From the NCBI RefSeq assembly GCF_014904745.1, contig NZ_JACZCS010000001.1, positions 186,001 through 250,000 on the forward strand: a stretch of 64,000 nt of DNA, in the 5' to 3' direction. The DNA comes from Oricola nitratireducens. Lineage in GTDB: Bacteria; Pseudomonadota; Alphaproteobacteria; Rhizobiales; Rhizobiaceae. Position 1 is the first letter of the stretch. Every line of letters starts with the position of its first letter. A program made the position numbers and the translations under genes. The notes under the pieces are model-generated. The model saw only the letters and a list, made by a program, of their open reading frames with translations, was not told the DNA's origin and ran no database searches. Positions 1 through 64,000 of this stretch are shown in pieces.

Positions 1-16
1 CCATTGTACCGGACAT
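1..16 (-). CDS. gpmA: Phosphoglycerate mutase, first five codons only (partial)
   Basis: Reading leftwards from position 16, an ATG begins M-S-G-T-M and runs off the window. It follows dapB on the same strand after a gap of about 47 bases and has a good ribosome-binding site (GAGG, nine bases before the ATG). Rhizobial 2,3-bisphosphoglycerate-dependent phosphoglycerate mutases begin with MSGT and lie directly downstream of dapB. The identity is inferred from this start and the synteny, since only 16 bases are present. Confidence 0.5.
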
Positions 17-63
17 GAACGGGTTCCTCTTTGTCGGTCTTTCTTGTCGGTCTTGCGTCGTTG

Positions 64-879
64 TTACCGGGCGAGGCCCAGCACGTCATACATGGAATAG
101 AGGCCGGGTTCGCGGCCCTTTGCCCAGAGCGCGGCCTTGACCGCGCCGCGCGCGAAAATCATCCGGTCCTCGGCATGGTGGGAGAGCGTGACGCGCTCGC
201 CCGGCCCCGCCAGAATGACGGAATGGTCGCCGACGACGGAGCCGCCGCGCAGGGTGGCGAAACCGATCGAGCCCGTCTGGCGGGCGCCGGTGTGGCCGTC
301 GCGCACGCGCACGGCGTTCTTTTCGAGATCGATGCCGCGCCCCTTCGCGGCCGCGGCGCCGAGCATAAGCGCGGTGCCCGACGGCGCGTCGACCTTGTGG
401 CGGTGATGCATTTCGAGGACTTCGAGATCCCAGTCGGCGGCTTCGAGCGCCCGCGCGGCTTCCTCGACCAGCACCGAGAGCAGGATGACGCCCATGCTCA
501 TGTTGCCGGACTTGACGATGGCCGTCTTTTTCGCGGCCTCGGCGATGACGGCATCGTCGTCCGCCGACATGCCGGTGGTGCCGATGACGTGGACGATGCC
601 ATTGTCGGCAGCATGGCCGGCGGTCACCACAGTCGCCGCCGGGGCGGTGAAGTCGAGGATCGCGTCGGCGGCGCCGAAGGCTTCGTCCATGCTGGCCGTC
701 ACCGTCACGCCGTTGGGCTCAAGGCCTGCAAGAACGCCGCAATCGGCGCCGATCTGCGGCGATCCCTCGCGTTCGAGTCCGCCGGCAAGTTCGGCGCCGT
801 CGGTTTCCGCGATGGCGCGGACGAGATTGCGGCCCATGCGGCCGCCTGCGCCGACAATGGCGATGCGCATCGTATCCAT
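64..879 (-). CDS. dapB: 4-hydroxy-tetrahydrodipicolinate reductase
   Basis: This cytoplasmic enzyme reduces hydroxy-tetrahydrodipicolinate with NAD(P)H in the diaminopimelate/lysine pathway, which feeds peptidoglycan. The N-terminal nucleotide-binding loop is visible as [16 protein letters not shown] (residues about 8-23). The catalytic segment [15 protein letters not shown] (about 155-170) carries the His-His-x-x-Lys signature and the substrate-binding SGTA. The 271-residue length is normal. It lies five bases downstream of the ABC exporter gene and before gpmA on the same strand, so it is probably co-transcribed with both. Confidence 0.97.
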
Positions 880-884
880 CGGTT

Positions 885-2753
885 CTATCCTGTCTTGCGA
901 CGGCGCCGGCTGTTGTCCTTCGGTTCGGCCGGTGCAGCGTCTTCTTCCGGTTTAGCGGCCGGATTTTCAAGCAAATCCGGCGCGCGCTCGCCCTGGAGTG
1001 CGTAGAAGCGGGCATAAATCCCGCCCTTCTTGCGGATCAGCGAGGAATGGATTCCGGTTTCGACGACGCGTCCGGCCTCCATGACGATGATCTTGTCGGC
1101 GTCGACCACGGTGGACAGGCGGTGGGCGATGACGATCGTCGTGCGGCCCTTCATGACCCGGTCGAGCGCATCCTGGACGAGCTTTTCGGAATCGTTGTCG
1201 AGCGCCGATGTCGCCTCGTCGAGGAGCAGGATCGGCGCGTTGCGCACGATCGCGCGGGCGATCGACAGGCGCTGGCGCTGGCCGCCGGAAAGCGTGACAC
1301 CGTTCTCGCCGACCGGCGTGTCGTAGCCCTGCGGCTGGGCGAGGACGAAGTCCTCGGCATTGGCGAGGCGCGCGGCCTCCTCGGTTTCGGCGTCGGTCGC
1401 GTCCGGACGGCCATAGCGGATGTTGTCGCGGATCGATCCCTCGAAGAGGTAGGGCTGCTGCGAAACATAGGCGATGGCGCCGCGCAGCGACGCCTTGGTC
1501 ACCTGGCCGATGTCCTGCCCGTCGATGGCGATCATCCCGCCCGCCGGATCGTAGAAGCGCTGCAGAAGCCCGATCACGGTCGACTTGCCGGCGCCCGACG
1601 CCCCGACGATCGCCGTCGTCTTGCCGGGCTCGGCGACAAAGGACAGTTCGTGCAAAACCGGATTGCCTTCGTGATAGGCGAAATCGACGCGGTCGAATTC
1701 AATCCGGCCAGCCGAGACTTCCAGCTTTGACGCGCCGGGGACGTCACTCTGACGGACATCCATATCGAGCAGTTCATAGATCATGCGCGCATTGACCATG
1801 GCGCGCTCGAGGTTCACCTGCAGGCGCGCAAGCCGCTTGGCCGGTTCGTAGGCCAGCATCAGCGCGGTAATGAAAGAGAGAACCGAGCCCGGCGGCTGGT
1901 CAGCGTTGATGGCGCGAACACCGCCATAGGCAATGACGCCGGCAATGGCGAGGCCGGCCAGAATGTCGGAGAGCGGCGTGACGCGTTCGGAAATACTTGC
2001 CAGCTTGTCGGCGCGTTCATGCGCCCGGTCGATCAGCCCGCCGATGCGCGACGACAACTGGTTTTCCATGGTGAAGGCCTTCACCACGGTGATGCCTTGC
2101 GCGACTTCCTGCATGGTCCCGATGACATGCGAATTGAGCAGGACCGTTTCGTGCACGACACCGCGGATACGGCGCGAAACATAGACGACGGACAGGATCA
2201 GCGGCGGCGCGATCAGAAGCGCGATCAGCGACAGGAGCCAGTCCTGCGACACCATGACGCCGACAAGACCGACAAGCGACACGAGGTCGCGCGCGACCGA
2301 GGTGACCGTGACCGACAGGATATCGCGAATGCCGCCGATGTTCTGGTTGATGCGCGCGGCGAGCGCACCGGAACGGGCATCGGAGAAAAAATTGACGCCG
2401 AGATCGAGCAGTTTGGCGAAAACGCGTTTCTGGTAGCGGGCGACGATGTCGTTGCCGATACGCTGAAGCAGGATCGCCTGCATGTAGCTGGCAAGACCGC
2501 GGATCAGAAAGGCGGCAAAGACGGCACCGCAGATCAGCCAGATCAGGTCCTCGCGGCGGCGGTAGAAGATCTCGTTGATCACGTCGCGCATGATCCAGGC
2601 CGAAAACGCCGTCGTTCCCGCCACCAGAAGGAGGCAGAGGATCGTGAACGCGTAGGTCCATCGATATTCGCGACCGTTCTCGGCGATGACCCGCTTGAGC
2701 AGCGGAAAGGCATTCTCCGCCGTCACCAAAACGTTTCTCTGTTTTCCGCTCAA
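885..2753 (-). CDS. ABC exporter, MsbA/lipid-exporter-like, fused TM and ATPase domains
   Basis: This is a half-transporter with an N-terminal transmembrane domain of about six helices (residues ~30-320) and a C-terminal ATPase domain (~360-590). Visible motifs are Walker [10 protein letters not shown], signature LSGGQRQR, Walker [13 protein letters not shown] and the H-loop in IAHRLST. The last ~30 residues are charged (ending RRRRKTG). It should work as a homodimer in the inner membrane; the substrate is unknown, with lipid A/phospholipid-type lipids the best guess from family resemblance. The longest frame begins with TTG at 2753, preceded by GGAAAAG; a GTG nine codons in is an alternative. 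dapB follows after five bases. Confidence 0.85.
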
Positions 2754-2853
2754 CGGCTTTTCCGTATCGTGCTGTCTTGAAAACCGCGCGACCTATACAT
2801 GACGCATTTGCGAAATGATACCGGTGATGTGCGCGTTCCGGTCAGTGTTGCCT

Positions 2854-3885
2854 TCAGTCTTCCTGCCACCAGCGGCCGGCCACATCAACGCCAAACCGCC
2901 CCGGCATGCGGGCAAAAGCCGACAAGCCCTCGAGCGGCGCCTGATCGTGCATGATCACGTAAACCGGCGTCTGCTCCAGAAGGTTGCGGTGCGGCTCCTT
3001 GTTGTCGAAGGCGGCGCGGAACCGTTGCTCGTCCAGAACCGGCAAGATCTTCTGGGTGATGCCGCCGGTGAGATAGATGCCGCCCCGCGCCATGAAGACC
3101 AGCGCCATGTCGCCGGCGACGCGCGCGAGATACTCGATGAACAGCTGGACCGCCTCGACGGCGACGGTGTCGCTACCGTCGAAGGACGCAGAGGTGATGT
3201 CTTCCGGCTTCGACAACAGGGCCGGCCGGCCGTCGGCCTTGGCGATCGCCTGATACAGATTGACCATGCCGCGCCCGCACAGGATCTGTTCGCCGGAAAC
3301 CCGGCCGCCGATCGTTTCGAGATGCGGAAAGATCGCATAGTCGCGTTCGGTGCGCGGGCCGAGATCGACATGGCCGCCCTCGCCGGCAACCGGAATCCAG
3401 GTGTTGGCGCCGTGGACGATGCCGGCGACGCCCAGTCCGGTTCCCGGGCCGATGACAACGCGATTGGCGGATGTCACCCGGGTACCACCGCCGATGGGCT
3501 TGAGATATTCGGCATCGAGGGCGACGACGGCAAGCGCCTGGGCCTCGTAATCATTCATCACCAGGACATCGCTGAAACCAAGATCCGAAATCAGCCGTTT
3601 CGGCCGGACGATCCAGTCGCAATTTGTCAGGTCGATCTCGTCGCCGTCGATCGGACCGGCGACGGCGAGCACTGCCGAGCGCGGCATGATCGAAGTCTTG
3701 TCGAGCACGACCTGCTGGATCGCCGCATCCAGCGTTGCAAAATCGGCGGTCTTGATGGAGGGGAAGCGCTTCGGCTCGGCATTGGAATCGACAACGATCG
3801 CAAACCGCGCATTGGTGCCGCCGATATCAGCGATCAGAACGGGAAACGGCATTCTCACCTCTGTTTCCGAATGACCGTCAGGCAT
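2854..3885 (-). CDS. glk: Glucokinase
   Basis: This enzyme phosphorylates cytosolic glucose with ATP to glucose-6-phosphate. It belongs to the bacterial glucokinase (ROK-distant) family: the phosphate-binding motif [13 protein letters not shown] lies near residue 20, a second glycine-rich site [10 protein letters not shown] lies mid-protein, and [12 protein letters not shown] carries the conserved histidine and glutamate region. The ATG at 3885 is chosen because GGAGAGG sits just upstream; a longer frame to 3921 lacks such a site. The length of 343 residues is normal. It is followed on the same strand by the ABC exporter after about 100 bases. Confidence 0.93.
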
Positions 3886-4081
3886 GGGCCTCTCCTTCCT
3901 CCAGCGCCGGCAAGGACGCAAGCAGCAATCCGGTTGACTTCCGGTTTAACGCGAGTGCGATGTCATAAACAATGGCCAGCCGCGTCAACGCCTTCACGTC
4001 AGCGTCATGCGCGCTTAAATCGTTTGAACCGGCATAATCCAAATGCCGGACGGATAAAAGACCGAAATCGGCGGCGACCGC

Positions 4082-5155
4082 CTAATTCGGCCGCTTGGCC
4101 GGGATCGGAGGGATCACCGGCAATCGCGACGCCGCCATCCGCGACAGGGCCGGAACAGGCACCGCCGTGGCGCGCGCCATTTCGGGATCGTATCCGGCGG
4201 TCAGTGTCACCAGCGACGCATCGGCGGGCGCCGGCGCTTCGAGCACGGCGGCGCAGGCTTTGGGCAGGTCGTTCAGCGTCACGACATGGGGCTTGGCGGG
4301 CTTCTTGCCGGATTTCGGTTTCTTCGGCGCCCACGGCTCGGAGGTGAACCACCAGGCGAGGCTCTTGCCGCAGCCATTGCCCGAACCGGTCGATTGCTGC
4401 GGCTTGCAGCCCGGCGAGCCGTCCTGGCAAAAAAGGCGGACGTGGAAGTGGTAGTAGTGGCCCCAATAGGGCCGCAGCTTGTTCATCCAGTAATCGTTGG
4501 CGTGCGACGCGCCGTAGGTGTCGCACATCGCCTTCTTGATGCCCGGATGGACGAAGATGCGCTGGACCTCCGGATAGGAGGCGGCGCGGGCGAGCAGTTT
4601 GCCGCGTGCCGGGGACCATTTCTTCGGATCGACGTAGAGCGAATTCTTCTTCAGCATCGAGACCGCCGACATGTTGGCGCGCTCGGCGACGGAAAGCCGG
4701 CGGTTCGGCATCGGCGTCAGCCAGATATCGGCGTCGAGGCCGATCTGGTGCGAGGCGTGGCCGGACAGCATCGGTCCGCCGCGCGGCTGCGAAATATCGC
4801 CGATCAGGAGCCCCGGCCAGCCGTCCTGCACTGCCTCGCGCGACAATTTCTGCAACAGCGAGATCAGTTTCGGATGGCCCCAGCGGCGATTGCGTTCAAG
4901 CCGCATGACCTGCCAGGTCGGCCCGTCGACGGGCATGGCGACCGCGCCGGCGACGCAGCCCTTGGAATAAAAGCCATAGGAGGCGGGCGCCGATACCGTC
5001 GGCAGGGAGGCGCGCCCGAAGAGTTGCTTGGCTGCCTGCTGGGCCGCGGCGCCACCGCACCCGGCGGTAACTGCCGCCGTGGCGACGACGAGGGCGGAAA
5101 CCGCCTTGCGCAGGGAGACGCCGGAAAATCCGGCTGGAATTCCAAGGTTCATCAT
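4082..5155 (-). CDS. mepA: Penicillin-insensitive murein endopeptidase (peptidase M74), probable lipoprotein
   Basis: This is a zinc metallo-endopeptidase that cuts cross-links in peptidoglycan in the periplasm. The MepA signature is clear: SGHASHQIGLDADIW contains the His and Asp zinc ligands, and GHYYHFHVRLFCQDGSPGC matches the C-terminal zinc/cysteine motif. The N-terminus is a signal sequence (Arg-Lys, hydrophobic stretch) ending in AVTAGCGG, which resembles a lipobox. A Lys/Pro-rich linker and about 80 additional residues follow the catalytic domain. Start chosen at the double Met (5155) with AAGAAGG upstream; the longer frame to 5263 would overlap the neighbouring stop codon and bury the signal peptide. 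Confidence 0.9.
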   Translation of the reverse strand: MMNLGIPAGFSGVSLRKAVSALVVATAAVTAGCGGAAAQQAAKQLFGRASLPTVSAPASYGFYSKGCVAGAVAMPVDGPTWQVMRLERNRRWGHPKLISLLQKLSREAVQDGWPGLLIGDISQPRGGPMLSGHASHQIGLDADIWLTPMPNRRLSVAERANMSAVSMLKKNSLYVDPKKWSPARGKLLARAASYPEVQRIFVHPGIKKAMCDTYGASHANDYWMNKLRPYWGHYYHFHVRLFCQDGSPGCKPQQSTGSGNGCGKSLAWWFTSEPWAPKKPKSGKKPAKPHVVTLNDLPKACAAVLEAPAPADASLVTLTAGYDPEMARATAVPVPALSRMAASRLPVIPPIPAKRPN

Positions 5156-5259
5156 CAAGCTGCCTTCTTGCGCCGATCGCCCGAGATAGTGGTCCCGACC
5201 GTAAACTGATTTGCGGACCGCACCAAGACCCGGGCATCCGGCCATGCCGCCCGCATTGC

Positions 5260-7086
5260 TCACCGCCGGACCCGGTAAAGCACCAGTGGCTCGCCGAGCG
5301 TCGACTTGACCGGCTCCAGCCAGTCCGGAATCTGTCCGCTGCGCAGGGACGCCTGGAAACCGTGTGGCGCGGCGCGGATGAAATCCTTGCCGTCCGCCGC
5401 ATTGACGCAGTCGGCGACGATCGTGACGCCCTTGTCATGCAGCATGGCGCGCGCGGTTTCCGGCGCCGCCAGCATGGTGTCGATGAGAAAGAGATTGCCC
5501 GCCATGTTGCGATGATAGGGCCCGGCGATGGCGCGATGATGCGTGTAAAGCAGGATGCTTGCGCCGATGTCGGTCGCACCGAGAACAACGCCATCGGGTT
5601 CGGCGGCGAGCGGCGCGTAGAGATCCGGCGTATAGCAATAATCGCGCGCCGAGGCGGTGGCGGCCTGCTCCTGCAGCGTCGGCGCGGCGGAAAACAGCTG
5701 CGCGGCCTGCGCGCCGCCGATCCACCAGACGAGATTAATCGACACCAGCCATGCGCCGGCCAGGCGCAGGGTGTCGCCGGCCGAGCGTTTCGCCGGCATC
5801 GCGGCGCGCATCCGGCCTATCCAGAAGCCGAGCGGCAGAACGGCGAAGGCGGCGGCAAAGGTAAAGCCGCGCTGCTGCCAGGCCGTGACCGCGATGCCCA
5901 TCGCGAGGAAGGCGGCGAACACGACCGCCTGGCCGCGCGGCAGGGGGCGGCCGGCCGCCATCGCGACGAGCGACAGCACAAACGCGCAAACGGCCATACC
6001 GTAAAGGCCGAAGATCGCGAAGGGGTCGCTTGCCCACAGATCGGCCAGTGACCGGGTCTCGACGACGCCTTCCAGCCAGAAGGTCTTCAGGCGCGGATCG
6101 AGCGAGGCAAGCGGGTTGTCGAGGCAATGGGGGAAGAACAGCGCGACGACCGCGAGAAAGCCCGCCACCAGGACCGCAATGCCCGCGGCGCGCAACGCCG
6201 GACCGCGCGGCAGGAAGGTCACCGCGGCAAGGCCGAGCCCGCCGGTCATGCCGGTGACGAGGTGGAAAGAGGAATAGGCGTCGCAGGCACTTGCCGCCCA
6301 GTTGCGCGGCGCGACGGTGGCCAGGAAAATGCCGGCGGCGGAGACGGCTACAGTTGCACCGAACGCACGCGCCTGAACCGGCGTCACGGATCCGGCGACG
6401 TAACCGAGCGAGACGACGGCGCCCGCTGTGGCGACGTAGGGCAGGACCTCCATGCCAATCGCCAGCATGGCGACCGCGACAAGGCCGGCGGCCGCATAGG
6501 AGGCGACGGGGCGGCTGCCTGGCAGGAGCAGCGCCAACAACCACAACGACAACGACACCTGGATGTTGTGATGGTCGAGCGCGCCAGGCGCGAAGACACC
6601 GATCGTCCAGATCGCGACGGCGCCGATCACCGCGACCGGGAGCCGGTGGGCCGTATTGCCGGTGCGCGCGCAAGCCGTCATCAGGGCCATGAGGGCGACA
6701 AACACCGTCGTGGCGGGCCAGAGGATCTTTGCCGCCGCCTCGCCGAATGCGGCGTCGCCGGTGATCCAGGTCGCGACCGCGACGATCGCCGCGATCGGCG
6801 CGTCGACGAGACGCGACCAGTGCATCAGCGTGCCGCCGTCGAGGCCGAGCCGGTACTGGGTCAGGTCGAACCAGCTCTGGCCGGCGAGAAGATCGCGCAC
6901 CTCGACGAGGCGAACGAGATCGTCGGAATTCGGAATGCCGGTGCCGGCGGAGCCGCGCAGGCCCATCATGGTGACGAACAGGGTTCCGAGAAGCGCCAGC
7001 AACAGCGCCCTGGCCGGACCGCGACTGCCGTCACGCGCGCCGACACGGCGCGCAACGGTCTCACGAGGCTCGGAAAATACGGTCAT
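5260..7086 (-). CDS. Polytopic membrane protein, GT-C glycosyltransferase-like
   Basis: A 608-residue inner-membrane protein with about ten or more hydrophobic segments and a C-terminal soluble region from about residue 470. The first loop holds PNSDDLVRLVEVRDLLAG and a conserved-looking HWSRLVDAP; a later loop has ALDHHNIQ. Acidic residues in the first periplasmic loop plus a D-H-H motif recall GT-C enzymes such as oligosaccharyltransferases, which use lipid-linked sugar donors. It is divergent from a dolichyl-phosphate-sugar-synthase-like GT2 and a GtrA protein, which supports a role in surface glycan or lipid modification. The family link is inference; substrate unknown. Confidence 0.6.
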   Translation of the reverse strand: MTVFSEPRETVARRVGARDGSRGPARALLLALLGTLFVTMMGLRGSAGTGIPNSDDLVRLVEVRDLLAGQSWFDLTQYRLGLDGGTLMHWSRLVDAPIAAIVAVATWITGDAAFGEAAAKILWPATTVFVALMALMTACARTGNTAHRLPVAVIGAVAIWTIGVFAPGALDHHNIQVSLSLWLLALLLPGSRPVASYAAAGLVAVAMLAIGMEVLPYVATAGAVVSLGYVAGSVTPVQARAFGATVAVSAAGIFLATVAPRNWAASACDAYSSFHLVTGMTGGLGLAAVTFLPRGPALRAAGIAVLVAGFLAVVALFFPHCLDNPLASLDPRLKTFWLEGVVETRSLADLWASDPFAIFGLYGMAVCAFVLSLVAMAAGRPLPRGQAVVFAAFLAMGIAVTAWQQRGFTFAAAFAVLPLGFWIGRMRAAMPAKRSAGDTLRLAGAWLVSINLVWWIGGAQAAQLFSAAPTLQEQAATASARDYCYTPDLYAPLAAEPDGVVLGATDIGASILLYTHHRAIAGPYHRNMAGNLFLIDTMLAAPETARAMLHDKGVTIVADCVNAADGKDFIRAAPHGFQASLRSGQIPDWLEPVKSTLGEPLVLYRVRR

Positions 7087-7175
7087 CGGCAGGAAATCCG
7101 CGGCTGAAAGGTCCCGCTAAACCTAAACTTAACCGGATCAAGAAAAGGTAAAGCAAACCACATCGAGGCCGATCC

Positions 7176-8228
7176 ATGCCCGCACCCATGCCCTTCGACG
7201 CGCTCGATATCGCCGTCATCCTGCCCTGCTACAACGAGGGGATGACCATCGGCGATGTCGTCAAACGGTTTCGCGCCACGCTTCCGACGGCGCGGGTTTT
7301 TGTGTTCGACAACAACTCCAACGACAACACCGCGATCATGGCGCGGCTTGCGGGGGCGACCGTGGTGCGGGAGCGGCGGCAGGGCAAGGGCCATGTCGTG
7401 CGCCGGATGTTTTCCGACATCGAGGCCGATCTCTACATCATGGCCGACGGCGACGGCACCTATGCGCCGGAAGACGCGCCGCAGCTCGTCGCCACGCTGC
7501 TCAGCGAACGCGTCGACATGGTGGTCGGCATTCGCGCCGGCGTGAAGGACGATGCGGGCCGCGCCGGGCACGCCTTCGGGAACCGCGTCTTCAACGGCCT
7601 CTACCAGTATATTTTCGGGCGCGATTTCACCGACATCCTGTCCGGCTACCGCGTCTTCACGCGGCGCTTCGTGAAAAGCTTCCCGGCGATCTCGCACGGT
7701 TTCGAGATCGAGACGGAAATGTCGGTACATGCCGGCCAGCTCAAGCTGCCGGTCGCCGAGGTCGAACTCGATTACGGCCGCCGGCCGGAAGGATCCGACT
7801 CGAAGCTGTCGACATTCCGCGACGGGCTGAGGATCCTGTTCATGTTCGCGCGGCTGATGAAGGAAACCCAGCCCTTCCGCTTCTTCTCGATCATCGCCGG
7901 GGTGCTGTTTGCGGCAAGCGTGTTCTTCATGGTGCCGCCGGTCTACGAATATTTGACGACCGGACTGGTCGAGCGGGTGCCGACCTGGATCGGCGCGATC
8001 GGGCTCCTGATGCTGTCGATGCTGATGATGGTGACGGGACTGGTGCTGGATTCCGTGGCCGCCGGCCGCGTCGAACAGATGCGCATGGCCTATCTCAACC
8101 AGCCGCCGCATGACGGCGAAGCGCGCATGACGGCGGGCCGGAAAAACCATCGACGCGGCACGAATGCGGGTGTATCCAGCGCGAAAAGAAAACCGGGAAA
8201 GCGGGCGGAAGAGACCGCCGCGGGCTGA
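7176..8228 (+). CDS. GT2 glycosyltransferase, polyprenyl-phosphate sugar synthase-like
   Basis: This is probably a membrane-anchored enzyme moving a nucleotide-activated sugar to a polyprenyl phosphate. The GT-A fold begins with AVILPCYNEGMTIGDVV (~13-29), the nucleotide/metal-binding site is IMADGDGTYAPED (~88-100), and an acceptor-side segment follows. Two hydrophobic helices (~235-255 and ~270-295) lie near the C-terminus, followed by a basic tail. The next gene, a GtrA protein, starts two bases after its stop, so the two are co-transcribed; GT2 plus GtrA is the usual pair for making and flipping a lipid-linked sugar. A GT-C-like protein is encoded divergently. Confidence 0.82.
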   Translation: MPAPMPFDALDIAVILPCYNEGMTIGDVVKRFRATLPTARVFVFDNNSNDNTAIMARLAGATVVRERRQGKGHVVRRMFSDIEADLYIMADGDGTYAPEDAPQLVATLLSERVDMVVGIRAGVKDDAGRAGHAFGNRVFNGLYQYIFGRDFTDILSGYRVFTRRFVKSFPAISHGFEIETEMSVHAGQLKLPVAEVELDYGRRPEGSDSKLSTFRDGLRILFMFARLMKETQPFRFFSIIAGVLFAASVFFMVPPVYEYLTTGLVERVPTWIGAIGLLMLSMLMMVTGLVLDSVAAGRVEQMRMAYLNQPPHDGEARMTAGRKNHRRGTNAGVSSAKRKPGKRAEETAAG

Positions 8229-8230
8229 CA

Positions 8231-8638
8231 ATGCGCGACATCGTTTCGAAACGCCTGATCATGCGGCTCGCGAGCTTCGCGGTCGCAGGAGGAACCGGTT
8301 TCATCGTCGATGCCTCCGTCCTGATGCTGTTGATGAAATTCACGCCGCTGGGGCCGTTCACGGCGCGCATCTTCGCCATCGCGGCGGCGATGTGCACGAC
8401 GTGGACGATCAACCGCACATTCACCTTCGGCAAGAGCGGCCGCCACGTCGTCAAGGAAGGCGCGCGCTACGGCTTCGTGGCGATCATCGGCGCGTGCCTC
8501 AACTACGCGATCTATTCCGGGCTTCTTCTGGCCGCGCCGGGGGTGATCACGCCGCTGATGGCGCTGGTGATCGCGGTCGCCATCGTCACGGTCTTTTCCT
8601 ATCTCGGCTATTCGCGCTTCGTCTTCAAACGTGCGTGA
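8231..8638 (+). CDS. GtrA family membrane protein
   Basis: A 135-residue protein with four predicted hydrophobic helices and the GtrA family pattern: an N-terminal RLASFAVAGGTGFIVDASVL and a middle TWTINRTFTFG followed by a terminal YSRFVFKR. GtrA proteins are thought to move polyprenyl-phosphate-linked sugars across the inner membrane. It begins two bases after the GT2 gene, so the pair very likely forms one unit. The partner transferase that uses the flipped sugar could be the divergent membrane protein at 5260-7086. Confidence 0.88.
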   Translation: MRDIVSKRLIMRLASFAVAGGTGFIVDASVLMLLMKFTPLGPFTARIFAIAAAMCTTWTINRTFTFGKSGRHVVKEGARYGFVAIIGACLNYAIYSGLLLAAPGVITPLMALVIAVAIVTVFSYLGYSRFVFKRA

Positions 8639-8678
8639 GGGACTCACATAAGCGCCATTTCATTCCCATATTAGGTGC

Positions 8679-9812
8679 ATGAACATGTCGTTCCTGCATC
8701 ACGACCACATCATCCTGCGCCAGCACCGCGCGCTGAACGCGCTGCACACGTGGATGCTGACCGCCGGAAGCCTGGCATTGCTCGCCGTCACCGCCTGGAC
8801 CATCGCCGGGATGACCGGGATCATCTATGCCGTCGTCTTCGGCGGCATCACGCTTGCGGCGGCCCGGCGGATCTCGCCGAAAATGGTGCTGCGGATGTAC
8901 AGGGCGCAGCCGGTCAACGCGCATAATTTCCCGGCCGGGTTCCGGCTGATGCGCGAACTTGCCGACCGCGCGGACCTGCCGGCGGTGCCGCGGCTCTATG
9001 TCATTCCCTCGAAGATGATGAACGCGTTCGCCGTCGGGCGGCGCGAGGATTCGGCGATCGCGGTCACCGACGCGCTATTGCGGACCATGAGCATGCGCGA
9101 ACTCGCCGGCGTGCTGGCGCACGAGATGACGCATATCTCGAACGAGGACATCAAGGTGATGTCGCTTGCCGACATGGTGTCGCGCATGACCTCGACGCTG
9201 TCGACGGTCGGCTTGTTCGCGATCCTGTTCAACCTGTCGGGCTTCTTCGGCCATATTCCGTGGCTCGGCGTGCTGACGATGATCGCCGCGCCGACCATCG
9301 GCGGGCTGTTGCAGATGGCCTTGTCGCGGACGCGCGAATTCGACGCCGATTACGGCGCGGCGCTGATGACCGGCGATCCGGACGGATTGTCGCTGGCGCT
9401 GGTCAAGCTGGAACAAGCCCAGGGGCGGCGCTGGGAGGGCGTGGTGCTGCCGGGCAGCCGCATTCCGGACCCGTCGATGCTGCGCACCCATCCGCGCACC
9501 GAGGACCGCATCGCCCGGCTCAACGAACTGAAGCGCGCGCTGCATCTGCGGCCGCCGGCCGGCGAACCGCCGGCGTCGGACGGATTCCACCTGCCGCGCG
9601 GCCATTCGCCGGTGCCGAAGATCCGGCTCGGGCGGCGCGACAGCGACCGTTTCGCGCACTGGATGTCGCTTGCCGGCGCAATGCCGGAACGCAAGCCGCT
9701 GACCGACGATCCGGATTGCGCCGACCCGGCCTGCGCGGAAAGCCTGAATCCCTGGGAAAAGCACGGCAAGGGGCCGCGCATCCGCATTCGAGGCGGCGGC
9801 GTCTGGTGGTGA
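8679..9812 (+). CDS. M48 family metalloprotease, HtpX-like
   Basis: This is a membrane-bound zinc protease, probably acting in envelope protein quality control. Two N-terminal hydrophobic helices (~30-70) are followed by the zinc-binding HEMTH in GVLAHEMTHISNED (~147-160), a hydrophobic hairpin, and the third ligand region SRTREFDADYGAAL (~213-226). The C-terminal ~120 residues are hydrophilic and less conserved. The 377-residue length exceeds HtpX (~290) because of this tail. The ATG at 8679 is used; a second ATG lies two codons later. It stands alone, convergent with the oxidoreductase at 9850-10836. Confidence 0.86.
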   Translation: MNMSFLHHDHIILRQHRALNALHTWMLTAGSLALLAVTAWTIAGMTGIIYAVVFGGITLAAARRISPKMVLRMYRAQPVNAHNFPAGFRLMRELADRADLPAVPRLYVIPSKMMNAFAVGRREDSAIAVTDALLRTMSMRELAGVLAHEMTHISNEDIKVMSLADMVSRMTSTLSTVGLFAILFNLSGFFGHIPWLGVLTMIAAPTIGGLLQMALSRTREFDADYGAALMTGDPDGLSLALVKLEQAQGRRWEGVVLPGSRIPDPSMLRTHPRTEDRIARLNELKRALHLRPPAGEPPASDGFHLPRGHSPVPKIRLGRRDSDRFAHWMSLAGAMPERKPLTDDPDCADPACAESLNPWEKHGKGPRIRIRGGGVWW

Positions 9813-9849
9813 CCGTCAGCCGGCCGAGGACCAAATCCCCCGGTCGCGG

Positions 9850-10836
9850 CTAGACATTCTGCCAGCCGCCCGATTCCCCGGCGCGGTAGACCGCGTCGAT
9901 GAATTTCTGATTAGCGATCGAATTGGCCAGATCGAAAACCTCGACATCCTCGCCCCGCGCCTTGCGCGCGAAGGCCTCGACTTCCAGCTTGTACTGGCGC
10001 ACGCCCGGAAAGCGGAAGATCTGCGCGCCGTCATGGCCGGCATTGTGCAGCGTAATATAGGGATGGTCGTAGTCGCCGGCGTTGAACGGGCCGTGCACCT
10101 CAATGTAGCCCTTGTCGCCGTGGAAGACCATCACCTGGCGCAGCGCCATCTGGGTCGAGCAGTAGAAGGCGAGTTCGAAACCATCGAATTTGGCGCGCAC
10201 ATCGGCATAGATGTCGGTGCCGAAGACGGGATCGCGCTCGACCGTCGCCGAGACGGAGAGCGGCTCCTTGCCAGTGACGAAGCGGGTGGTGACCGTCGGA
10301 TAGACGCCGATATCGGGCAGGGCGCCGCCGCCAAGCTCGGGCTTGTTGCGCATGTTGGCCGGGTCGGTGTTGAAATAGGAAAAGGCGCCCTGGACCTGCC
10401 TGAGGCGGCCGATTGCGCCTTCGGCAACGAGCTCGCGGACCTTCGCCCATTGCGGGTGATAGGTGACCATGAAGGCCTCGGAAATCACCACGCCGTGCTT
10501 CTTTTCGGCCTCGACCAGCGGCGCGATATCACCAGCGTCGAGCGCCAGCGGCTTTTCGCAGAGCACGTGTTTGCCCGCTTCCGCCGCCTTCAGCGCCCAC
10601 TCGATATGTTGCGACGTGGGTAACGGCACGTAAACGCCGTCAACCATGTTTGAAGCCAGCAATTCCTCGTAGGATCCGAAGGCATGCGGCGCGCCGAAGC
10701 GGTCGGCGAGCGCGCGGGCGCGAGCCTCGTCACGGCTGGCAATCGCCGAAAGAACGCCGTTTTCCGCGTCGCAAATCGCCGGAATCACTTGCTCGCGGCC
10801 GATTTTCGCCGTCGACAACACACCCCATCTGAACAT
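9850..10836 (-). CDS. Gfo/Idh/MocA family NAD(P)-dependent oxidoreductase
   Basis: This is a soluble dehydrogenase acting on a sugar or inositol-like polyol. The N-terminal Rossmann segment is [16 protein letters not shown]; the family's catalytic lysine is in [13 protein letters not shown] (~87-99). The C-terminal alpha/beta domain includes [12 protein letters not shown]. Length 328 matches the family. GAGGAG sits eight bases before the ATG at 10836. It is transcribed alone, divergent from the SleB-like gene. The substrate cannot be told from sequence. Confidence 0.87.
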
Positions 10837-10970
10837 TGCAACTCTCCTCGTAACTGATCGGTTACCTTAACCGGTGGTGACCGCGCGGGCGAAAATGCCA
10901 CCACGCAAAACCACCGAATGGAAATTCGTGCGCCTCACACTTTCCCGATCAGTCTCGGGGGGCATGGCTC

Positions 10971-11588
10971 ATGAAGCGTTTTCTGACCCAGATCGGCGTT
11001 ATCAAGACGGTTTTGCTGATTTTTGCAACGCCATGCCTGGCGGATCCGTCGATCCTCGCCGCGCTCGACCTGCAGGACGCCCGGACCATCGCCCAGCCAT
11101 TTCCGTTTGCCACTATCGAAAAGACCGTCGAGACCATGCTCGACACCGAATCCACATGTCTCGCCGCGGCGCTCTATCACGAGGCGCGCGGCGAAACCAT
11201 CACGGGCCGGCTGGCGGTCGCCCGGGTGATCCTGAACAGGGAGCGCAGCGCCGCCTATCCGGACACGATCTGCGGCGTCGTCTACCAGGGGGCCGAAAAG
11301 CCCTTTCGCTGCCAGTTCTCCTTCGCGTGCGACGGAAAGCCGGATTTGCCGCGCGAGAAACGATCTTTCCGCAAGGCGATGACGCTGGCGCATGCGATCC
11401 TCAAGAAACACCTGACGGACTGCCTGAAAGCGGTCGATCCGCGCGAATTCCGGAACGGCAATTTCGACCAGATCACGCATTACCATACCGCGTCGGTGAA
11501 CCCGTCCTGGAGCAGCAAGCTCGACCGGATCGGCGAGATCGGAAACCACATTTTCTATCGCAGCGCGCGGGTGGCGCGGACGCTGTAA
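10971..11588 (+). CDS. Cell wall hydrolase, SleB family
   Basis: A 205-residue exported protein with an N-terminal signal sequence (MKR then a hydrophobic run ending near PCLA-DPS, ~residue 23). The SleB catalytic domain begins at CLAAALYHEARGE, where the Glu of YHEARGE is the family's catalytic acid, followed by VARVILNRE and CQFSF. SleB-type enzymes are lytic transglycosylases or amidases; in alphaproteobacteria they act in periplasmic peptidoglycan turnover rather than spore germination. It has its own promoter region (10837-10970) and ends 12 bases from the convergent nucleotidyltransferase. Confidence 0.88.
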   Translation: MKRFLTQIGVIKTVLLIFATPCLADPSILAALDLQDARTIAQPFPFATIEKTVETMLDTESTCLAAALYHEARGETITGRLAVARVILNRERSAAYPDTICGVVYQGAEKPFRCQFSFACDGKPDLPREKRSFRKAMTLAHAILKKHLTDCLKAVDPREFRNGNFDQITHYHTASVNPSWSSKLDRIGEIGNHIFYRSARVARTL

Positions 11589-11600
11589 GACCGGATACCG

Positions 11601-12203
11601 CTACCAGCTCTCGACCGTGACCTGCGGCCAAAGCGAGCAGGCGCGTTTCGCCTTCGCCATATGGGTTTCGCGGTTGTCGAGCGCGCGATTGGGGACGATC
11701 ACCAGCGAAAAGACATGATCGAGCCCGAACGGGGCGGTGACGGCGAGGCTGTCGTCTCCGAGCAGGCGCACGCCGACCGCATGCGTTTTAGAGGCAAAGT
11801 AATGCAATGAATGGGCGCTGCTTTCGTAGGCCGGACACTGGCGGCCGAAGCGGCTTTCATACCACAGATGCACACGCGCCTGGTTGCGGATCTCGGCCGG
11901 GACGGCAAGGCCGGCAAAGCGGTCGCCGCCGGCCTTGATGACCGCGTCCTCGGCTTCCCAGGACAGGTCCGAGCCGTCGAAATAGAAAAGATCGATGTCC
12001 TTGATGCCGTAACCGGGTTCGCGCCCGGTCAACGCGTTCCAGACGCTGTTGTAGATCGCGCCGGAAACGATCATCCAGTCGGGGAGATCGAAATCGCGGG
12101 CGCGTTGCAGCGCGTCGCGGACAAGCGGATCGGCCAGCAGGATCGCCTCCAGCTCACGGCGCTGGGCGTCATACGGCAATCCGGCGAAACGGCGAGGGTC
12201 CAT
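11601..12203 (-). CDS. Nucleotidyltransferase family protein (DUF925-like)
   Basis: A 200-residue protein resembling the NTP_transf_6/DUF925 family. The segment VSGAIYNSVWNALTG followed by YGIKDIDLFYFD contains the D-I-D pair expected of a minimal nucleotidyltransferase active site. Its substrate is unknown. The ATG at 12203 is preferred because the longer frame (to 12311) overlaps the upstream DUF1304 gene and its extra N-terminus is glycine-rich and unlike the family. It shares orientation with DUF1304 and may be co-transcribed. Confidence 0.78.
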   Translation of the reverse strand: MDPRRFAGLPYDAQRRELEAILLADPLVRDALQRARDFDLPDWMIVSGAIYNSVWNALTGREPGYGIKDIDLFYFDGSDLSWEAEDAVIKAGGDRFAGLAVPAEIRNQARVHLWYESRFGRQCPAYESSAHSLHYFASKTHAVGVRLLGDDSLAVTAPFGLDHVFSLVIVPNRALDNRETHMAKAKRACSLWPQVTVESW

Positions 12204-12256
12204 TGCCGCATAAGGAAGCGATTCGCCGCGCCGATCAATGGCCGGGCGGATCGTCC

Positions 12257-12622
12257 CTAAAGAACCCAGACCGCCACCATGGCGATCGCCGCCGGGACCG
12301 CCTGCACCCACAATATCCGCCGCGAAAAACTCAGCGCGCCGTAGAGGCCGGCGGCGATGACGCAGGCGAGAAAGAAAGTGGCGATGGCCTGCGCGGCGTC
12401 CGGCGCGCCGACGGGAAACAGCGACCAGACAAGGCCGGCGGCCAGAAAGCCGTTATAGAGGCCCTGATTACCGGCGAGCACCTTGGTCGCGGCGGCCGCT
12501 TCCGGCGTGTTGCGGAAGACCTTCATGCCCTGCGGCTTATCCCAGAGAAACATCTCCAGCACCAGGAACAGCAGATGTTCGAGGGCGACGACAGCAACGA
12601 GTATTTGCGCCAGGGCGGACAT
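12257..12622 (-). CDS. DUF1304 family small membrane protein
   Basis: A 121-residue protein with four hydrophobic segments. The N-terminal pattern ALEHLLFLVLEMFLW and the central LAGNQGLYNGFLAAGL match the DUF1304 family, whose function is unknown. It is followed on the same strand by the nucleotidyltransferase after about 50 bases. Confidence 0.8.
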   Translation of the reverse strand: MSALAQILVAVVALEHLLFLVLEMFLWDKPQGMKVFRNTPEAAAATKVLAGNQGLYNGFLAAGLVWSLFPVGAPDAAQAIATFFLACVIAAGLYGALSFSRRILWVQAVPAAIAMVAVWVL

Positions 12623-12712
12623 GGTCTTCTCCCGAAAGGTTCGTATGAAGCCTAGCCGGGAACCGAAAATCGGGGAAGGCGGAAGCGCATCGCTCCGCCT
12701 CCCGGTGCCGAA

Positions 12713-15118
12713 TCAGCCGCGCAGGACGCCGCCGGCTTTTCCGACATTGTCGACGATCTTCGCCGACAGCGCCTCGAGGTCCTCGTCGGTGAGCGTGCGG
12801 TCGACCGGCTGGATGGAGACTTCCAGCGCGACCGACTTCTTGCCCTCGCCGAGAGAAGCCCCTTCGAAGACGTCGAAGACGTTGACACTGGTGATCAGCT
12901 TCTTGTCGGCGCCGGAGACGGCACGCAGCAGCGCCTGCGCCGTGACATCCTTGTCGACGACGAAGGCATAGTCGCGCCGGAGCATCTGGAAGGGCGAAAT
13001 TTCCAGTACCGGCTTGGTGCGCGTCGCCTTCTTCTTCGGCTCGGGAATGGCGTCGATATAGACCTCGAAACCGCACAGCGCCCCGGAAACGTCGAGGGCT
13101 TCCAGCGTGCGCGGATGGAACTCGCCGAAGGTGCCGAGCACCATTTTCGGGCCGAGCTTGATGACGCCGGAGCGGCCGGGGTGATACCAGCCGGGCGCGC
13201 CGGTCTCGATCTGCAGGTTGGCGACGGGCGCACCGCAGGCTTCGAGCACGGCGATCGCATCGGCCTTGGCATCGAAGACGCCGACCGGCGCACCGTTGCC
13301 GGCCCAGTGACGGCCGCCGCCGGCGAGAGCGGCGGTGCCGCGGCGGATACCGCCGGCAACACGGCGTTGCGCCTCGGGCGTATCGCCCTCATAGGTCGCC
13401 GCGACCTCGAACAGCGCGACATCGCCGATGCCCTGGTCGGCATTGCGCTGGGCAGCGGCGAGCAGGCCCGGCAGCAGCGACGGGCGCATGTCGCTCATGT
13501 CGGCGGCAATCGGGTTGGCGAGTTTCAGCGCGCCGCTGCCGCCGCCGAAGAGTTCGGCATGTTTCGCCGGAATGAAGGACCAGGAGACGGATTCCATCAT
13601 ACCGCGCACGGCGAGCGCGCGCTTGGCGGCACGAGTGCGGATCTGCAGCGTCGTCAGGATCTTCGCATTGACCGCGCCATGGCTCGGCAGCGGCTGCGGG
13701 TCGATGTTGTCCTCGCCGTGGATGCGCATGACTTCCTCGACCAGATCGGCCTTGCCCTCGACGTCGAACATTCGCCAGGACGGCACCGAAACGTCGACCT
13801 CGACGCCGGAGCCCGAGACGCCGAAGCCGAGACGCTTGAGGATCGCGGTCGATTCCTCGGCGGGAACCTCGATGCCGATCAGCCGCTTGACCTCGGAGAA
13901 GGGGAAGGAAATCACCTTCGGCTCGTAGTCCTTGTAGCCGACAATCTCGGGCTCGGTGGGCGTGCCGCCGCAGAAATCGAGCACCATCTGCGTCGCCAGT
14001 TCCATGCCGTCGACCATGAATTGCGGATCGACGCCGCGCTCGAAGCGGTAGCGGGCATCGGTGATGATGCCGAGATCGCGGCCGGTGCGGGCGATGTTCA
14101 TCGGGTTCCACAGGGCGGACTCGATCAACACGTCGGTGGTGTTCTCGTCGCAGCCGGAATGCTCGCCGCCCATGATGCCGGCGATGGATTCGACGCCATT
14201 CGCATCGGCGATCACGCACATCTCCGGCGTCAGCTCGTATTCGCGCTCGTCGAGCGCGAGGACCTTCTCGCCCTCCTTCGCCCGGCGGACCGTCAGATTG
14301 CCGGCGACCTTGCCGGCGTCGAAGACGTGCAGCGGGCGGCCGCGGTCGAAGGTGACGTAGTTGGTGATGTCGACCAGCGCATTGATGGGCCTGAGGCCGA
14401 TGGCGATCAGGCGCTGCTGCAGCCAGGCCGGCGACGCGCCGTTTTTCACGCCCGTCACCATGCGTAGGGCGAAGCCCGGGCAAAGATCCTCGTCCTCGAT
14501 CATCACCTCGATCGGGCATGCGCCCTCGCCGTTGGCCGGCTTCACGTCCGGTGTCTTCAGTGTGCCGAGGCCGGCGGCGGCGAGATCGCGGGCGATGCCC
14601 GACACGCCGGTGCAGTCGGCGCGGTCGGGCGTCAGCCCGATCTCGATGACCGGATCGTCAAGGCCGGCATAGGCGGCGAAGGACGTGCCGACCGGCGCGT
14701 CTTCGGGCAGGTCGATAATGCCGGTATGGGCGTCGGAGATCTGCAGTTCGCGCTCCGAGCACATCATGCCGTGGCTTTCGACGCCGCGGATCTTGCCGAC
14801 AGCGAGCGTCACGTCGATGCCGGGAACATAGGCGCCGGGCGCGGCAAAGGCGCCGATCAGGCCGGCGCGCGCGTTCGGAGCGCCGCAGACGACCTGGATC
14901 GGCTTGCCGTCACCGGTATCGACGGCGAGCACGCGCAGGCGGTCGGCGTCGGGATGCTGTTCGGCGGTGAGGACCCTGGCGATCACGAAGGGCTTGAAGA
15001 CCGCCTTGTCGTCGACGGCCTCGACCTCGAGGCCGATCTGCGTCAGCTTCTCGACGATCTCGTCGAGCGTGGCGTCGGTGTCCAGATGGTCCTTCAACCA
15101 GGAAAGGGTGAATTTCAT
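12713..15118 (-). CDS. pheT: Phenylalanyl-tRNA synthetase, beta subunit
   Basis: The beta chain of the alpha2-beta2 enzyme that charges tRNA-Phe. Domains in order: N-terminal tRNA-binding OB fold (~40-150, with [11 protein letters not shown]), the B3/B4 editing domain (~200-400), the B5 domain (~400-475), the catalytic-like module, and a C-terminal ferredoxin-like anticodon-binding domain (~705-801, beginning [16 protein letters not shown]). The 801-residue length is standard. It starts 13 bases after pheS on the same strand. Confidence 0.98.
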
Positions 15119-15131
15119 CGATCTGTCCTGT

Positions 15132-16220
15132 CTAGCTGCTCAGGCCGCCGAACAAGGTCGGCATGTCGAGCGGGCGGAATCCGTAGTGGGAGAGCCAGCG
15201 CACGTCGGCGTCGAAGAAGGCGCGCAGGTCGGGCATGCCGTATTTCAGCATGGCCAAACGGTCGATGCCGATGCCCCAGGCAAAGCCCTGATACTCGTCG
15301 GGATCGAGGCCGCCGAAGCGCAAGACGTTCGGATGGACCATGCCGCAGCCGAGGATCTCCATCCAGTCGGTGCCCTCGCCGAAGCGCACTTCGCCGGGTT
15401 TCGAGCGGTCGCACTGGATATCGACCTCCATCGACGGCTCGGTGAAGGGGAAGAAGGACGGCCGGAAGCGCATATTGATGTGCTCGACCTCGAAGAAGGC
15501 CTTGCAGAACTCGGTCAGCACCCATTTCAGGTTGGCGACATTGGCGTGGCGGTCGATCACCAGCCCCTCGACCTGATGGAACATCGGCGAGTGGGTCGCG
15601 TCGGAATCCTGGCGGTAGGTCTTGCCCGGAATGATGATGCGGATCGGCGGCTTCTGCGTCTCCATGGTGTGGATCTGCACCGGCGAGGTGTGGGTGCGCA
15701 GAAGCTTGCGCTCGCCGTTCTCGCCGGGCGGGAAGAAGAATGTGTCGTGCATCTCGCGCGCCGGGTGGCCTTCCGGGAAATTCAGCGCGGTGAAGTTGTA
15801 ATAGTCGGTCTCGATATCCGGGCCCTCGGCGATGGAGAAGCCCATGTCGGCGAAGATCGCGGTCAGCTCGTCGGTGACCTGGGTGATCGGGTGGATGCGG
15901 CCGGTCTCGGCCGGCGACGGGCGAACGGGGAGCGTCACGTCGACGGTCTCGGTCGCCAGCCGCGCGTCGATGGCGGCGTCGCGCAGTTCTGCCTTGCGGG
16001 CATTGATCGCCGCCGTCACCCGGTCGCGCAGGCCGTTGATCGCCGGGCCCATGACCTGGCGCTCCTCCTGTGTCATCTTGCCGAGCGTCTTCAACTGCTC
16101 CGACACGGAGCCCTTCTTGCCGATGGCGCCGACGCGCACCGCCTCGATCGCCGCCTCGTCGGCAGCGGCGGCGATGTCGGCCATCAATCCTTGTTCGAGG
16201 CTTTCCAGTTCCTGAAGCAT
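15132..16220 (-). CDS. pheS: Phenylalanyl-tRNA synthetase, alpha subunit
   Basis: The catalytic alpha chain of Phe-tRNA synthetase, a class II enzyme. The N-terminal ~85 residues form the coiled-coil tRNA-binding arm. Class II motif 2 is seen at [14 protein letters not shown], the phenylalanine-site region at [17 protein letters not shown], and motif 3 at [16 protein letters not shown]. Length 362 is normal. Upstream, between rplT and this gene, lies a hairpin-plus-T-run terminator (16275-16312), so expression may be partly separated from the ribosomal protein genes. Confidence 0.98.
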
Positions 16221-16274
16221 GTTCCGTTTCCGGTTTCGTTTGCGGCGTTCCTTAGCGCCGCCATATCAAAGTTC

Positions 16275-16312
16275 AAAGAAAAACCCGCGTCTGGACCGGC
16301 CAGCGCGGGTTT
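16275..16312 (-). terminator. Intrinsic terminator/attenuator between rplT and pheS
   Basis: On the minus strand AACCCGCG ... CGCGGGTT form an eight-base-pair stem (16282-16289 with 16305-16312) directly followed by TTTTTCTTT. It lies in the 120-base gap between the rplT stop and the pheS start. It would end rpmI-rplT transcripts or act as an attenuator for pheST; I see no Phe-rich leader peptide. Confidence 0.8.
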
Positions 16313-16341
16313 CTCATGATTGCGATCGAGAAAGCGCTGAC

Positions 16342-16743
16342 TTAGCGGACAGCGCTTTCAAACGCGTTCGGCGTGGTATCCTTGAGATAGGCGAGGGCTT
16401 CCTTCGCCTTGCCGACCAGCGCCTCGAAGGCCTGCGGCTCGTGGATCGCCATGTCGGACATGACCTTGCGGTCGAGTTCGATGCCGGCCTTGTTGAGACC
16501 GTCGATCAGGCGGCCATAGGTCAGGCCGTGCTCGCGCGCGGCGGCGTTGATACGCTGGATCCACAGCGAGCGGAAATTCCGCTTGCGCACCTTGCGGTCG
16601 CGATAGGCGTACTGCATCGACTTGTCGACAGCCGCCTTGGCGGTGCGGATCGTATTCTTGCGGCGGCCGTAAAAGCCTTCCGCCTTCTTCAGAATTTTCT
16701 TGTGCTTGGCGTGGGCTGTCACGCCGCGTTTTACACGTGCCAT
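16342..16743 (-). CDS. rplT: 50S ribosomal protein L20
   Basis: Starts [18 protein letters not shown] and contains the basic segment [14 protein letters not shown], both diagnostic of L20, an early-assembly 23S rRNA-binding protein. The body [20 protein letters not shown] is typical. The 133-residue length includes a short acidic C-terminal extension seen in alphaproteobacteria. It lies 31 bases downstream of rpmI. In other bacteria L20 represses its own operon by binding leader RNA. Confidence 0.98.
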
Positions 16744-16774
16744 GGGTTAACTCCTTGGTTCCGGTCGTGACGGC

Positions 16775-16975
16775 TCAGCTGCCGTAGGGCATCATTTTCT
16801 TGACGATCTTGGCATCCTGATCCGACAGCACCATGGTGCCGCGCGCATCGCGGATGAACTTGTTGGACCGCTTGATCATGCCATGCTGCTTGCCTGCGGC
16901 GGCAACCTTGACCTTACCTGTGGCCGTGATCTTGAAGCGCTTCTTCACAGAAGACTTCGTCTTCATCTTGGGCAT
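16775..16975 (-). CDS. rpmI: 50S ribosomal protein L35
   Basis: A 66-residue basic protein beginning [17 protein letters not shown] and containing [18 protein letters not shown], diagnostic of L35. The start at 16975 is fixed by GGAGAG seven bases upstream; the longer frame to 17026 lacks any family resemblance. First gene of rpmI-rplT; its promoter and a leader of about 160 bases lie upstream. Confidence 0.97.
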
Positions 16976-17141
16976 TTTGCTCTCCGTTTTTATCTGCGCC
17001 ATCGCGGCTTCTCGAGGTCCGGTCAAAAACCGGTTGCCCGCCTGCCGGACTTGCCGTCGCGGAACTTGCCCTCAAACGATGTACGTTGTTTTGCATTCGG
17101 AACGGACACGGCATGCCCTGCCGGACCGTTCGGGACGCGGC

Positions 17142-17170
17142 TCTATAGACTCGAAGCCCCCCAAATGCAA
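17142..17170 (-). promoter_or_regulatory. Sigma-70-type promoter for rpmI-rplT
   Basis: On the minus strand TTGCAT (-35, 17170-17165) and TATAGA (-10, 17147-17142) are separated by exactly 17 bases and point at rpmI. Transcription would start near 17135, giving a leader of about 160 bases that includes the short hairpin CCGGT-TTTTG-ACCGG. Confidence 0.6.
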
Positions 17171-17204
17171 GCATTCAGGTGCATTGTGAGAGGGCAGACA
17201 CACA

Positions 17205-17831
17205 ATGACCGCCAAGGAACGATTCCTTTCGAACGCCTATTCGGTCAAGACGGATGAAGAAACCCGCGCTTTATACGACAGATGGGCCGAGGTCTATGAC
17301 GAGGAACTGACCGAAAACAGCTACCGTCAGCCGGCGCGATGCGCCGAGGCTCTGCGCATCCTGTGCGATCCGCAGGATTGCGAAGTCCTCGATGTCGGCT
17401 GCGGATCGGGCCTGTCCGGCCTGGCGCTCAGGGCAACCGGATTCGACTTCGTCGACGGTTGCGACTTTTCGCCGGGCATGCTCGCCAAGGCCGAACAGTC
17501 CGGCCATTACCGGCGGCTGTTTGCGACCAATCTCAATGAACCGCCGATGGACGTCGAAGACGCTTCCTATGACGCGGCAACCTGCGTCGGCGTCTTCTCC
17601 TTCGGCCATGTCTCGCCGGATGCGCTCGACGACATATTGCGGGTCGTGAAGCCGGGCGGCGCGCTGGTGATCGGGCTGAACGACCATTTCTACCAGGAAG
17701 GCTCGCTGACGCGGAAACTCGCGGCGCTGGAAAACGCCGGCAAGCTCAGCGTGAAGAGCAGCGAACATGGCGAACACATCCCGGGCACCGGGCTTTCGGG
17801 CTGGGTGATCAGCGCACAGAAGGCGGGCTGA
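17205..17831 (+). CDS. Class I SAM-dependent methyltransferase
   Basis: A 208-residue soluble methyltransferase. The SAM-binding motif I is CEVLDVGCGSGLSGLAL (~61-77); the acidic motif II follows at VDGCDFSPGMLAKA, and motif IV at YDAATCVGVFSFGH. GAGAGGG precedes the ATG. It is transcribed alone, divergent from rpmI, and ends close to the convergent histidine kinase gene. The substrate is unknown; the short form resembles small-molecule methyltransferases. Confidence 0.85.
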   Translation: MTAKERFLSNAYSVKTDEETRALYDRWAEVYDEELTENSYRQPARCAEALRILCDPQDCEVLDVGCGSGLSGLALRATGFDFVDGCDFSPGMLAKAEQSGHYRRLFATNLNEPPMDVEDASYDAATCVGVFSFGHVSPDALDDILRVVKPGGALVIGLNDHFYQEGSLTRKLAALENAGKLSVKSSEHGEHIPGTGLSGWVISAQKAG

Positions 17832-17844
17832 GACCGGTCGCGTC

Positions 17845-19197
17845 TCAGGCGGGGCTGGTCCTGCGGGCCGCCGCGGCGGCCGGCAGGACGATGCGCGCCA
17901 GAAGCCCCCCCTCGGGCGAACGCTCCAGCGCCAGCGACCCGCCATAGGCTTCGGCGATCTCGCGTGAGATCGTCAGGCCGAGACCGGTCTCGCTTTCCGG
18001 ATCGCCGGCATGCACGCCGCGTTCGAGAATCCGCTCCAGATCCTGCGCGGCGATGCCCGGTCCGTCATCCGCGACCTCGATGACGATTTCCGAATGGCGA
18101 CGCCGCGCCGTCAGACGAACCTCGGACTTGGCCCATTTGCGCGCGTTGTCAAGAATATTGCCGAGCGCCTCGGCGAGATCGGCGGTGTCGATCGGCGTCG
18201 CGAGGCCGTCGGCCACGTCGACCTGCCACTTTAGCTTGCGCGAGGCGGGTATCGCCGCAATCACGTTGACCAGCTTGGCGGCGATAACATCGAGGGCGCC
18301 GCCCTCGCTCCGGCCCACGCCCATGCGGGCGCGCTGGAGCTGGCGGTCGGCGCGACGGCGGATCATCGCGACATGTTCGGCGATCGGGCCGCCGGTATCG
18401 GGCGGCAGGGTCTCCGCGACCTGGAGGATCGCGGTGAGCGGCGTTTTCAGGCCGTGGGCGAGATCGGCGGCGCGGGCGCGCGCACGATCCAGCGCCTGTG
18501 CCTTCTCGTCGAGCAGATCATTGATCTCGGCAACCAGCGGCTTGAGCTCGCTCGGGACCTCCGAGCGCAGCTTGTTGGCGGCGCCGGTGCGGACATTCGC
18601 GACCTCGGCCTGGAGCATGGCCAGCGGCCGCAGTCCGACCAGCACCTGCAGGGCCGCCGCCAGCATCAGCAGCAAGGCCGTCAAACCGAGCATGGTGGCG
18701 AGTTCGCGCCGGAAATCGGCCAGGGCCGAATCGATTTCGGCGACAGGGAACGCGGCGAAGAAATCGACCGCGCGCGGGCCATCGGACGCGTCGAAGGACA
18801 AGATGCGGTCGAGCACCAGCATCGGCTCGCCGTCCGGTCCCTCGCCGGTGCGGAACGCGCGGTAGGACGACGGCGCAAGACTGGCAGCTTCGATGGAAGT
18901 ATCCCACAGCGAGCGCGAGCGGAGTTCGACGCCGTCATCGGAGCGAACCTCCCAATAACGGCCGCCAGCGGGCAGGGAAAAGCGGGGATCGGGCGGCGTT
19001 CCGTCGAGCACCGGCGCGCCGCCGGAAAATTCGAGGCCCGCGGCAAGCGTGTCGATCACGGTCGTCATCTCCCGCTCGTACTGGGCGGCGACATAACCGG
19101 AGAAGATCTGCTGCAGGCTGATCCATGTGGCGACGATGCCAAGGGCGATGAAGAAGAAAGCGCCGGCAAACAGGCGGAATTTCAGCGACCCGCTCAC
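17845..19197 (-). CDS. Sensor histidine kinase, PhoQ-like
   Basis: A 450-residue inner-membrane sensor kinase: N-terminal transmembrane helix (~10-30), a periplasmic domain of ~130 residues, a second helix (~165-190), a HAMP-like linker, then the H-box ADLAHGLKTPLTAIL with the phospho-acceptor His. The ATP-binding boxes are DNARKWA (N), DDGPGIA (G1) and TGLGLTISREI (G2). The GLKTPL form of the H-box is shared with PhoQ-type kinases. The GTG start overlaps the regulator's stop (GTGA), so the two are translationally coupled. The ligand is unknown; two acidic exported proteins encoded upstream may modulate it. Confidence 0.92.
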   Translation of the reverse strand: MSGSLKFRLFAGAFFFIALGIVATWISLQQIFSGYVAAQYEREMTTVIDTLAAGLEFSGGAPVLDGTPPDPRFSLPAGGRYWEVRSDDGVELRSRSLWDTSIEAASLAPSSYRAFRTGEGPDGEPMLVLDRILSFDASDGPRAVDFFAAFPVAEIDSALADFRRELATMLGLTALLLMLAAALQVLVGLRPLAMLQAEVANVRTGAANKLRSEVPSELKPLVAEINDLLDEKAQALDRARARAADLAHGLKTPLTAILQVAETLPPDTGGPIAEHVAMIRRRADRQLQRARMGVGRSEGGALDVIAAKLVNVIAAIPASRKLKWQVDVADGLATPIDTADLAEALGNILDNARKWAKSEVRLTARRRHSEIVIEVADDGPGIAAQDLERILERGVHAGDPESETGLGLTISREIAEAYGGSLALERSPEGGLLARIVLPAAAAARRTSPA

Positions 19198-19859
19198 GCT
19201 TCCTCCCCGCCGAGCGTGTATCCGAAGCCCCGCCTCGTCTGGATCGCGTCGGGCGCGGTCTTGCGGCGTATGCGCTTGACCATCGCCTCGACGGCGTTCT
19301 TGGCGGAATCGTCGTCGCGGCCCTGAACGTGACGGGCCAGGTCATAGGCGGAAACGACGGCTTGCGGATCGGCCATCAGCAGGACCACCGCACGGTATTC
19401 CTGCGGCGACAGGTCGACGGGAGCGCCGTCGAACAGGATGACCTTGCGCACCTCGTCGTGCCGGAACCGGCCGACCTCGGCGGGTTGCGCCTGTGCGGGA
19501 GCGCTGCGGCGCAACAGTGCTTTCAGGCGCGCGAGCAGTTCCTCGTTGCGGAACGGCTTCGGCAGGTAATCATCGGCGCCCGCGTCGAACCCGTCGACGC
19601 GCTCCATCCAGGAGCCGCGCGCAGTGAGGATGAGAACGGGAATCATGTTGCCGCTTCGGCGCCAGCGCCGGAGCAGGGTCAGCCCGTCCAGTTCGGGCAG
19701 ACCGAGATCGAGGATGACGGCGTCGTAGCCGCCGAGATCGCCCTTTTCCCATGCTTCGAGGCCGTTGGCGCTGTGATCGACGACATATCCCTCGCGGCTC
19801 AGCGCCTCGATCACATGGCCGGCAATGACCGGATCGTCTTCGGCAAACAATATCCGCAT
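19194..19859 (-). CDS. Response regulator, OmpR/PhoP type
   Basis: A 221-residue transcription factor. The receiver domain has the acidic pair in LFAEDDPVI (residues 8-9), the phospho-acceptor Asp51 in AVILDLGLPELDG, and the conserved Lys in DDYLPKPF. The C-terminal winged helix (~125-215) is of the OmpR type. Start chosen at the ATG 19859, matching the family. It starts four bases after the stop of the PepSY-domain gene and overlaps the kinase gene. It presumably controls envelope genes including its own operon; targets unknown. Confidence 0.92.
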   Translation of the reverse strand: MRILFAEDDPVIAGHVIEALSREGYVVDHSANGLEAWEKGDLGGYDAVILDLGLPELDGLTLLRRWRRSGNMIPVLILTARGSWMERVDGFDAGADDYLPKPFRNEELLARLKALLRRSAPAQAQPAEVGRFRHDEVRKVILFDGAPVDLSPQEYRAVVLLMADPQAVVSAYDLARHVQGRDDDSAKNAVEAMVKRIRRKTAPDAIQTRRGFGYTLGGEEA

Positions 19860-19863
19860 GGCG

Positions 19864-20421
19864 CTACCGGAACAGGGCCCCAAAACCGAGGAAACGGCCG
19901 GATTTCGCATCCATACGGATCGAGCGAACCGAGCCGCGGTCGGTTATGATCTTGAAGCGGTATTCCAGACGCCTTCCCGTCGAACGCAGCGTCACGCCGA
20001 TGACCGATCCACCATAGGATTCCTCGACCCGCTGCAGAGCCACTTTGAGGGGCATCGCTTCGCCGCTCTGGACCGCACGGGCGGCATCGGACTGGTCGAG
20101 CGATCCGCGGTTGAAGTCGCTGTCGTGGTCCGTACCGGACGACGGCTCGCTGTCAGATCCCCCGTCATCGCCACCATCGTCTCCGCCACCGTGGTCGCCG
20201 CCGTGATCCCCGCCACTGCTTTCGCCGCCGGAATCGCTTCCACCGGAATCATGCCCGCCGGACTCGCCGCCGCCATCGGATTCCCCTTCGCCATCATCGG
20301 CGAAGGCATTGCCGGCCGGCATCAGCCAGGATGTCAGGAACATGACGCAAAATACCGCGCCGGAACCCTGCAACAGGCCCCGGCGGGACAAGGCGATTTC
20401 CTCTGCCGATCGCTTTTCCAT
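19864..20421 (-). CDS. Exported Asp/Gly/Ser-rich protein with C-terminal PepSY-like domain
   Basis: A 185-residue protein. The N-terminus has a twin-arginine-like signal (ALSRRGLLQGSG, then a hydrophobic run ending GNAFA-DD). Next comes a low-complexity segment of about 60 residues rich in Gly, Asp, Ser and His. The last ~75 residues (from AARAVQSGEAMPLKVALQ) resemble a PepSY domain, often found in periplasmic inhibitors or beside PhoP/PhoQ-like systems. It starts on the ATG at 20421, although a GTG at 20442 keeps the frame open. It is immediately upstream of the regulator and kinase and is a likely accessory or target of that system. Tat export and metal binding are inference. Confidence 0.72.
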   Translation of the reverse strand: MEKRSAEEIALSRRGLLQGSGAVFCVMFLTSWLMPAGNAFADDGEGESDGGGESGGHDSGGSDSGGESSGGDHGGDHGGGDDGGDDGGSDSEPSSGTDHDSDFNRGSLDQSDAARAVQSGEAMPLKVALQRVEESYGGSVIGVTLRSTGRRLEYRFKIITDRGSVRSIRMDAKSGRFLGFGALFR

Positions 20422-20439
20422 CTCGTGGAAACTACTCCA

Positions 20440-20481
20440 CACACAAAAACAGACAAGAGCGGGCCGAGGCCCGCTCTTGTC
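20440..20481 (-). terminator. Strong hairpin terminator between the two Asp/Gly-rich genes
   Basis: A 14-base-pair perfect stem (20452-20465 with 20468-20481, GACAAGAGCGGGCC and its complement) is followed on the minus strand by TGTTTTTGTG. It lies just downstream of the 128-residue gene and before the PepSY gene, so it should end or reduce read-through into the two-component operon. Confidence 0.75.
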
Positions 20482-20530
20482 GCCGGTATTGCCAGAGGGA
20501 CGCGCGGCAAATACCGGGGGCGGGGGCTCT

Positions 20531-20917
20531 TTATTTCGTAAGCAGATCCATCAGCGTCTTGGGACCGCTGCCGTCACCGGAATCGTGGCCGGCGCCATCG
20601 TCGGACCCGCCACTCGAATGATCGTTGCCGTGGTCATCGCCCGAATCATGATCGCCCGAACCATGATCGCCGGAATCATGCCCGCCGGAATCGTGGTCGC
20701 CGGAATCATGATCGCTTCCGCCGCCATCGTGACCGTCTCCACCACCATCGTGACCGCCTCCGCCGTCGCTCTCGCCCTCATCGGCAAATGCGGCGGACGA
20801 GAACACCTTGGCCCACGACCCGACCTGCGCTTCGTTTCCATGCAGCGGAATGAGCGCGGAAGCGAGGAAATAGGCGAAGGCGCCTGAAAGGATCGTCACG
20901 TTTTTCGTAAGTTTCAT
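20531..20917 (-). CDS. Exported Asp/Gly/His-rich repeat protein
   Basis: A 128-residue protein with an N-terminal signal sequence (MKLTKNV, hydrophobic stretch, cleavage likely after SSAAFA) and then a mature part made almost wholly of short repeats such as GGHDSGDHDSG, ending PKTLMDLLTK. It has the same junction (AFAD-x-GE, GESDGGG) as the PepSY protein next door, so the two look related. The many Asp and His suggest binding of divalent metal or calcium, but this is inference. GGGAGAG eight bases upstream fixes the start. A terminator follows. Not matched to any family I know. Confidence 0.7.
   Translation of the reverse strand: MKLTKNVTILSGAFAYFLASALIPLHGNEAQVGSWAKVFSSAAFADEGESDGGGGHDGGGDGHDGGGSDHDSGDHDSGGHDSGDHGSGDHDSGDDHGNDHSSGGSDDGAGHDSGDGSGPKTLMDLLTK
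20640..20714. repeat. Five tandem 15-base repeats in the Asp/Gly/His-rich gene
   Basis: Five consecutive units close to CCGGAATCATGATCG (starts 20640, 20655, 20670, 20685, 20700) encode five copies of an S/G-G-D-H/H-D pentapeptide on the minus strand. Such arrays can gain or lose units by slippage without breaking frame. Confidence 0.8.
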
Positions 20918-21045
20918 CGTAGTCTCTCCCAAATGATCGGCGGGGTGCGCGATTCATTGACAGGGACAATAGCGATGGCTGCCTGACAGATCGCTGAGTC
21001 CGGTTGTCAGTCTTTTGTCAGGGAAGAGCGGCGGCGAATGCGGGC

Positions 21046-21074
21046 AATAAAAAAGCGGGCATCTCGCCCGCTTT
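21046..21074 (-). terminator. Intrinsic terminator after infC
   Basis: On the minus strand AAAGCGGGC-GAGAT-GCCCGCTTT forms a nine-base-pair stem (21052-21060 with 21066-21074) followed by TTTATTG. It begins about 25 bases past the infC stop. Confidence 0.82.
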
Positions 21075-21098
21075 CAGAAATTCCCAAAGGCGTCCGGC

Positions 21099-21635
21099 TT
21101 AACGCGGGGCCAGCACCATCATCATCTGACGGCCTTCGAGCTTCGGCTCGGCTTCGACCTTGGCGATTTCCTCGGTGTCGAGCTTGACCTTCTGCAGCAG
21201 TTCCATGCCGAGATACTGGTGCGCCATCTCGCGGCCGCGGAAACGCAGCGTGACCTTGACCTTGTCGCCTTCGTCGAAGAATCGGCGCATCGCCTTCATC
21301 TTCACCTCGTAATCATGGGTGTCGATGTTGGGACGCATCTTGATCTCCTTGATCTCGACGGTCTTCTGTTTCTTGCGCGCGGCGGCGGCTTTTTTCTGTT
21401 GTTCGTATTTGAGTTTGCCGAGATCGACGATCTTGCACACGGGCGGCGTGGCATTGGGGACGATCACGACGAGATCCAGACCGGCTTCCTCTGCGATGCG
21501 CAGGGCTTCCTCGGTATCGGTCACGCCGTGGTTCTGGCCCTCGGCGTCGATCAGCTGGATTTGGGGGTCGCGAATGTCGCGGTTGGATGTCGGGCCTGTT
21601 TTTTGAGCCGTGGTGGCTCGGAATGGACGGCGAAT
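21099..21635 (-). CDS. infC: Translation initiation factor IF-3, with an ATT start codon
   Basis: IF-3 binds the 30S subunit and checks start codons. Both domains are visible: the N-domain with [20 protein letters not shown] and the C-domain with [17 protein letters not shown] and [14 protein letters not shown], ending [19 protein letters not shown]. The true start is taken as ATT at 21635 (then [10 protein letters not shown]...), because GGGAGA lies nine bases upstream and the resulting 178 residues match the family; the ATG at 21743 adds a non-homologous tail. A rare AUU start is the known basis of IF-3 self-regulation in E. coli. It is unlinked from rpmI-rplT here. Confidence 0.93.
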
Positions 21636-21827
21636 GGTCGTTGTCTCCCGTGTTGTTTCGGAATCGGTTGCAGTCGAAAGTCCGCGCAATGTCGGGATTT
21701 CGGCCGCCGAGTCAATAGCATGGTCCGAATGAAAAATCACCATCCCGGACCCAAGAGCCTCGCCGGGGCTTCACATTGTCCGCCCGCCCGCGCAAAACAC
21801 ACCCGGCAAGCAACCGAAAGGACCGCC

Positions 21828-22607
21828 ATGACGCAGAAACCCGAAACGCTCGACGTCGACGGCGCGGCAATCGCCGTGCGCCACCGCGACGGCGCCAATC
21901 CCGGCATCGTCTGGCTCGGCGGATACCGTTCCGACATGCTGGGAACGAAAGCCGAGACGCTGGATACGCTGGCCGGAGATCTCGGTCTCGCCTATACGCG
22001 GCACGATTATTCCGGCCACGGCGAATCGGGCGGCGTCTTTGCCGAGGGCACGATCTCGAAATGGCTGGCCGAGAGCATCGCGGTCTTCGAGCGCTTCACG
22101 TCGGGACCGCAGATCCTCGTCGGCTCGTCGATGGGCGGCTGGATCGCGCTGCGCATGGTGCAGGAACTGAACAAGGGCAAGGCCGGCGACAGGGTCGCAG
22201 GGCTGGTCCTGCTGGCGCCGGCACCGGATTTCACGCATGAGCTGATGATGCCGGAGCTGACGGAGGCGCAGAAGGCCGACCTCGAAGCAAAAGGCTATTT
22301 CGAGGAATTCAGCGACTATTCGCCCGAACCGAACATCTACACGCGCGCGCTGTTCGAAGACGGCGAGAAAAACCGGGTGATGACAGAGCCGCTCGATACC
22401 TGGTGCCCGGTCCACATCCTGCAGGGAATGGCCGATCCCGACGTGCCCTTTACCCATGCGCAGAAGCTGATGGAATTCCTGCCGAAGGACGACGCCACCC
22501 TGACGCTGGTCAAGGACGGCGACCACCGCCTTTCGCGTCCGCAGGATCTCGATCTCCTGAAACGGACCGTGACGGCGATGGCCGAACGGGTGAAGACGCG
22601 CAGCTGA
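21828..22607 (+). CDS. Alpha/beta hydrolase
   Basis: A 259-residue soluble serine hydrolase. The nucleophile elbow is VGSSMGGWIAL (G-S-S-M-G), with the oxyanion region at VWLGGYRSD; the acidic residue is probably in QGMADPDVPF and the His in DGDHRLSR. The ATG at 21828 has GAAAGGA upstream; an open frame extends to 21219 but overlaps infC. Related proteins are annotated as carboxylesterases or 2-hydroxymuconic-type hydrolases; the substrate is unknown. It is divergent from infC and followed by its own terminator. Confidence 0.86.
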   Translation: MTQKPETLDVDGAAIAVRHRDGANPGIVWLGGYRSDMLGTKAETLDTLAGDLGLAYTRHDYSGHGESGGVFAEGTISKWLAESIAVFERFTSGPQILVGSSMGGWIALRMVQELNKGKAGDRVAGLVLLAPAPDFTHELMMPELTEAQKADLEAKGYFEEFSDYSPEPNIYTRALFEDGEKNRVMTEPLDTWCPVHILQGMADPDVPFTHAQKLMEFLPKDDATLTLVKDGDHRLSRPQDLDLLKRTVTAMAERVKTRS

Positions 22608-22693
22608 TGCGGCCTTGCGGGGCTTTCCAGCGCGCCTCGCAAAATTTTTTCATCCCTCGCCGTGTGGAGAAAACTCCAGTGAGTCGGCTCCGG

Positions 22694-22715
22694 AAGCCCG
22701 GAACTCCGGGCTTTT
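22694..22715 (+). terminator. Intrinsic terminator after the alpha/beta hydrolase gene
   Basis: AAGCCCGG-AACT-CCGGGCTT (22694-22713) followed by TTC, about 85 bases past the hydrolase stop. The gap to the next gene (22716-22796) should hold the promoter of the DUF2852 gene. Confidence 0.65.
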
Positions 22716-22796
22716 CGGCTTGCAAAGACGCATTCCAATTCCCAACTCGAATACAGGCAGCGACGACCGCCGCCAAAAACTCGAAAGGGGTAGCGA

Positions 22797-23255
22797 ATGA
22801 CACAAACCGCTCTAATACGCCCGGCGTGGACTCCCGCGACGATCGCGCTGATGGTCCTCGGTTTCATCATCTTCTGGCCGCTTGGTCTGGCGATGCTGGC
22901 CTACATCATCTGGGGCGACCGGCTGGACGACTTCAAAAGGGACGTGAACATGAAAACCGACGAAGTGTTCCGCGGATGCAGCGGCATCGGCCGCCGGCGC
23001 CGTCACCACCAGCACCATGCCCGCACCGGCAACGTCGCCTTCGACGACTGGCGCGAAAAGGAACTGGAACGGCTGACGGAAGAACGCCGCAAGCTCGACG
23101 AAATGCGCGAGGAGTTCGACTCCTACATGCGCGAACTGCGCCGGGCCAAGGACCAGGAAGAGTTCGACCGCTTCATGCGCGATCGCAAAAGCGGCCAGAA
23201 CAATGGCGGAGACAACGCCGGTCCGTCTGTGCCGAATGTCACAGACTACAACTAA
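22797..23255 (+). CDS. DUF2852 domain membrane protein
   Basis: A 152-residue protein with one long hydrophobic segment (TIALMVLGFIIFWPLGLAML, ~15-35), a basic His/Arg patch (RRRRHHQHH, ~66-74), then a charged predicted coiled coil (~85-140, EKELERLTEERRKLDEMRE). This layout is that of DUF2852, an alphaproteobacterial family of unknown function, probably anchored in the inner membrane with the coiled coil in the cytoplasm. It is monocistronic, with a strong terminator 50 bases after the stop. Confidence 0.85.
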   Translation: MTQTALIRPAWTPATIALMVLGFIIFWPLGLAMLAYIIWGDRLDDFKRDVNMKTDEVFRGCSGIGRRRRHHQHHARTGNVAFDDWREKELERLTEERRKLDEMREEFDSYMRELRRAKDQEEFDRFMRDRKSGQNNGGDNAGPSVPNVTDYN

Positions 23256-23307
23256 CCCCTGAGCCTAAATCATGGTCTGACCTCCAAACTGACCTTATGG
23301 CTCACCG

Positions 23308-23341
23308 CCCGCGGTTCTCACGAACCGCGGGTTTTTTCTTT
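23308..23341 (+). terminator. Strong intrinsic terminator after the DUF2852 gene
   Basis: CCCGCGGTTC-TCAC-GAACCGCGGG (23308-23331) forms a ten-base-pair stem followed by TTTTTTCTTTT. It sits between convergent genes (the DUF2852 gene and the MFS gene). Confidence 0.88.
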
Positions 23342-23365
23342 TCGCGTGAAGCCGTTTCACGGCGG

Positions 23366-24520
23366 CTATGCACGGATATCGCGGATCGTCAGCAACGCGA
23401 TGACCTGGCCCGTCATCAACGCGCACAATATCCAGTATCCCGTTGCGGGAGATACCGGATCGAGCGCGCCGACCATCAGCGGACCGAGCACATAGCCGAG
23501 CGCCCAGGCGAAATAGTAACCGCCGGAAATCGTTCCCTTCAGATGTTCCGGCGCAATGTCGTTCAGTTTCGCCAGCGAGGCGACGCAGAAGACGCCGAGA
23601 CCGAAGCTGGAAATCGCAAGCGACACATAGGTCATCACCGCCGGCGACAAGAGGAAGGCGGCAAGCCCGACAACGGCAAGGACCAGCCCGCCGATCATGA
23701 AAGGCGTGCGGCCGTGGCGATCCGAAAGCGGTCCGGCCACCAGCTGCGAGACGCTGATCGCGGCATAGAAGACAACGAAAAACATGCTGATATCCCGCGG
23801 CCCGAAACCCTTCAGGGCCGCCGCCGTGATCGGGAGGACGCTGAGAAAGGCGCCGTAACACCCGCCGTAAAGAACGATCCCCGCCAGCACGACAAGCGAC
23901 GGGCGGTGAACGAGCAGACCAACGGTGCCACGCAGGGCCTGCCTGCCGGTCTTCGCCAGCACCGGTCCGGCACTCATGCGGGGCAGGAAAACCGCCACGA
24001 CGATCGCCCCGGCAACGCAGAATGCCGAGAATAGCAGGAACGGCGTTCGGCCGAGACCGGACGGATCCAGCAGCAGGCCGATCACCGGCCCCATCGTCAG
24101 CCCGATATGGATCGCGGCGTTGTATATGCCTATCGCACGGCCCTTCGCTGCCGGGTAGGCGAGCGAAAGCACGGCGGGACCGAGCGCCCAGACAGGCGCT
24201 TCGCCGAGACCCTGCACGGCGCGGCCGAGATAGATCCCTCCCGCCGTGCCCGAAATCCAGAACATGACGCCCGCAACGGCGCACAGGGCGTAGCCGGTCA
24301 CGAGCAAGGGTTTGGCGCCGAACCGGTCCGCCAGGACGCCGGCGGGCAGTTGGGCGAGCAAATAAGCGAATGCGAAGACGGATGCGACCATGCCGACGCT
24401 TTCGAGACTTCCGGTCTCGGCGTGCACCCTTTGCGGCAGCAGGGCGACGATCATGCCGACGCCGATCATCAACAGCGTCGCCGCCGCACTCAATACGATA
24501 ATGGTTCTGTTCCCAGCCAT
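23366..24520 (-). CDS. MFS transporter
   Basis: A 384-residue inner-membrane carrier with about twelve hydrophobic segments. The loop 2-3 signature is LPAGVLADRFGAKPLLV (~48-64) and its repeat in the second half is VAGPLSDRHGRTPFMIG. This fits drug/metabolite exporters or sugar importers of the major facilitator superfamily; the substrate cannot be told. The ATG at 24520 with AGAGGT upstream is chosen; the longer frame to 24664 adds a polar, non-homologous leader. A leader region with a 62-base hairpin lies upstream. Confidence 0.86.
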   Translation of the reverse strand: MAGNRTIIVLSAAATLLMIGVGMIVALLPQRVHAETGSLESVGMVASVFAFAYLLAQLPAGVLADRFGAKPLLVTGYALCAVAGVMFWISGTAGGIYLGRAVQGLGEAPVWALGPAVLSLAYPAAKGRAIGIYNAAIHIGLTMGPVIGLLLDPSGLGRTPFLLFSAFCVAGAIVVAVFLPRMSAGPVLAKTGRQALRGTVGLLVHRPSLVVLAGIVLYGGCYGAFLSVLPITAAALKGFGPRDISMFFVVFYAAISVSQLVAGPLSDRHGRTPFMIGGLVLAVVGLAAFLLSPAVMTYVSLAISSFGLGVFCVASLAKLNDIAPEHLKGTISGGYYFAWALGYVLGPLMVGALDPVSPATGYWILCALMTGQVIALLTIRDIRA

Positions 24521-24915
24521 GGGGAGTTGACCTCTCAGACAGCCGCGATCGCGGGACGCGCCGGTATCCGAACCGGGCAGGTCGGCCGCGGGATCGCGAA
24601 AAAATGAAAATGGAGAGGTTGGCGCGGAAAGCGGGATGCGACCGGGATCCGGCGCTTGCGACACAAGCCCGGCCCGGTTCCGGCAACCTCCCGATGTCGG
24701 CGGATGCGCGCGGTCAGAACCGCGCCGCGATCCTCACCGACCGGGAGGCGGAGGCGAAACCGTGAAAAGAATGGTGCTGCGGTAGATCATCGGAGTTCGG
24801 TCCGTTTCAGCTGCGGCGCCGAAGCGCCGGGCGGACTATGGGCCGGGACCCCCACGATTGCAAACACCGGCACATTTTTTCCAAATTTTCGCGAGAATCG
24901 GCTAAATCGCCTCGC
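24521..24915. promoter_or_regulatory. Divergent intergenic region between the MFS and YgjP-like genes
   Basis: This 395-base gap separates two divergent genes and must carry both promoters, though I cannot assign convincing -35/-10 pairs. Its clearest structure is the 62-base hairpin at 24687-24748. No riboswitch consensus (cobalamin, TPP, SAM, FMN) was recognised. The part nearest 24916 is AT-richer (TTTTTTCCAAATTTT around 24874-24888). Confidence 0.5.
24687..24748. other. 62-base near-perfect long hairpin, possible structured leader or terminator
   Basis: Four nested stems pair in register: CCTCCCG/CGGGAGG (24687-24693 with 24742-24748), GTCGG/CCGAC, GGAT/ATCC and GCGCGGT/ACCGCGC, closing on a four-base loop CAGA. 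It is fully self-complementary on both strands and has no T-run, so it is not a standard terminator. It lies about 170 bases upstream of both the MFS start and the YgjP-like start. Confidence 0.6.
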
Positions 24916-25671
24916 ATGGCATTCGGTTTTTCACGCAAGCGCATTTCCGGGAAGACCGGTTCGGCCGTCCAGCACCTGACGCACGACGTCGCCGGACGGA
25001 CGCTGTCGTTGCGCATCGCCGAAAATCCGCGCGCGCGGCGGCTGACGCTGCGCATCAAGCCCGGCGCCACGGGGCTTTCGGTGACGACGCCGGTCGGCAT
25101 CTCGATGCTGGAAGTCGAGCGCTTCCTCTTCCGCAACCGCGACTGGCTGGAGGAAAAGCTCGGCAAGCTGCCGGAGCGGCCGGTGGTCAGGCCCGGCATC
25201 AAGATCCCGATCCGCGGCGTCAACCACGAGATCGTGCACGAGCCGAGGCGCGGCGTGACGGAGGCGGTTCGGACCGGAGACGGCGCGCAACTGATCGTGC
25301 GTGGCGAGCGCATCCACCTGCCGCGGCGCATCGCCGACTATCTGAAGAAGGAAGCGAAGGCCGAAATCGGGGAGCTGGTCGCGCGCCATACGGACACGGT
25401 CGGCCGACCGGCGAAGTCGATCCGCTACAAGGACACGACCAGCCGCTGGGGGTCGTGCTCGTCGGAAGGCAACCTGTCGTTTTCCTGGCGGATCATGATG
25501 GCGCCGAAACCGGTGATCAACTATCTCGTCGCGCACGAGGTGGCGCATCTGGTGCACATGAACCACGGCAAGGACTTCTGGGCGCTGTGCGAGGAATTGT
25601 GCCCGGACACCGAGCGCTGTCGGGCTTGGCTGAAGAAGAACGGCACGGCGCTGCAGGCGATCGGGTTTTAG
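24916..25671 (+). CDS. YgjP-like metallopeptidase (M48/DUF45 family)
   Basis: A 251-residue zinc-peptidase-like protein. The zinc motif HEVAHLVHMNH lies near residue 203, preceded by the family hallmark TTSRWGSCSSEGNLSFSW. The N-terminal ~100 residues form the beta-rich part (RRLTLRIKPGATGLSVTTP). Function in bacteria is poorly known. The ATG at 24916 is preferred over the open frame from 24838 because family proteins begin shortly before the RTLSLRI strand. It is followed by trpF after 55 bases and may share its transcript. Confidence 0.85.
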   Translation: MAFGFSRKRISGKTGSAVQHLTHDVAGRTLSLRIAENPRARRLTLRIKPGATGLSVTTPVGISMLEVERFLFRNRDWLEEKLGKLPERPVVRPGIKIPIRGVNHEIVHEPRRGVTEAVRTGDGAQLIVRGERIHLPRRIADYLKKEAKAEIGELVARHTDTVGRPAKSIRYKDTTSRWGSCSSEGNLSFSWRIMMAPKPVINYLVAHEVAHLVHMNHGKDFWALCEELCPDTERCRAWLKKNGTALQAIGF

Positions 25672-25726
25672 CCGCGCGCTGCGCATTATCCTCGACTCTT
25701 TGCCCGCACGGCATTATCTCGCCCCC

Positions 25727-26389
25727 ATGACACTCGACATCAAGATATGCGGCCTGAAAACGCGGGAGGCGGTCGATGCGGCGATCGCCGGCGGGGCGAC
25801 GCATGTCGGCTTCATTTTCTTTCCGCGGAGCCCGCGCAATATCGACGTGGAGACGGCGGCCGACCTGGCGACGCGCGCCCGGATGTGGGGGCTCAAGGCG
25901 GTTGCCGTGACGGTCGATGCCGACGACGCCTATCTCGACTCCATCGTCTCCATGGTCAGGCCGGACATCCTGCAGCTGCACGGCTCGGAAACGCCGGAGC
26001 GGGTCAAGGAACTGAAAGCCCGCTACGGCCTGCCGGTGATGAAGGCTTTCGCGATCCGGGAGGCCGCCGATTTCGCCAAATGCGTGCCCTATCTGATGGC
26101 CGCCGACCGCTTCCTGTTCGACGCCAAGCCGCCAGCGGGCTCGGATCTGCCGGGCGGCAACGGGCTCGTCTTCGACTGGCAGCTGCTGGCCACGCTTGAC
26201 GCTGGCATCGATTACATGCTTTCCGGGGGCCTCGATCCCGAAAACGTGGAGCAAGCCTTGGCCATCTCGGGCGCAAGGGCGCTCGACGTGTCGTCAGGCG
26301 TTGAAAGCGCGCCGGGCGTGAAGGACATCAACAAGATCACCGCCTTTCTCGAGGCGGCGCGGGCGGCCGACGCCCGAAACCGGGAGTAA
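25727..26389 (+). CDS. trpF: Phosphoribosylanthranilate isomerase
   Basis: This enzyme converts phosphoribosylanthranilate to CdRP in tryptophan synthesis. The TIM-barrel starts with the catalytic cysteine in [13 protein letters not shown] (Cys7), and the phosphate-binding segments are near [12 protein letters not shown] and [16 protein letters not shown], where the second-to-last motif SSGVE is typical. The ATG at 25727 gives the standard start (MTLDIKICG). Length 220 is normal. It is four bases from trpB. Confidence 0.97.
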
Positions 26390-26393
26390 TGCC

Positions 26394-27614
26394 ATGAACA
26401 AGCCGGTCGAACCGAATTCCTTCCGGACAGGTCCGGACGAACAGGGCATGTTCGGCATCTTCGGCGGACGCTTCGTCGCCGAAACGCTGATGCCGCTGAT
26501 CCTCGACCTGCAGGCGCACTGGGAAGAGGCGAAAAACGATCCCGCGTTCAAGGCGGAGCTGGAAAACCTCAATACGCATTACACCGGCCGGCCGTCGCCG
26601 CTCTATTTCGCCGAGCGGCTAACCGAGCATCTCGGCGGCGCAAAGATCTACTTCAAGCGCGACGAGCTGAACCACACCGGTTCGCACAAGATCAACAACT
26701 GTCTCGGCCAGATCATTCTGGCGCGGCGCATGGGCAAGACCCGCATCATCGCCGAAACCGGCGCCGGCCAGCATGGCGTGGCGTCGGCAACGGTGTCGGC
26801 GCGGTTCGGCTTACCGTGCCATGTCTATATGGGCGCCACCGATGTCGAGCGGCAGGCGCCGAATGTGTTCCGCATGAAGCTGCTCGGCGCCGAGGTTACT
26901 CCGGTCACCTCCGGCCACGGCACGCTGAAGGACGCGATGAACGAGGCGCTGCGCGACTGGGTCACCAATGTCGACGACACTTATTACCTGATCGGCACCG
27001 CGGCGGGCCCGCATCCCTATCCGGAGATGGTGCGCGATTTCCAGTCGGTGATCGGCACGGAGACCAAGGAACAGATGATGGCCATGGAAGGCCGCCTGCC
27101 GGACATGATCGTCGCCGCCGTCGGCGGCGGATCGAACGCGATCGGCTTGTTCCACCCGTTCCTCGACGACAAGGACGTGCAGATCGTCGGCGTGGAAGCC
27201 GGCGGCAAGGGACTGGAAGGCGACGAGCATTGCGCCTCGCTGACGGCCGGGTCTCCGGGCGTGCTGCACGGCAACCGCACCTATCTGCTGCAGGACGGCG
27301 ACGGCCAGATCAAGGACGGCCACTCGATCTCGGCCGGGCTCGACTATCCCGGCATCGGGCCGGAGCATTCCTGGCTGAAGGAGTCCGGCCGCTGCGAATA
27401 CGTGCCGATCATGGACGCGGAAGCTCTGGAAGCGTTCCAGCTTCTGTGCAGGCTCGAGGGCATAATCCCGGCGCTCGAGCCGTCCCACGCGCTCGCCGAA
27501 GTGATCAAGCGGGCGCCGAAGATGGGCAAGGACCAGATCATCGTGATGAACCTGTGCGGGCGCGGCGACAAGGACGTCTTCACGGTCGGCAAGATCCTGG
27601 GGCACGAGCTATGA
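26394..27614 (+). CDS. trpB: Tryptophan synthase, beta chain
   Basis: The PLP enzyme condensing indole with serine. The PLP lysine is in [14 protein letters not shown] (~residue 99), the phosphate-binding loop is [11 protein letters not shown] (~240), and the glutamate-region GAGQHGVA is conserved. Length 406 is normal. Unusually, its partner trpA is not next: an 82-codon gene starts inside its stop codon (ATGA overlap), followed by an arsC-like gene. Confidence 0.98.
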
Positions 27615-27859
27615 CGGCGTTCGAGATCTACCAGTCGAAGCAGAACCCGCTGCACTATGTCGCCATCGCCGAAGGCGACGAGGGCGAAAATGCGCAGGGC
27701 GTGCGCACCAGCCAGAACCTGCAGTTCCTGACCCGGGTGCCGGACGATGGCGAACCGCGCATCGCCTTCGACCCGAAGGAAGCGGTGTCGCGGATCGCGA
27801 AGAACGGCTTCTATGCCTTCAACGTGACGATCACCATCCGGGAGTCGGCGGAAGGATGA
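27611..27859 (+). CDS. Small conserved-looking hypothetical protein between trpB and trpA
   Basis: An 82-residue protein starting [19 protein letters not shown]. It has no signal peptide, membrane segment or known motif; a pattern of short beta-strand-like stretches ends [13 protein letters not shown]. Its ATG overlaps the trpB stop (ATGA) and its stop overlaps the arsC-like start (ATGA), so translation is coupled on both sides. It lies in a different reading frame from both neighbours but is in the normal codon-usage style. I do not recognise a family; a role tied to tryptophan synthase is only suggested by position. Confidence 0.72.
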
Positions 27860-28281
27860 CGGTCACGATCTACCATAATCCGAAATGCGGCACGTCGCGC
27901 AACGTGCTGGCGATGATCCGCGAATCCGGCGAGGAGCCGGAGGTGGTCGAATATCTGAAAACGCCGCCCGGCCGCGACAGGCTGGTCGAGATCATCGCGG
28001 CGACCGGCCTGCCGGTGCGCGCCATCCTGCGCCAGAAGGGGACGCCCTATGACGAGCTCGGCCTCGGTGATCCGAAATGGACCGACGACGAGCTGATCGA
28101 CTTCATGGTCGCGCACCCGATCCTGATGAACCGCCCGATCGTGGTCACGCCGCTCGGCACGGCGCTCTGCCGGCCGTCGGAAAAGGTGCTGGAGATTCTG
28201 CCGAACGCGGCGGCCGTCGGCGATTTCACCAAGGAAGACGGCGAGCGCGTGAAGGCCCGTCAGAAGGAACAGACGCAATGA
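27856..28281 (+). CDS. arsC: ArsC-family reductase (glutaredoxin-dependent arsenate reductase type)
   Basis: A 141-residue thioredoxin-fold protein. The catalytic cysteine is Cys11 in [13 protein letters not shown], and the arsenate-site arginines lie in [13 protein letters not shown] and [10 protein letters not shown] (Arg in LCRPSE). This is the R773 ArsC type that reduces arsenate using glutaredoxin, although many chromosomal members (Spx/YffB relatives) have no proven arsenate role. No arsR, arsB or acr3 is nearby; it is coupled by ATGA overlaps to the 82-codon gene and to trpA. The symbol rests on family. Confidence 0.83.
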
Positions 28282-29117
28282 CAGCACGCATGGATGCACG
28301 TTTCGCCAAGCTGAAGGAAGAGGGCCGTCCGGGTCTCGTGACCTTCGTGATGAGCGGCGATCCCGATTACGAGACTTCGCTTGCGATCCTGCGGCGGCTT
28401 CCGGCCGCCGGCGCCGACGTGGTCGAACTCGGCATGCCGTTCTCCGATCCGATGGCCGACGGCCCGGCGATCCAGGCCGCGGGGCTGAGGGCGCTTCGCG
28501 CCGGCCAGACGTTGCGCAAGACGCTCGCCATGGTGAAGACCTTCCGTGAAGAGAACACCGACACGCCGATCGTGCTGATGGGCTATTACAACCCGATCTA
28601 TGTCTACGGCGTCGACACCTTCCTGAAGGACGCCAAGGACGCCGGCGTCGACGGGCTGATCATCGTCGACCTGCCGCCGGAAATGGACGAGGAACTGTGC
28701 CTGCCGGCGCTGGCCGCCGACATCAACTTCATCCGCCTCGCCACGCCGACCACCGACGACAAGCGCCTGCCCAAGGTGCTCGCGAACACGTCGGGCTTCG
28801 TCTACTACGTGTCGATGACCGGGATTACCGGCGGGGCGATCGCCTCGACATCGGCGGTGGCGGATGCGGTCAACCGGATCAAGCGGCACACGGAACTGCC
28901 GGTCTGCGTCGGCTTCGGCGTCAAGACGGCGGAGCAGGCCAAGGTCATCGGCCGCGATGCCGACGGCGTCGTCGTCGGCACGGCGATCGTGCAGGCCGTC
29001 GCCAACACGCTCGACAAGGACAACCGCGCGACGGGCGACACGGTCGAGGCCGTGGCGACGCTGGTCGGCGGGCTTGCCGCCGGCGTTCGCGCCGCACGCC
29101 TTGAAGCCGCCGAATAG
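28278..29117 (+). CDS. trpA: Tryptophan synthase, alpha chain
   Basis: Cleaves indole-3-glycerol phosphate to indole for the beta chain. The catalytic Glu and Asp are in [18 protein letters not shown] (~residues 45-62), the phosphate site is in VSMTGITGG and [12 protein letters not shown]. The ATG at 28278 overlaps the arsC-like stop (ATGA). Length 279 is normal. The physical gap between trpB and trpA is 664 bases, filled by two genes. Confidence 0.98.
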
Positions 29118-29158
29118 ACGCGCCACATTGTCCTGACTGACATTCACGGGATCAATCC

Positions 29159-30154
29159 ATGAACTGGATCACCAACTACGTCCGCCCGCGGCTGAACTCG
29201 ATGCTCGGCCGGCGCGAAATGCCGGAAAACCTCTGGATCAAGTGCCCCGAAACCGGCGAGATGGTGTTTCACCGGGACCTGGAGGAAAACCAGTGGGTGG
29301 TGCCGGCCTCCGGCTATCACATGAAGATCTCGGTGCGCGAGCGGCTGCGCCATTTCTTCGACAATGGCGTCTTCGAGATCCTCGACAATCCGGACGTGCC
29401 CGTCGATCCGCTGAAATTCCGCGACCAGAAGAAATACACCGACCGGCTGCGCGAGAACAAGAACAAGACCGGTCTCGACGATTCCATCGTCAACGCGCTC
29501 GGATCGATCGAGACCCTGCCGATCGTCGCCTGCCTGCACGAGTTCAACTTCATGGGCGGCTCGCTCGGCATCGCCGCCGGCGAGGCGATCATCAAGGGGT
29601 TCATGACGGCGATCGAGAAGAAGCGTCCGCTGGTCCTGTTCGCGGCGTCCGGCGGGGCGCGCATGCAGGAAGGCATCCTGTCGCTGATGCAGCTTCCGCG
29701 CACGACCGTCGCCGTGGAGATGCTGAAGGAAGCGGGCCTGCCCTATATCGTCGTGCTGACCAATCCGACGACCGGCGGCGTCTCGGCCTCCTATGCGATG
29801 CTCGGCGACATCCACATCGCCGAACCGGGCGCGGTGATCGGCTTCGCCGGCGCGCGGGTGATCGAACAGACCATCCGCGAGAAACTGCCGGAAGGCTTCC
29901 AGCGCTCCGAGTACCTGCTCGATCACGGCATGGTCGACATGGTCGTCCACCGGCACGAATTGCGGCCGACCATCGCGCGGCTTTTGCGCATTCTCCTGAA
30001 GCAACCGGCGGCGACACCGAAACTGGCGCCGCCCGCACCGGAAAAGCCCGCTGACGGCAAGGCCGAGAAGAAGACCGAGGAAACGGTCGCGGTCGAAACC
30101 GTCGGAGCCGAGCCCGGCGCAGAGACCTCCCAGAAACCCTCGCCGAGCTTCTGA
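29159..30154 (+). CDS. accD: Acetyl-CoA carboxylase, carboxyltransferase beta subunit
   Basis: Part of the heterotetrameric acetyl-CoA carboxylase starting fatty-acid synthesis. The crotonase-fold core includes FPIV-like strands, [21 protein letters not shown] and [18 protein letters not shown]. The N-terminal zinc ribbon of E. coli AccD is degenerate: only Cys29 ([10 protein letters not shown]) of the four ligand positions is a cysteine. A Pro/Ala/Glu-rich tail of ~55 residues follows the fold. It is 41 bases after trpA and 11 before folC, an order typical of rhizobia. Confidence 0.97.
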
Positions 30155-30165
30155 TCGGACCGAAA

Positions 30166-31545
30166 TTGACGACACCGGCAAACCGCCGATCCGACCCGCC
30201 GCACGCAACCGGTGACGGCAGCGCCGCGGAACGCGAAATCGACAAGCTGATGAGCCTGCATCCGAAGGGTTTCGACCTTTCGCTGGGGCGCATCACGCGA
30301 CTGCTCGAACGGCTCGGCAATCCGCAGGACCGCATGCCGCCGGTGATCCATATTGCCGGCACCAACGGCAAGGGCTCCTGCGCCGCCTATTGCCGGGCGC
30401 TGCTGGAAGCCGACGGCAAGGCCGTGCACGTGCATATCTCCCCGCATCTGGTGCGCTGGCACGAACGCTACCGGATCGGACGCAGCGGTGCGCCGGGCCA
30501 ATATGTCGAGGACGACGTGTTCGCCGAGGCCGTGCGCCGCGTGGCAGAGGCCAATGGCGGCGAGCAGATCACGGTTTTCGAGATCCTGACGGCGGTGATG
30601 TTCATCCTGTTTTCCGAACACCCCGCCGACGCGGCAATTGTCGAGGTCGGGCTCGGCGGACGGTTCGACGCGACCAATGTGATCGAAAAACCGGCCGTCA
30701 GCGTCATCATGCCGATCGGACTCGACCACCAGGCCTATCTCGGCGACCGGATCGAGCTGATCGCGATGGAAAAGGCCGGCATCATGAAACCCGGCGTTCC
30801 GGTGATCATCGGGTTCCAGGACAACGAGGTGGCGCGCGAGGTGCTGATCGACACGGCGGAGCGACTCGGCTGCCCGCATGCGGTCTACGGACAGGATTTC
30901 CTCGCCTATGAGGAGCACGGACGAATGGCGTTCCAGAGCGATGCAGGGTTGATGGATCTGCCGCTGCCGCGCCTCTCCGGCCGTCACCAGATCGCCAATG
31001 CCGCGGCGGCGCTTGCCGCGGTCAGTGCGGCGGGATTCGACATTTCGCATGAAACCGCCGAGCGGGCGATGGAAACGGTACAGTGGCCGGCGCGCATGCA
31101 ACGGCTGACGGAAGGCCCCCTGCCGGCGCTTCTGCCGGAGGGCTCCGAACTGTGGCTCGACGGCGGCCACAATCCGCATGCCGCCGCGATGATCGCAGAG
31201 GCGCTCGCCGGCATGCAGGACCGCACAGAACGGCCGCTCTTCCTGATCGCCGGGATGATCAACACCAAGGACGCGACCGGCTATTTCCGCGCCTTCGAGG
31301 GCATGGTGCGGCACGTCTTCACGGTGCCGGTGGAAGACAGCGACGCGAGCGTCGACCCGCGGGAGCTGGCCGAGAACGCTGTCGCCGCCGGGCTGACGGC
31401 GCAGCCGATGACGAATGTGGAGGAAGCCCTGCGCCTGCTCGGCGAGGGCTGGAACCGGCTGGAGCCGCCGCCACGCGTGCTGATCGGCGGCTCGCTCTAT
31501 CTCGCCGGAGAGGTGCTGCGCGACAACGGCACGCCGCCCGTCTGA
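30166..31545 (+). CDS. folC: Folylpolyglutamate synthase / dihydrofolate synthase
   Basis: Adds glutamate to dihydropteroate and to folates. The ATP-binding loop is HIAGTNGKGSCAAYC (~residues 62-76), followed by the Mur-ligase-type VEVGLGGRFDATNV and the GLDHQAYLG region; the C-terminal domain has WLDGGHNPHAA. Length 459 is normal. The start at TTG 30166 opens the frame; an ATG occurs at codon ~28 (LMSLHPKGFDL) and could be the real start, since many homologs begin near there. A bidirectional terminator follows. Confidence 0.93.
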   Translation: MTTPANRRSDPPHATGDGSAAEREIDKLMSLHPKGFDLSLGRITRLLERLGNPQDRMPPVIHIAGTNGKGSCAAYCRALLEADGKAVHVHISPHLVRWHERYRIGRSGAPGQYVEDDVFAEAVRRVAEANGGEQITVFEILTAVMFILFSEHPADAAIVEVGLGGRFDATNVIEKPAVSVIMPIGLDHQAYLGDRIELIAMEKAGIMKPGVPVIIGFQDNEVAREVLIDTAERLGCPHAVYGQDFLAYEEHGRMAFQSDAGLMDLPLPRLSGRHQIANAAAALAAVSAAGFDISHETAERAMETVQWPARMQRLTEGPLPALLPEGSELWLDGGHNPHAAAMIAEALAGMQDRTERPLFLIAGMINTKDATGYFRAFEGMVRHVFTVPVEDSDASVDPRELAENAVAAGLTAQPMTNVEEALRLLGEGWNRLEPPPRVLIGGSLYLAGEVLRDNGTPPV

Positions 31546-31554
31546 ATCCCGACA

Positions 31555-31583
31555 ACAAAAAAGCCCGGCCAAAGCCGGGCTTA
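31555..31583. terminator. Bidirectional terminator between folC and trxA
   Basis: AAGCCCGGC-CAA-AGCCGGGCTT (31561-31581) sits between convergent genes. On the minus strand it is followed by TTTTTTG, a strong terminator for trxA; on the plus strand the tail TTATTTC is weaker but adequate for folC. Confidence 0.85.
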
Positions 31584-31605
31584 TTTCATTCGAGCCGGAT
31601 CCGGA

Positions 31606-31929
31606 TCAGGCGGTGGCGCTCTTGATCCAGTCCATCAGCCGCGCCTTCGGGGCGGCGCCGATCATCTGGTCGGCAATCTCGCCGTTCTTGAACATCAGCA
31701 GCATCGGGATCGAGCGGACACCGAACTGCACGGCGAGATCCTGGTTCTCGTCGACATTGACCTTGGCGATCTTGACCTTGCCTTCCATCTCGGTGGAGAT
31801 TTCTTCCAGCGCGGGCGCGATCATCTTGCAGGGGCCGCACCATTCGGCCCAGAAGTCCACAACAACCGGCTCCGAGGAGCCCAGCACGTCGCTCTGGAAG
31901 TTGCTGCCATCGATTTTTACGGTCGCCAT
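31606..31929 (-). CDS. trxA: Thioredoxin
   Basis: A 107-residue cytoplasmic thioredoxin with the redox pair in [14 protein letters not shown] (CGPC, ~residues 30-33) and the cis-proline segment [10 protein letters not shown]. The ATG at 31929 is preferred, with AAGGAG eight bases upstream. It lies downstream of addA on the same strand, in the common rhizobial order addB-addA-trxA, and ends at a strong terminator. Confidence 0.97.
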
Positions 31930-32015
31930 ATCCGGCACTCCTTGATTCTGAAATTCGAGCTACATTTGGGTATCACCACAGGCGATTCAAGACCAGCGCA
32001 TGATTTGCCGCAGGG

Positions 32016-35000
32016 TCACGTTCGCGTGAAAGATTCATGCGCGGCATCGAGCAGCGCCGGCGGCAGGGCGATCATGCGCGGCCCGGCCGTATAGAGCAGC
32101 CAGGCCTCCACCGGGCGGTCCGGATAGAGCGGCGCGACAAGGGCGCGGTAGAGCACCATCTGGCGCAGATAGACATCGGGCACCTCGGCCGGCGTTTTCG
32201 GCGGAAAGGCGTTGGTCTTGTAATCGACGATGAGGACGCGGTCCTCTTCCACGGCGATCCGGTCGATCACGCCGGAGACGGCGCGCTCCTCGCCGCCGAG
32301 GGTCAGCGTTCCCATCACCGGGACTTCGGCGGCGGTGTTTTCGCCGAACAGGCCGGCATGGGCGGGGTCCTCGATGATCGCCAAGGCCTGGGCGACGATC
32401 TCCGCGACATCGTCGTCGCTCCAGCGGTGATCGAAACGGCGGCAATAGTCGCCCGCCTTGGCGCCGCGGTCGCCGGGCGCGACAGAGGGCAGCATCTGTA
32501 AAAGCCGGTGCAGCGCGATGCCGCGCCGGACCGCCAGCGACGGCGCCATGTCGCCGGCGCCCGGCTCGAGGATGGAGGGCGCACCCTTTGCGCCGGCGGT
32601 ATCCTTCTCGCGCTCGATGGCGATTCCGGACGCGCCCGACGGCGCCAGCGGGCGCGGCAAGGGCGGCTCGGGGCGGACCGGCTCGCGGAACCATTCCGGT
32701 AGCGCAACAATGTGCTTTTCCGCAGGCGTTTCTTCCGGCTTCGCCGTCACGGCGGGCGCCTGCGTCACCTGGAAGCGGATCGCCCCGAAATCCGGATAGC
32801 TGACCGGTTCGCTCGCTTCCAGAAGCGCGCGCTCGACCACGCCGTGCCAGGTGTTCTCGCCACCGCCGCGCGGACCGGCATAGCCGGCGACGATCAGCCT
32901 GTCGGCGGCGCGCGTCATGCCGACATAGAGCAGGCGGCGGTACTCCTCCTCCGCCTTGCGCGCGATTTCGGCCTTCGCCGCCTCGGTGACGCTGGACTTT
33001 ACTATGTTGGTTGCATTCCACAGCGGGATGGAATCATCGTCCCCGGTCGGAATTTCGAGGAAACGATCCTCCTTCTGTGATCTATGTGGCGGCGACCCGC
33101 GGTCGACCAGGAAAACGACCGGGGCTTCGAGGCCCTTGGCGCCATGCACGGTCATGATGCGGACCTGGGCCTGCGACGGATCCATCTCGCGCTTGATTTC
33201 GGGACTTGCCGCCTCGAGCACCGAGACGAAATTCTGCAGCGAGGGCACGCCCGCCTGTTCCTGGGCAAGCGCGAAGCGCATGAATTCGTCCAGCATGTCC
33301 GGTGTTTCCGGGCCGAGCCGGCCGACGAGCCGCTCGCGGCCGCCCTCACCGGACAGGATCGAGGCGTAGAATTCGTAGACCGGCAGTTGCGCGGCGCGCG
33401 CGCGCCAGCCGGCAAGCACCGCATGGATCGCGCGCAGGCGCGTGTCGTCAGCCGCAGCCTCTTCAAGAGCCTCGTAAAGCGTGGCCTCGCCGCGGTCATG
33501 GGCGAGATCGAACAGCGCTTCCTCGGACAGATCGATCAGCGGCGATCGCAACAACGCGGCCAGCGAGAGATCGTCAGCCGGCTGAAGAACGAATTTTGCG
33601 ATGGCGAGAAGATCGAGCACGGCGATGTGGTCGGTCATCTTCAGCCGGTCGGCGCCGGCCACATCGACGCCCTTGTCCTTGAGCGCGCGCGACAGGGTGG
33701 CGATGAAACTGTCGCGGCTCCTGACCAGGATCAGGATATCGCCCGCGGTCACCGGCCGGCCGAGACCCTCGATGATCTCGCCGTTTGCGATCCAGCCGGA
33801 AATGACGGAGGCGACGCGTTCGGCGACGGTGACGGCGGGTGCGGGCGGCGTGTCGACCGGCGCGGTCCAGTCTTCGGTCTCGGCGTGCTCCTGCGCGCGC
33901 TCCAGTTCCCAGACCTCGACCCAGCCCGGCTGGCCCTCGCGCAGCGACTTGTGGCGGATGATGCCGGTGCCATAGGCGACACCACGGCGGTTCATCTCGG
34001 ATTCGAAGACGACATCGACGGCGGAGAGCACGTCCTGCGTCGAGCGGAAGGAGGTCTCCAGCGGCACGTCTCGGAAGCCCTCCGGCCCGAAGACGGCGAT
34101 CGCCTTTTCGCGCACGTCCTCGCCCGCCTTGCCGAAACTCGCCGGATCGGCACCCTGGAAGGAATAGATCGACTGCTTCTCGTCGCCGACGGCAAACAGG
34201 GTGCGGCGAACGTCGCGCGCGGCCTCGCCGGAAAAGAACTCGTCGGACAGCGCGCGGATGACCTGCCATTGCCGCGGGCTGGTGTCCTGCGCCTCGTCGA
34301 CGAGGATGTGATCGATGCCCTGATCGAGCTTGTAGCGCACCCAGGCGCCGACCTCGGGGCGGGCGAGAAGATTGGCCGTTCGATCGATAAGATCGTCGAA
34401 ATCGAGATAGCCGCGCACATGCTTCAGCTTTTCATAGCCGGATAACAAACGGTCGACGATGACGAGCGCGGCAAGCGTGTTTTCGATCTGCGCCAGAAGC
34501 GCGATCCGGTCGCCCACTTCGATCACACGGTCTGCCGCCGAGAGAAAACGTTCCTCGTAGTCAGGAAGTTCGCCCAGCACTGCGGCGGGAAACATGTTGT
34601 GCGTTTTCGGCGTTCCGTCGGCTTTAAGGAATGTCTTTACAAGCAACTCAAACCGCGCCAACGGACTTCCCTCAGCGGCGCATTGCTGCAGCCCCTCTCC
34701 GACGTTGATTACTAAGTTTTTTCCGCTCCGCCGGCCTGTACCTAAAACGGCCTCTACATATTCGCTTTCGAAGCCTGGAAGTGGCCATAACTCAGACGCG
34801 AGCCCAGCGGTGCTTGTAGTTACTTCGAAGCCGAATGCTTCGCGATAAAAATTTCGGCGTTCGTTAGCCGGATTCATGTCCCGGAGGAAGCCGACCAGCT
34901 TCGAGCGCTTCTGCACGGCTTCATCGAGAAGGCCGTCGAGGCCGGATTCGCCGGTCAGTTCGATCACGGTGCGGAAGGCGTCGGCGACATCTTCGATATC

Positions 35001-35531
35001 GCCGCGATCGATGCGGGCCAGCATCTCGGCGCGCGCCTCGCCGATCAGCGCGGCGATCATGTCGTCGTCGAGCTGTTCGAAATGGCCGGGCACGTTGGCC
35101 TCGAGCGGAAAGCGGTGCAGCAACGCGTCGCAGAAGGCGTGAATGGTCTGGATCTTCAGGCCGCCGGGCGTCTCCAGCGCGCGCGCGAAGAGGCAGCGGG
35201 CGAAGGCCAGCTTGTCCGCATCCGGCGTCCTTCCCTCCAGATCGGTCAGGACCTTGCGCAGTTCGGCTTCCGGCATGGTGACCCATTCGCCAAGCCGCTT
35301 GAAGACGCGGTCCTTCATTTCGGCGGCAGCCGTCTTGGTGTAGGTCAGGCACAAAATGCGCGACGGATCGGTACCGGCGAGCAGCAGGCGGATGACGCGC
35401 GTCGCCAGCACATAGGTCTTGCCGGAGCCGGCATTGGCGGACACCCAGACGGATTTGTCGGGGCTCGCCGCCATCGCCTGGCGCGACAGCGTATCGGTGT
35501 CGGGAACGAGTTTGCGCGCCCCCTCAGTCAT
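32016..35531 (-). CDS. addA: ATP-dependent double-strand break repair helicase-nuclease AddA
   Basis: The RecBCD-equivalent nuclease-helicase for double-strand break processing. Motifs: Walker A VSANAGSGKTYVLA (~30), motif II VDEAQDTSPRQWQ (~395), later UvrD-type motifs including VHGAKGLEAP and YVGMTRAADRL, and the C-terminal nuclease VLIVDYKTNAFPP with the DYK catalytic signature (~1095). The ATG at 35531 is chosen since the family starts here and addB overlaps by eight bases. A patch at 34621-34860 is about 52 percent G+C against about 65 percent in neighbouring coding sequence, and less like the rest in codon use. Confidence 0.95.
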   Translation of the reverse strand: MTEGARKLVPDTDTLSRQAMAASPDKSVWVSANAGSGKTYVLATRVIRLLLAGTDPSRILCLTYTKTAAAEMKDRVFKRLGEWVTMPEAELRKVLTDLEGRTPDADKLAFARCLFARALETPGGLKIQTIHAFCDALLHRFPLEANVPGHFEQLDDDMIAALIGEARAEMLARIDRGDIEDVADAFRTVIELTGESGLDGLLDEAVQKRSKLVGFLRDMNPANERRNFYREAFGFEVTTSTAGLASELWPLPGFESEYVEAVLGTGRRSGKNLVINVGEGLQQCAAEGSPLARFELLVKTFLKADGTPKTHNMFPAAVLGELPDYEERFLSAADRVIEVGDRIALLAQIENTLAALVIVDRLLSGYEKLKHVRGYLDFDDLIDRTANLLARPEVGAWVRYKLDQGIDHILVDEAQDTSPRQWQVIRALSDEFFSGEAARDVRRTLFAVGDEKQSIYSFQGADPASFGKAGEDVREKAIAVFGPEGFRDVPLETSFRSTQDVLSAVDVVFESEMNRRGVAYGTGIIRHKSLREGQPGWVEVWELERAQEHAETEDWTAPVDTPPAPAVTVAERVASVISGWIANGEIIEGLGRPVTAGDILILVRSRDSFIATLSRALKDKGVDVAGADRLKMTDHIAVLDLLAIAKFVLQPADDLSLAALLRSPLIDLSEEALFDLAHDRGEATLYEALEEAAADDTRLRAIHAVLAGWRARAAQLPVYEFYASILSGEGGRERLVGRLGPETPDMLDEFMRFALAQEQAGVPSLQNFVSVLEAASPEIKREMDPSQAQVRIMTVHGAKGLEAPVVFLVDRGSPPHRSQKEDRFLEIPTGDDDSIPLWNATNIVKSSVTEAAKAEIARKAEEEYRRLLYVGMTRAADRLIVAGYAGPRGGGENTWHGVVERALLEASEPVSYPDFGAIRFQVTQAPAVTAKPEETPAEKHIVALPEWFREPVRPEPPLPRPLAPSGASGIAIEREKDTAGAKGAPSILEPGAGDMAPSLAVRRGIALHRLLQMLPSVAPGDRGAKAGDYCRRFDHRWSDDDVAEIVAQALAIIEDPAHAGLFGENTAAEVPVMGTLTLGGEERAVSGVIDRIAVEEDRVLIVDYKTNAFPPKTPAEVPDVYLRQMVLYRALVAPLYPDRPVEAWLLYTAGPRMIALPPALLDAAHESFTRT

Positions 35532-38500
35532 CGCCGTCTCCGCCGGCGCGCCACTCATGCATGCGGGCGAGATGATCGTAGTCGCCAAGCCGGTCGCGCA
35601 GCTTCTGCGGCATGCGCTGCGACAGGAAACCATTCGTTTCGATTCCGTAATAGCGCAGCATTTCCGCCAGCTTGTCCCATGCCGCCTCGCTGAGATCCAG
35701 CGGGTTGGCATCGCCGGTCTTTCTACCGCCCTTGAGGACATTCGCTGGCTTCACTTCACCGCGCGCGCCAACTTTGACATAAAACATGCTGGCAGGATCG
35801 GCCTTTCCGATATCCGCGAAAGCACCACGACGCAGAAGCGCCCCTTCGAGTGGCAATTGCGGCGCTAAAAGCGTTTTGACCATTTCCGCACTTGGCTGAA
35901 CACCGGTCTTGAAATCGATAATTTCGACCGTGCTGTCGGGCAAGAGATCCATGCGGTCGGCGCGGCCGGTGAGGCGGACGCCGGTTTCGGCGATCTCGGT
36001 CGCATCGGCGTCGATCTCGGCAAAGCGTTTCGACACCGCCGGCGCGCGGTCGGCCTCCCAGCCGGCAATGCCGGTGACGCCCGCCTCGACGCGAGGCCAC
36101 CAGATGGCGCGAATGTCGGGCGGCAGGCTCTCGCCGTCGAAGAGCCGGCGGGCAACGGCGAGCGTGCGCTCCAGCGCGTCGGGTGCGAGCGGATCGACCT
36201 CCTCCCTGACGACATGCTCGAAAATAGCGTGGAACAGCGACCCGCGCTCGGCGGCGCCGGGGTCACGGACCAGTTCCTCGATCGGGCGCAGGCGCAGAAC
36301 CTTTTTTGCGTAGATCGCGTAAGGGTCGCGGATCAGCGTCTCGACTTCGGTGACCGACAGGAAGCGCGGCCGGGCGGCAAGCGGCGGCGCCGGTTCGGGG
36401 CGCGGCGCGGGTTTTGCCGCGACACCTTCCTCTATGGCGCGGGCAAGCGCGATGTAACGGTCGCCGGCGGTCGTCATCGCTTTCACCGCCCCTTCGCCGG
36501 CAAAGGTCGTCAGGCGCTGCAGCCAGCGCGAGGCAATCGACGGCGCGCCCTCTGCGCGTTCCGAGCGCGAGAGGATGACGCGTTTCTGGCCCATTGCCAT
36601 CTGGAAATCATGCGCGGACAGGCCGATGCGGCGCTCGGGCGGCTCGAGGCCAAGTCCGGATTTCATGCCGCGCGTCAGGAACTGGTCGTTCTGGGTCTGC
36701 GACGGCCAGACGCCCTCGTTGAGGCCGCCGAGAATCATCAGGTCGACCGTCTGGAGACGCGCTTCCAGCGTGCCCCAGATGTTGATGCGCGGATGGCCGC
36801 CCGGCGCCGGCTTGACCGCGATATCGGCCATCAGCGCCTGCACCGCCTGCGGCCAGACCGAAGGTTCGAGATGCAGCGGCACGTCGCCGGCGACGAGGCC
36901 GGAGAGGAAACTTCGGAAGACGGCGCCGGCCTCGTCTTCGTAGAGGGCATCGTGAAAACCGGTTTCGTCGCGGGCCAGCGCTTCCAGCGTTTCGACCGTC
37001 GCCGATACCAGCGAAGCAAGCGGAACCTCCCCGCCACGGACAGCAAGCTCGGCCAGAGGAGCCAATGCCTGCTCAAATCGTTCCGTGAACGCAACGATTC
37101 TGCCGGTGTCGTCTTCGGTCAGGGATTTCAGCCATGGAGACAGGCGGATGTCGGTCCGCTCCCGGTCCGCCGCGCGCTGGCGGACAAGGTCGGCGATCGC
37201 CTGCGGGCCGACCCGGCCGGTGCCGCCGCGCAGGATCGCCATTTCGAACAGGTTGACGGTTTCGGCGTGATTCTCCGGCGCGGCGGAGAGCGTCACCAGC
37301 GGATGCTTGGCGAGCGCCAGCAGGGTCGACGGATCGCCGGGATTGAAGACCGTCTCCAGCGCCAGCGCGAGGAGCCTGCCCTGATGTGTCGAAGCGGCCG
37401 GCGTGCCGCCGGTATCGGTCGCGGCAATGCCGTAGCGCGCGAGCTCGGCGGCGACCCGGCGGGCGAGCGTCCGGTCCGGCGTCACCAGAGCGGCGATCGC
37501 GTCGGGTTCGGCGATCGCCTCGCGCAGCGCCGCGGCGATGGCGGCGGCTTCCAGATGCTCGTTCGGCGCGGTCAGCAGCGCGACATCGCCGAAGGCCATG
37601 TCAGAAACCGATTGCCGGGTTTGCGTCCAGCGGTCGGTGACCGCCGAGGGACGCAGGCTTTCCGACACCCAGAGCCGGCGCTGGCACATCGCGTCCGGCT
37701 CCTCGCCGCCGAGCGCCTCGACGGCGTCGGGCGCGACGCCGATGCGTCCGGCGAGCCTCTGCAGGCCATATTGCGGATGGCCGATCACCGAGGCGACATC
37801 CTCGTCGGAGGCGAGCAGGGCGCGCGACGCCTCATCCATGTCCCGGTCGAAGCCCGGCAGGACGACCGCGCCCATCGGCAGACGGGCGATGGCCGCGATC
37901 AGCTCCGCGGTCGCCGGAATCGTGCCGGTGGAGCCGGCGACCACGACCGGCCCCTTCGGCGGATTGCGTTCCAGGCGGCGGGCTTCGGCAAGGATGCGGC
38001 GGTTGCGGTGTTCGCCGGGATCGAGCGCGTTGCGCTCGGCGAGGATATCCGGCCATTCGCGGCGCATGATCTCCAGAAAGGCGCGCGTGACCTTCCACCA
38101 GTCCGACAGTTCCGCCGTATCGAGATCGGTCAGCGCCGAAACGGGGACCTGCCCGGTCGAGAACTGGTCCATCAAGGCGGCAAGATCGCGCGCAAGCCAG
38201 AAGGCGTCGGCCACCGAGACCGGCGTGAGGATCGCCTCGCCGCCATAGAGCTTGCCGATATCGATCTTGAGATGCCTCGTCCATTGCCGGATCAGCGCGC
38301 CAAGCAGCAGCAGCCGCTCGGTCGGCTCGATGGCGGGCGGGATGTCGATCGCGGCGGCATCATCGCCATCGAAGAACTCCGCGTCCTCGTCGAATTCGCC
38401 GAGCGGCCGGATCTGCGGAAGCAGAATTGTTTTGCCGCCTAAGTAATCGAGGAAGGCCGAGCGCATTTCGCGCGCGGCACGGCGGGTCGGCACATAGATC

Positions 38501-38643
38501 GACACCGCCGACAGCTGTAGCGGATCGCCCGTATAGCGAAAACCCGGCACCAGATCGCCGTCGCACAGCGCATGCGTCACCGCCGGCAGAAAGGGGATGC
38601 CGGGAGCGACGGAATAGACGCGCGGTTGGACGTAACCGGCCAC
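35524..38643 (-). CDS. addB: ATP-dependent nuclease subunit AddB
   Basis: The Chi-recognising partner of AddA. A 1039-residue protein with an N-terminal inactivated helicase region and a C-terminal PD-(D/E)xK nuclease: LFHAIFEHVVREEVD, then STVEIIDFKTGVQPS with the DFK core (~955). Its start is the GTG at 38643 (MAGYVQPRVYS), with GAAAGG upstream. Alphaproteobacterial members have a weaker Walker A than Bacillus AddB. The last eight bases overlap the start of addA. A part near 35761-35940 is of lower G+C (about 55 percent). Confidence 0.93.
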   Translation of the reverse strand: MAGYVQPRVYSVAPGIPFLPAVTHALCDGDLVPGFRYTGDPLQLSAVSIYVPTRRAAREMRSAFLDYLGGKTILLPQIRPLGEFDEDAEFFDGDDAAAIDIPPAIEPTERLLLLGALIRQWTRHLKIDIGKLYGGEAILTPVSVADAFWLARDLAALMDQFSTGQVPVSALTDLDTAELSDWWKVTRAFLEIMRREWPDILAERNALDPGEHRNRRILAEARRLERNPPKGPVVVAGSTGTIPATAELIAAIARLPMGAVVLPGFDRDMDEASRALLASDEDVASVIGHPQYGLQRLAGRIGVAPDAVEALGGEEPDAMCQRRLWVSESLRPSAVTDRWTQTRQSVSDMAFGDVALLTAPNEHLEAAAIAAALREAIAEPDAIAALVTPDRTLARRVAAELARYGIAATDTGGTPAASTHQGRLLALALETVFNPGDPSTLLALAKHPLVTLSAAPENHAETVNLFEMAILRGGTGRVGPQAIADLVRQRAADRERTDIRLSPWLKSLTEDDTGRIVAFTERFEQALAPLAELAVRGGEVPLASLVSATVETLEALARDETGFHDALYEDEAGAVFRSFLSGLVAGDVPLHLEPSVWPQAVQALMADIAVKPAPGGHPRINIWGTLEARLQTVDLMILGGLNEGVWPSQTQNDQFLTRGMKSGLGLEPPERRIGLSAHDFQMAMGQKRVILSRSERAEGAPSIASRWLQRLTTFAGEGAVKAMTTAGDRYIALARAIEEGVAAKPAPRPEPAPPLAARPRFLSVTEVETLIRDPYAIYAKKVLRLRPIEELVRDPGAAERGSLFHAIFEHVVREEVDPLAPDALERTLAVARRLFDGESLPPDIRAIWWPRVEAGVTGIAGWEADRAPAVSKRFAEIDADATEIAETGVRLTGRADRMDLLPDSTVEIIDFKTGVQPSAEMVKTLLAPQLPLEGALLRRGAFADIGKADPASMFYVKVGARGEVKPANVLKGGRKTGDANPLDLSEAAWDKLAEMLRYYGIETNGFLSQRMPQKLRDRLGDYDHLARMHEWRAGGDGDD

Positions 38644-38710
38644 GGGAGGCCTTTCGGTTGAGGAGCTGGACTGATTCCCGGTGCAGTTTCCATCGCCGGA
38701 CGGCGGCGGG

Positions 38711-39451
38711 TCAATCGGCGAGTGCCGATTGCAGCTCTTTCAGCCTGGTTTCGGCCGCGGGCAGCGCCTCCGGCGTGCCGACCGTGAACCAGTGGCCGTC
38801 CTGCATGACGTGGCCGAACAGGCGGCCGGCGGCAATGGCGCGGTCGTAATAGAGATTGAGCGAGTGCGGTTCGGCGTCCGCGCCGGCGAATATAGCCGGA
38901 TTGTAGATCGTCGCGCCGGCATAAAGCAGGCCGGAAGGATCGGACTTGTCGGCAAGCCGGGCCAGGCGACCGTCGCCGTCCATCGAGAAGTCGCCGCCGC
39001 CGCCATGCCCGGTCGTGTCAGAGAGGCGGCAGAGCATCAGCAGGATGTCCATCCGGGCGGGATCGAACATCTCGATCATCGCGCGCAAGTTCGGCTTTCC
39101 CCATTCGACCCAGAAGGTGTCGGCGTTGAGCAACAGGAAGGGATCGGATCCGAGCAGCGGCAGGGCCTTCACCACGCCGCCGCCGGTCTCGAGAATCCTG
39201 TCGGTTTCGTCGCTGATCGCAATCGCGGGCGCCGCGCGGCGGGCGCAGTGATCGACAATCTGCTCCGCAAGGTAATGGACATTGACCACGGCCTCGGTAA
39301 TGCCGGCGCCGACTGCGAGATCGAGGCTGCGGTCGAGCATGGTGCGGCCGCCGACCGGGACGAGCGGTTTCGGCACGGTGTCGGTGATCGGCCGCAGCCG
39401 CGTGCCGAGGCCGGCGGCGAGGATCATCGCCTTTTTTACCGAATTCACCAC
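38711..39451 (-). CDS. murU: N-acetylmuramate-1-phosphate uridylyltransferase (MurU-like nucleotidyltransferase)
   Basis: A 246-residue sugar-phosphate nucleotidyltransferase. The signature is AMILAAGLGTRLRPITDTVPKPLVPVGG-like: AAGLGTRLRPIT (~10-21) and KPLVPVGG (~26-33), with the metal-binding Asp in LLNADTFW. Its start is a GTG at 39451, one base from the stop of the TsaE-AmgK gene. Next to the AmgK kinase this fits MurU, which makes UDP-MurNAc from MurNAc-1-phosphate in the peptidoglycan recycling route that bypasses MurA. Specificity is inferred from this context. Confidence 0.85.
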   Translation of the reverse strand: MVNSVKKAMILAAGLGTRLRPITDTVPKPLVPVGGRTMLDRSLDLAVGAGITEAVVNVHYLAEQIVDHCARRAAPAIAISDETDRILETGGGVVKALPLLGSDPFLLLNADTFWVEWGKPNLRAMIEMFDPARMDILLMLCRLSDTTGHGGGGDFSMDGDGRLARLADKSDPSGLLYAGATIYNPAIFAGADAEPHSLNLYYDRAIAAGRLFGHVMQDGHWFTVGTPEALPAAETRLKELQSALAD

Positions 39452-40984
39452 CTAGCGGGGCTCCACTTCGGCATCGAGAATGCCATGTTTTTCATACCAT
39501 TTCGCCAGCCCGGCCAGCGCGGGATGGGCGAGGCTCGATTTCAGGTAGGCCCGAAGCCTCGGAATATGGCCAAGATAAGCCGGCTTGCCGTCACGCTCGT
39601 CGAGGCGGACAAAGATGCCGAGAATCTTGGTCGCGCGCTGGGCGGAAAGGACGGCGAAGGCCAGGCGGAACGCTTCTTCGTCGAAGTCCGGCGCCCGGGC
39701 ACGGACCTCGCAATAGCGGTCAAGCAGGCGATGCCGCAACGCCGGCGGGACATCGACGCGGGCGTCCTGCACGATCGATGCGACGTCATAGGCGGTCGAG
39801 CCGATCATCGCATCCTGGAAATCGATCAGCCCGACACGGGCGACACCCTTCGCCGCCCCGTCCCAGATGATGTTCGGCGAATGGAAATCGCGCAGAAGCA
39901 GCGTCTTCTCGCCGGCGTCGACGATCGCGAAAAGATCGGTCCACAGCGCGCGGAATTCGGCGATTTCGTCATCGAGCAGTTTTTCACCGCGAATGCGCGG
40001 GACATACCAGTCACTCAGCAGTTCGGTCTCGATCAGGAAGGCACCGAGATCGAAGTCCGGGACCACATGGCGCGCGCCGTCGACATCGATCTCGCGTGGC
40101 CAGGATACGGCGTGCATCGCGGCAAGGCACTCGACGGACGCCGCGTAGCGATCGGCGATCGGCACCCGGTTTTCGTCGAGGATGCCATCGCCGCCGAGAT
40201 GTTCGAGCAGGACGATGCCCCGGTCGAGATCGAAGGCGAATATCTCGGGGGCCCGGAAGCCCTTGTCCTTCAGGGTGCGGCCGATGGCGACGAAGGGCAG
40301 GACGTCCTCGGCGAGATGGGCGATCTGCGAATAGGGCTTGCCATCGCGCACCGGCGGGCCGTCGGGCCGTTTCGGCGCGTTCATGAGGATCGCCCGTTCG
40401 CCATCGCGGTGGACGGTCTCGTAGGCCCGGGTCGACGCGTCGCCAAGAAGATATTCCCGGAAGGCGGTTTCCCAGCCGTGACTTTCGAGGAAGGCGCGCA
40501 AGGCAAGGCTGCGCTGCAGGCGCTGCGCGAAATCCGGCGGCGCCGTTATTTCCACATCCCGGGCATCGGGATCATCCGGCGGTTCGGCGATTTCAAACCG
40601 GATCGCCCCGCCCGGAAGATGGCCTTCGGCGCGCTCCGGCCACTCGATGAAGGCAGCGCCCGTCTCAAGCGCCTCCGGCAGGCCGAGTTCGTCGATCTCG
40701 GCGGGGTCGGCGATGCGATAGAGATCGAAATGGGCAATCGCCAGGCGCAGATCGTAGTTCTGGACCAGCGTGAAGGTCGGGCTCGGCACTTCCAGCCTTT
40801 CGGCCCTGTCGCCGGCAACGGCGCGGATTGCGGCGCGGGCAAATGTCGTCTTCCCGGCACCGAGATCGCCGGCCAGCAGCACACAGTCGCCGAGCTTCAG
40901 CGCCATGGCAAAGTCGTCCGCGAAGCGGACAAGGGCCTGTTGGGAGGGAAAGGAGAGTTTCACGGGAGGAGGGCCCGATGCCAC
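39452..40984 (-). CDS. tsaE-amgK: Fusion of TsaE (tRNA t6A ATPase) and AmgK-like MurNAc/GlcNAc kinase
   Basis: A 510-residue two-domain protein. The N-terminal ~160 residues are TsaE, with Walker A LLAGDLGAGKTTFARA (~36-51) and the family's SPTFTLVQNY and FIEWPERAEGHLP; TsaE is needed for tRNA t6A modification. The C-terminal ~340 residues are an aminoglycoside-phosphotransferase-fold kinase with the catalytic loop LLRDFHSPNIIWDG and the DFG-like GLIDFQDAMIG. Such a kinase beside murU should be AmgK, phosphorylating N-acetylmuramate at C1. The start is GTG at 40984, without a clear ribosome-binding site; a second GTG lies seven codons in. Confidence 0.9.
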   Translation of the reverse strand: MASGPPPVKLSFPSQQALVRFADDFAMALKLGDCVLLAGDLGAGKTTFARAAIRAVAGDRAERLEVPSPTFTLVQNYDLRLAIAHFDLYRIADPAEIDELGLPEALETGAAFIEWPERAEGHLPGGAIRFEIAEPPDDPDARDVEITAPPDFAQRLQRSLALRAFLESHGWETAFREYLLGDASTRAYETVHRDGERAILMNAPKRPDGPPVRDGKPYSQIAHLAEDVLPFVAIGRTLKDKGFRAPEIFAFDLDRGIVLLEHLGGDGILDENRVPIADRYAASVECLAAMHAVSWPREIDVDGARHVVPDFDLGAFLIETELLSDWYVPRIRGEKLLDDEIAEFRALWTDLFAIVDAGEKTLLLRDFHSPNIIWDGAAKGVARVGLIDFQDAMIGSTAYDVASIVQDARVDVPPALRHRLLDRYCEVRARAPDFDEEAFRLAFAVLSAQRATKILGIFVRLDERDGKPAYLGHIPRLRAYLKSSLAHPALAGLAKWYEKHGILDAEVEPR

Positions 40985-41005
40985 GCGGCGTTCACACGGC
41001 GCGGC

Positions 41006-43510
41006 CTATTCGGCGGCGACCCGGACGCCGGGCGGAACCTGCGGAAAATGCAGAACGACCTCGGTGCCGCGTTCCGGCGACGAATCGATGACGACCTCGC
41101 CGTCATGCAGGGTGACGAAGCTTTTCACCAGCGACAGGCCGAGGCCGGCGCCGCGGCGGCGGCCGGGCTTTCCGGTTTCGAACGGATTGAAGATCTCGTC
41201 CATCGCCTCGGGCGGTATGCCCGGCCCGCGATCGCGGACCTTGAAGACCACGCCGCCATCCTCGCGTTCGCAGGTGAAGGTGACGGTGGAAGCCTCGGGC
41301 GCGAAATCGGCGGCGTTGGCGAGCACATTGAACATAACCTGCCTGAGCCGCGCCGAATCGGCAAAGATCGACCCCGTGTCGGGCGCGATGCGGACGGCCA
41401 GATCGATACCGTGTTCGCCGAACCGGGAGGCAAGGCCCGCGGCCACTTCGCGCATCATCGGCTCGATCTCAACCTCGGAGAAGTCGAGCTCCATGATACC
41501 GGCGTCGATCGTCGCCAAGTCGAGAATGTCGTCGACGATCAGCATCAGCGCGTCGGACGACGAGGCGATGTGATCGATGTAATCGTGCTGTTTCTGGTTG
41601 AGCGGGCCGGTCGCCGGGTTCTGCAGCAGGTGAGTGAAGCCGGATATGTTGGTGAGCGGCGTGCGCAACTCGTAGGAAACATGCTGGATGAAGCGGCTGC
41701 GCAACTGCGCGGTGCGCATCAGCGCTTCGTTGCGATCGCGCAATGCCCGCTCGACCTGGTCGGACGCGGTCACATCGACGAAGGTGATCATGGTCTGGCC
41801 ATTGGGCAAAGGCGCAACCATCCAGGACAGGATGGCGTCGCCGACCGCGCAGCGGCCCGCCTCGTCGGAGCGGTCGTCCTCGAAGCCGGTGACGACGCCG
41901 GCGAAATAGGACCACGGCTCGCTGTCGCCGAGACGCGTCTCGCAATGGCGGGCGATCTGCGAAATATGCAGGGACTGGCCCTTTTCGGGCTCCTGCAAAC
42001 CCCAGAAGCGCAGGAAGGCCGGGTTCGACAATTGCAGCCGGCCGTCCGAGCCGAACACGGCGACGCCTTCGGCCAAATGATCCAGCGTCTCGCCCTGGAC
42101 GCGCACCAGCGTCTTGAAGCGGCTTTCCAGGTCGATGCGCTCGGTCAGGTTTTCGAAGACCCAGGTCAGGCCGCCCTTGGGGTGCGGATTGGAGACGACG
42201 CGCACGGTCTGGCCGTCCGGCAGGTGCCACCAGTGTTCCTGCGGCTCGACCGCGCGATAGGCGGCGAGGATCCCGTCCTTCCAGCGGCGCCATTCCGGTT
42301 GCTCGGGCAATTTGCCCTCGGCGCGCAGCTTGTCGAGGAACGCCGCATTGTCCGGCCCGGAGTCGAGGAAGCCCTGATCGAGGCCCCACAGCTTCTGGAA
42401 GGCCTGGTTGTAGAAACGCAGCCGGGCGCCCTCGTCGAACATGGCCACCGCCGTCGTCAATTCATCGAGGGTTTCCTCGTGACTGCGGATGGTCTTGCTC
42501 AACTCGTTGCGCATGGCGTCGTAGTCGGTCTTGTCGATGGCAAGTCCGGCGGAGCCGAACGGGCCCTCGGCCTCGGCGACGTCGAAGACCAGACGGTCGC
42601 CGTGAACGACCGTCGAGACGGACGCCTTGTATTTTCCGCCGGTTGCGCGGCCGGCGGCGATCTTCTGCAGCGCCTGAGAGCCGAACAGCTCCGCACCCGA
42701 CTGGATCGTTTCGGCGGAAGAGGCCTGGCCCGTCGCGGCGGCAAAGGCGCGGTTGACCCAGGCGAGCGCTCCGTCGGCGCTGCGCAGCCAGACCGGCGCG
42801 TCGAGCGTGTCGAGCAGCTGTTGCAGCGTTTCCAGCGTCTCGACGACGCGGCCGTGCTCCAGTGCAAGGCGGGCATTGCCCGCGCGCTCGCCGGAGAGAT
42901 TTTCGAAACGAACCACCGCGCTCGATCCGTTGGTGCGGCCGATGACCTCGAGCGGCACCCCGCGCCGCGTCTCGATGGTGTCGTTGAAGGGTTTCGCCTC
43001 GTCGCGCAGTTCAGCGACGAGATGCTCGATGCGGGCGGCGGAACGCGGCTCAAGCCAACGGCCGAAGGCGAGAAAGGCGCCGCGCTCCGGCGGCGCGCCG
43101 CAACTGGCGTCCAATGTGCCGATGATCACCGGCTTCTGGTCGCGATCCTCCCAGATGACGGCACGCTGGCCTTCCGTCGTCGCCAGCGCCTCGAGCTTGC
43201 TGACCTGGGCATTGAGGGTGACGACCCGGGCGCGCAGCAGATCGTTCTGGCGCGCTATGCGGCCGCGCTCGCGGATCAGCCAGAGCGCGGAGGCAAGCGC
43301 CGCCGTCATCGCGCCGGCAAGGAGCGCGAACTGCACCACTTCGGGCGTTCCGAGGGAACCACCGAGAATCTGGCTTACGATGCCGGTATTTTCTTCAGCG
43401 CCGGCAATCGACGTGCTCGCCCCGAGCGCGACAGATGTCCACAGAAGCGCAAATCGCCCGCGACGGAACATCCGTCCGCCCGGTCTTTTTGCCCTTTCCG
43501 AATCCGGCAT
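41006..43510 (-). CDS. divL: DivL-like PAS-domain histidine-kinase-family protein with Tyr at the phospho-acceptor position
   Basis: An 834-residue membrane-anchored protein: signal/TM region near residues 15-75, a coiled coil, several PAS domains (~200-580), then a kinase-like core. The H-box reads QHVSYELRTPLTN, with Tyr613 where kinases have His. N, G1 and G2 boxes are present (NVLANAADF, DRGPGIPPE, GAGLGLSLVKSF). In Caulobacter DivL, a Tyr at this place makes an unconventional partner of the CckA/DivK cell-cycle pathway. The ATG at 43510 has GAGGGG upstream. It precedes tsaE-amgK by 21 bases. Confidence 0.87.
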   Translation of the reverse strand: MPDSERAKRPGGRMFRRGRFALLWTSVALGASTSIAGAEENTGIVSQILGGSLGTPEVVQFALLAGAMTAALASALWLIRERGRIARQNDLLRARVVTLNAQVSKLEALATTEGQRAVIWEDRDQKPVIIGTLDASCGAPPERGAFLAFGRWLEPRSAARIEHLVAELRDEAKPFNDTIETRRGVPLEVIGRTNGSSAVVRFENLSGERAGNARLALEHGRVVETLETLQQLLDTLDAPVWLRSADGALAWVNRAFAAATGQASSAETIQSGAELFGSQALQKIAAGRATGGKYKASVSTVVHGDRLVFDVAEAEGPFGSAGLAIDKTDYDAMRNELSKTIRSHEETLDELTTAVAMFDEGARLRFYNQAFQKLWGLDQGFLDSGPDNAAFLDKLRAEGKLPEQPEWRRWKDGILAAYRAVEPQEHWWHLPDGQTVRVVSNPHPKGGLTWVFENLTERIDLESRFKTLVRVQGETLDHLAEGVAVFGSDGRLQLSNPAFLRFWGLQEPEKGQSLHISQIARHCETRLGDSEPWSYFAGVVTGFEDDRSDEAGRCAVGDAILSWMVAPLPNGQTMITFVDVTASDQVERALRDRNEALMRTAQLRSRFIQHVSYELRTPLTNISGFTHLLQNPATGPLNQKQHDYIDHIASSSDALMLIVDDILDLATIDAGIMELDFSEVEIEPMMREVAAGLASRFGEHGIDLAVRIAPDTGSIFADSARLRQVMFNVLANAADFAPEASTVTFTCEREDGGVVFKVRDRGPGIPPEAMDEIFNPFETGKPGRRRGAGLGLSLVKSFVTLHDGEVVIDSSPERGTEVVLHFPQVPPGVRVAAE

Positions 43511-43653
43511 CCTTCGTCCCCTCGCCGCAGGCACGGGAATTCGCCACGTTCATGTGGATTCCACGCAAACTTCGCGATTTCAGCGCACGCGCACGCATTC
43601 ACGAATCACCCCAAGATACCCGCAGCGGGATTCCGCGTGAAGCGTCAAGACAT

Positions 43654-43691
43654 CAAAAAAGAGGCCGGGGAACGCTTGGCGTTCCCCGGCC
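43654..43691 (-). terminator. Strong terminator after ahcY
   Basis: GGCCGGGGAACGC (43663-43675) pairs with GCGTTCCCCGGCC (43679-43691) around a three-base loop, 13 base pairs; on the minus strand it is followed by TCTTTTTTG. It separates ahcY from divL, which is transcribed the same way. Confidence 0.88.
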
Positions 43692-43720
43692 ACTAGATGT
43701 TGTGTCGTAAGGTAAAGTAA

Positions 43721-45121
43721 TCAGTACCTGTAGTGTTCCGGCTTGTAAGGACCCTTCGGCGTGACGCCGATATATGATGCCTGTTCCTCGGAAAGTTCGG
43801 TCAGGCGGGCGCCGAGCTTGTCGAGATGCAGGCGGGCGACCTTCTCGTCGAGGTGCTTCGGCAGGATATAGACCTCGTGTCCGTACTGATCGCCCTTGGC
43901 GAAGAGTTCGATCTGGGCCAGCACCTGGTTGGTGAAGGACGCGCTCATCACGAAGCTCGGGTGGCCGGTGGCGTTGCCGAGATTGAGCAGGCGGCCTTCC
44001 GACAGCAGGATCATGCGGTTTCCCTTCGGAAACTCGATCATGTCGACCTGCGGCTTGATGTTGGTCCATTTCAGGTTCTTGAGCGCGGCGACCTGAATTT
44101 CGTTGTCGAAGTGGCCGATATTACCGACGATCGCCATGTCCTTCATCTCGCGCATATGCTCGATGCGGATGACGTCCTTGTTGCCGGTGGTGGTGATGAA
44201 GATGTCGGCCGAAGAAACGACGTCCTCGAGCTGGACGACCTCGAAACCGTCCATGGCGGCCTGCAGGCCGCAGATCGGATCGATCTCGGTGACCTTGACG
44301 CGGGCGCCGGCGCCGCGCAGCGACTGGGCAGACCCCTTGCCAACATCGCCGTAGCCGCAGACGACGGCGACCTTGCCGGCCATCATCACATCGGTCGCGC
44401 GGCGGATGCCGTCAACCAGCGATTCCTTGCAGCCATATTTGTTGTCGAATTTCGACTTGGTGACCGAGTCGTTGACGTTGAACGCCGGGAAGGGAAGCAG
44501 GCCCTTCTTCTGCAGCTGGTAAAGCCGGTTGACGCCGGTCGTGGTTTCTTCGGTGACGCCCTTGATGGCGTGGCGCTGCTTGACGAACCAGCCGGGGCTT
44601 GCCGCCATGCGCTTCTTGATCTGGGCGAAGAGATATTCCTCTTCCTCGGACGCCGGCTTGGAAAGGATGTCCTCGCCTTCCTCGGCGCGGGCGCCGAGCA
44701 AGATGTACATGGTCGCATCACCGCCGTCGTCGAGGATCATGTTGGACAGGCCGTCATCGGGCCACTGGAATATCTGGTCGGTATAGGACCAGTAATCCTC
44801 AAGCGACTCGCCCTTGACGGCGAAGACGGGTGTGCCGGTCGCGGCGATGGCGGAGGCGGCATGGTCCTGGGTAGAGAAGATGTTGCAGGACGCCCAGCGG
44901 ACGTCGGCACCGAGCGCCTTCAGCGTCTCGATCAGCACGGCGGTCTGGATCGTCATATGCAGCGAGCCGGAAATGCGTGCGCCCTTCAAGGGCTGGGATT
45001 CGCCGAATTCCTCGCGGCAAGCCATCAGGCCGGGCATTTCGGTTTCGGCAATATCGATTTCCTTGCGGCCGTAATCGGCGAGCGCGATATCTGCGATCGC
45101 GTAATCGTTCGAATTGGACAT
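43721..45121 (-). CDS. ahcY: S-adenosylhomocysteine hydrolase
   Basis: Splits S-adenosylhomocysteine into adenosine and homocysteine in the methyl cycle, using tightly bound NAD. The NAD motif is [17 protein letters not shown] (~240-256); [12 protein letters not shown] and [18 protein letters not shown] are diagnostic, and the C-terminal ends KPEHYRY. Length 466 is typical. The ATG at 45121 is chosen; the longer frame (to 45175) is not homologous. An imperfect palindrome lies 60-80 bases upstream. Confidence 0.98.
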
Positions 45122-45180
45122 GTGCAACTCCGTTCGGTTTCGGCGCTCCGTAGCAGAGACCGGCCAAACTGACAATCACA

Positions 45181-45200
45181 ATATAAGGAAATCTTTATAT
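45181..45200. promoter_or_regulatory. Imperfect palindrome in the ahcY promoter region, possible operator
   Basis: ATATAAGGAAATCTTTATAT reads nearly the same on both strands (16 of 20 positions symmetric). It lies 60 bases upstream of the ahcY start, in the 108-base gap after the HPr gene. The arms resemble sites for ArsR-family regulators of the methionine/SAM cycle in alphaproteobacteria, a family match made from memory. Confidence 0.5.
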
Positions 45201-45229
45201 CCTGATTTGACAAGGGCCCCGACCCCTCG

Positions 45230-45517
45230 TCACTCACCCTCGCCGAATTTGTCGGCAAGAAGGTCGGCGACCGCGTCGAGCGCCTTCTCGGCATCCGGCC
45301 CGTCGGCGGTCACCTCGATCCGGCAGCCCGGACCGGCGGCCAATAGCATCAGCCCCATGATAGAGGTGCCGTGAACCGACAGGCCATCCTTGGAAACGGT
45401 CACGGTCGCATCGAATTCATCGACCAGCTTGACGAATTTGGAAGAGGCGCGCGCATGCAGGCCACGCTTGTTGGTGATCACAAGCGCTCGCGTCAATTTG
45501 GAAACCTCTTTGGTCAA
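45230..45517 (-). CDS. ptsH: Phosphocarrier protein HPr (nitrogen-type)
   Basis: A 95-residue phosphocarrier with the active-site His21 in TNKRGLHARASSKF and the regulatory serine Ser52 in VHGTSIMGLMLLAAG. The serine is the target of the HPr kinase encoded nearby. With an EIIA but no EIIB or EIIC in the cluster, it belongs to a regulatory, non-transporting PTS. It is six bases after the EIIA stop. Confidence 0.94.
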   Translation of the reverse strand: MTKEVSKLTRALVITNKRGLHARASSKFVKLVDEFDATVTVSKDGLSVHGTSIMGLMLLAAGPGCRIEVTADGPDAEKALDAVADLLADKFGEGE

Positions 45518-45523
45518 GCGCGG

Positions 45524-45925
45524 TTACTTTCCCGCCAGGATCTGGCTTGCCACGTTGATGTATTTGCGTCCGGCCTCGCAAGCCTGCGACAGGGCTTCCG
45601 CCATCGGCTGGTCCTCGCGCACACGGGCAAGCTTGATCAGCATCGGCAGGTTCATGCCGGCGAGGATCTCGATGCGCCCGGTCTCCATAACCGAAATCGA
45701 CAGATTGGAGGGCGTACCACCGAACATGTCGGTGACGATTATGACGCCTTCGCCGCTGTCGACATCCGCGACGCGGGCGAGAATATCGCGGCGACGCTGC
45801 TCCATGTCGTCCTCGGCACCGATGCAAACGGTCGCGAACTGTGCCTGGGATCCAACAACATGTTCGACGGCGCTTTTAAATTCGTCCGCCAGGTTTCCGT
45901 GCGTTACAAGCACGACGCCAATCAT
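45524..45925 (-). CDS. manX: PTS EIIA component, mannose-type (regulatory)
   Basis: A 133-residue EIIA with the phosphorylated His9 in VLVTHGNLADEFK and the structural segment IIVTDMFGGTPSN typical of the mannose family. No EIIB, EIIC or EIID is present, so it probably receives phosphate from HPr and signals rather than transports. Same strand as HPr; upstream are 125 bases before the HPr kinase stop, with a GCAAAATTTTGC palindrome at 46010-46021. Confidence 0.92.
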   Translation of the reverse strand: MIGVVLVTHGNLADEFKSAVEHVVGSQAQFATVCIGAEDDMEQRRRDILARVADVDSGEGVIIVTDMFGGTPSNLSISVMETGRIEILAGMNLPMLIKLARVREDQPMAEALSQACEAGRKYINVASQILAGK

Positions 45926-46050
45926 CCCGTCATCTCTCCCGTTCAGCCCGACGGCCTTGTTTCGATTACCGTTCGAAGCGTCCCTTAAGGGCGGCCCGCA
46001 TCTTGATCAGCAAAATTTTGCCATGACAAGGCTTTTCGGGCGTTTCCGGT

Positions 46051-46542
46051 CTAAAGCGCCCGATCCGAAAGGCCGAGCCAACCGAGGATGGCATAGGCGC
46101 AGGACACCGGAGAACGCTCCAGAAGCGCCAGTTCCGGCAGGGCGACACCATCGAAGATGGCGCCGCGATCGGGATCGGCCACCCTGTCCGCCTCGTCCGG
46201 CGGCGAAAGAAACACGGAAAGAACAAGCCGCGTGTCCGGTTTCCACCGGGCGTGGCCGACATTGACGATGCCGAGACCGCGGAATTCTATCAGGCCCCGG
46301 ATGCGTTCTGGCACGGATGCGACGAGATCTCCGGTCGTTTCGTTTCGCGCCACGAAGGCGTAATCGTCGGCGATCAGGGCGGACGCTATGTCGCAGGCGC
46401 GGCAGCGCGACAGGAGTTCGATGGCGAGCGCCGTCTTTCCGGACCCGGACGGGCCGCGGATCAAAACGCCGCGATGATCGATCTCTACGACGGTGGCATG
46501 TTCAAGAGACCCGGCGCCGCTGCTCGTGGCGTCAGCCGTCAT
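46051..46542 (-). CDS. hprK: HPr kinase/phosphorylase, short alphaproteobacterial form
   Basis: A 163-residue kinase, about half the length of the Gram-positive enzyme, with the P-loop RGPSGSGKTALAIELL (~34-49) and the segment RIRGLIEFRGLGIVNVG that follows the capsule-like catalytic core. It phosphorylates HPr on serine. Its start codon overlaps the end of chvG on the same strand, so it is translationally coupled to the sensor kinase gene. Confidence 0.92.
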   Translation of the reverse strand: MTADATSSGAGSLEHATVVEIDHRGVLIRGPSGSGKTALAIELLSRCRACDIASALIADDYAFVARNETTGDLVASVPERIRGLIEFRGLGIVNVGHARWKPDTRLVLSVFLSPPDEADRVADPDRGAIFDGVALPELALLERSPVSCAYAILGWLGLSDRAL

Positions 46543-48323
46543 TCGCGTGGCAACCGGATCGTGAACCGCGCGCCGGCCGGCTTGCCGCCCGGACCGTCCG
46601 GAATGTTCTCGGCGGTCAGCGTACCGCCGTGGGCTTCGACGATCTGGCGGGAGATCGACAGGCCGAGGCCGGAATTGCGGCCGAACTGGTCGGGTCCGGG
46701 CCGGTCGGTATAGAAGCGCTGGAAGATCTTCTCGATATTCTCGACCTCAATGCCGGGACCATTGTCCTCGACCCGGATCACGACATGGCGGGGCGTGGCC
46801 GACAGGCGGATATCGATCCGGCCATCCTGGTCGGACACGAAGGAAAAGGCGTTCTGGACCAGATTGGTGATGACCTGGCCGATACGCAATTCATGCCCGT
46901 TGACGAAATAGCCCTTGGCATTGGCCGGCAGCTTGTCGACATACAGGCGAAGAACGCCCGTGGCAGAGCGGTTTTGGCCAAGGATGGAGATCAGTTCGCG
47001 CAACAGTCTGGCGAGATCGACCGTGGCCGCATCCTCGCGCACCAGTTCCGCATCGAGGCGCGACGCGTCGGAGATGTCGGTGATCAGCCGATCGAGGCGC
47101 TTGACGTCGTGCTGGATGACGTCGGTCAGACGCTTGCGCATCTCGTCATTCTTCGCCAGCGGTAGCGTCTCGACGGCGCTGCGCAACGAGGTCAGCGGAT
47201 TCTTGAGCTCGTGGCTGACATCGGCGGCGAAGCTCTCGATCGCATCGATGCGAGCATAGAGCGAATTCGTCATGTCGCGCAGCGCGACCGAGAGATTTCC
47301 GATCTCGTCCTGGCGGTTCGAGAAATCCGGGATCTCCTCGCGCATCTTGATGCCGCGACGCACGCGTATGGCCGCGGCGGCTAAGCGCCGCAGCGGATTG
47401 GCAATGGTTCCGGCGAGCGCGACCGACAGGATGATGTTGACGATCACCGCCACGCCGAAGACGCGGAGCATGGCAAAGCGTTCGGCGCGGACGATCTTGT
47501 CGATGTCGCCGCCCTGGGTCGACAATTGCAGCACGCCGAGCACGGCGCGGTAGCGCTGGATCGGGACCGCGACGGAGACAATCATCTCGCCCTGCTGGCT
47601 GATGCGCACGATCTGGGACCGGCCACCGGCCAGCGCGCTCATCACTTCCGAATAGGCCGTGCCGCTGCCGCCGGGCTGTTCGGTGTAGAGGGTCAGATCA
47701 CGGCGCCGGAAAACACGCGAGACAATCTTGTCGAGCCAGTCGAGAAAACCCGTTTCGCCATTGTCGACCGGCGGCAGACCGTAACGCAGAACCTGGCCAC
47801 CGGAATAAAGGTGGCGCGAATCGAGCAGCAGGTTGGCGTCGCGGTCGTAGATGCGCGCGCGGGTGCGGGTCGGCGAGATCAGCCGGCGCAGGACCGGGGC
47901 GACCTTTTCCGGATTGATGGGAAAATCGAGATTGTCGAACCGGTCGGCATTGGGGACGATGCTTTCGCCGGCCTGCAGTTCGAGCAGCTTGTCGGGATCG
48001 ATCAGGATGGCGTTGGTCTCGACATTGGCCGAGGCGGCGATGGCGCCCGCGATGATTTCGCCCTGGGTCATCAGGCTTTCCACGCGGGCATCGATCAGGC
48101 CATCGCGGAACTGGTTGATGTAGAGGATGCCCGACATCAACACACCGAGGGCAGCGAGGTTCAGGAAAAGGATGCGGCGGGTAAGCGAGGAAAAGATGAA
48201 ACCGCCGAACAGGCGGCGAAACGGCCGCAGCAGGCGGGACAGGGTCCCGCTTGCCTCCCGCGGCGCAGGTTTCGCCCCGGCCATCCCGGCCCGGTATGCA
48301 ATGTGATCCGTTTCCGCCGTCAT
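46539..48323 (-). CDS. chvG: ChvG-type sensor histidine kinase (ExoS)
   Basis: A 594-residue inner-membrane sensor. Two TM helices bracket a periplasmic sensor of ~230 residues (~70-300); a HAMP domain follows, then the H-box DVSHELKNPLTSLRSAV and ATPase boxes NLVQNAFSF, DNGPGIE and SGLGLSISRQI. ChvG responds to acid/envelope stress and, in rhizobia, is regulated by ExoR. The ATG at 48323 is chosen for its GGAAA upstream; a longer frame (48401) would overlap chvI. It runs into hprK. Confidence 0.93.
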   Translation of the reverse strand: MTAETDHIAYRAGMAGAKPAPREASGTLSRLLRPFRRLFGGFIFSSLTRRILFLNLAALGVLMSGILYINQFRDGLIDARVESLMTQGEIIAGAIAASANVETNAILIDPDKLLELQAGESIVPNADRFDNLDFPINPEKVAPVLRRLISPTRTRARIYDRDANLLLDSRHLYSGGQVLRYGLPPVDNGETGFLDWLDKIVSRVFRRRDLTLYTEQPGGSGTAYSEVMSALAGGRSQIVRISQQGEMIVSVAVPIQRYRAVLGVLQLSTQGGDIDKIVRAERFAMLRVFGVAVIVNIILSVALAGTIANPLRRLAAAAIRVRRGIKMREEIPDFSNRQDEIGNLSVALRDMTNSLYARIDAIESFAADVSHELKNPLTSLRSAVETLPLAKNDEMRKRLTDVIQHDVKRLDRLITDISDASRLDAELVREDAATVDLARLLRELISILGQNRSATGVLRLYVDKLPANAKGYFVNGHELRIGQVITNLVQNAFSFVSDQDGRIDIRLSATPRHVVIRVEDNGPGIEVENIEKIFQRFYTDRPGPDQFGRNSGLGLSISRQIVEAHGGTLTAENIPDGPGGKPAGARFTIRLPRE

Positions 48324-48369
48324 CGCATTTCCGGTTTCCAGCCCGCGTTCTGTCCGCCCGCGGTTCCGA

Positions 48370-49074
48370 TCAGGTCTCGCGGAAACGGTAACCAACGCCA
48401 TACAACGTCTCGATCATGTCGAAACTGTCGTCGACCGCCTTAAATTTCTTGCGCAGGCGCTTGATATGGCTGTCGATCGTCCGGTCGTCGACATAGACTT
48501 GATCATCATAAGCCGCATCCATCAGCGAATCACGGCTTTTCACGACGCCGGGGCGCTGCGCCAGGGCATGCAGGATCAGGAACTCGGTGACGGTCAGCGT
48601 TACCGGCTGATCCTTCCAGGTGCAGGTGTGGCGTTCCTGGTCGAGCACGAGATTGCCGCGCACGATGGATTGCGCCTGGCCGGCGCCCTCGCCCTTGACC
48701 ATGACCTCGCGCGCCGCGGTGCGGCGCAGGACCGCCTTGACCCGTTCGACCAGCAGCCGCTGCGAAAACGGCTTGGTGATGAAGTCGTCCGCGCCCATCT
48801 TCAGGCCGAACAACTGGTCGATCTCGTCGTCCTTGGACGTCAGGAAGATCACCGGCAGGTCCGACTTCTGGCGCAGGCGGCGCAGCAGTTCCATGCCGTC
48901 CATGCGCGGCATCTTGATGTCGAGAATGGCGAGATTGGGCGGACGCGCGACAAGGCCCTCCAGCGCGGATGCGCCGTCGGTGAAGGTCTCGACCCGGTAA
49001 CCCTCCGCCTCCAATGCGATCGAGACGGATGTCAGAATGTTCCGGTCGTCATCGACCAGCGCAATCGTCTGCAT
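48370..49074 (-). CDS. chvI: ChvI response regulator
   Basis: A 234-residue OmpR-type regulator: receiver with acidic VDDD (residues 7-10) and Asp52 in [13 protein letters not shown], then a winged helix (~135-230). ChvI and ChvG control acid, exopolysaccharide and virulence genes in rhizobia and Agrobacterium. Start at ATG 49074 with GGGGAG upstream; another ATG at 49095 also has a site. First gene of a minus-strand block that continues to HPr. Confidence 0.95.
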
Positions 49075-49448
49075 GCTGAAATTCTCCCCAGCCATGGCGT
49101 CGTGTCCCTTGCTCGTCAGTGAAACCGAGCCGTTGACGCCCAAACTTGGCGCAAAATGTGGCACAGAACACATCTGGTGTCATGGCGGGCTCATTTCCAC
49201 CCCGCATGCCGATGGCTTATGCGCTCATACAAATTGCCTAATGACAGGAACGGTGGCCTGTGACTAACACGACGAGTTGAACCGATTAAATTGTTTTTTG
49301 AAAACTTAAATCGATTAATCATTTGAAATGGCACGCAATTTCTGTTTCAGGCTCTATTCTGTTTAAACGCAAATTTAAACGGGATTAAAAATTTCGCAGG
49401 CTTTTTCGAGCTTTAACACACGAAACGCACAGACCACCGGTGAGGACA
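49075..49448. promoter_or_regulatory. Divergent regulatory region between chvI and pckA
   Basis: A 374-base gap that is strikingly AT-rich from about 49260 to 49400 in a GC-rich chromosome. It contains two CGATTAA half-sites (49283-49290, 49312-49319), the second part of CTTAAATCGATTAATC, and a direct repeat TTTAAACG at 49362-49369 and 49374-49381. LacI-type regulators of gluconeogenesis in rhizobia (PckR/CceR) bind palindromes with a central CG, so 49305-49320 is a candidate operator. No coding potential seen. Confidence 0.6.
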
Positions 49449-51059
<1,611 letters not shown>

Positions 51060-51082
51060 CAGCGACCCGCAAGGGTGAGTTC

Positions 51083-51115
51083 ACGGCGTTTGCCTTCGGG
51101 CAGACGCCGTTTTTC
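51083..51115 (+). terminator. Intrinsic terminator after pckA
   Basis: ACGGCGT ... ACGCCGT (51083-51089 with 51104-51110) plus an inner TGCC/GGCA stem on a TTCG loop, then TTTTTC. A textbook rho-independent terminator 24 bases past the pckA stop. Confidence 0.88.
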
Positions 51116-51198
51116 GTTTCCGCGGAGGCTTTTTTCGCGCCGCCGCCAGGCGTATCGTCCGGCCGCATGAACGACCCGAGACATCCGGACCACACAAT

Positions 51199-51636
51199 AT
51201 GAGCGTCGAAAACCTGCCGATCCGGTACGGCCTGGATCTGCCCGGCTGGTCGATGACCGAGGAATTCGTGCTTGCCTCCGGGCCGGGCGGCCAGAATGTC
51301 AACAAAACGTCGTCGGCCGTTCAGCTGCGGTTTTTCGCCGGCGCGGCCGGCGTTTTCACCGATGCGCAACTGCACCGTCTGATGCAGCTTGCGGGAAAAC
51401 GCGCCGGCAAGGACGGCTCGATCCTGATCCAGGCGAGCCGTTTCCGCGCCCAGGAGCGCAACCGCGAGGATGCGCGCGAACGGCTCAGGCAACTGGTCCT
51501 CAAGGCGCTGGAGCCGCCGCCGCCGCCACGCAGGAAGACGCGACCGACGCGCGGTTCCGTCGAGCGGCGGCTGAAGGCAAAGGCCGGCCGGTCGCAGGTC
51601 AAGAAAATGCGCGGTTCGGTGGACTCAGAGGACTAG
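51199..51636 (+). CDS. arfB: Alternative ribosome-rescue factor ArfB (YaeJ family)
   Basis: A 145-residue class-I release-factor relative. The catalytic GGQ is in ASGPGGQNVNKTSS (~residues 27-40), and the C-terminal tail is Lys/Arg-rich (RRKTRPTRGSVERRLKAKAG), which enters the empty mRNA channel of stalled ribosomes. It releases the peptide from non-stop complexes. It is preceded by about 80 bases after the pckA terminator. Confidence 0.92.
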   Translation: MSVENLPIRYGLDLPGWSMTEEFVLASGPGGQNVNKTSSAVQLRFFAGAAGVFTDAQLHRLMQLAGKRAGKDGSILIQASRFRAQERNREDARERLRQLVLKALEPPPPPRRKTRPTRGSVERRLKAKAGRSQVKKMRGSVDSED

Positions 51637-51716
51637 CGCCGCCGACCCGACGGCACTAGAGTTTTCCCGCGGTGCCGCCTGGCGCTTTTTTCGGTTCATT
51701 TTGGAAGGATGTTGCG

Positions 51717-52226
51717 ATGGGATTTTTCGATTTCGTGAAATCGGCCGGCAAGAAGCTCGGCTTCGGCGATGATGACGAGGACAATGCCAAGGCGCTGAAG
51801 AAGGAGCTCGATTCCTACAAGCTCGGCACCGATGCGATTCAGGTCGAGGTCAAGGGCGATACCGCGATCATCAAGGGCGCTGTGGAAGACCAGTCGATCT
51901 TCGAAAAGGCCGTCGTCGCCATCGGCAACACGCTCGGCATCTCCAAGGTCGAGGCTTCCGAACTGAAGGTCGTGCCGCCCGAAAGCGGGCTGAAGCTCGA
52001 CGCCGGCGCCGACATGAACGCGATCATCGCCGCGGCAACGCCCGCCAAATCACCGAAATTCCATACGGTGGAAAAGGGCGACACGCTGTGGGCCATCGCC
52101 GAGAAGGCCTATGGCAACGGCTCGAAATACAATGCCATTTTCGAGGCCAACCGGCCGATGCTAACCCATCCGGACAAGATCTATCCGGGCCAGGTGCTGC
52201 GCATCCCGGATCTCGACGCGGCCTGA
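51717..52226 (+). CDS. kbp: BON and LysM domain protein (YgaU/Kbp-like)
   Basis: A 169-residue protein starting MGFFDFVKSAGKKLGF. A BON domain spans about residues 30-90 (KGDTAIIKGAVEDQS) and a C-terminal LysM domain about 120-165 (HTVEKGDTLWAIAEKAYG). This layout and length match YgaU/Kbp, the E. coli potassium-binding protein, which has no signal peptide. The ATG at 51717 has GGAAGG upstream. Function in this organism is inferred from family. Confidence 0.88.
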   Translation: MGFFDFVKSAGKKLGFGDDDEDNAKALKKELDSYKLGTDAIQVEVKGDTAIIKGAVEDQSIFEKAVVAIGNTLGISKVEASELKVVPPESGLKLDAGADMNAIIAAATPAKSPKFHTVEKGDTLWAIAEKAYGNGSKYNAIFEANRPMLTHPDKIYPGQVLRIPDLDAA

Positions 52227-52282
52227 CGCAAATTCCGCCGGCGGCGCATGGCGCTTTGCCGGCGGCACACTACATCCGACCC

Positions 52283-52897
52283 ATGCTGGTTCTTCCCAAG
52301 GGCGTCCGCCACATTCCGGGCTGTCTTTCGCCCGACGCGCAGCGGGCGCTTCTCGACGATATCCGCGCGGTCGTGAAAGACGCACCGCTCTACACGCCGA
52401 CGATGCCGCGCACCGGCAAGCCGATGAGCGTGCGCATGACCAATTGCGGATCGCTCGGCTGGGTCACCGACAAGGAGCGCGGCTACCGCTACCAGGACAC
52501 GCACCCGGTCACGGGAAAGCCTTGGCCTGCGATCCCGCGGGCGCTTCTCGACCTGTGGGCCGAATACAGCGGTTATCCGCATCCGCCGGAAGCCTGCCTG
52601 ATCAATTTCTATGACGAGACGGCGAAGATGGGCCTGCACCAGGACCGCGATGAGGAGGATTTCGACGCGCCGGTGGTGTCGATCTCGCTCGGCGACACCT
52701 GCCTGTTCCGGATCGGCGAGACGACACGGTCGGGGCGCACCGTCTCGCTGAAACTGGACAGCGGCGATGTCGTAGTGCTCGGCGGCGCGGGGCGGTTATG
52801 CTTCCACGGCGTGGACCGGATCTATCCGTCGACCTCGGCGCTTTTAAGGAATGGCGGGCGGATCAATCTGACGCTGCGCCGGGTGACGAAGCCGTAG
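52283..52897 (+). CDS. alkB: Alpha-ketoglutarate-dependent DNA repair dioxygenase AlkB
   Basis: Oxidatively removes methyl groups from 1-methyladenine and 3-methylcytosine. The Fe(II) ligands are in INFYDETAKMGLHQDRDE (H-x-D) and the distal His in LCFHGVDRI; the 2-oxoglutarate arginines are in GGRINLTLRRV. The ATG at 52283 is chosen; the longer upstream frame overlaps the BON-LysM gene. Its 3' end overlaps the convergent membrane-protein gene by 35 bases. Confidence 0.95.
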   Translation: MLVLPKGVRHIPGCLSPDAQRALLDDIRAVVKDAPLYTPTMPRTGKPMSVRMTNCGSLGWVTDKERGYRYQDTHPVTGKPWPAIPRALLDLWAEYSGYPHPPEACLINFYDETAKMGLHQDRDEEDFDAPVVSISLGDTCLFRIGETTRSGRTVSLKLDSGDVVVLGGAGRLCFHGVDRIYPSTSALLRNGGRINLTLRRVTKP

Positions 52898-54482
52898 CGC
52901 TCGCCGCCTGCCAAGCCGGCAGGAGATCGGAGCGAAGCGCCAGGCTGGCGCGCTTGTAGCGGAACACGACCCGGTAATTCGAGAGCAGCGTGGCGAACTC
53001 CGGATCCTCCAGTATCGGCGACGTCCAGCCCGATGGAGCGGAATCGAGCATCACCACATCCGGCGGCATGGCTTTCCACTCGGAGATCTTGCGCTCGACC
53101 GCTTCCTCGATGATCGCGTCGAGATGGGCGCGCCGCTCGTCAGACATGTCCGGGTCGGCGATTTTCGCCTTCACGCCGCCCGCCACGATCCAGTCGGCGC
53201 AGTCGCGGCCGACCCACACGCCACGAAGGCTTCGCGCCCATGGATGACCGATACCAATCTCGTCCGACACGCTGGCGACGGCCGGATGAGGCGCGATCGC
53301 ATTTATGCGATCTGCCAGCCATTGCGGCGGATCATAGCGCTGCCACGTCACCAGCGTACCGGCAACAGCCATGCTTGTAGCGGCGACGATGCCGGCGAAG
53401 ACGATTCTGTTGCGACCGCCACCGGACGCGGCCTCCTCGCCAAGCCAGCGGCGCGCGCCAATCAATGCGATCGCCAGAAGGGTAAATGTGAGGGCAGGCA
53501 GCAGATGATAGACCCAGCCCTTGCCAAGATAGAGGAACACGCAATAGGCCGCAGCCGCGGCCGCGGCGAAAGTCCAGGCAAGCGGGTTCACTCGGCGTGA
53601 GACGCCCGTCAGCATGACGACGAGAAGCCCGAACAGCAACAGCTCCGACAGACTTGCCGTGAACAACAGCGTGTAAAGATCGTGGCGATCGCCATAAATG
53701 TCCAGCAGCGCCGGAAGAACGGCCGATATGTATTCAGGATACGCGACCCAGACCCACATACCATAGGCAATGACGGCAAACGCGGCGGTGAGGATTTCCG
53801 GGCCAAACAGCAGACGCGGCGAACGGGCGGTCCAGGCGGCGAGCAAGTAGGGCAAGAGGAACAGGAGCGCATAGTGCGGCTTGACCATCATGGTGACCGC
53901 CGCGCCGGCTCCCGCCACAATCATCCATGCAGGCGGAAGCACCGGGCGAACCTCGCCCTTCATGCGCCATGCCGCAATCACCAGCATCGGCAATGCCGCC
54001 GCGACGGCAAAATGCTCACGCTGGGAAAAGGTCGTGGGCGCCAGAAGAAGAAGCAGGTAAAGCCCGACCGGCGTAATCGCCAGCCGTTCGGCGGCGGTTG
54101 CGAGGCCGAGGCGCCTGGTCATACGCAGGGCAAATGCGCCGAACGCGATCGCCCATACGTAGGTGCCCAGAACTGTCCAACTCTCCGCGGAAACAGGCGT
54201 GACGCGACCGAGCCAGACCATCGGAAGATAGAGGTAGATGGAGAAAGGCGGATTGTTCTCCAGTACATCTACATAGAGGCGTTCGCCGTCAAGCATCCGG
54301 TTTCCGACAAGAATCAGCCAGCTGACGTCCGGATGAGTGCCACCGGTGAACATATGCCACGCCGAAACCGCGAGAATGACGGCGGAGAGCGCCACCGCGC
54401 CGGTCCGAAGTCGGGAGAGCAGCATCCCGCTCTCGGCAAAGGCGGATGTTTCTATTGCCTCGGCCGACATCGGTCCATCCAT
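52863..54482 (-). CDS. Polytopic membrane protein, GT-C-like (hypothetical glycosyltransferase)
   Basis: A 539-residue protein with about ten hydrophobic segments and a soluble C-terminal region of ~130 residues. The first periplasmic loop has HPDVSWLILVGNRML and LYVDVLENNPPFSIYLYLP; Asp/Glu in this loop with NPP recalls GT-C sugar transferases. It is the last gene after a GT2 transferase and a methyltransferase on the same strand. ATG 54482 is used; a TTG two codons earlier with AGGA is also possible. Function is inferred only from fold and context. Confidence 0.6.
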   Translation of the reverse strand: MDGPMSAEAIETSAFAESGMLLSRLRTGAVALSAVILAVSAWHMFTGGTHPDVSWLILVGNRMLDGERLYVDVLENNPPFSIYLYLPMVWLGRVTPVSAESWTVLGTYVWAIAFGAFALRMTRRLGLATAAERLAITPVGLYLLLLLAPTTFSQREHFAVAAALPMLVIAAWRMKGEVRPVLPPAWMIVAGAGAAVTMMVKPHYALLFLLPYLLAAWTARSPRLLFGPEILTAAFAVIAYGMWVWVAYPEYISAVLPALLDIYGDRHDLYTLLFTASLSELLLFGLLVVMLTGVSRRVNPLAWTFAAAAAAAYCVFLYLGKGWVYHLLPALTFTLLAIALIGARRWLGEEAASGGGRNRIVFAGIVAATSMAVAGTLVTWQRYDPPQWLADRINAIAPHPAVASVSDEIGIGHPWARSLRGVWVGRDCADWIVAGGVKAKIADPDMSDERRAHLDAIIEEAVERKISEWKAMPPDVVMLDSAPSGWTSPILEDPEFATLLSNYRVVFRYKRASLALRSDLLPAWQAASATASSPGAASD

Positions 54483-54508
54483 CCTCAACTTGTCCTGCTG
54501 CGTCGCCG

Positions 54509-55291
54509 TCAGGCGGCGGCGCGCATGTTGCCGGCCTGCGCGTCCTCGCCGGTGCGCGCGGGCTGCACAACCGCGAGAAGCCCCAGCCCCATCGGCAGAT
54601 CGAACCGGCCGAGAAGGTGCCTTTCGGATCGAAACAGTTCCTTCATCACGGCATTGGCGAATTTCGGCGGAATGTCCGAACCGCTCGAAGCGGCCTCCTT
54701 GTCCTTCGACAGGCCGCGATCGAGAAGCCGCGCGGCCGCCGCCGCCGGAAACAGGGCGGAATTGGTGAAGGTCAGGCGCTGGACCTCATAGCCGGCATCA
54801 CGAAGCACGCCCGCCAGGCCCGATCGTGAATAGCGGCGAAAATGATGCAGAACCTCGTCATGATGGCTCCACAGCCATTGATGCGCCGGCACGGTCAGGA
54901 CGAGACGGCCACCAGGTGCGAGCAAATCGGCGATGGTCTCCAGCGCGGCGTAATCCTTCTCGACATGTTCGAGCACATCGAACATGCAAATCAGGTCGAA
55001 CTTGCGATCGAATTTCGGCAAACCGTCCGGGAGATGGCCGGCCAGAAATTCCATGTCAGTCTTTTCGGCCGCGATGTGTCGCGCACTGTCATCCATCTCG
55101 ACGGCGGTCACTGCGCCGTAGCGCGACAGCATCGGGATGTTGCCGCCGGTCCCGGCGCCGATTTCAAGAACGGAGATATTCGCCGGAAGGCCCAGCGAGT
55201 CAATCACGGCGCTCGCCACCGCCCGGCGACCGCAAAACCACCAGTGCCGGTCCTCGGTTTCCGCCATTTTTCGATAGGCTGCCGGTTCCAT
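54509..55291 (-). CDS. Class I SAM-dependent methyltransferase (surface-glycan cluster)
   Basis: A 260-residue methyltransferase. SAM motif I is ISVLEIGAGTGGNIPML (~38-54), followed by AVEMDDSARHIA and the post-motif DLICMFDVLEHVEKDY. The N-terminal EDRHWWFCGRR is typical of methyltransferases found beside lipid or glycan genes. Its ATG overlaps the GT2 stop (TAATG), and it precedes the GT-C-like gene by 26 bases. It may methylate a sugar or lipid precursor. Confidence 0.84.
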   Translation of the reverse strand: MEPAAYRKMAETEDRHWWFCGRRAVASAVIDSLGLPANISVLEIGAGTGGNIPMLSRYGAVTAVEMDDSARHIAAEKTDMEFLAGHLPDGLPKFDRKFDLICMFDVLEHVEKDYAALETIADLLAPGGRLVLTVPAHQWLWSHHDEVLHHFRRYSRSGLAGVLRDAGYEVQRLTFTNSALFPAAAAARLLDRGLSKDKEAASSGSDIPPKFANAVMKELFRSERHLLGRFDLPMGLGLLAVVQPARTGEDAQAGNMRAAA

Positions 55292-56226
55292 TATTCCTCA
55301 CCTTCGTAGATCTTGCGCACAACGTAGACGGGGCGCTGTTTGACTTCATCGTAGACGCGGCCGAGATACTGGCCGAGCACACCGATGCCGATCAGCTGGA
55401 CGCCGCCAAGGAACAGGATGCTCACCATCAGCGAGGTGTAGCCCGGCACGTCGGCGCCGAAGAAAATCGCGCGGCCGGCAAGCAGGCCGCCATAAAGAAA
55501 GGCCAGCACCGAGATGGCGCTGCCGACATAGCCCCAGATCTCCAGCGGAATATTGGAGAAGCTGGTGATTCCCTCCAACGCGAGGTTCCACAGCTTCCAG
55601 GGCGTGAAGGTGGAACGACCACCGGAGCGGGCGGCGCGCTTGTATTCGACAACGGAGGTTTCGAACCCCACCCAGGCGAACAGGCCCTTCATGAAACGGC
55701 GGCGTTCGGGCATGTCCTTCAGGACATCGAGGACCGCCCGGTCCATCAAGCGGAAATCACCGACATTTTCCGGTATTTGCGTGTGCGACAAGGCATTGTG
55801 GACGCGGTAGAATAGACCTGCCGTCTTGCTCTTCACCAGCGTATCGGTGGAACGGTCGGCGCGCTTGGCGATAACGACCTCCGAGCCGTTTTGCCAGTGT
55901 TCGAGCATTTGCGGGATGACTTCGGGCGGATCCTGCAAGTCGACATCGATCGGGATGGCGGCATCGGCGTCGCAAGCATCGAGACCCGCCGTCAGCGCGG
56001 CTTCCTTGCCGAAATTGCGCGACAGGTCGACGATGCGGATACGGCTATCGGCCTTTTGCGCCGCAATCAGCGTCTCAAGCGTCGCGTCGGTGCTCCCGTC
56101 ATTGACGAAGAGCAGCGTGAAGCCGAGCTGATCGGATTCCAGCGGGTCGATAATGCCGCGGGTTTCACGGAGAAAGGCGGCGACCGAGCCGGATTCGTTG
56201 AAAACGGGGATGATCAGGGCAACCAT
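55291..56226 (-). CDS. GT2 glycosyltransferase, GtrB/polyprenyl-phosphate sugar transferase type
   Basis: A 311-residue enzyme. The GT-A start is ALIIPVFNESGSVAAF (~3-18), the DXD-type metal site is AAIPIDVDLQDPPEV (D-V-D-L-Q-D), and two C-terminal TM helices (~225-280) anchor it, as in GtrB and PglC-associated DPM-like synthases. It would load a sugar on undecaprenyl phosphate. The ATG at 56226 lies 72 bases inside a longer frame beginning with TTG at 56298, which has GGGAG upstream; the choice is uncertain. First gene of the module. Confidence 0.88.
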   Translation of the reverse strand: MVALIIPVFNESGSVAAFLRETRGIIDPLESDQLGFTLLFVNDGSTDATLETLIAAQKADSRIRIVDLSRNFGKEAALTAGLDACDADAAIPIDVDLQDPPEVIPQMLEHWQNGSEVVIAKRADRSTDTLVKSKTAGLFYRVHNALSHTQIPENVGDFRLMDRAVLDVLKDMPERRRFMKGLFAWVGFETSVVEYKRAARSGGRSTFTPWKLWNLALEGITSFSNIPLEIWGYVGSAISVLAFLYGGLLAGRAIFFGADVPGYTSLMVSILFLGGVQLIGIGVLGQYLGRVYDEVKQRPVYVVRKIYEGEE

Positions 56227-56366
56227 CGTCCTGCGCAGCAGGCCAGACGACTTGTCGACAACGTTTTCAAGCTTTTTCTGAAGTGCTATCGCGGTCAAAC
56301 CGGGACGTCTCCCTTTTGCAGGGAAGACTAGTCGCGCAAAGCCTAAAAAACGATTACGGCGCGCCT

Positions 56367-57371
56367 CTACAGTTTTCTCAACAATACTTCCTCGACGAGG
56401 TGGTCGGAGCCCTTCTTGAGGATCAGGTCGGCGCGCGGGCGCGTCGGCTGGATGTTTTCCTTCAGGTTCTTCAGGTTGATGTTGGTCCAGAGACCCTCGG
56501 CGATCGAGCGCGCCGCCTCGGGCGACAGTTCGGAATAGCGGTGGAAGAACGACTTCGGATCGCGAAAGGCGGTCTGGCGCAGCCGCATGAAGCGCGTCAC
56601 GTACCAGTCGTGGATCTTGTCCTCGTCGGCGTCGATATAGATCGAGAAATCGAAATAATCCGAGACGAAGGGCACCATCTTGCCGTCTTCCGGCAAGTCC
56701 CGGACCTGCAGCACGTTGATGCCCTCGAAGATCAGGATGTCCGGCCGGTCGATGGTGACATACGCGTCCGGCAGCACATCGTAGACGAGATGCGAATAGA
56801 GCGGCGCGCGCACCGAATGCTCGCCCGCCTTGAGCTGAGACAGGAAGCGCAGAACCGCGCCGACATCGTAGCTTTCTGGAAAGCCCTTGCGCTCCATCAG
56901 CCCCTGTTCGCGCAGCACGGCGTTGGGAAGCAGGAAGCCGTCCGTGGTGACCAGATCAACCTTCGGGCTCGACGGCCAGCGCCCGAGAAGCTCCTTCAGG
57001 ATACGCGCAGTGGTCGACTTGCCGACCGCGACCGAGCCGGCGATGCCGATGATGAAAGGCGTCTTGATCGCCTCGTCGACGTTGAGGAAGTGCTTGCGCT
57101 GCTCGAACAGGCTCTGCGACGCCTCGACATGGGCGTAGAGCAGGCGCGACATCGACAGGTAGATGCGCCGGACCTCGTCGAGATCGACCGGGTCGTCGAG
57201 GGAACGCAGCCGCATCACCTCGTCGGCCGTCAGCGTTAACGGGGTGTCGGCGCGGAATTCCGACCATTTGGCCGCCGAAAACCGCCTGTAGGGCGACAAT
57301 TCGCTGCCGGAAAGCTGGTCGAGGGGATCGAGATGCGCTGCCGAGTTGCCGCGCCTGACGGGCTGGTCCAT
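56367..57371 (-). CDS. coaA: Pantothenate kinase, type I
   Basis: The first and controlling step of coenzyme A synthesis. The Walker A is [17 protein letters not shown] (~105-121) and the family's [11 protein letters not shown] and [20 protein letters not shown] are present. Length 334 fits the prokaryotic type I enzyme, which is usually inhibited by CoA thioesters. It lies 14 bases downstream of hisE and probably ends the histidine operon transcript. Confidence 0.96.
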
Positions 57372-57385
57372 GAATACGCCTGTGA

Positions 57386-57709
57386 CTACTCCCTTGCGCG
57401 CGCTGCTTTTTCCTGCAGCCCGGTCTGTCCGGTGCGCTTCTGCAACTCTGTCATGACATCGTCCAATGCCACGCCGCGGATGTGCAGAACAACGAGCAAA
57501 TGATATAGCAGGTCCGCGGTTTCCTCCACAAGCGCGTCCCGATCGGGCCCGATCGCGGCGATCACAGTCTCGACCGCCTCCTCGCCCAGTTTCTTCGAGG
57601 CCTTCGCAATGCCGTTGGCGACGAGTTTCGCCGTCCAGGACTGCTCGTCGCCGGAAGTGGCGCGAGCCGCGACGATGCGCTCGAGGTCATTCAGCGAAAA
57701 ATCAGGCAT
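57386..57709 (-). CDS. hisE: Phosphoribosyl-ATP diphosphatase
   Basis: A 107-residue MazG-fold pyrophosphohydrolase acting in the second step of histidine synthesis. Family motif [15 protein letters not shown] and [14 protein letters not shown] hold the metal-binding Glu and Asp residues. It is not fused to HisI here. The ATG at 57709 is chosen because the longer frame overlaps hisF. It starts 16 bases after the hisF stop. Confidence 0.97.
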
Positions 57710-57725
57710 GTGATGAATTCCGATT

Positions 57726-58505
57726 TCAGGTGTCGCGGCGCACGGCAATGCCGGCCGCGGCCATGTGGTCCTTGGCTTCGGCGATCGTATAGGTTCCGAA
57801 GTGGAAAATCGAGGCGGCGAGAACGGCGGTGGCGTGACCGTCGCGGATGCCCTCGACCAGATGATCGAGCGTTCCGACACCGCCAGACGCGATCACGGGC
57901 ACGCGCACCGCGTCGGCGACGGCGCGTGTCAGCGGGATGTTGTAGCCGATCTTGGTGCCGTCGCGGTCCATCGAGGTGAGCAGGATCTCGCCGGCGCCGA
58001 GTTCGACGACCTTTTGCGCGAACTCGACCGCATCAATGCCGGTCGGCACGCGGCCGCCATGGGTGAAGATTTCCCAGCGCGGCCCGGCCTCGCCCTCGTC
58101 GACCGTCTTGGCGTCGATGGCAACGACGATGCACTGGTTGCCGAACTTGTCGGCGGCTTCGGCGACCAGTTCCGGGCGTTTCACCGCCGCGGTGTTGATC
58201 GACACCTTGTCGGCGCCCGCGAGCAGGAGCTTGCGGACGTCCTCGACGGCGCGCACGCCGCCGCCGACGGTCAGCGGCATGAAGCACTGCTCGGCGGTGC
58301 GGGCGACGACGTCGTAGATCGTGTCGCGGTTTTCCGACGAAGCGGTGATGTCGAGAAAGCAGAGTTCGTCGGCGCCGGCGGCGTCATAGGCCTTGGCGGC
58401 CTCGACCGGATCGCCGGCGTCGATGAGATCGACGAAATTGACACCCTTGACGACACGGCCGTCCATGACATCGAGGCAGGGAATGACGCGGGCCTTGAGA
58501 GTCAA
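57726..58505 (-). CDS. hisF: Imidazole glycerol phosphate synthase, cyclase subunit, with a TTG start
   Basis: With HisH it forms imidazole glycerol phosphate and AICAR. TIM-barrel with catalytic Asp12 in [13 protein letters not shown], Asp in [14 protein letters not shown] and phosphate sites ADKVSINT and VIASGGVGT. The 259-residue length is normal. The start is TTG at 58505 with AAAGGAGG just before it; there is no ATG close to it in frame. The stop of a 36-codon upstream ORF that duplicates this N-terminus overlaps the start (TTGA). Confidence 0.95.
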
Positions 58506-58612
58506 CGGACGGCCTCCTTTTTTATTTGCGCGTCCTCGCCGCCATGCGGCTGCGGGCGACGCGGGCCGTCCATCACGTCGAGACAGGGAATGCCGCGGGC
58601 TTTCAGTGCCAT
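58502..58612 (-). CDS. 36-codon ORF between hisA and hisF with an N-terminus copied from HisF
   Basis: An ATG at 58612 that overlaps the hisA stop (TGATG) opens a 36-codon frame ending at a TGA that overlaps the hisF TTG (TTGA). Its first 16 residues, [16 protein letters not shown], match residues 1-16 of HisF at 14 of 16 positions from the second Leu on, and the first 49 bases match the hisF 5' end at 40. The rest ([20 protein letters not shown]) is unrelated. It may be a fossil of the original hisF start, a translational coupling device, or both. Whether a peptide is made is unknown. Confidence 0.65.
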
Positions 58613-59361
58613 CAGTCCAGCCTCTTGCCCGAAAGGATCGCCAGCGCCTCGTTCGGATCGATGCGGCCGTCATAGAGCGCCCGGCCGGAGATCGCGCCTT
58701 CCAGTTTCGCCGCATCCGGCATCGTCATGCGCACGATGTCGACGATGGAAGCAAGCCCGCCGGAGGCGATGACGGGGATCGAGACGGCGTCGGCGAGATC
58801 GATGGTCGCTTCCCAGTTGATGCCGGTCAGCACGCCATCGCGCTCGATGTCGGTGTATATGATCGCGGCGACGCCCGCGCCCTCGAATTTCCGTGCCAGT
58901 TCGATGACGCCGAGTTCGGACGCTTCCGCCCAGCCCTCGACGGCGACCTTGCCCTTCTTTGCGTCGATGCCGACGGCGACCCGGCCCGGAAATTCCCTGC
59001 AGGCATCCTTCACCAGGTCGGGATCACGCACGGCCACCGTGCCGAGAATGACACGGGCGAGACCCCTGGAGAGCCAGTTCTCGATATGGGTGAGCGTGCG
59101 AATGCCGCCGCCGAGCTGTACCGGGTTCTTCGTCGCGGCGATAATCGCGTCGACCGCCGTCCCGTTGACCGAATGGCCTTCAAACGCGCCGTTCAGGTCG
59201 ACGACATGCAGCCATTCGAAACCCTGGTCCTCGAAAGCCTTCGCCTGGGCGGCCGGATCGGCGTTGTAGACGGTCGCCCTGGCCATGTCGCCCTTGACGA
59301 GGCGCACGCACTGACCGTCCTTCAGGTCGATGGCGGGAAAGAGGATCTTCTTTGCTGGCAT
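58612..59361 (-). CDS. hisA: ProFAR isomerase
   Basis: Opens the ribose ring of ProFAR in histidine synthesis. TIM-barrel with catalytic Asp in [19 protein letters not shown] and Asp in [13 protein letters not shown], and phosphate sites QLGGGIRT and VIASGGLAS. Length 249 is normal. It follows hisH by four bases, and its stop overlaps the start of the small ORF. Confidence 0.97.
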
Positions 59362-59365
59362 GGTC

Positions 59366-60016
59366 TCACGGCTTCCATTTGAGGAAATTCGCGATCAGGG
59401 CGAGACCGAGCGTCTGGCTCTTTTCGGGGTGAAACTGGGTTCCGAACATGTTGGCGCGCGCGACGGCAGCCGTCACCGGCCCGCCATAGTCGGTGCGCGC
59501 GACCACATCCGCCTCGTTTTCGGCGGCGAGATGATAGGAATGGACGAAATAGGCATGCAGCCCGTCGGGGCCGGTGCGGATGCCGTCGAAAAGCGGGTGC
59601 GGGCGGACGAGGTCCAGCGTGTTCCAGCCGATCTGCGGGATTTTCAGCGACGGATCGGACGGCGTCATCTCGACGACGTCGCCGGCAATCCAGCCAAGGC
59701 CGGGCGTGACGGTCTTTTCCAGCCCGCGCGTCGACATCAGTTGCATGCCGACGCAGATGCCGAAAAAGGGGCGGCCCATGTTCACGACCGCCTCGTTCAA
59801 CGCGTCGACCATGCCGGGGACCGCGTCGAGGCCGGCGCGGCAATCGGCATAGGCGCCAACGCCGGGCAGGACGATGCGGTCGGCCGTCGCGACGCGCCCG
59901 GCATCGGACGTCAGGTCGATCTCGGCGGATATGCCGGCTTCGCGCGCCGAGCGCTCGAAGGATTTCACCGCCGAGCGCAAATTGCCGGAACCGTAATCGA
60001 TGATCGCGACGCGCAT
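59366..60016 (-). CDS. hisH: Imidazole glycerol phosphate synthase, glutaminase subunit
   Basis: Supplies ammonia to HisF. A class I glutamine amidotransferase: starts [15 protein letters not shown], nucleophile Cys in [11 protein letters not shown] and the His-Glu pair in TQFHPEKSQ. Start at ATG 60016 chosen from the family's [12 protein letters not shown]; a GTG at 60025 would overlap the DUF2628 stop (GTGA) and add three residues. Four bases before hisA. Confidence 0.95.
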
Positions 60017-60021
60017 GGCCG

Positions 60022-60498
60022 TCACCGTCCCGTCTCGTTGAAGCCGAACAGCATGTCGGATTGCGGCGGCAGTGGCGGAGGCGCCGGATCGGCTTTCAAG
60101 GCCGCCGGACGCACCGGTTCGGCAGGCTTTTGCGCCCCGTGGCCGGCGAACCAGCGCAGTTCCGCTTCCTCGAGGCCGGGCGCGACGATCGTTCCGGCGT
60201 CGACGTAGCCGTCGCGGCGATAGCGCGCGAGGCGCCAGGACGGCCCTTCCAGCGCGACGAAAAAGCTGACGACGATGCCCGCGAACCCGATCGCCGCGCC
60301 TGGTGCGAGAAACTCGCCAACCAGACCAAGCGCGCCGGAGAGCAGAAACAGCATCAGCGCCGCGAACCAGAGCCGGTACCAGAGCAGCCAGACCAGCGGG
60401 AAGACCAGCGCCAGAAACGAGAACTCATCGCGCACGAAAACCGTTTCCGGCCGGGTCCCGCTGACCGGCATGCGTTCCATGACGACATAACTTGCCAT
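60022..60498 (-). CDS. DUF2628 membrane protein
   Basis: A 158-residue protein with an N-terminal soluble segment, then [24 protein letters not shown], typical of DUF2628 and followed by two or three hydrophobic segments (~30-80). The C-terminal part (~125-158) is Pro-rich. The function is unknown, yet the gene sits conserved-fashion inside the histidine operon, between hisB and hisH, ending six bases before hisH (or overlapping it with the GTG start). Confidence 0.85.
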
Positions 60499-60507
60499 GA
60501 TGTCCGC

Positions 60508-61107
60508 CTATCCGTTGAGGGAACCCTTGGTCGAGGGAATGACGCCCGCCTGGCGCGGATCGATCTCGACCGCGGCGCGCAGCACCCGCGCCACCGCCTT
60601 GAAGCAGGTCTCGGCGATGTGGTGGCTGTTGGCGCCATAGAAATTCTCGACATGAAGCGTGATGCCGGCATTCTGCGCGAAAGCCTGGAAGAATTCGCGC
60701 ACCAGCTCGGTATCGAACGTGCCGACCTTGGCGGTCGGGAACTCGACCTTCCAGACGAGGAAGGGACGGCCGGACACGTCGATGGCGGCGCGCGTCAACG
60801 CCTCGTCCATCGCAAGGTCGAGGCTGGCATAGCGGGTGACGCCGCGACGGTCGCCGAGCGCCTTGGCCAGCGCCTGACCGAGCGCGATGCCGGTATCCTC
60901 GACGGTGTGGTGGTCGTCGATGTGGAGATCGCCCTTCGCGCTGACCGTCATGTCGATCAGCGAATGGCGCGAAAGCTGATCGAGCATGTGATCGAAGAAA
61001 CCGACACCGGTGTTCATGTCGTGCTTTCCCGTTCCGTCCAGATTGACGGTAACGTCGATTGCGGTCTCGTTCGTCTTGCGGCTGATCCCGGCCGTGCGCG
61101 CAGTCAT
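60508..61107 (-). CDS. hisB: Imidazoleglycerol-phosphate dehydratase
   Basis: Dehydrates imidazole glycerol phosphate. Contains both histidine-rich metal-binding repeats: [15 protein letters not shown] (~67-81) and [17 protein letters not shown] (~165-181), plus [16 protein letters not shown] monofunctional 199-residue enzyme, lacking the phosphatase domain of the E. coli protein. First gene of the minus-strand histidine block (hisB-DUF2628-hisH-hisA-hisF-hisE-coaA); divergent from hslV. Confidence 0.97.
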
Positions 61108-61185
61108 TGGCGGATGCCCCTTTTTCTCGGCGACTGCGCCTCATAACAAGGGTTTAGCGCAAATGCCAGCCTGCCGGGCCGGCGT

Positions 61186-61213
61186 TTGCAATTGTCGGTT
61201 ACCCGCTTACATA
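61186..61213 (+). promoter_or_regulatory. Possible sigma-70-type promoter for hslV
   Basis: TTGCAA (61186-61191) and TACATA (61208-61213) are spaced by 16 bases and point at hslV, whose start is about 42 bases downstream. No clear RpoH-type heat-shock promoter was seen, although hslVU is often heat-inducible. Confidence 0.4.
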
Positions 61214-61255
61214 GCGGGAACGAACGCGCGGGCGCATCCGCGGAAAGGACAAGTG

Positions 61256-61819
61256 ATGAGCGAGAAAGAAAACCCCTACGGCACCATGCATGCCACCACG
61301 ATCGTCACCGTGCGCAAGGGCGGCAAGGTGGTCATCGCCGGTGACGGGCAGGTCAGCCTCGGCCAGACGGTGATCAAGGGCAATGCACGCAAGGTGCGCC
61401 GGATCGGCAAGGACAATGAAGTGATCACCGGTTTCGCCGGCGCGACCGCCGACGCCTTCACGCTGCTCGACCGGCTGGAAAAGAAGCTGGAACAGTATCC
61501 GGGCCAGTTGATGCGCGCCGCCGTCGAACTCGCCAAGGACTGGCGCACCGACAAATATCTGCGCAACCTGGAAGCGATGATGCTGGTCGCCGACAAGTCG
61601 ATCTCCTTGTGCATCACCGGCAATGGCGACGTGCTGGAACCCGAACACGGCGTGATGGCGATCGGGTCGGGCGGCAATTACGCTCTTGCCGCTGCCCGCG
61701 CGCTTGCCGACAGCGACCTCGACGCCGAGGCCATCGCAAGACGCGCCATGGAGATCGCCTCCGACATCTGCGTCTATACCAACGGCAACGTGATCATCGA
61801 AACGCTGGATGCCGAGTAG
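61256..61819 (+). CDS. hslV: ATP-dependent protease subunit HslV
   Basis: The proteasome-like peptidase of HslUV. Contains the mature N-terminal Thr in [15 protein letters not shown] (threonine nucleophile exposed after removing ~13 residues) and the family core [24 protein letters not shown]; the glycine motif is [16 protein letters not shown]. Length 187 is normal. The ATG at 61256 has GAAAGGA upstream. Its partner hslU starts 1.7 kb downstream, after two extra genes. Confidence 0.97.
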
Positions 61820-62351
61820 CCGGGACATCACCTTCACGCCGGTCACGCCGGCCGATTACCCGATGTTGCGCCGCTGGCTGGAAAACCGGCACACACGCGA
61901 ATGGTGGGGCGAGGCGGAGACCGCACTCGGCCGGATCCAGGACAAGGTGGAGGGCCTCGACAGGACGCGGCCTTTCGTTTTTTTCGTCGCAGACGAACCG
62001 GTCGGCTATATCCAGTCCTGGTCCGTCGGAGACGAGGTCGATGACGGCCAGGCGGCGAAAGCGCCCTGGCTGCGCGACCTGCCGCGTGACGCCGTCGGCG
62101 TCGATCTCTTCATCGGAAAGCCGGATGCGCTCGGTCAGGGGATCGGCACAAGCGTGCTGCGGGCGTTTCTCGCCATATTGTTCGCCGAGGGAGTCACCAC
62201 CATCGTCATCGATCCGGACGAAGCGAACGGGCGCGCCGTCAAGGCCTATGAAAAGACGGGGTTTGTGGCCTATGACCGCTACGAGAACCCATCGGGCGTG
62301 ACGCTTTTGATGACGATCACCCCGGAACGCTTCGCGGAGACCGGCTCATGA
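61809..62351 (+). CDS. GNAT family N-acetyltransferase, AAC(6')-like
   Basis: A 180-residue acetyltransferase. The acetyl-CoA-binding motif A is [19 protein letters not shown] (Q-G-x-G-T), with a conserved ENRHTREWW start as in aminoglycoside 6'-acetyltransferases; motif B is [14 protein letters not shown]. It overlaps the hslV stop and its own stop overlaps the next start (ATGA). A gene like this is known between hslV and hslU in rhizobia; the natural substrate is unknown. Confidence 0.85.
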
Positions 62352-63505
62352 TTTCCAGGGATACGCTCGATCTGGCGGTCGATCGCGCCATCATCTCCGC
62401 CGATCAGCGCGACCGGATCGTGGCGCTCGCCGTCGCACCGCCACCATTGCCCCTGGATAACGAGGCGGCCGCGTCCGGCGACGAACCGATGCGCCTCGTC
62501 GGCGGCGGCAACGACTTGTTCGTCACCGTCGGCATCGTGCTTCTCTTCGCCGGGTCGCTGTTCGCGCTGCAATCGTTTTCCGGCATGACGGTCCCGGCGA
62601 CCGCGGCAGCGCTCGGCGCGTTCGGCTGGCTGGTGGCGGAATTCGTCACCCGGCAGCGGCGCATGCGATTGTCGAGCACCGTTCTCGGCCTCGGCTTCAT
62701 CGCCGCCATCATCACGCTGCTCACCACCTATCTGCAGAACCGGTCCGGGATTTCCGGCATCGACAATCCGATGCAACTGGCGGCTCTCAGGCCGCAGGCC
62801 ATAACCTATGCGCTGATCTTGTTCGGCGGGACCGCGATCGCGGCGGTCGTCTATTTCGCGCGGTTTCGCGTGCCGATCATGGCCGCGGTGCTGGCACTTT
62901 CCTTCACCGGGGCGGCATTCTTCTTCACGACCATCCATTTCTACGACGGCGTGGTGAATGGCCAGGTGATGCTGCCGAGCCTGCAACAGATCCCTGACGT
63001 CATCGCGCGGGCGCTCTACGTGCCGCTCCTGTGCGGATTCGCGGTGTTCGGGACGGCCGTCGCGCTCGATCTGCACGACCGCGAGCGCTTCACGGTGTGG
63101 TCGGATTGCGCCTTCTGGCTGCATGTGATTTCGGCGCCGTTGCTCGTCCACCCGCTGTTCATTCTGGCAACCGGGCAGGAGGTCGTCTTCGGCGAGATCG
63201 AGCCGGGCGCTTCCGCTTCGGTGATGCTGGGACTGCTGATCGTGGCGTTCGTCTATGTGGCGCTTGCGATCGACCGGCGGTCGCTGCTGATCCCGACGCT
63301 CGCCTATTTCGGTTCGCTCGGCATCTACTACCTGGTCAACAGCGCGGCAAACACCACGGGAATCCCGCCTTTTGCCCTGATCCTGCTGGTCATCGGAGCG
63401 CTGATCATCCTGTTTGGCGCCGGTTGGCAGCGCATCCGGCGCTTGATTGTCGGTTCGACGCTTCCCACATCGGTGCTGACGAAACTTCCTCCCATGAAAC
63501 CGTGA
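62348..63505 (+). CDS. Polytopic membrane protein (DUF2157-like)
   Basis: A 385-residue protein with a short cytoplasmic N-terminal domain (~60 residues) and about ten hydrophobic segments from residue 57. The beginning ALQSFSGMTVPATAAALGAFGW and later ALQL-type helices resemble DUF2157 membrane proteins of unknown function; I cannot identify a motif. The ATG overlaps the GNAT stop (ATGA), and hslU begins six bases after its stop, so all lie in one operon. Confidence 0.68.
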   Translation: MISRDTLDLAVDRAIISADQRDRIVALAVAPPPLPLDNEAAASGDEPMRLVGGGNDLFVTVGIVLLFAGSLFALQSFSGMTVPATAAALGAFGWLVAEFVTRQRRMRLSSTVLGLGFIAAIITLLTTYLQNRSGISGIDNPMQLAALRPQAITYALILFGGTAIAAVVYFARFRVPIMAAVLALSFTGAAFFFTTIHFYDGVVNGQVMLPSLQQIPDVIARALYVPLLCGFAVFGTAVALDLHDRERFTVWSDCAFWLHVISAPLLVHPLFILATGQEVVFGEIEPGASASVMLGLLIVAFVYVALAIDRRSLLIPTLAYFGSLGIYYLVNSAANTTGIPPFALILLVIGALIILFGAGWQRIRRLIVGSTLPTSVLTKLPPMKP

Positions 63506-63511
63506 GTGCAT

Positions 63512-64000
63512 ATGTCTGATTTCTCTCCGCGGGAAACCGTATCCGAACTCGATCGCTTCATCATCGGCCAGAAAGACGCCAAGCGTGCGGTCGCCATCGC
63601 GCTGCGCAACCGCTGGCGCCGTCAGCGCCTGGAAGGCGCGATGCGCGACGAGGTGATGCCGAAGAACATCCTGATGATCGGGCCGACCGGCGTCGGCAAG
63701 ACGGAAATTTCACGCCGCCTGGCGAGACTCGCTGGCGCGCCTTTCGTGAAGGTCGAGGCGACGAAATTCACCGAAGTCGGTTATGTCGGCCGTGACGTCG
63801 AGCAGATCATACGCGACCTGGTCGAGGTCGGTATCGCGCTGGTGCGCGAAAAGAAACGCGAAGAGGTCAAGGCCAAGGCGTTTGTCAACGCCGAGCAGCG
63901 CGTGCTCGACGCGCTTGTCGGACCGACCGCGAGCCCGGCGACCAAGGACAGTTTCCGCAAGAAGCTGCGCGACGGGTTGCTCGACGACAAGGAAATCGAG
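63512..64000 (+). CDS. hslU: ATP-dependent protease ATPase subunit HslU (3' end outside the window)
   Basis: The AAA+ unfoldase of HslUV. Starts [20 protein letters not shown], then Walker [17 protein letters not shown] (~57-72) and the HslU signature [19 protein letters not shown] (~85-103). 163 codons lie in the window, ending in the intermediate (I) domain; the frame is open at the edge. Confidence 0.97.

Follow-up and report, generated by a model that had tools for sequence, protein, structure and literature searches.

What do two small exported proteins rich in Asp, Gly and His do beside a two-component system? This question is raised by a compact operon of Oricola nitratireducens, which lies in the 64,000-nucleotide stretch of DNA that we analyzed (contig NZ_JACZCS010000001.1, positions 186,001 to 250,000; here, the window). 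An initial annotation placed the exported pair ahead of a regulator and a kinase, with a hairpin in between, and read the acidic repeats of both proteins as a possible divalent metal site. The genes and their order hold up, and the hairpin is located between the two exported genes, which we refer to as A and B. All run on the minus strand in the order 39-bp box, A, hairpin, B, regulator and kinase, an arrangement that is repeated in relatives. The features of the locus are as follows, in window coordinates.

21099..21743, minus strand: infC (IF-3), an open reading frame ahead of the operon that was used as a synteny marker
20983..21021, minus strand: box CTGACA-N5-CTGACA-N7-TCA-N6-TGTCAG upstream of A, presumed operator
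20531..20917, minus strand: gene A, 128 aa, with a signal-like N-terminus and an Asp/Gly/His-rich region
20452..20481, minus strand: hairpin of 13 pairs with a T-rich tail, terminator- or attenuator-like
19864..20421, minus strand: gene B, 185 aa from ATG, with a twin-arginine signal-like N-terminus, a Gly/Asp-rich linker and a C-terminal PepSY domain
20371..20388, minus strand: twin-arginine motif SRRGLL of B, found by pattern
19885..20052, minus strand: PepSY domain of B (PF03413), found by Pfam profile
19194..19859, minus strand: OmpR/PhoP-type response regulator, 221 aa
17845..19197, minus strand: sensor histidine kinase, 450 aa
18694..19101, minus strand: sensor domain in the periplasmic part of the kinase; its model has a pLDDT of 94.6 and is closest in fold to CusS and PhoQ among solved structures

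B has an alternative start at an upstream GTG (20442), which would give 192 aa. A gap of 4 nt separates B from the regulator gene, and the regulator and kinase genes overlap by 4 nt. Scans with Rfam and for tRNA genes returned no match in the window, and a sigma-70 scan of positions 17700-21300 found 0 sites.

The pair and the operon recur with the two-component genes in other genomes, a check that the initial annotation had proposed. In a quick tree, 21 loci form one clade with an SH-aLRT support of 100, and within it B is found ahead of the regulator and kinase in 20 loci and A in 19, as judged partly by eye from lists of open reading frames in the roughly 2.6 to 3.2 kb ahead of the kinase gene. 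The infC gene is located upstream in 15/21 loci. One locus, L083, consists of the regulator-kinase pair alone, with A, B and the box all missing. L092 and L096, which we take to be FeuPQ-like pairs, belong to another clade than the pair of the window, which on this tree is not orthologous to them; L092 is a separate pair in the same genome as the window and has its own small exported protein. The orthologous locus on plasmid pR132501 of R. leguminosarum WSM1325 lists both exported genes as hypothetical proteins, and our literature search recognized no published study of this operon.

The box ahead of A is present at a position weight matrix score of at least 31 in 19 of the 21 orthologous loci. 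The matrix was trained on 11 loci, and 8 of the 9 held-out loci (L163-L170 and L178) also reach this score; L168 carries the same elements at a spacing one base shorter. When one mismatch is allowed across 199 genomes, 20 of 23 box sites precede PepSY and/or regulator genes, and the reversed-pattern control yields 0. With up to three mismatches in 13 genomes (both strands), the pattern matches 44 times and its reversal 4 times, one of them in the genome of the window itself. By the one-mismatch count the box is nearly confined to PepSY modules, so that the circuit is directly testable and can be found by a DNA pattern. Short modules scoring at least 15 carry the box in the opposite orientation in 16 of 19 instances, and 5 of 24 short modules have no good box. 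Exact copies of CTGACA-N5-CTGACA also occur outside modules (L114, L118, L121, L122, L124 and L126); the second half is absent from them, and they were not counted as boxes. The placement before PepSY and regulator genes matches the expected look of an autoregulatory site, and we infer from the sequences that the box is a candidate operator bound by the regulator of its own operon.

Composition sets A and B apart. Among the 219 open reading frames of at least 100 aa in the window, they rank first and second for D+G+H+S within a 60-aa stretch (0.97 and 0.88, with the third at 0.50). The tandem units in both genes measure 12, 15 or 21 bp, each divisible by three, which is the pattern of translated repeats. 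The junction that the two were said to share (AFAD-x-GE and GESDGGG) is indeed present in both. We considered it as a conserved motif and rejected this, since the sister species (L075) does not preserve the likeness, which therefore belongs to two local repeat genes.

A C-terminal domain is present on A in 16 of the 19 loci that have A; it is absent from the window's A, which has no Pfam match, and a search across the genome of the window's species did not find it. We conclude that the window's A has lost this domain, which is likewise absent from A of L076 and L085; A is broken in L084. No family was found for the domain, and NCBIfam and PDB sequence searches with it returned chance-level rows only. 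Its identification as a PepSY domain found no support: hhalign gave a probability of 4.5%, and 7 members had no Pfam PepSY match. There was also no clear fold match, which does not show that the fold is new. The alignment of the domain (A2) used 7 sequences. A class-wide search with the domain produced a 22-residue match at E 2.7e-4 in 1 of 385 genomes, which we took as chance. We also rejected A as an RTX protein with tandem GGxGxD nonapeptides, as any of 15 A stretches holds at most 2 GGxGxD strings.

A scan of the region counted 7 terminator-like sites, the hairpin among them, compared to a mean of 2.4 in shuffles, and the sister species has a homologous hairpin (81% over 47 bp). Ten of the 19 loci with A were tested for folding of the A-B gap, which is better than in shuffles in 8 and no better in L079 and L080. 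A T-run follows the hairpin in only about 6 of the 10.

B alone has the PepSY domain and the Tat-like signal, in agreement with the initial annotation. For the B of the window the Pfam match is marginal: against a curated cut-off of 24 bits, the full-length protein scores 22 bits and the trimmed C-terminus 24.3 bits. Among 11 B domains, 10 match PF03413 with an E-value of at most 1, and a profile of the domain matches PDB chain 9vy3 at E 3.3e-10. A twin-arginine motif was found by pattern in 15 of the 17 B proteins looked at and is lacking in A. Since the NCBIfam Tat model scores B at 14.4 bits, below its cut-off of 16.7, we grade export of B by the Tat route as just likely. The linker was tabulated for 17 of 20 B proteins (L164, L165 and L178 were left out), and its D+E fraction ranges from 0.01 to 0.60, its His fraction from 0 to 0.07 and its net charge from -27 to +4. 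D+E amounts to 1% with no His in the sister species, where the linker is built of GGGGS-like repeats, to 4% in L084 and to 7% in L167. Gly-richness is conserved and the rest of the composition is not. For a co-variation test the B proteins have diverged too far.

The two-component system had been described as PhoQ-like. Comparison of the sensor model with solved structures places CusS (Z 9.8, rmsd 3.9, 121 aligned) and PhoQ (Z 9.2, rmsd 3.0, 100 aligned) nearest, and PhoQ is the first Foldseek row (E 0.056, probability 0.97). An amino-acid chemoreceptor domain follows close behind at Z 8.1, so the likeness indicates a fold and not a ligand. The best NCBIfam model for the kinase is also PhoQ, but its score of 117.3 bits covers residues 173-437 only and does not pass the curated cut-off of 497. 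The two FeuPQ-like loci were excluded when the sensor domains were aligned, and a search of genome contigs with the kinase returned one distant kinase only, in Saccharibacillus.

We consider it rather probable that the locus is an autoregulated, envelope-sensing two-component operon that is braked by B, has A as its main output and works like DbfQRS and FeuN-FeuPQ. Kinase binding by B, the operator function of the box, the signal and the role of A are the putative parts of this scheme. The PepSY domain of B, on its flexible Gly-rich tether, would contact the kinase on its periplasmic side and bias it towards phosphatase activity. This contact between B and the kinase would weaken when the envelope is disturbed by damage to the outer membrane, by cationic peptides or by altered divalent cations. 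The phosphorylated regulator would then bind the 39-bp box and drive its own operon. The hairpin would make A, the exported output, the main product, and read-through past it would supply more B and close a negative feedback loop. A precedent for a PepSY protein acting on the neighboring kinase is DbfQ of Vibrio cholerae, which binds to the sensor of DbfS and thereby favors the phosphatase state (PMC12714742). In the Feu system, the small periplasmic protein FeuN has FeuQ as its target (PMC12486126).

What A contributes can be read in other ways. The annotated proposal of a ligand-buffering metal sensor, in which A and B bind divalent metal through their Asp/His repeats and metal-loaded or metal-free B alters the kinase, appears improbable to us. 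It draws on the acidic, His-bearing repeats of the window's A and B, on the net negative charge of A among relatives, on the CusS- and PhoQ-like sensor fold and on RTX calcium-repeat genes beside the box in two relatives (G163 and G171); the fold and the RTX genes are indirect hints towards divalent metal. According to a review, uranium and iron are bound by UipA, a PepSY protein that adjoins a two-component system (PMC8963506), and BqsS is reported to sense Fe2+ directly (PMC12666569). The RTX link is weak, however, because G163 has 168 RTX-repeat matches and the three-mismatch control matches as well (4 in 13 genomes). A is net negative in all 15 loci counted (15 of 19; L163-L166 were left out), reaching -25, but the charge is just -3 in L075 and L167. 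Together with a B linker whose acidity varies from 1% to 60% and which is GGGGS-like in the sister species, this weakens the metal-buffer proposal, and the comparison of relatives argues against the acidic repeats as a metal site. The acidic and His-bearing stretches are best read as disordered regions that evolve fast and serve as spacer or polyanion, and not as a metal site kept by conservation.

The same negative charge, on the first gene behind the box, would suit a polyanionic decoy. Here the switch would respond to attack on the envelope, and the exported A, together with the B linker, would form a disordered acidic polymer that sequesters cationic peptides or other polycations. A cationic peptide of the host is described as a stimulus of FeuQ in S. 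meliloti (PMC12486126), and DbfRS is described as responding to antimicrobials that damage membranes (PMC12714742). We nevertheless regard a decoy as unlikely, given the weak charge in L075 and L167 and the folded-looking domain on 16 of 19 A proteins, which a plain decoy would not need. That domain could instead have been the functional part, leaving A in the window's species as a decaying, repeat-expanded stub that is kept for now by its position behind a promoter. Its loss from the window's A and genome, its absence from L076 and L085 and the broken or missing A of L084 and L083 make this possible, if doubtful: the signal region and terminator of A are still recognizable in comparison with the sister species, and its repeat units remain divisible by three. 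There is also a slim chance that the C-terminal domain of A competes with or titrates B at the kinase sensor, with an A:B ratio set by the hairpin tuning the switch. The window's species would then have lost the domain and would carry A as a disordered polyanion under the same operator. If this were true, A would be a second, dedicated exported regulator.

The braked two-component operon that we favor finds its closest known kind in DbfQRS. PepSY-kinase neighborhoods are reported across phyla, and control of a kinase by a small periplasmic PepSY protein, published for Vibrio in December 2025, is called widespread in that study (PMC12714742). DbfQRS also has an exported PepSY protein gene directly before the regulator and kinase, and P. 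aeruginosa PA2658/PA2659 with BqsRS has two small proteins ahead of the pair (PMC12714742). In contrast to both, the PepSY protein B carries a twin-arginine motif and a long linker rich in Gly, A is not detectably a PepSY protein and in relatives ends in a domain for which a family was sought and not found, and the operon carries the 39-bp box; the likeness to DbfQ is drawn without sequence comparison to DbfQ. FeuN-FeuP-FeuQ of S. meliloti resembles the operon in having a small periplasmic negative regulator of a kinase of the same broad family and a direct-repeat candidate binding motif, but that motif, TTCA-N7-TTCA, differs from the window's box (PMC3616915, PMC12486126). PhoPQ shares the OmpR-type regulator and the best NCBIfam kinase model, and PhoQ is among the structures nearest to the sensor model, whereas the window's kinase falls far under the PhoQ cut-off and its operon has exported partner genes. 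UipA/UipRS of Microbacterium also places a PepSY protein, in this case metal-binding, beside a two-component system; UipA is described as crossing the membrane once and as combining tandem PepSY domains with a charged face (PMC8963506), unlike B with its one PepSY domain and no conserved acidic linker. New here are the 39-bp box before A and a first gene A that has a family-less domain in relatives, which add to the known systems, for an alphaproteobacterial family that is probably Rhizobiaceae, a box nearly confined to such modules and a second exported partner.

The initial annotation described two paired, Asp/Gly/His-rich exported proteins ahead of a response regulator and sensor kinase, and the coordinates confirm this arrangement. 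The 128-aa protein (A) and the 185-aa PepSY protein (B) rank as the top two in D/G/H/S richness among the 219 window ORFs of at least 100 aa, and the tandem units detected in both have lengths that are all multiples of three bases. Downstream of infC, the operon reads on the minus strand as follows:

20983-21021, minus strand, composite box of 39 bp, first element of the operon downstream of infC
20531-20917, minus strand, gene A (128 aa)
20452-20481, minus strand, hairpin between A and B
19864-20421, minus strand, gene B (185 aa)
19194-19859, minus strand, response regulator
17845-19197, minus strand, sensor kinase

B and the regulator are separated by 4 nt, the regulator and kinase genes share 4 nt, and the hairpin lies inside the A-B gap of about 109 nt. 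The operon and a plus-strand methyltransferase gene (17205-17831) share the interval between infC and genes that we take to be rpmI-rplT-pheS-pheT (window 12713-21743), so that the module is embedded in a block of translation genes. Nonstandard ATT starts occur in infC, and here the start codon is probably ATT, since the conserved IF-3 start (IRRPF...) at window 21635 on the minus strand reads ATT behind GGGAGA.

We searched 199 family genomes with the kinase and with B, 394 with the C-terminal domain of A, and plasmid records as well. The B query matched in 45 of the 199, and the searches yielded 21 loci, including the window, that form one clade (SH-aLRT, 100) inside a larger regulator-kinase set in a quick tree built without bootstrap. 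B is present in 20 of these loci and A in 19, both being absent from L083 and A being broken in L084; the pair thus recurs with two-component genes elsewhere. infC lies upstream in 15 of the 21, and this operon type occurs in two of six genomes searched from the window's genus. The named orthologue is found on plasmid pR132501 of R. leguminosarum WSM1325, with A and B entered there as hypothetical proteins; it clusters with genome G175 in the tree, so that the family searched is probably Rhizobiaceae. The window's own genome also carries a short PepSY-regulator-kinase module (L091) and what is presumably a FeuPQ-like pair (L092) with an 84-aa exported-looking ORF upstream.

The box, CTGACA-N5-CTGACA-N7-TCA-N6-TGTCAG, precedes A or its place with a matrix score of at least 31 in 19 of the 21 clade loci (11 of these formed the training set and 8 were held out); its spacing is one base shorter in L168, and L083 has no box at all. 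Among 24 short modules, a box scoring at least 15 precedes the PepSY gene in 19, of which 16 carry it in the opposite orientation, and neither of the two FeuPQ-like loci has one. Allowing at most one mismatch, we found 23 sites with the core form, spread over 20 of the 199 genomes, compared with none for a reversed-pattern control in the same genomes. Twenty of the 23 sites adjoin PepSY and/or regulator genes (18 lie beside both within the stretch examined), and with up to three mismatches, the window's genome has the box only at this operon and its short module. From this position and specificity, we infer that the regulator binds the box. In the window's genome, a 112-aa exported-looking protein rich in Ser and Gly is preceded by one further exact CTGACA-N5-CTGACA (G000:C54:31482, L184) that lacks the box's second half. 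In two short modules, L141 (G153) and L180 (Ensifer adhaerens plasmid NZ_CP118612.1), the box sits between the module and a divergent second small exported protein with a cytochrome b-like gene; in L180, that protein is annotated as PepSY, and a heavy-metal P-type ATPase follows the kinase.

Of the three other one-mismatch sites among the 23, two have no clear target (L195 and L201), and the third (G163:C43) precedes an RTX calcium-repeat gene. Tolerating three mismatches adds a box at a second RTX gene of G163 (C1:88473) and, in G171, one flanked by a PepSY module and an RTX gene. Considering that G163 has 168 RTX-repeat matches (G171 has 20 and the window's genome 7) and that the reversed pattern gives four matches in 13 genomes at this tolerance, the box-RTX link is only a hint. 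At L181 and L182 (G163) and L183 (G171), the box of a PepSY module has an RTX calcium-repeat gene immediately behind it or next to it. Five of the three-mismatch matches (G084:C14:58518, G163:C14:47096, G128:C126:13364, G146:C1:1870950, and G153:C5:191301) share another pattern containing TTCA-N7-TTCA, the published candidate FeuP site (PMC3616915).

Compared with dinucleotide shuffles, the A-B gap folds more stably in eight of the 10 loci tested, with z at or below -2.9 (about -1.5 in the other two), and a T-run comes after a stem in about 6 of the 10. The hairpin retains its place, and its sequence differs. These features point to production of more A than B, regulator, and kinase.

No family was found in Pfam or NCBIfam for the window's A. 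A conserved C-terminal domain of about 68 aa ends A in 16 of the 19 A-bearing loci and is missing from the window, L076, and L085. The window's A still resembles that of L075, the sister-species locus, with 73% over 44 bp in the signal region (E, 0.003) and 81% over 47 bp in the terminator (E, 1.6e-7), so it is an orthologue that has lost the domain. The domain, aligned from seven sequences (A2), is present in 15 of 394 family genomes and 8 of 109 genera, was not found by that search in the window's genome, and has a class-wide match in only 1 of 385 genomes, over 22 residues. No convincing match appeared in Pfam, NCBIfam, or the PDB, and its structural model (pLDDT, 83.5; pTM, 0.65) gives a best Foldseek E of 0.076 and a best VIA Z of 3.6. 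A may act as a polyanion, its net charge being negative in all 15 proteins counted (just -3 in two).

B ends in a PepSY domain (PF03413; 22 bits for the whole protein and 24.3 trimmed, cutoff 24). PF03413 matches 10 of 11 B domains at an E of 1 or better (best, 1.9e-7), and the B profile retrieves the PepSY chain 9vy3 of the PDB (E, 3.3e-10). A twin-arginine motif is present in 15 of 17 B proteins; the curated NCBIfam Tat model scores below its cutoff. The linker, compared in 17 of the 20 B proteins, retains its length (40 to 84 aa) and glycine (0.22 to 0.72), which fits a flexible tether. Its acidic fraction ranges from 0.01 (in the GGGGS-like linker of L075) to 0.60, its histidine from 0 to 0.07, and its net charge from -27 to +4, variation that makes a conserved metal site in this sequence unlikely. 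The ligand-buffering sensor module proposed in the initial annotation is partly supported: the module and its link to the kinase hold, and metal buffering by the repeats is weakened.

The regulator is of the OmpR type, and the best NCBIfam model for the kinase is PhoQ, at 117 bits versus a cutoff of 497 and over residues 173 to 437 only. For the sensor domain, modeled from 44 sequences (pLDDT, 94.6), Foldseek places PhoQ at the top (probability, 0.97; E, 0.056), and VIA-align ranks CusS (Z, 9.8; rmsd, 3.9; 121 aligned) ahead of PhoQ (Z, 9.2; rmsd, 3.0; 100 aligned) and an amino acid chemoreceptor domain (Z, 8.1). The modeled sensor is a common fold carrying little information on the ligand. 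The signal at the sensor itself may still be a metal, since BqsS is reported to sense Fe2+ directly (PMC12666569) and UipA, beside a two-component system, to bind uranium and iron (review, PMC8963506).

In V. cholerae, DbfQ is reported to bind the sensor of its kinase, shifting the enzyme toward phosphatase activity, and DbfQ-like modules, in some of which two small proteins precede the kinase, are reported across phyla (PMC12714742); FeuQ is similarly described as bound and inhibited by FeuN (PMC12486126). The window's B is likewise a PepSY protein encoded before a regulator and kinase. By analogy with DbfQ and FeuN, B would bind and brake the kinase until envelope disturbance released it, the regulator would switch on its own operon via the box with A as the main product, and extra B would reset the switch. 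The DbfQ-type module is already known; the box and the second exported partner A are the additions here, and they make the module testable.
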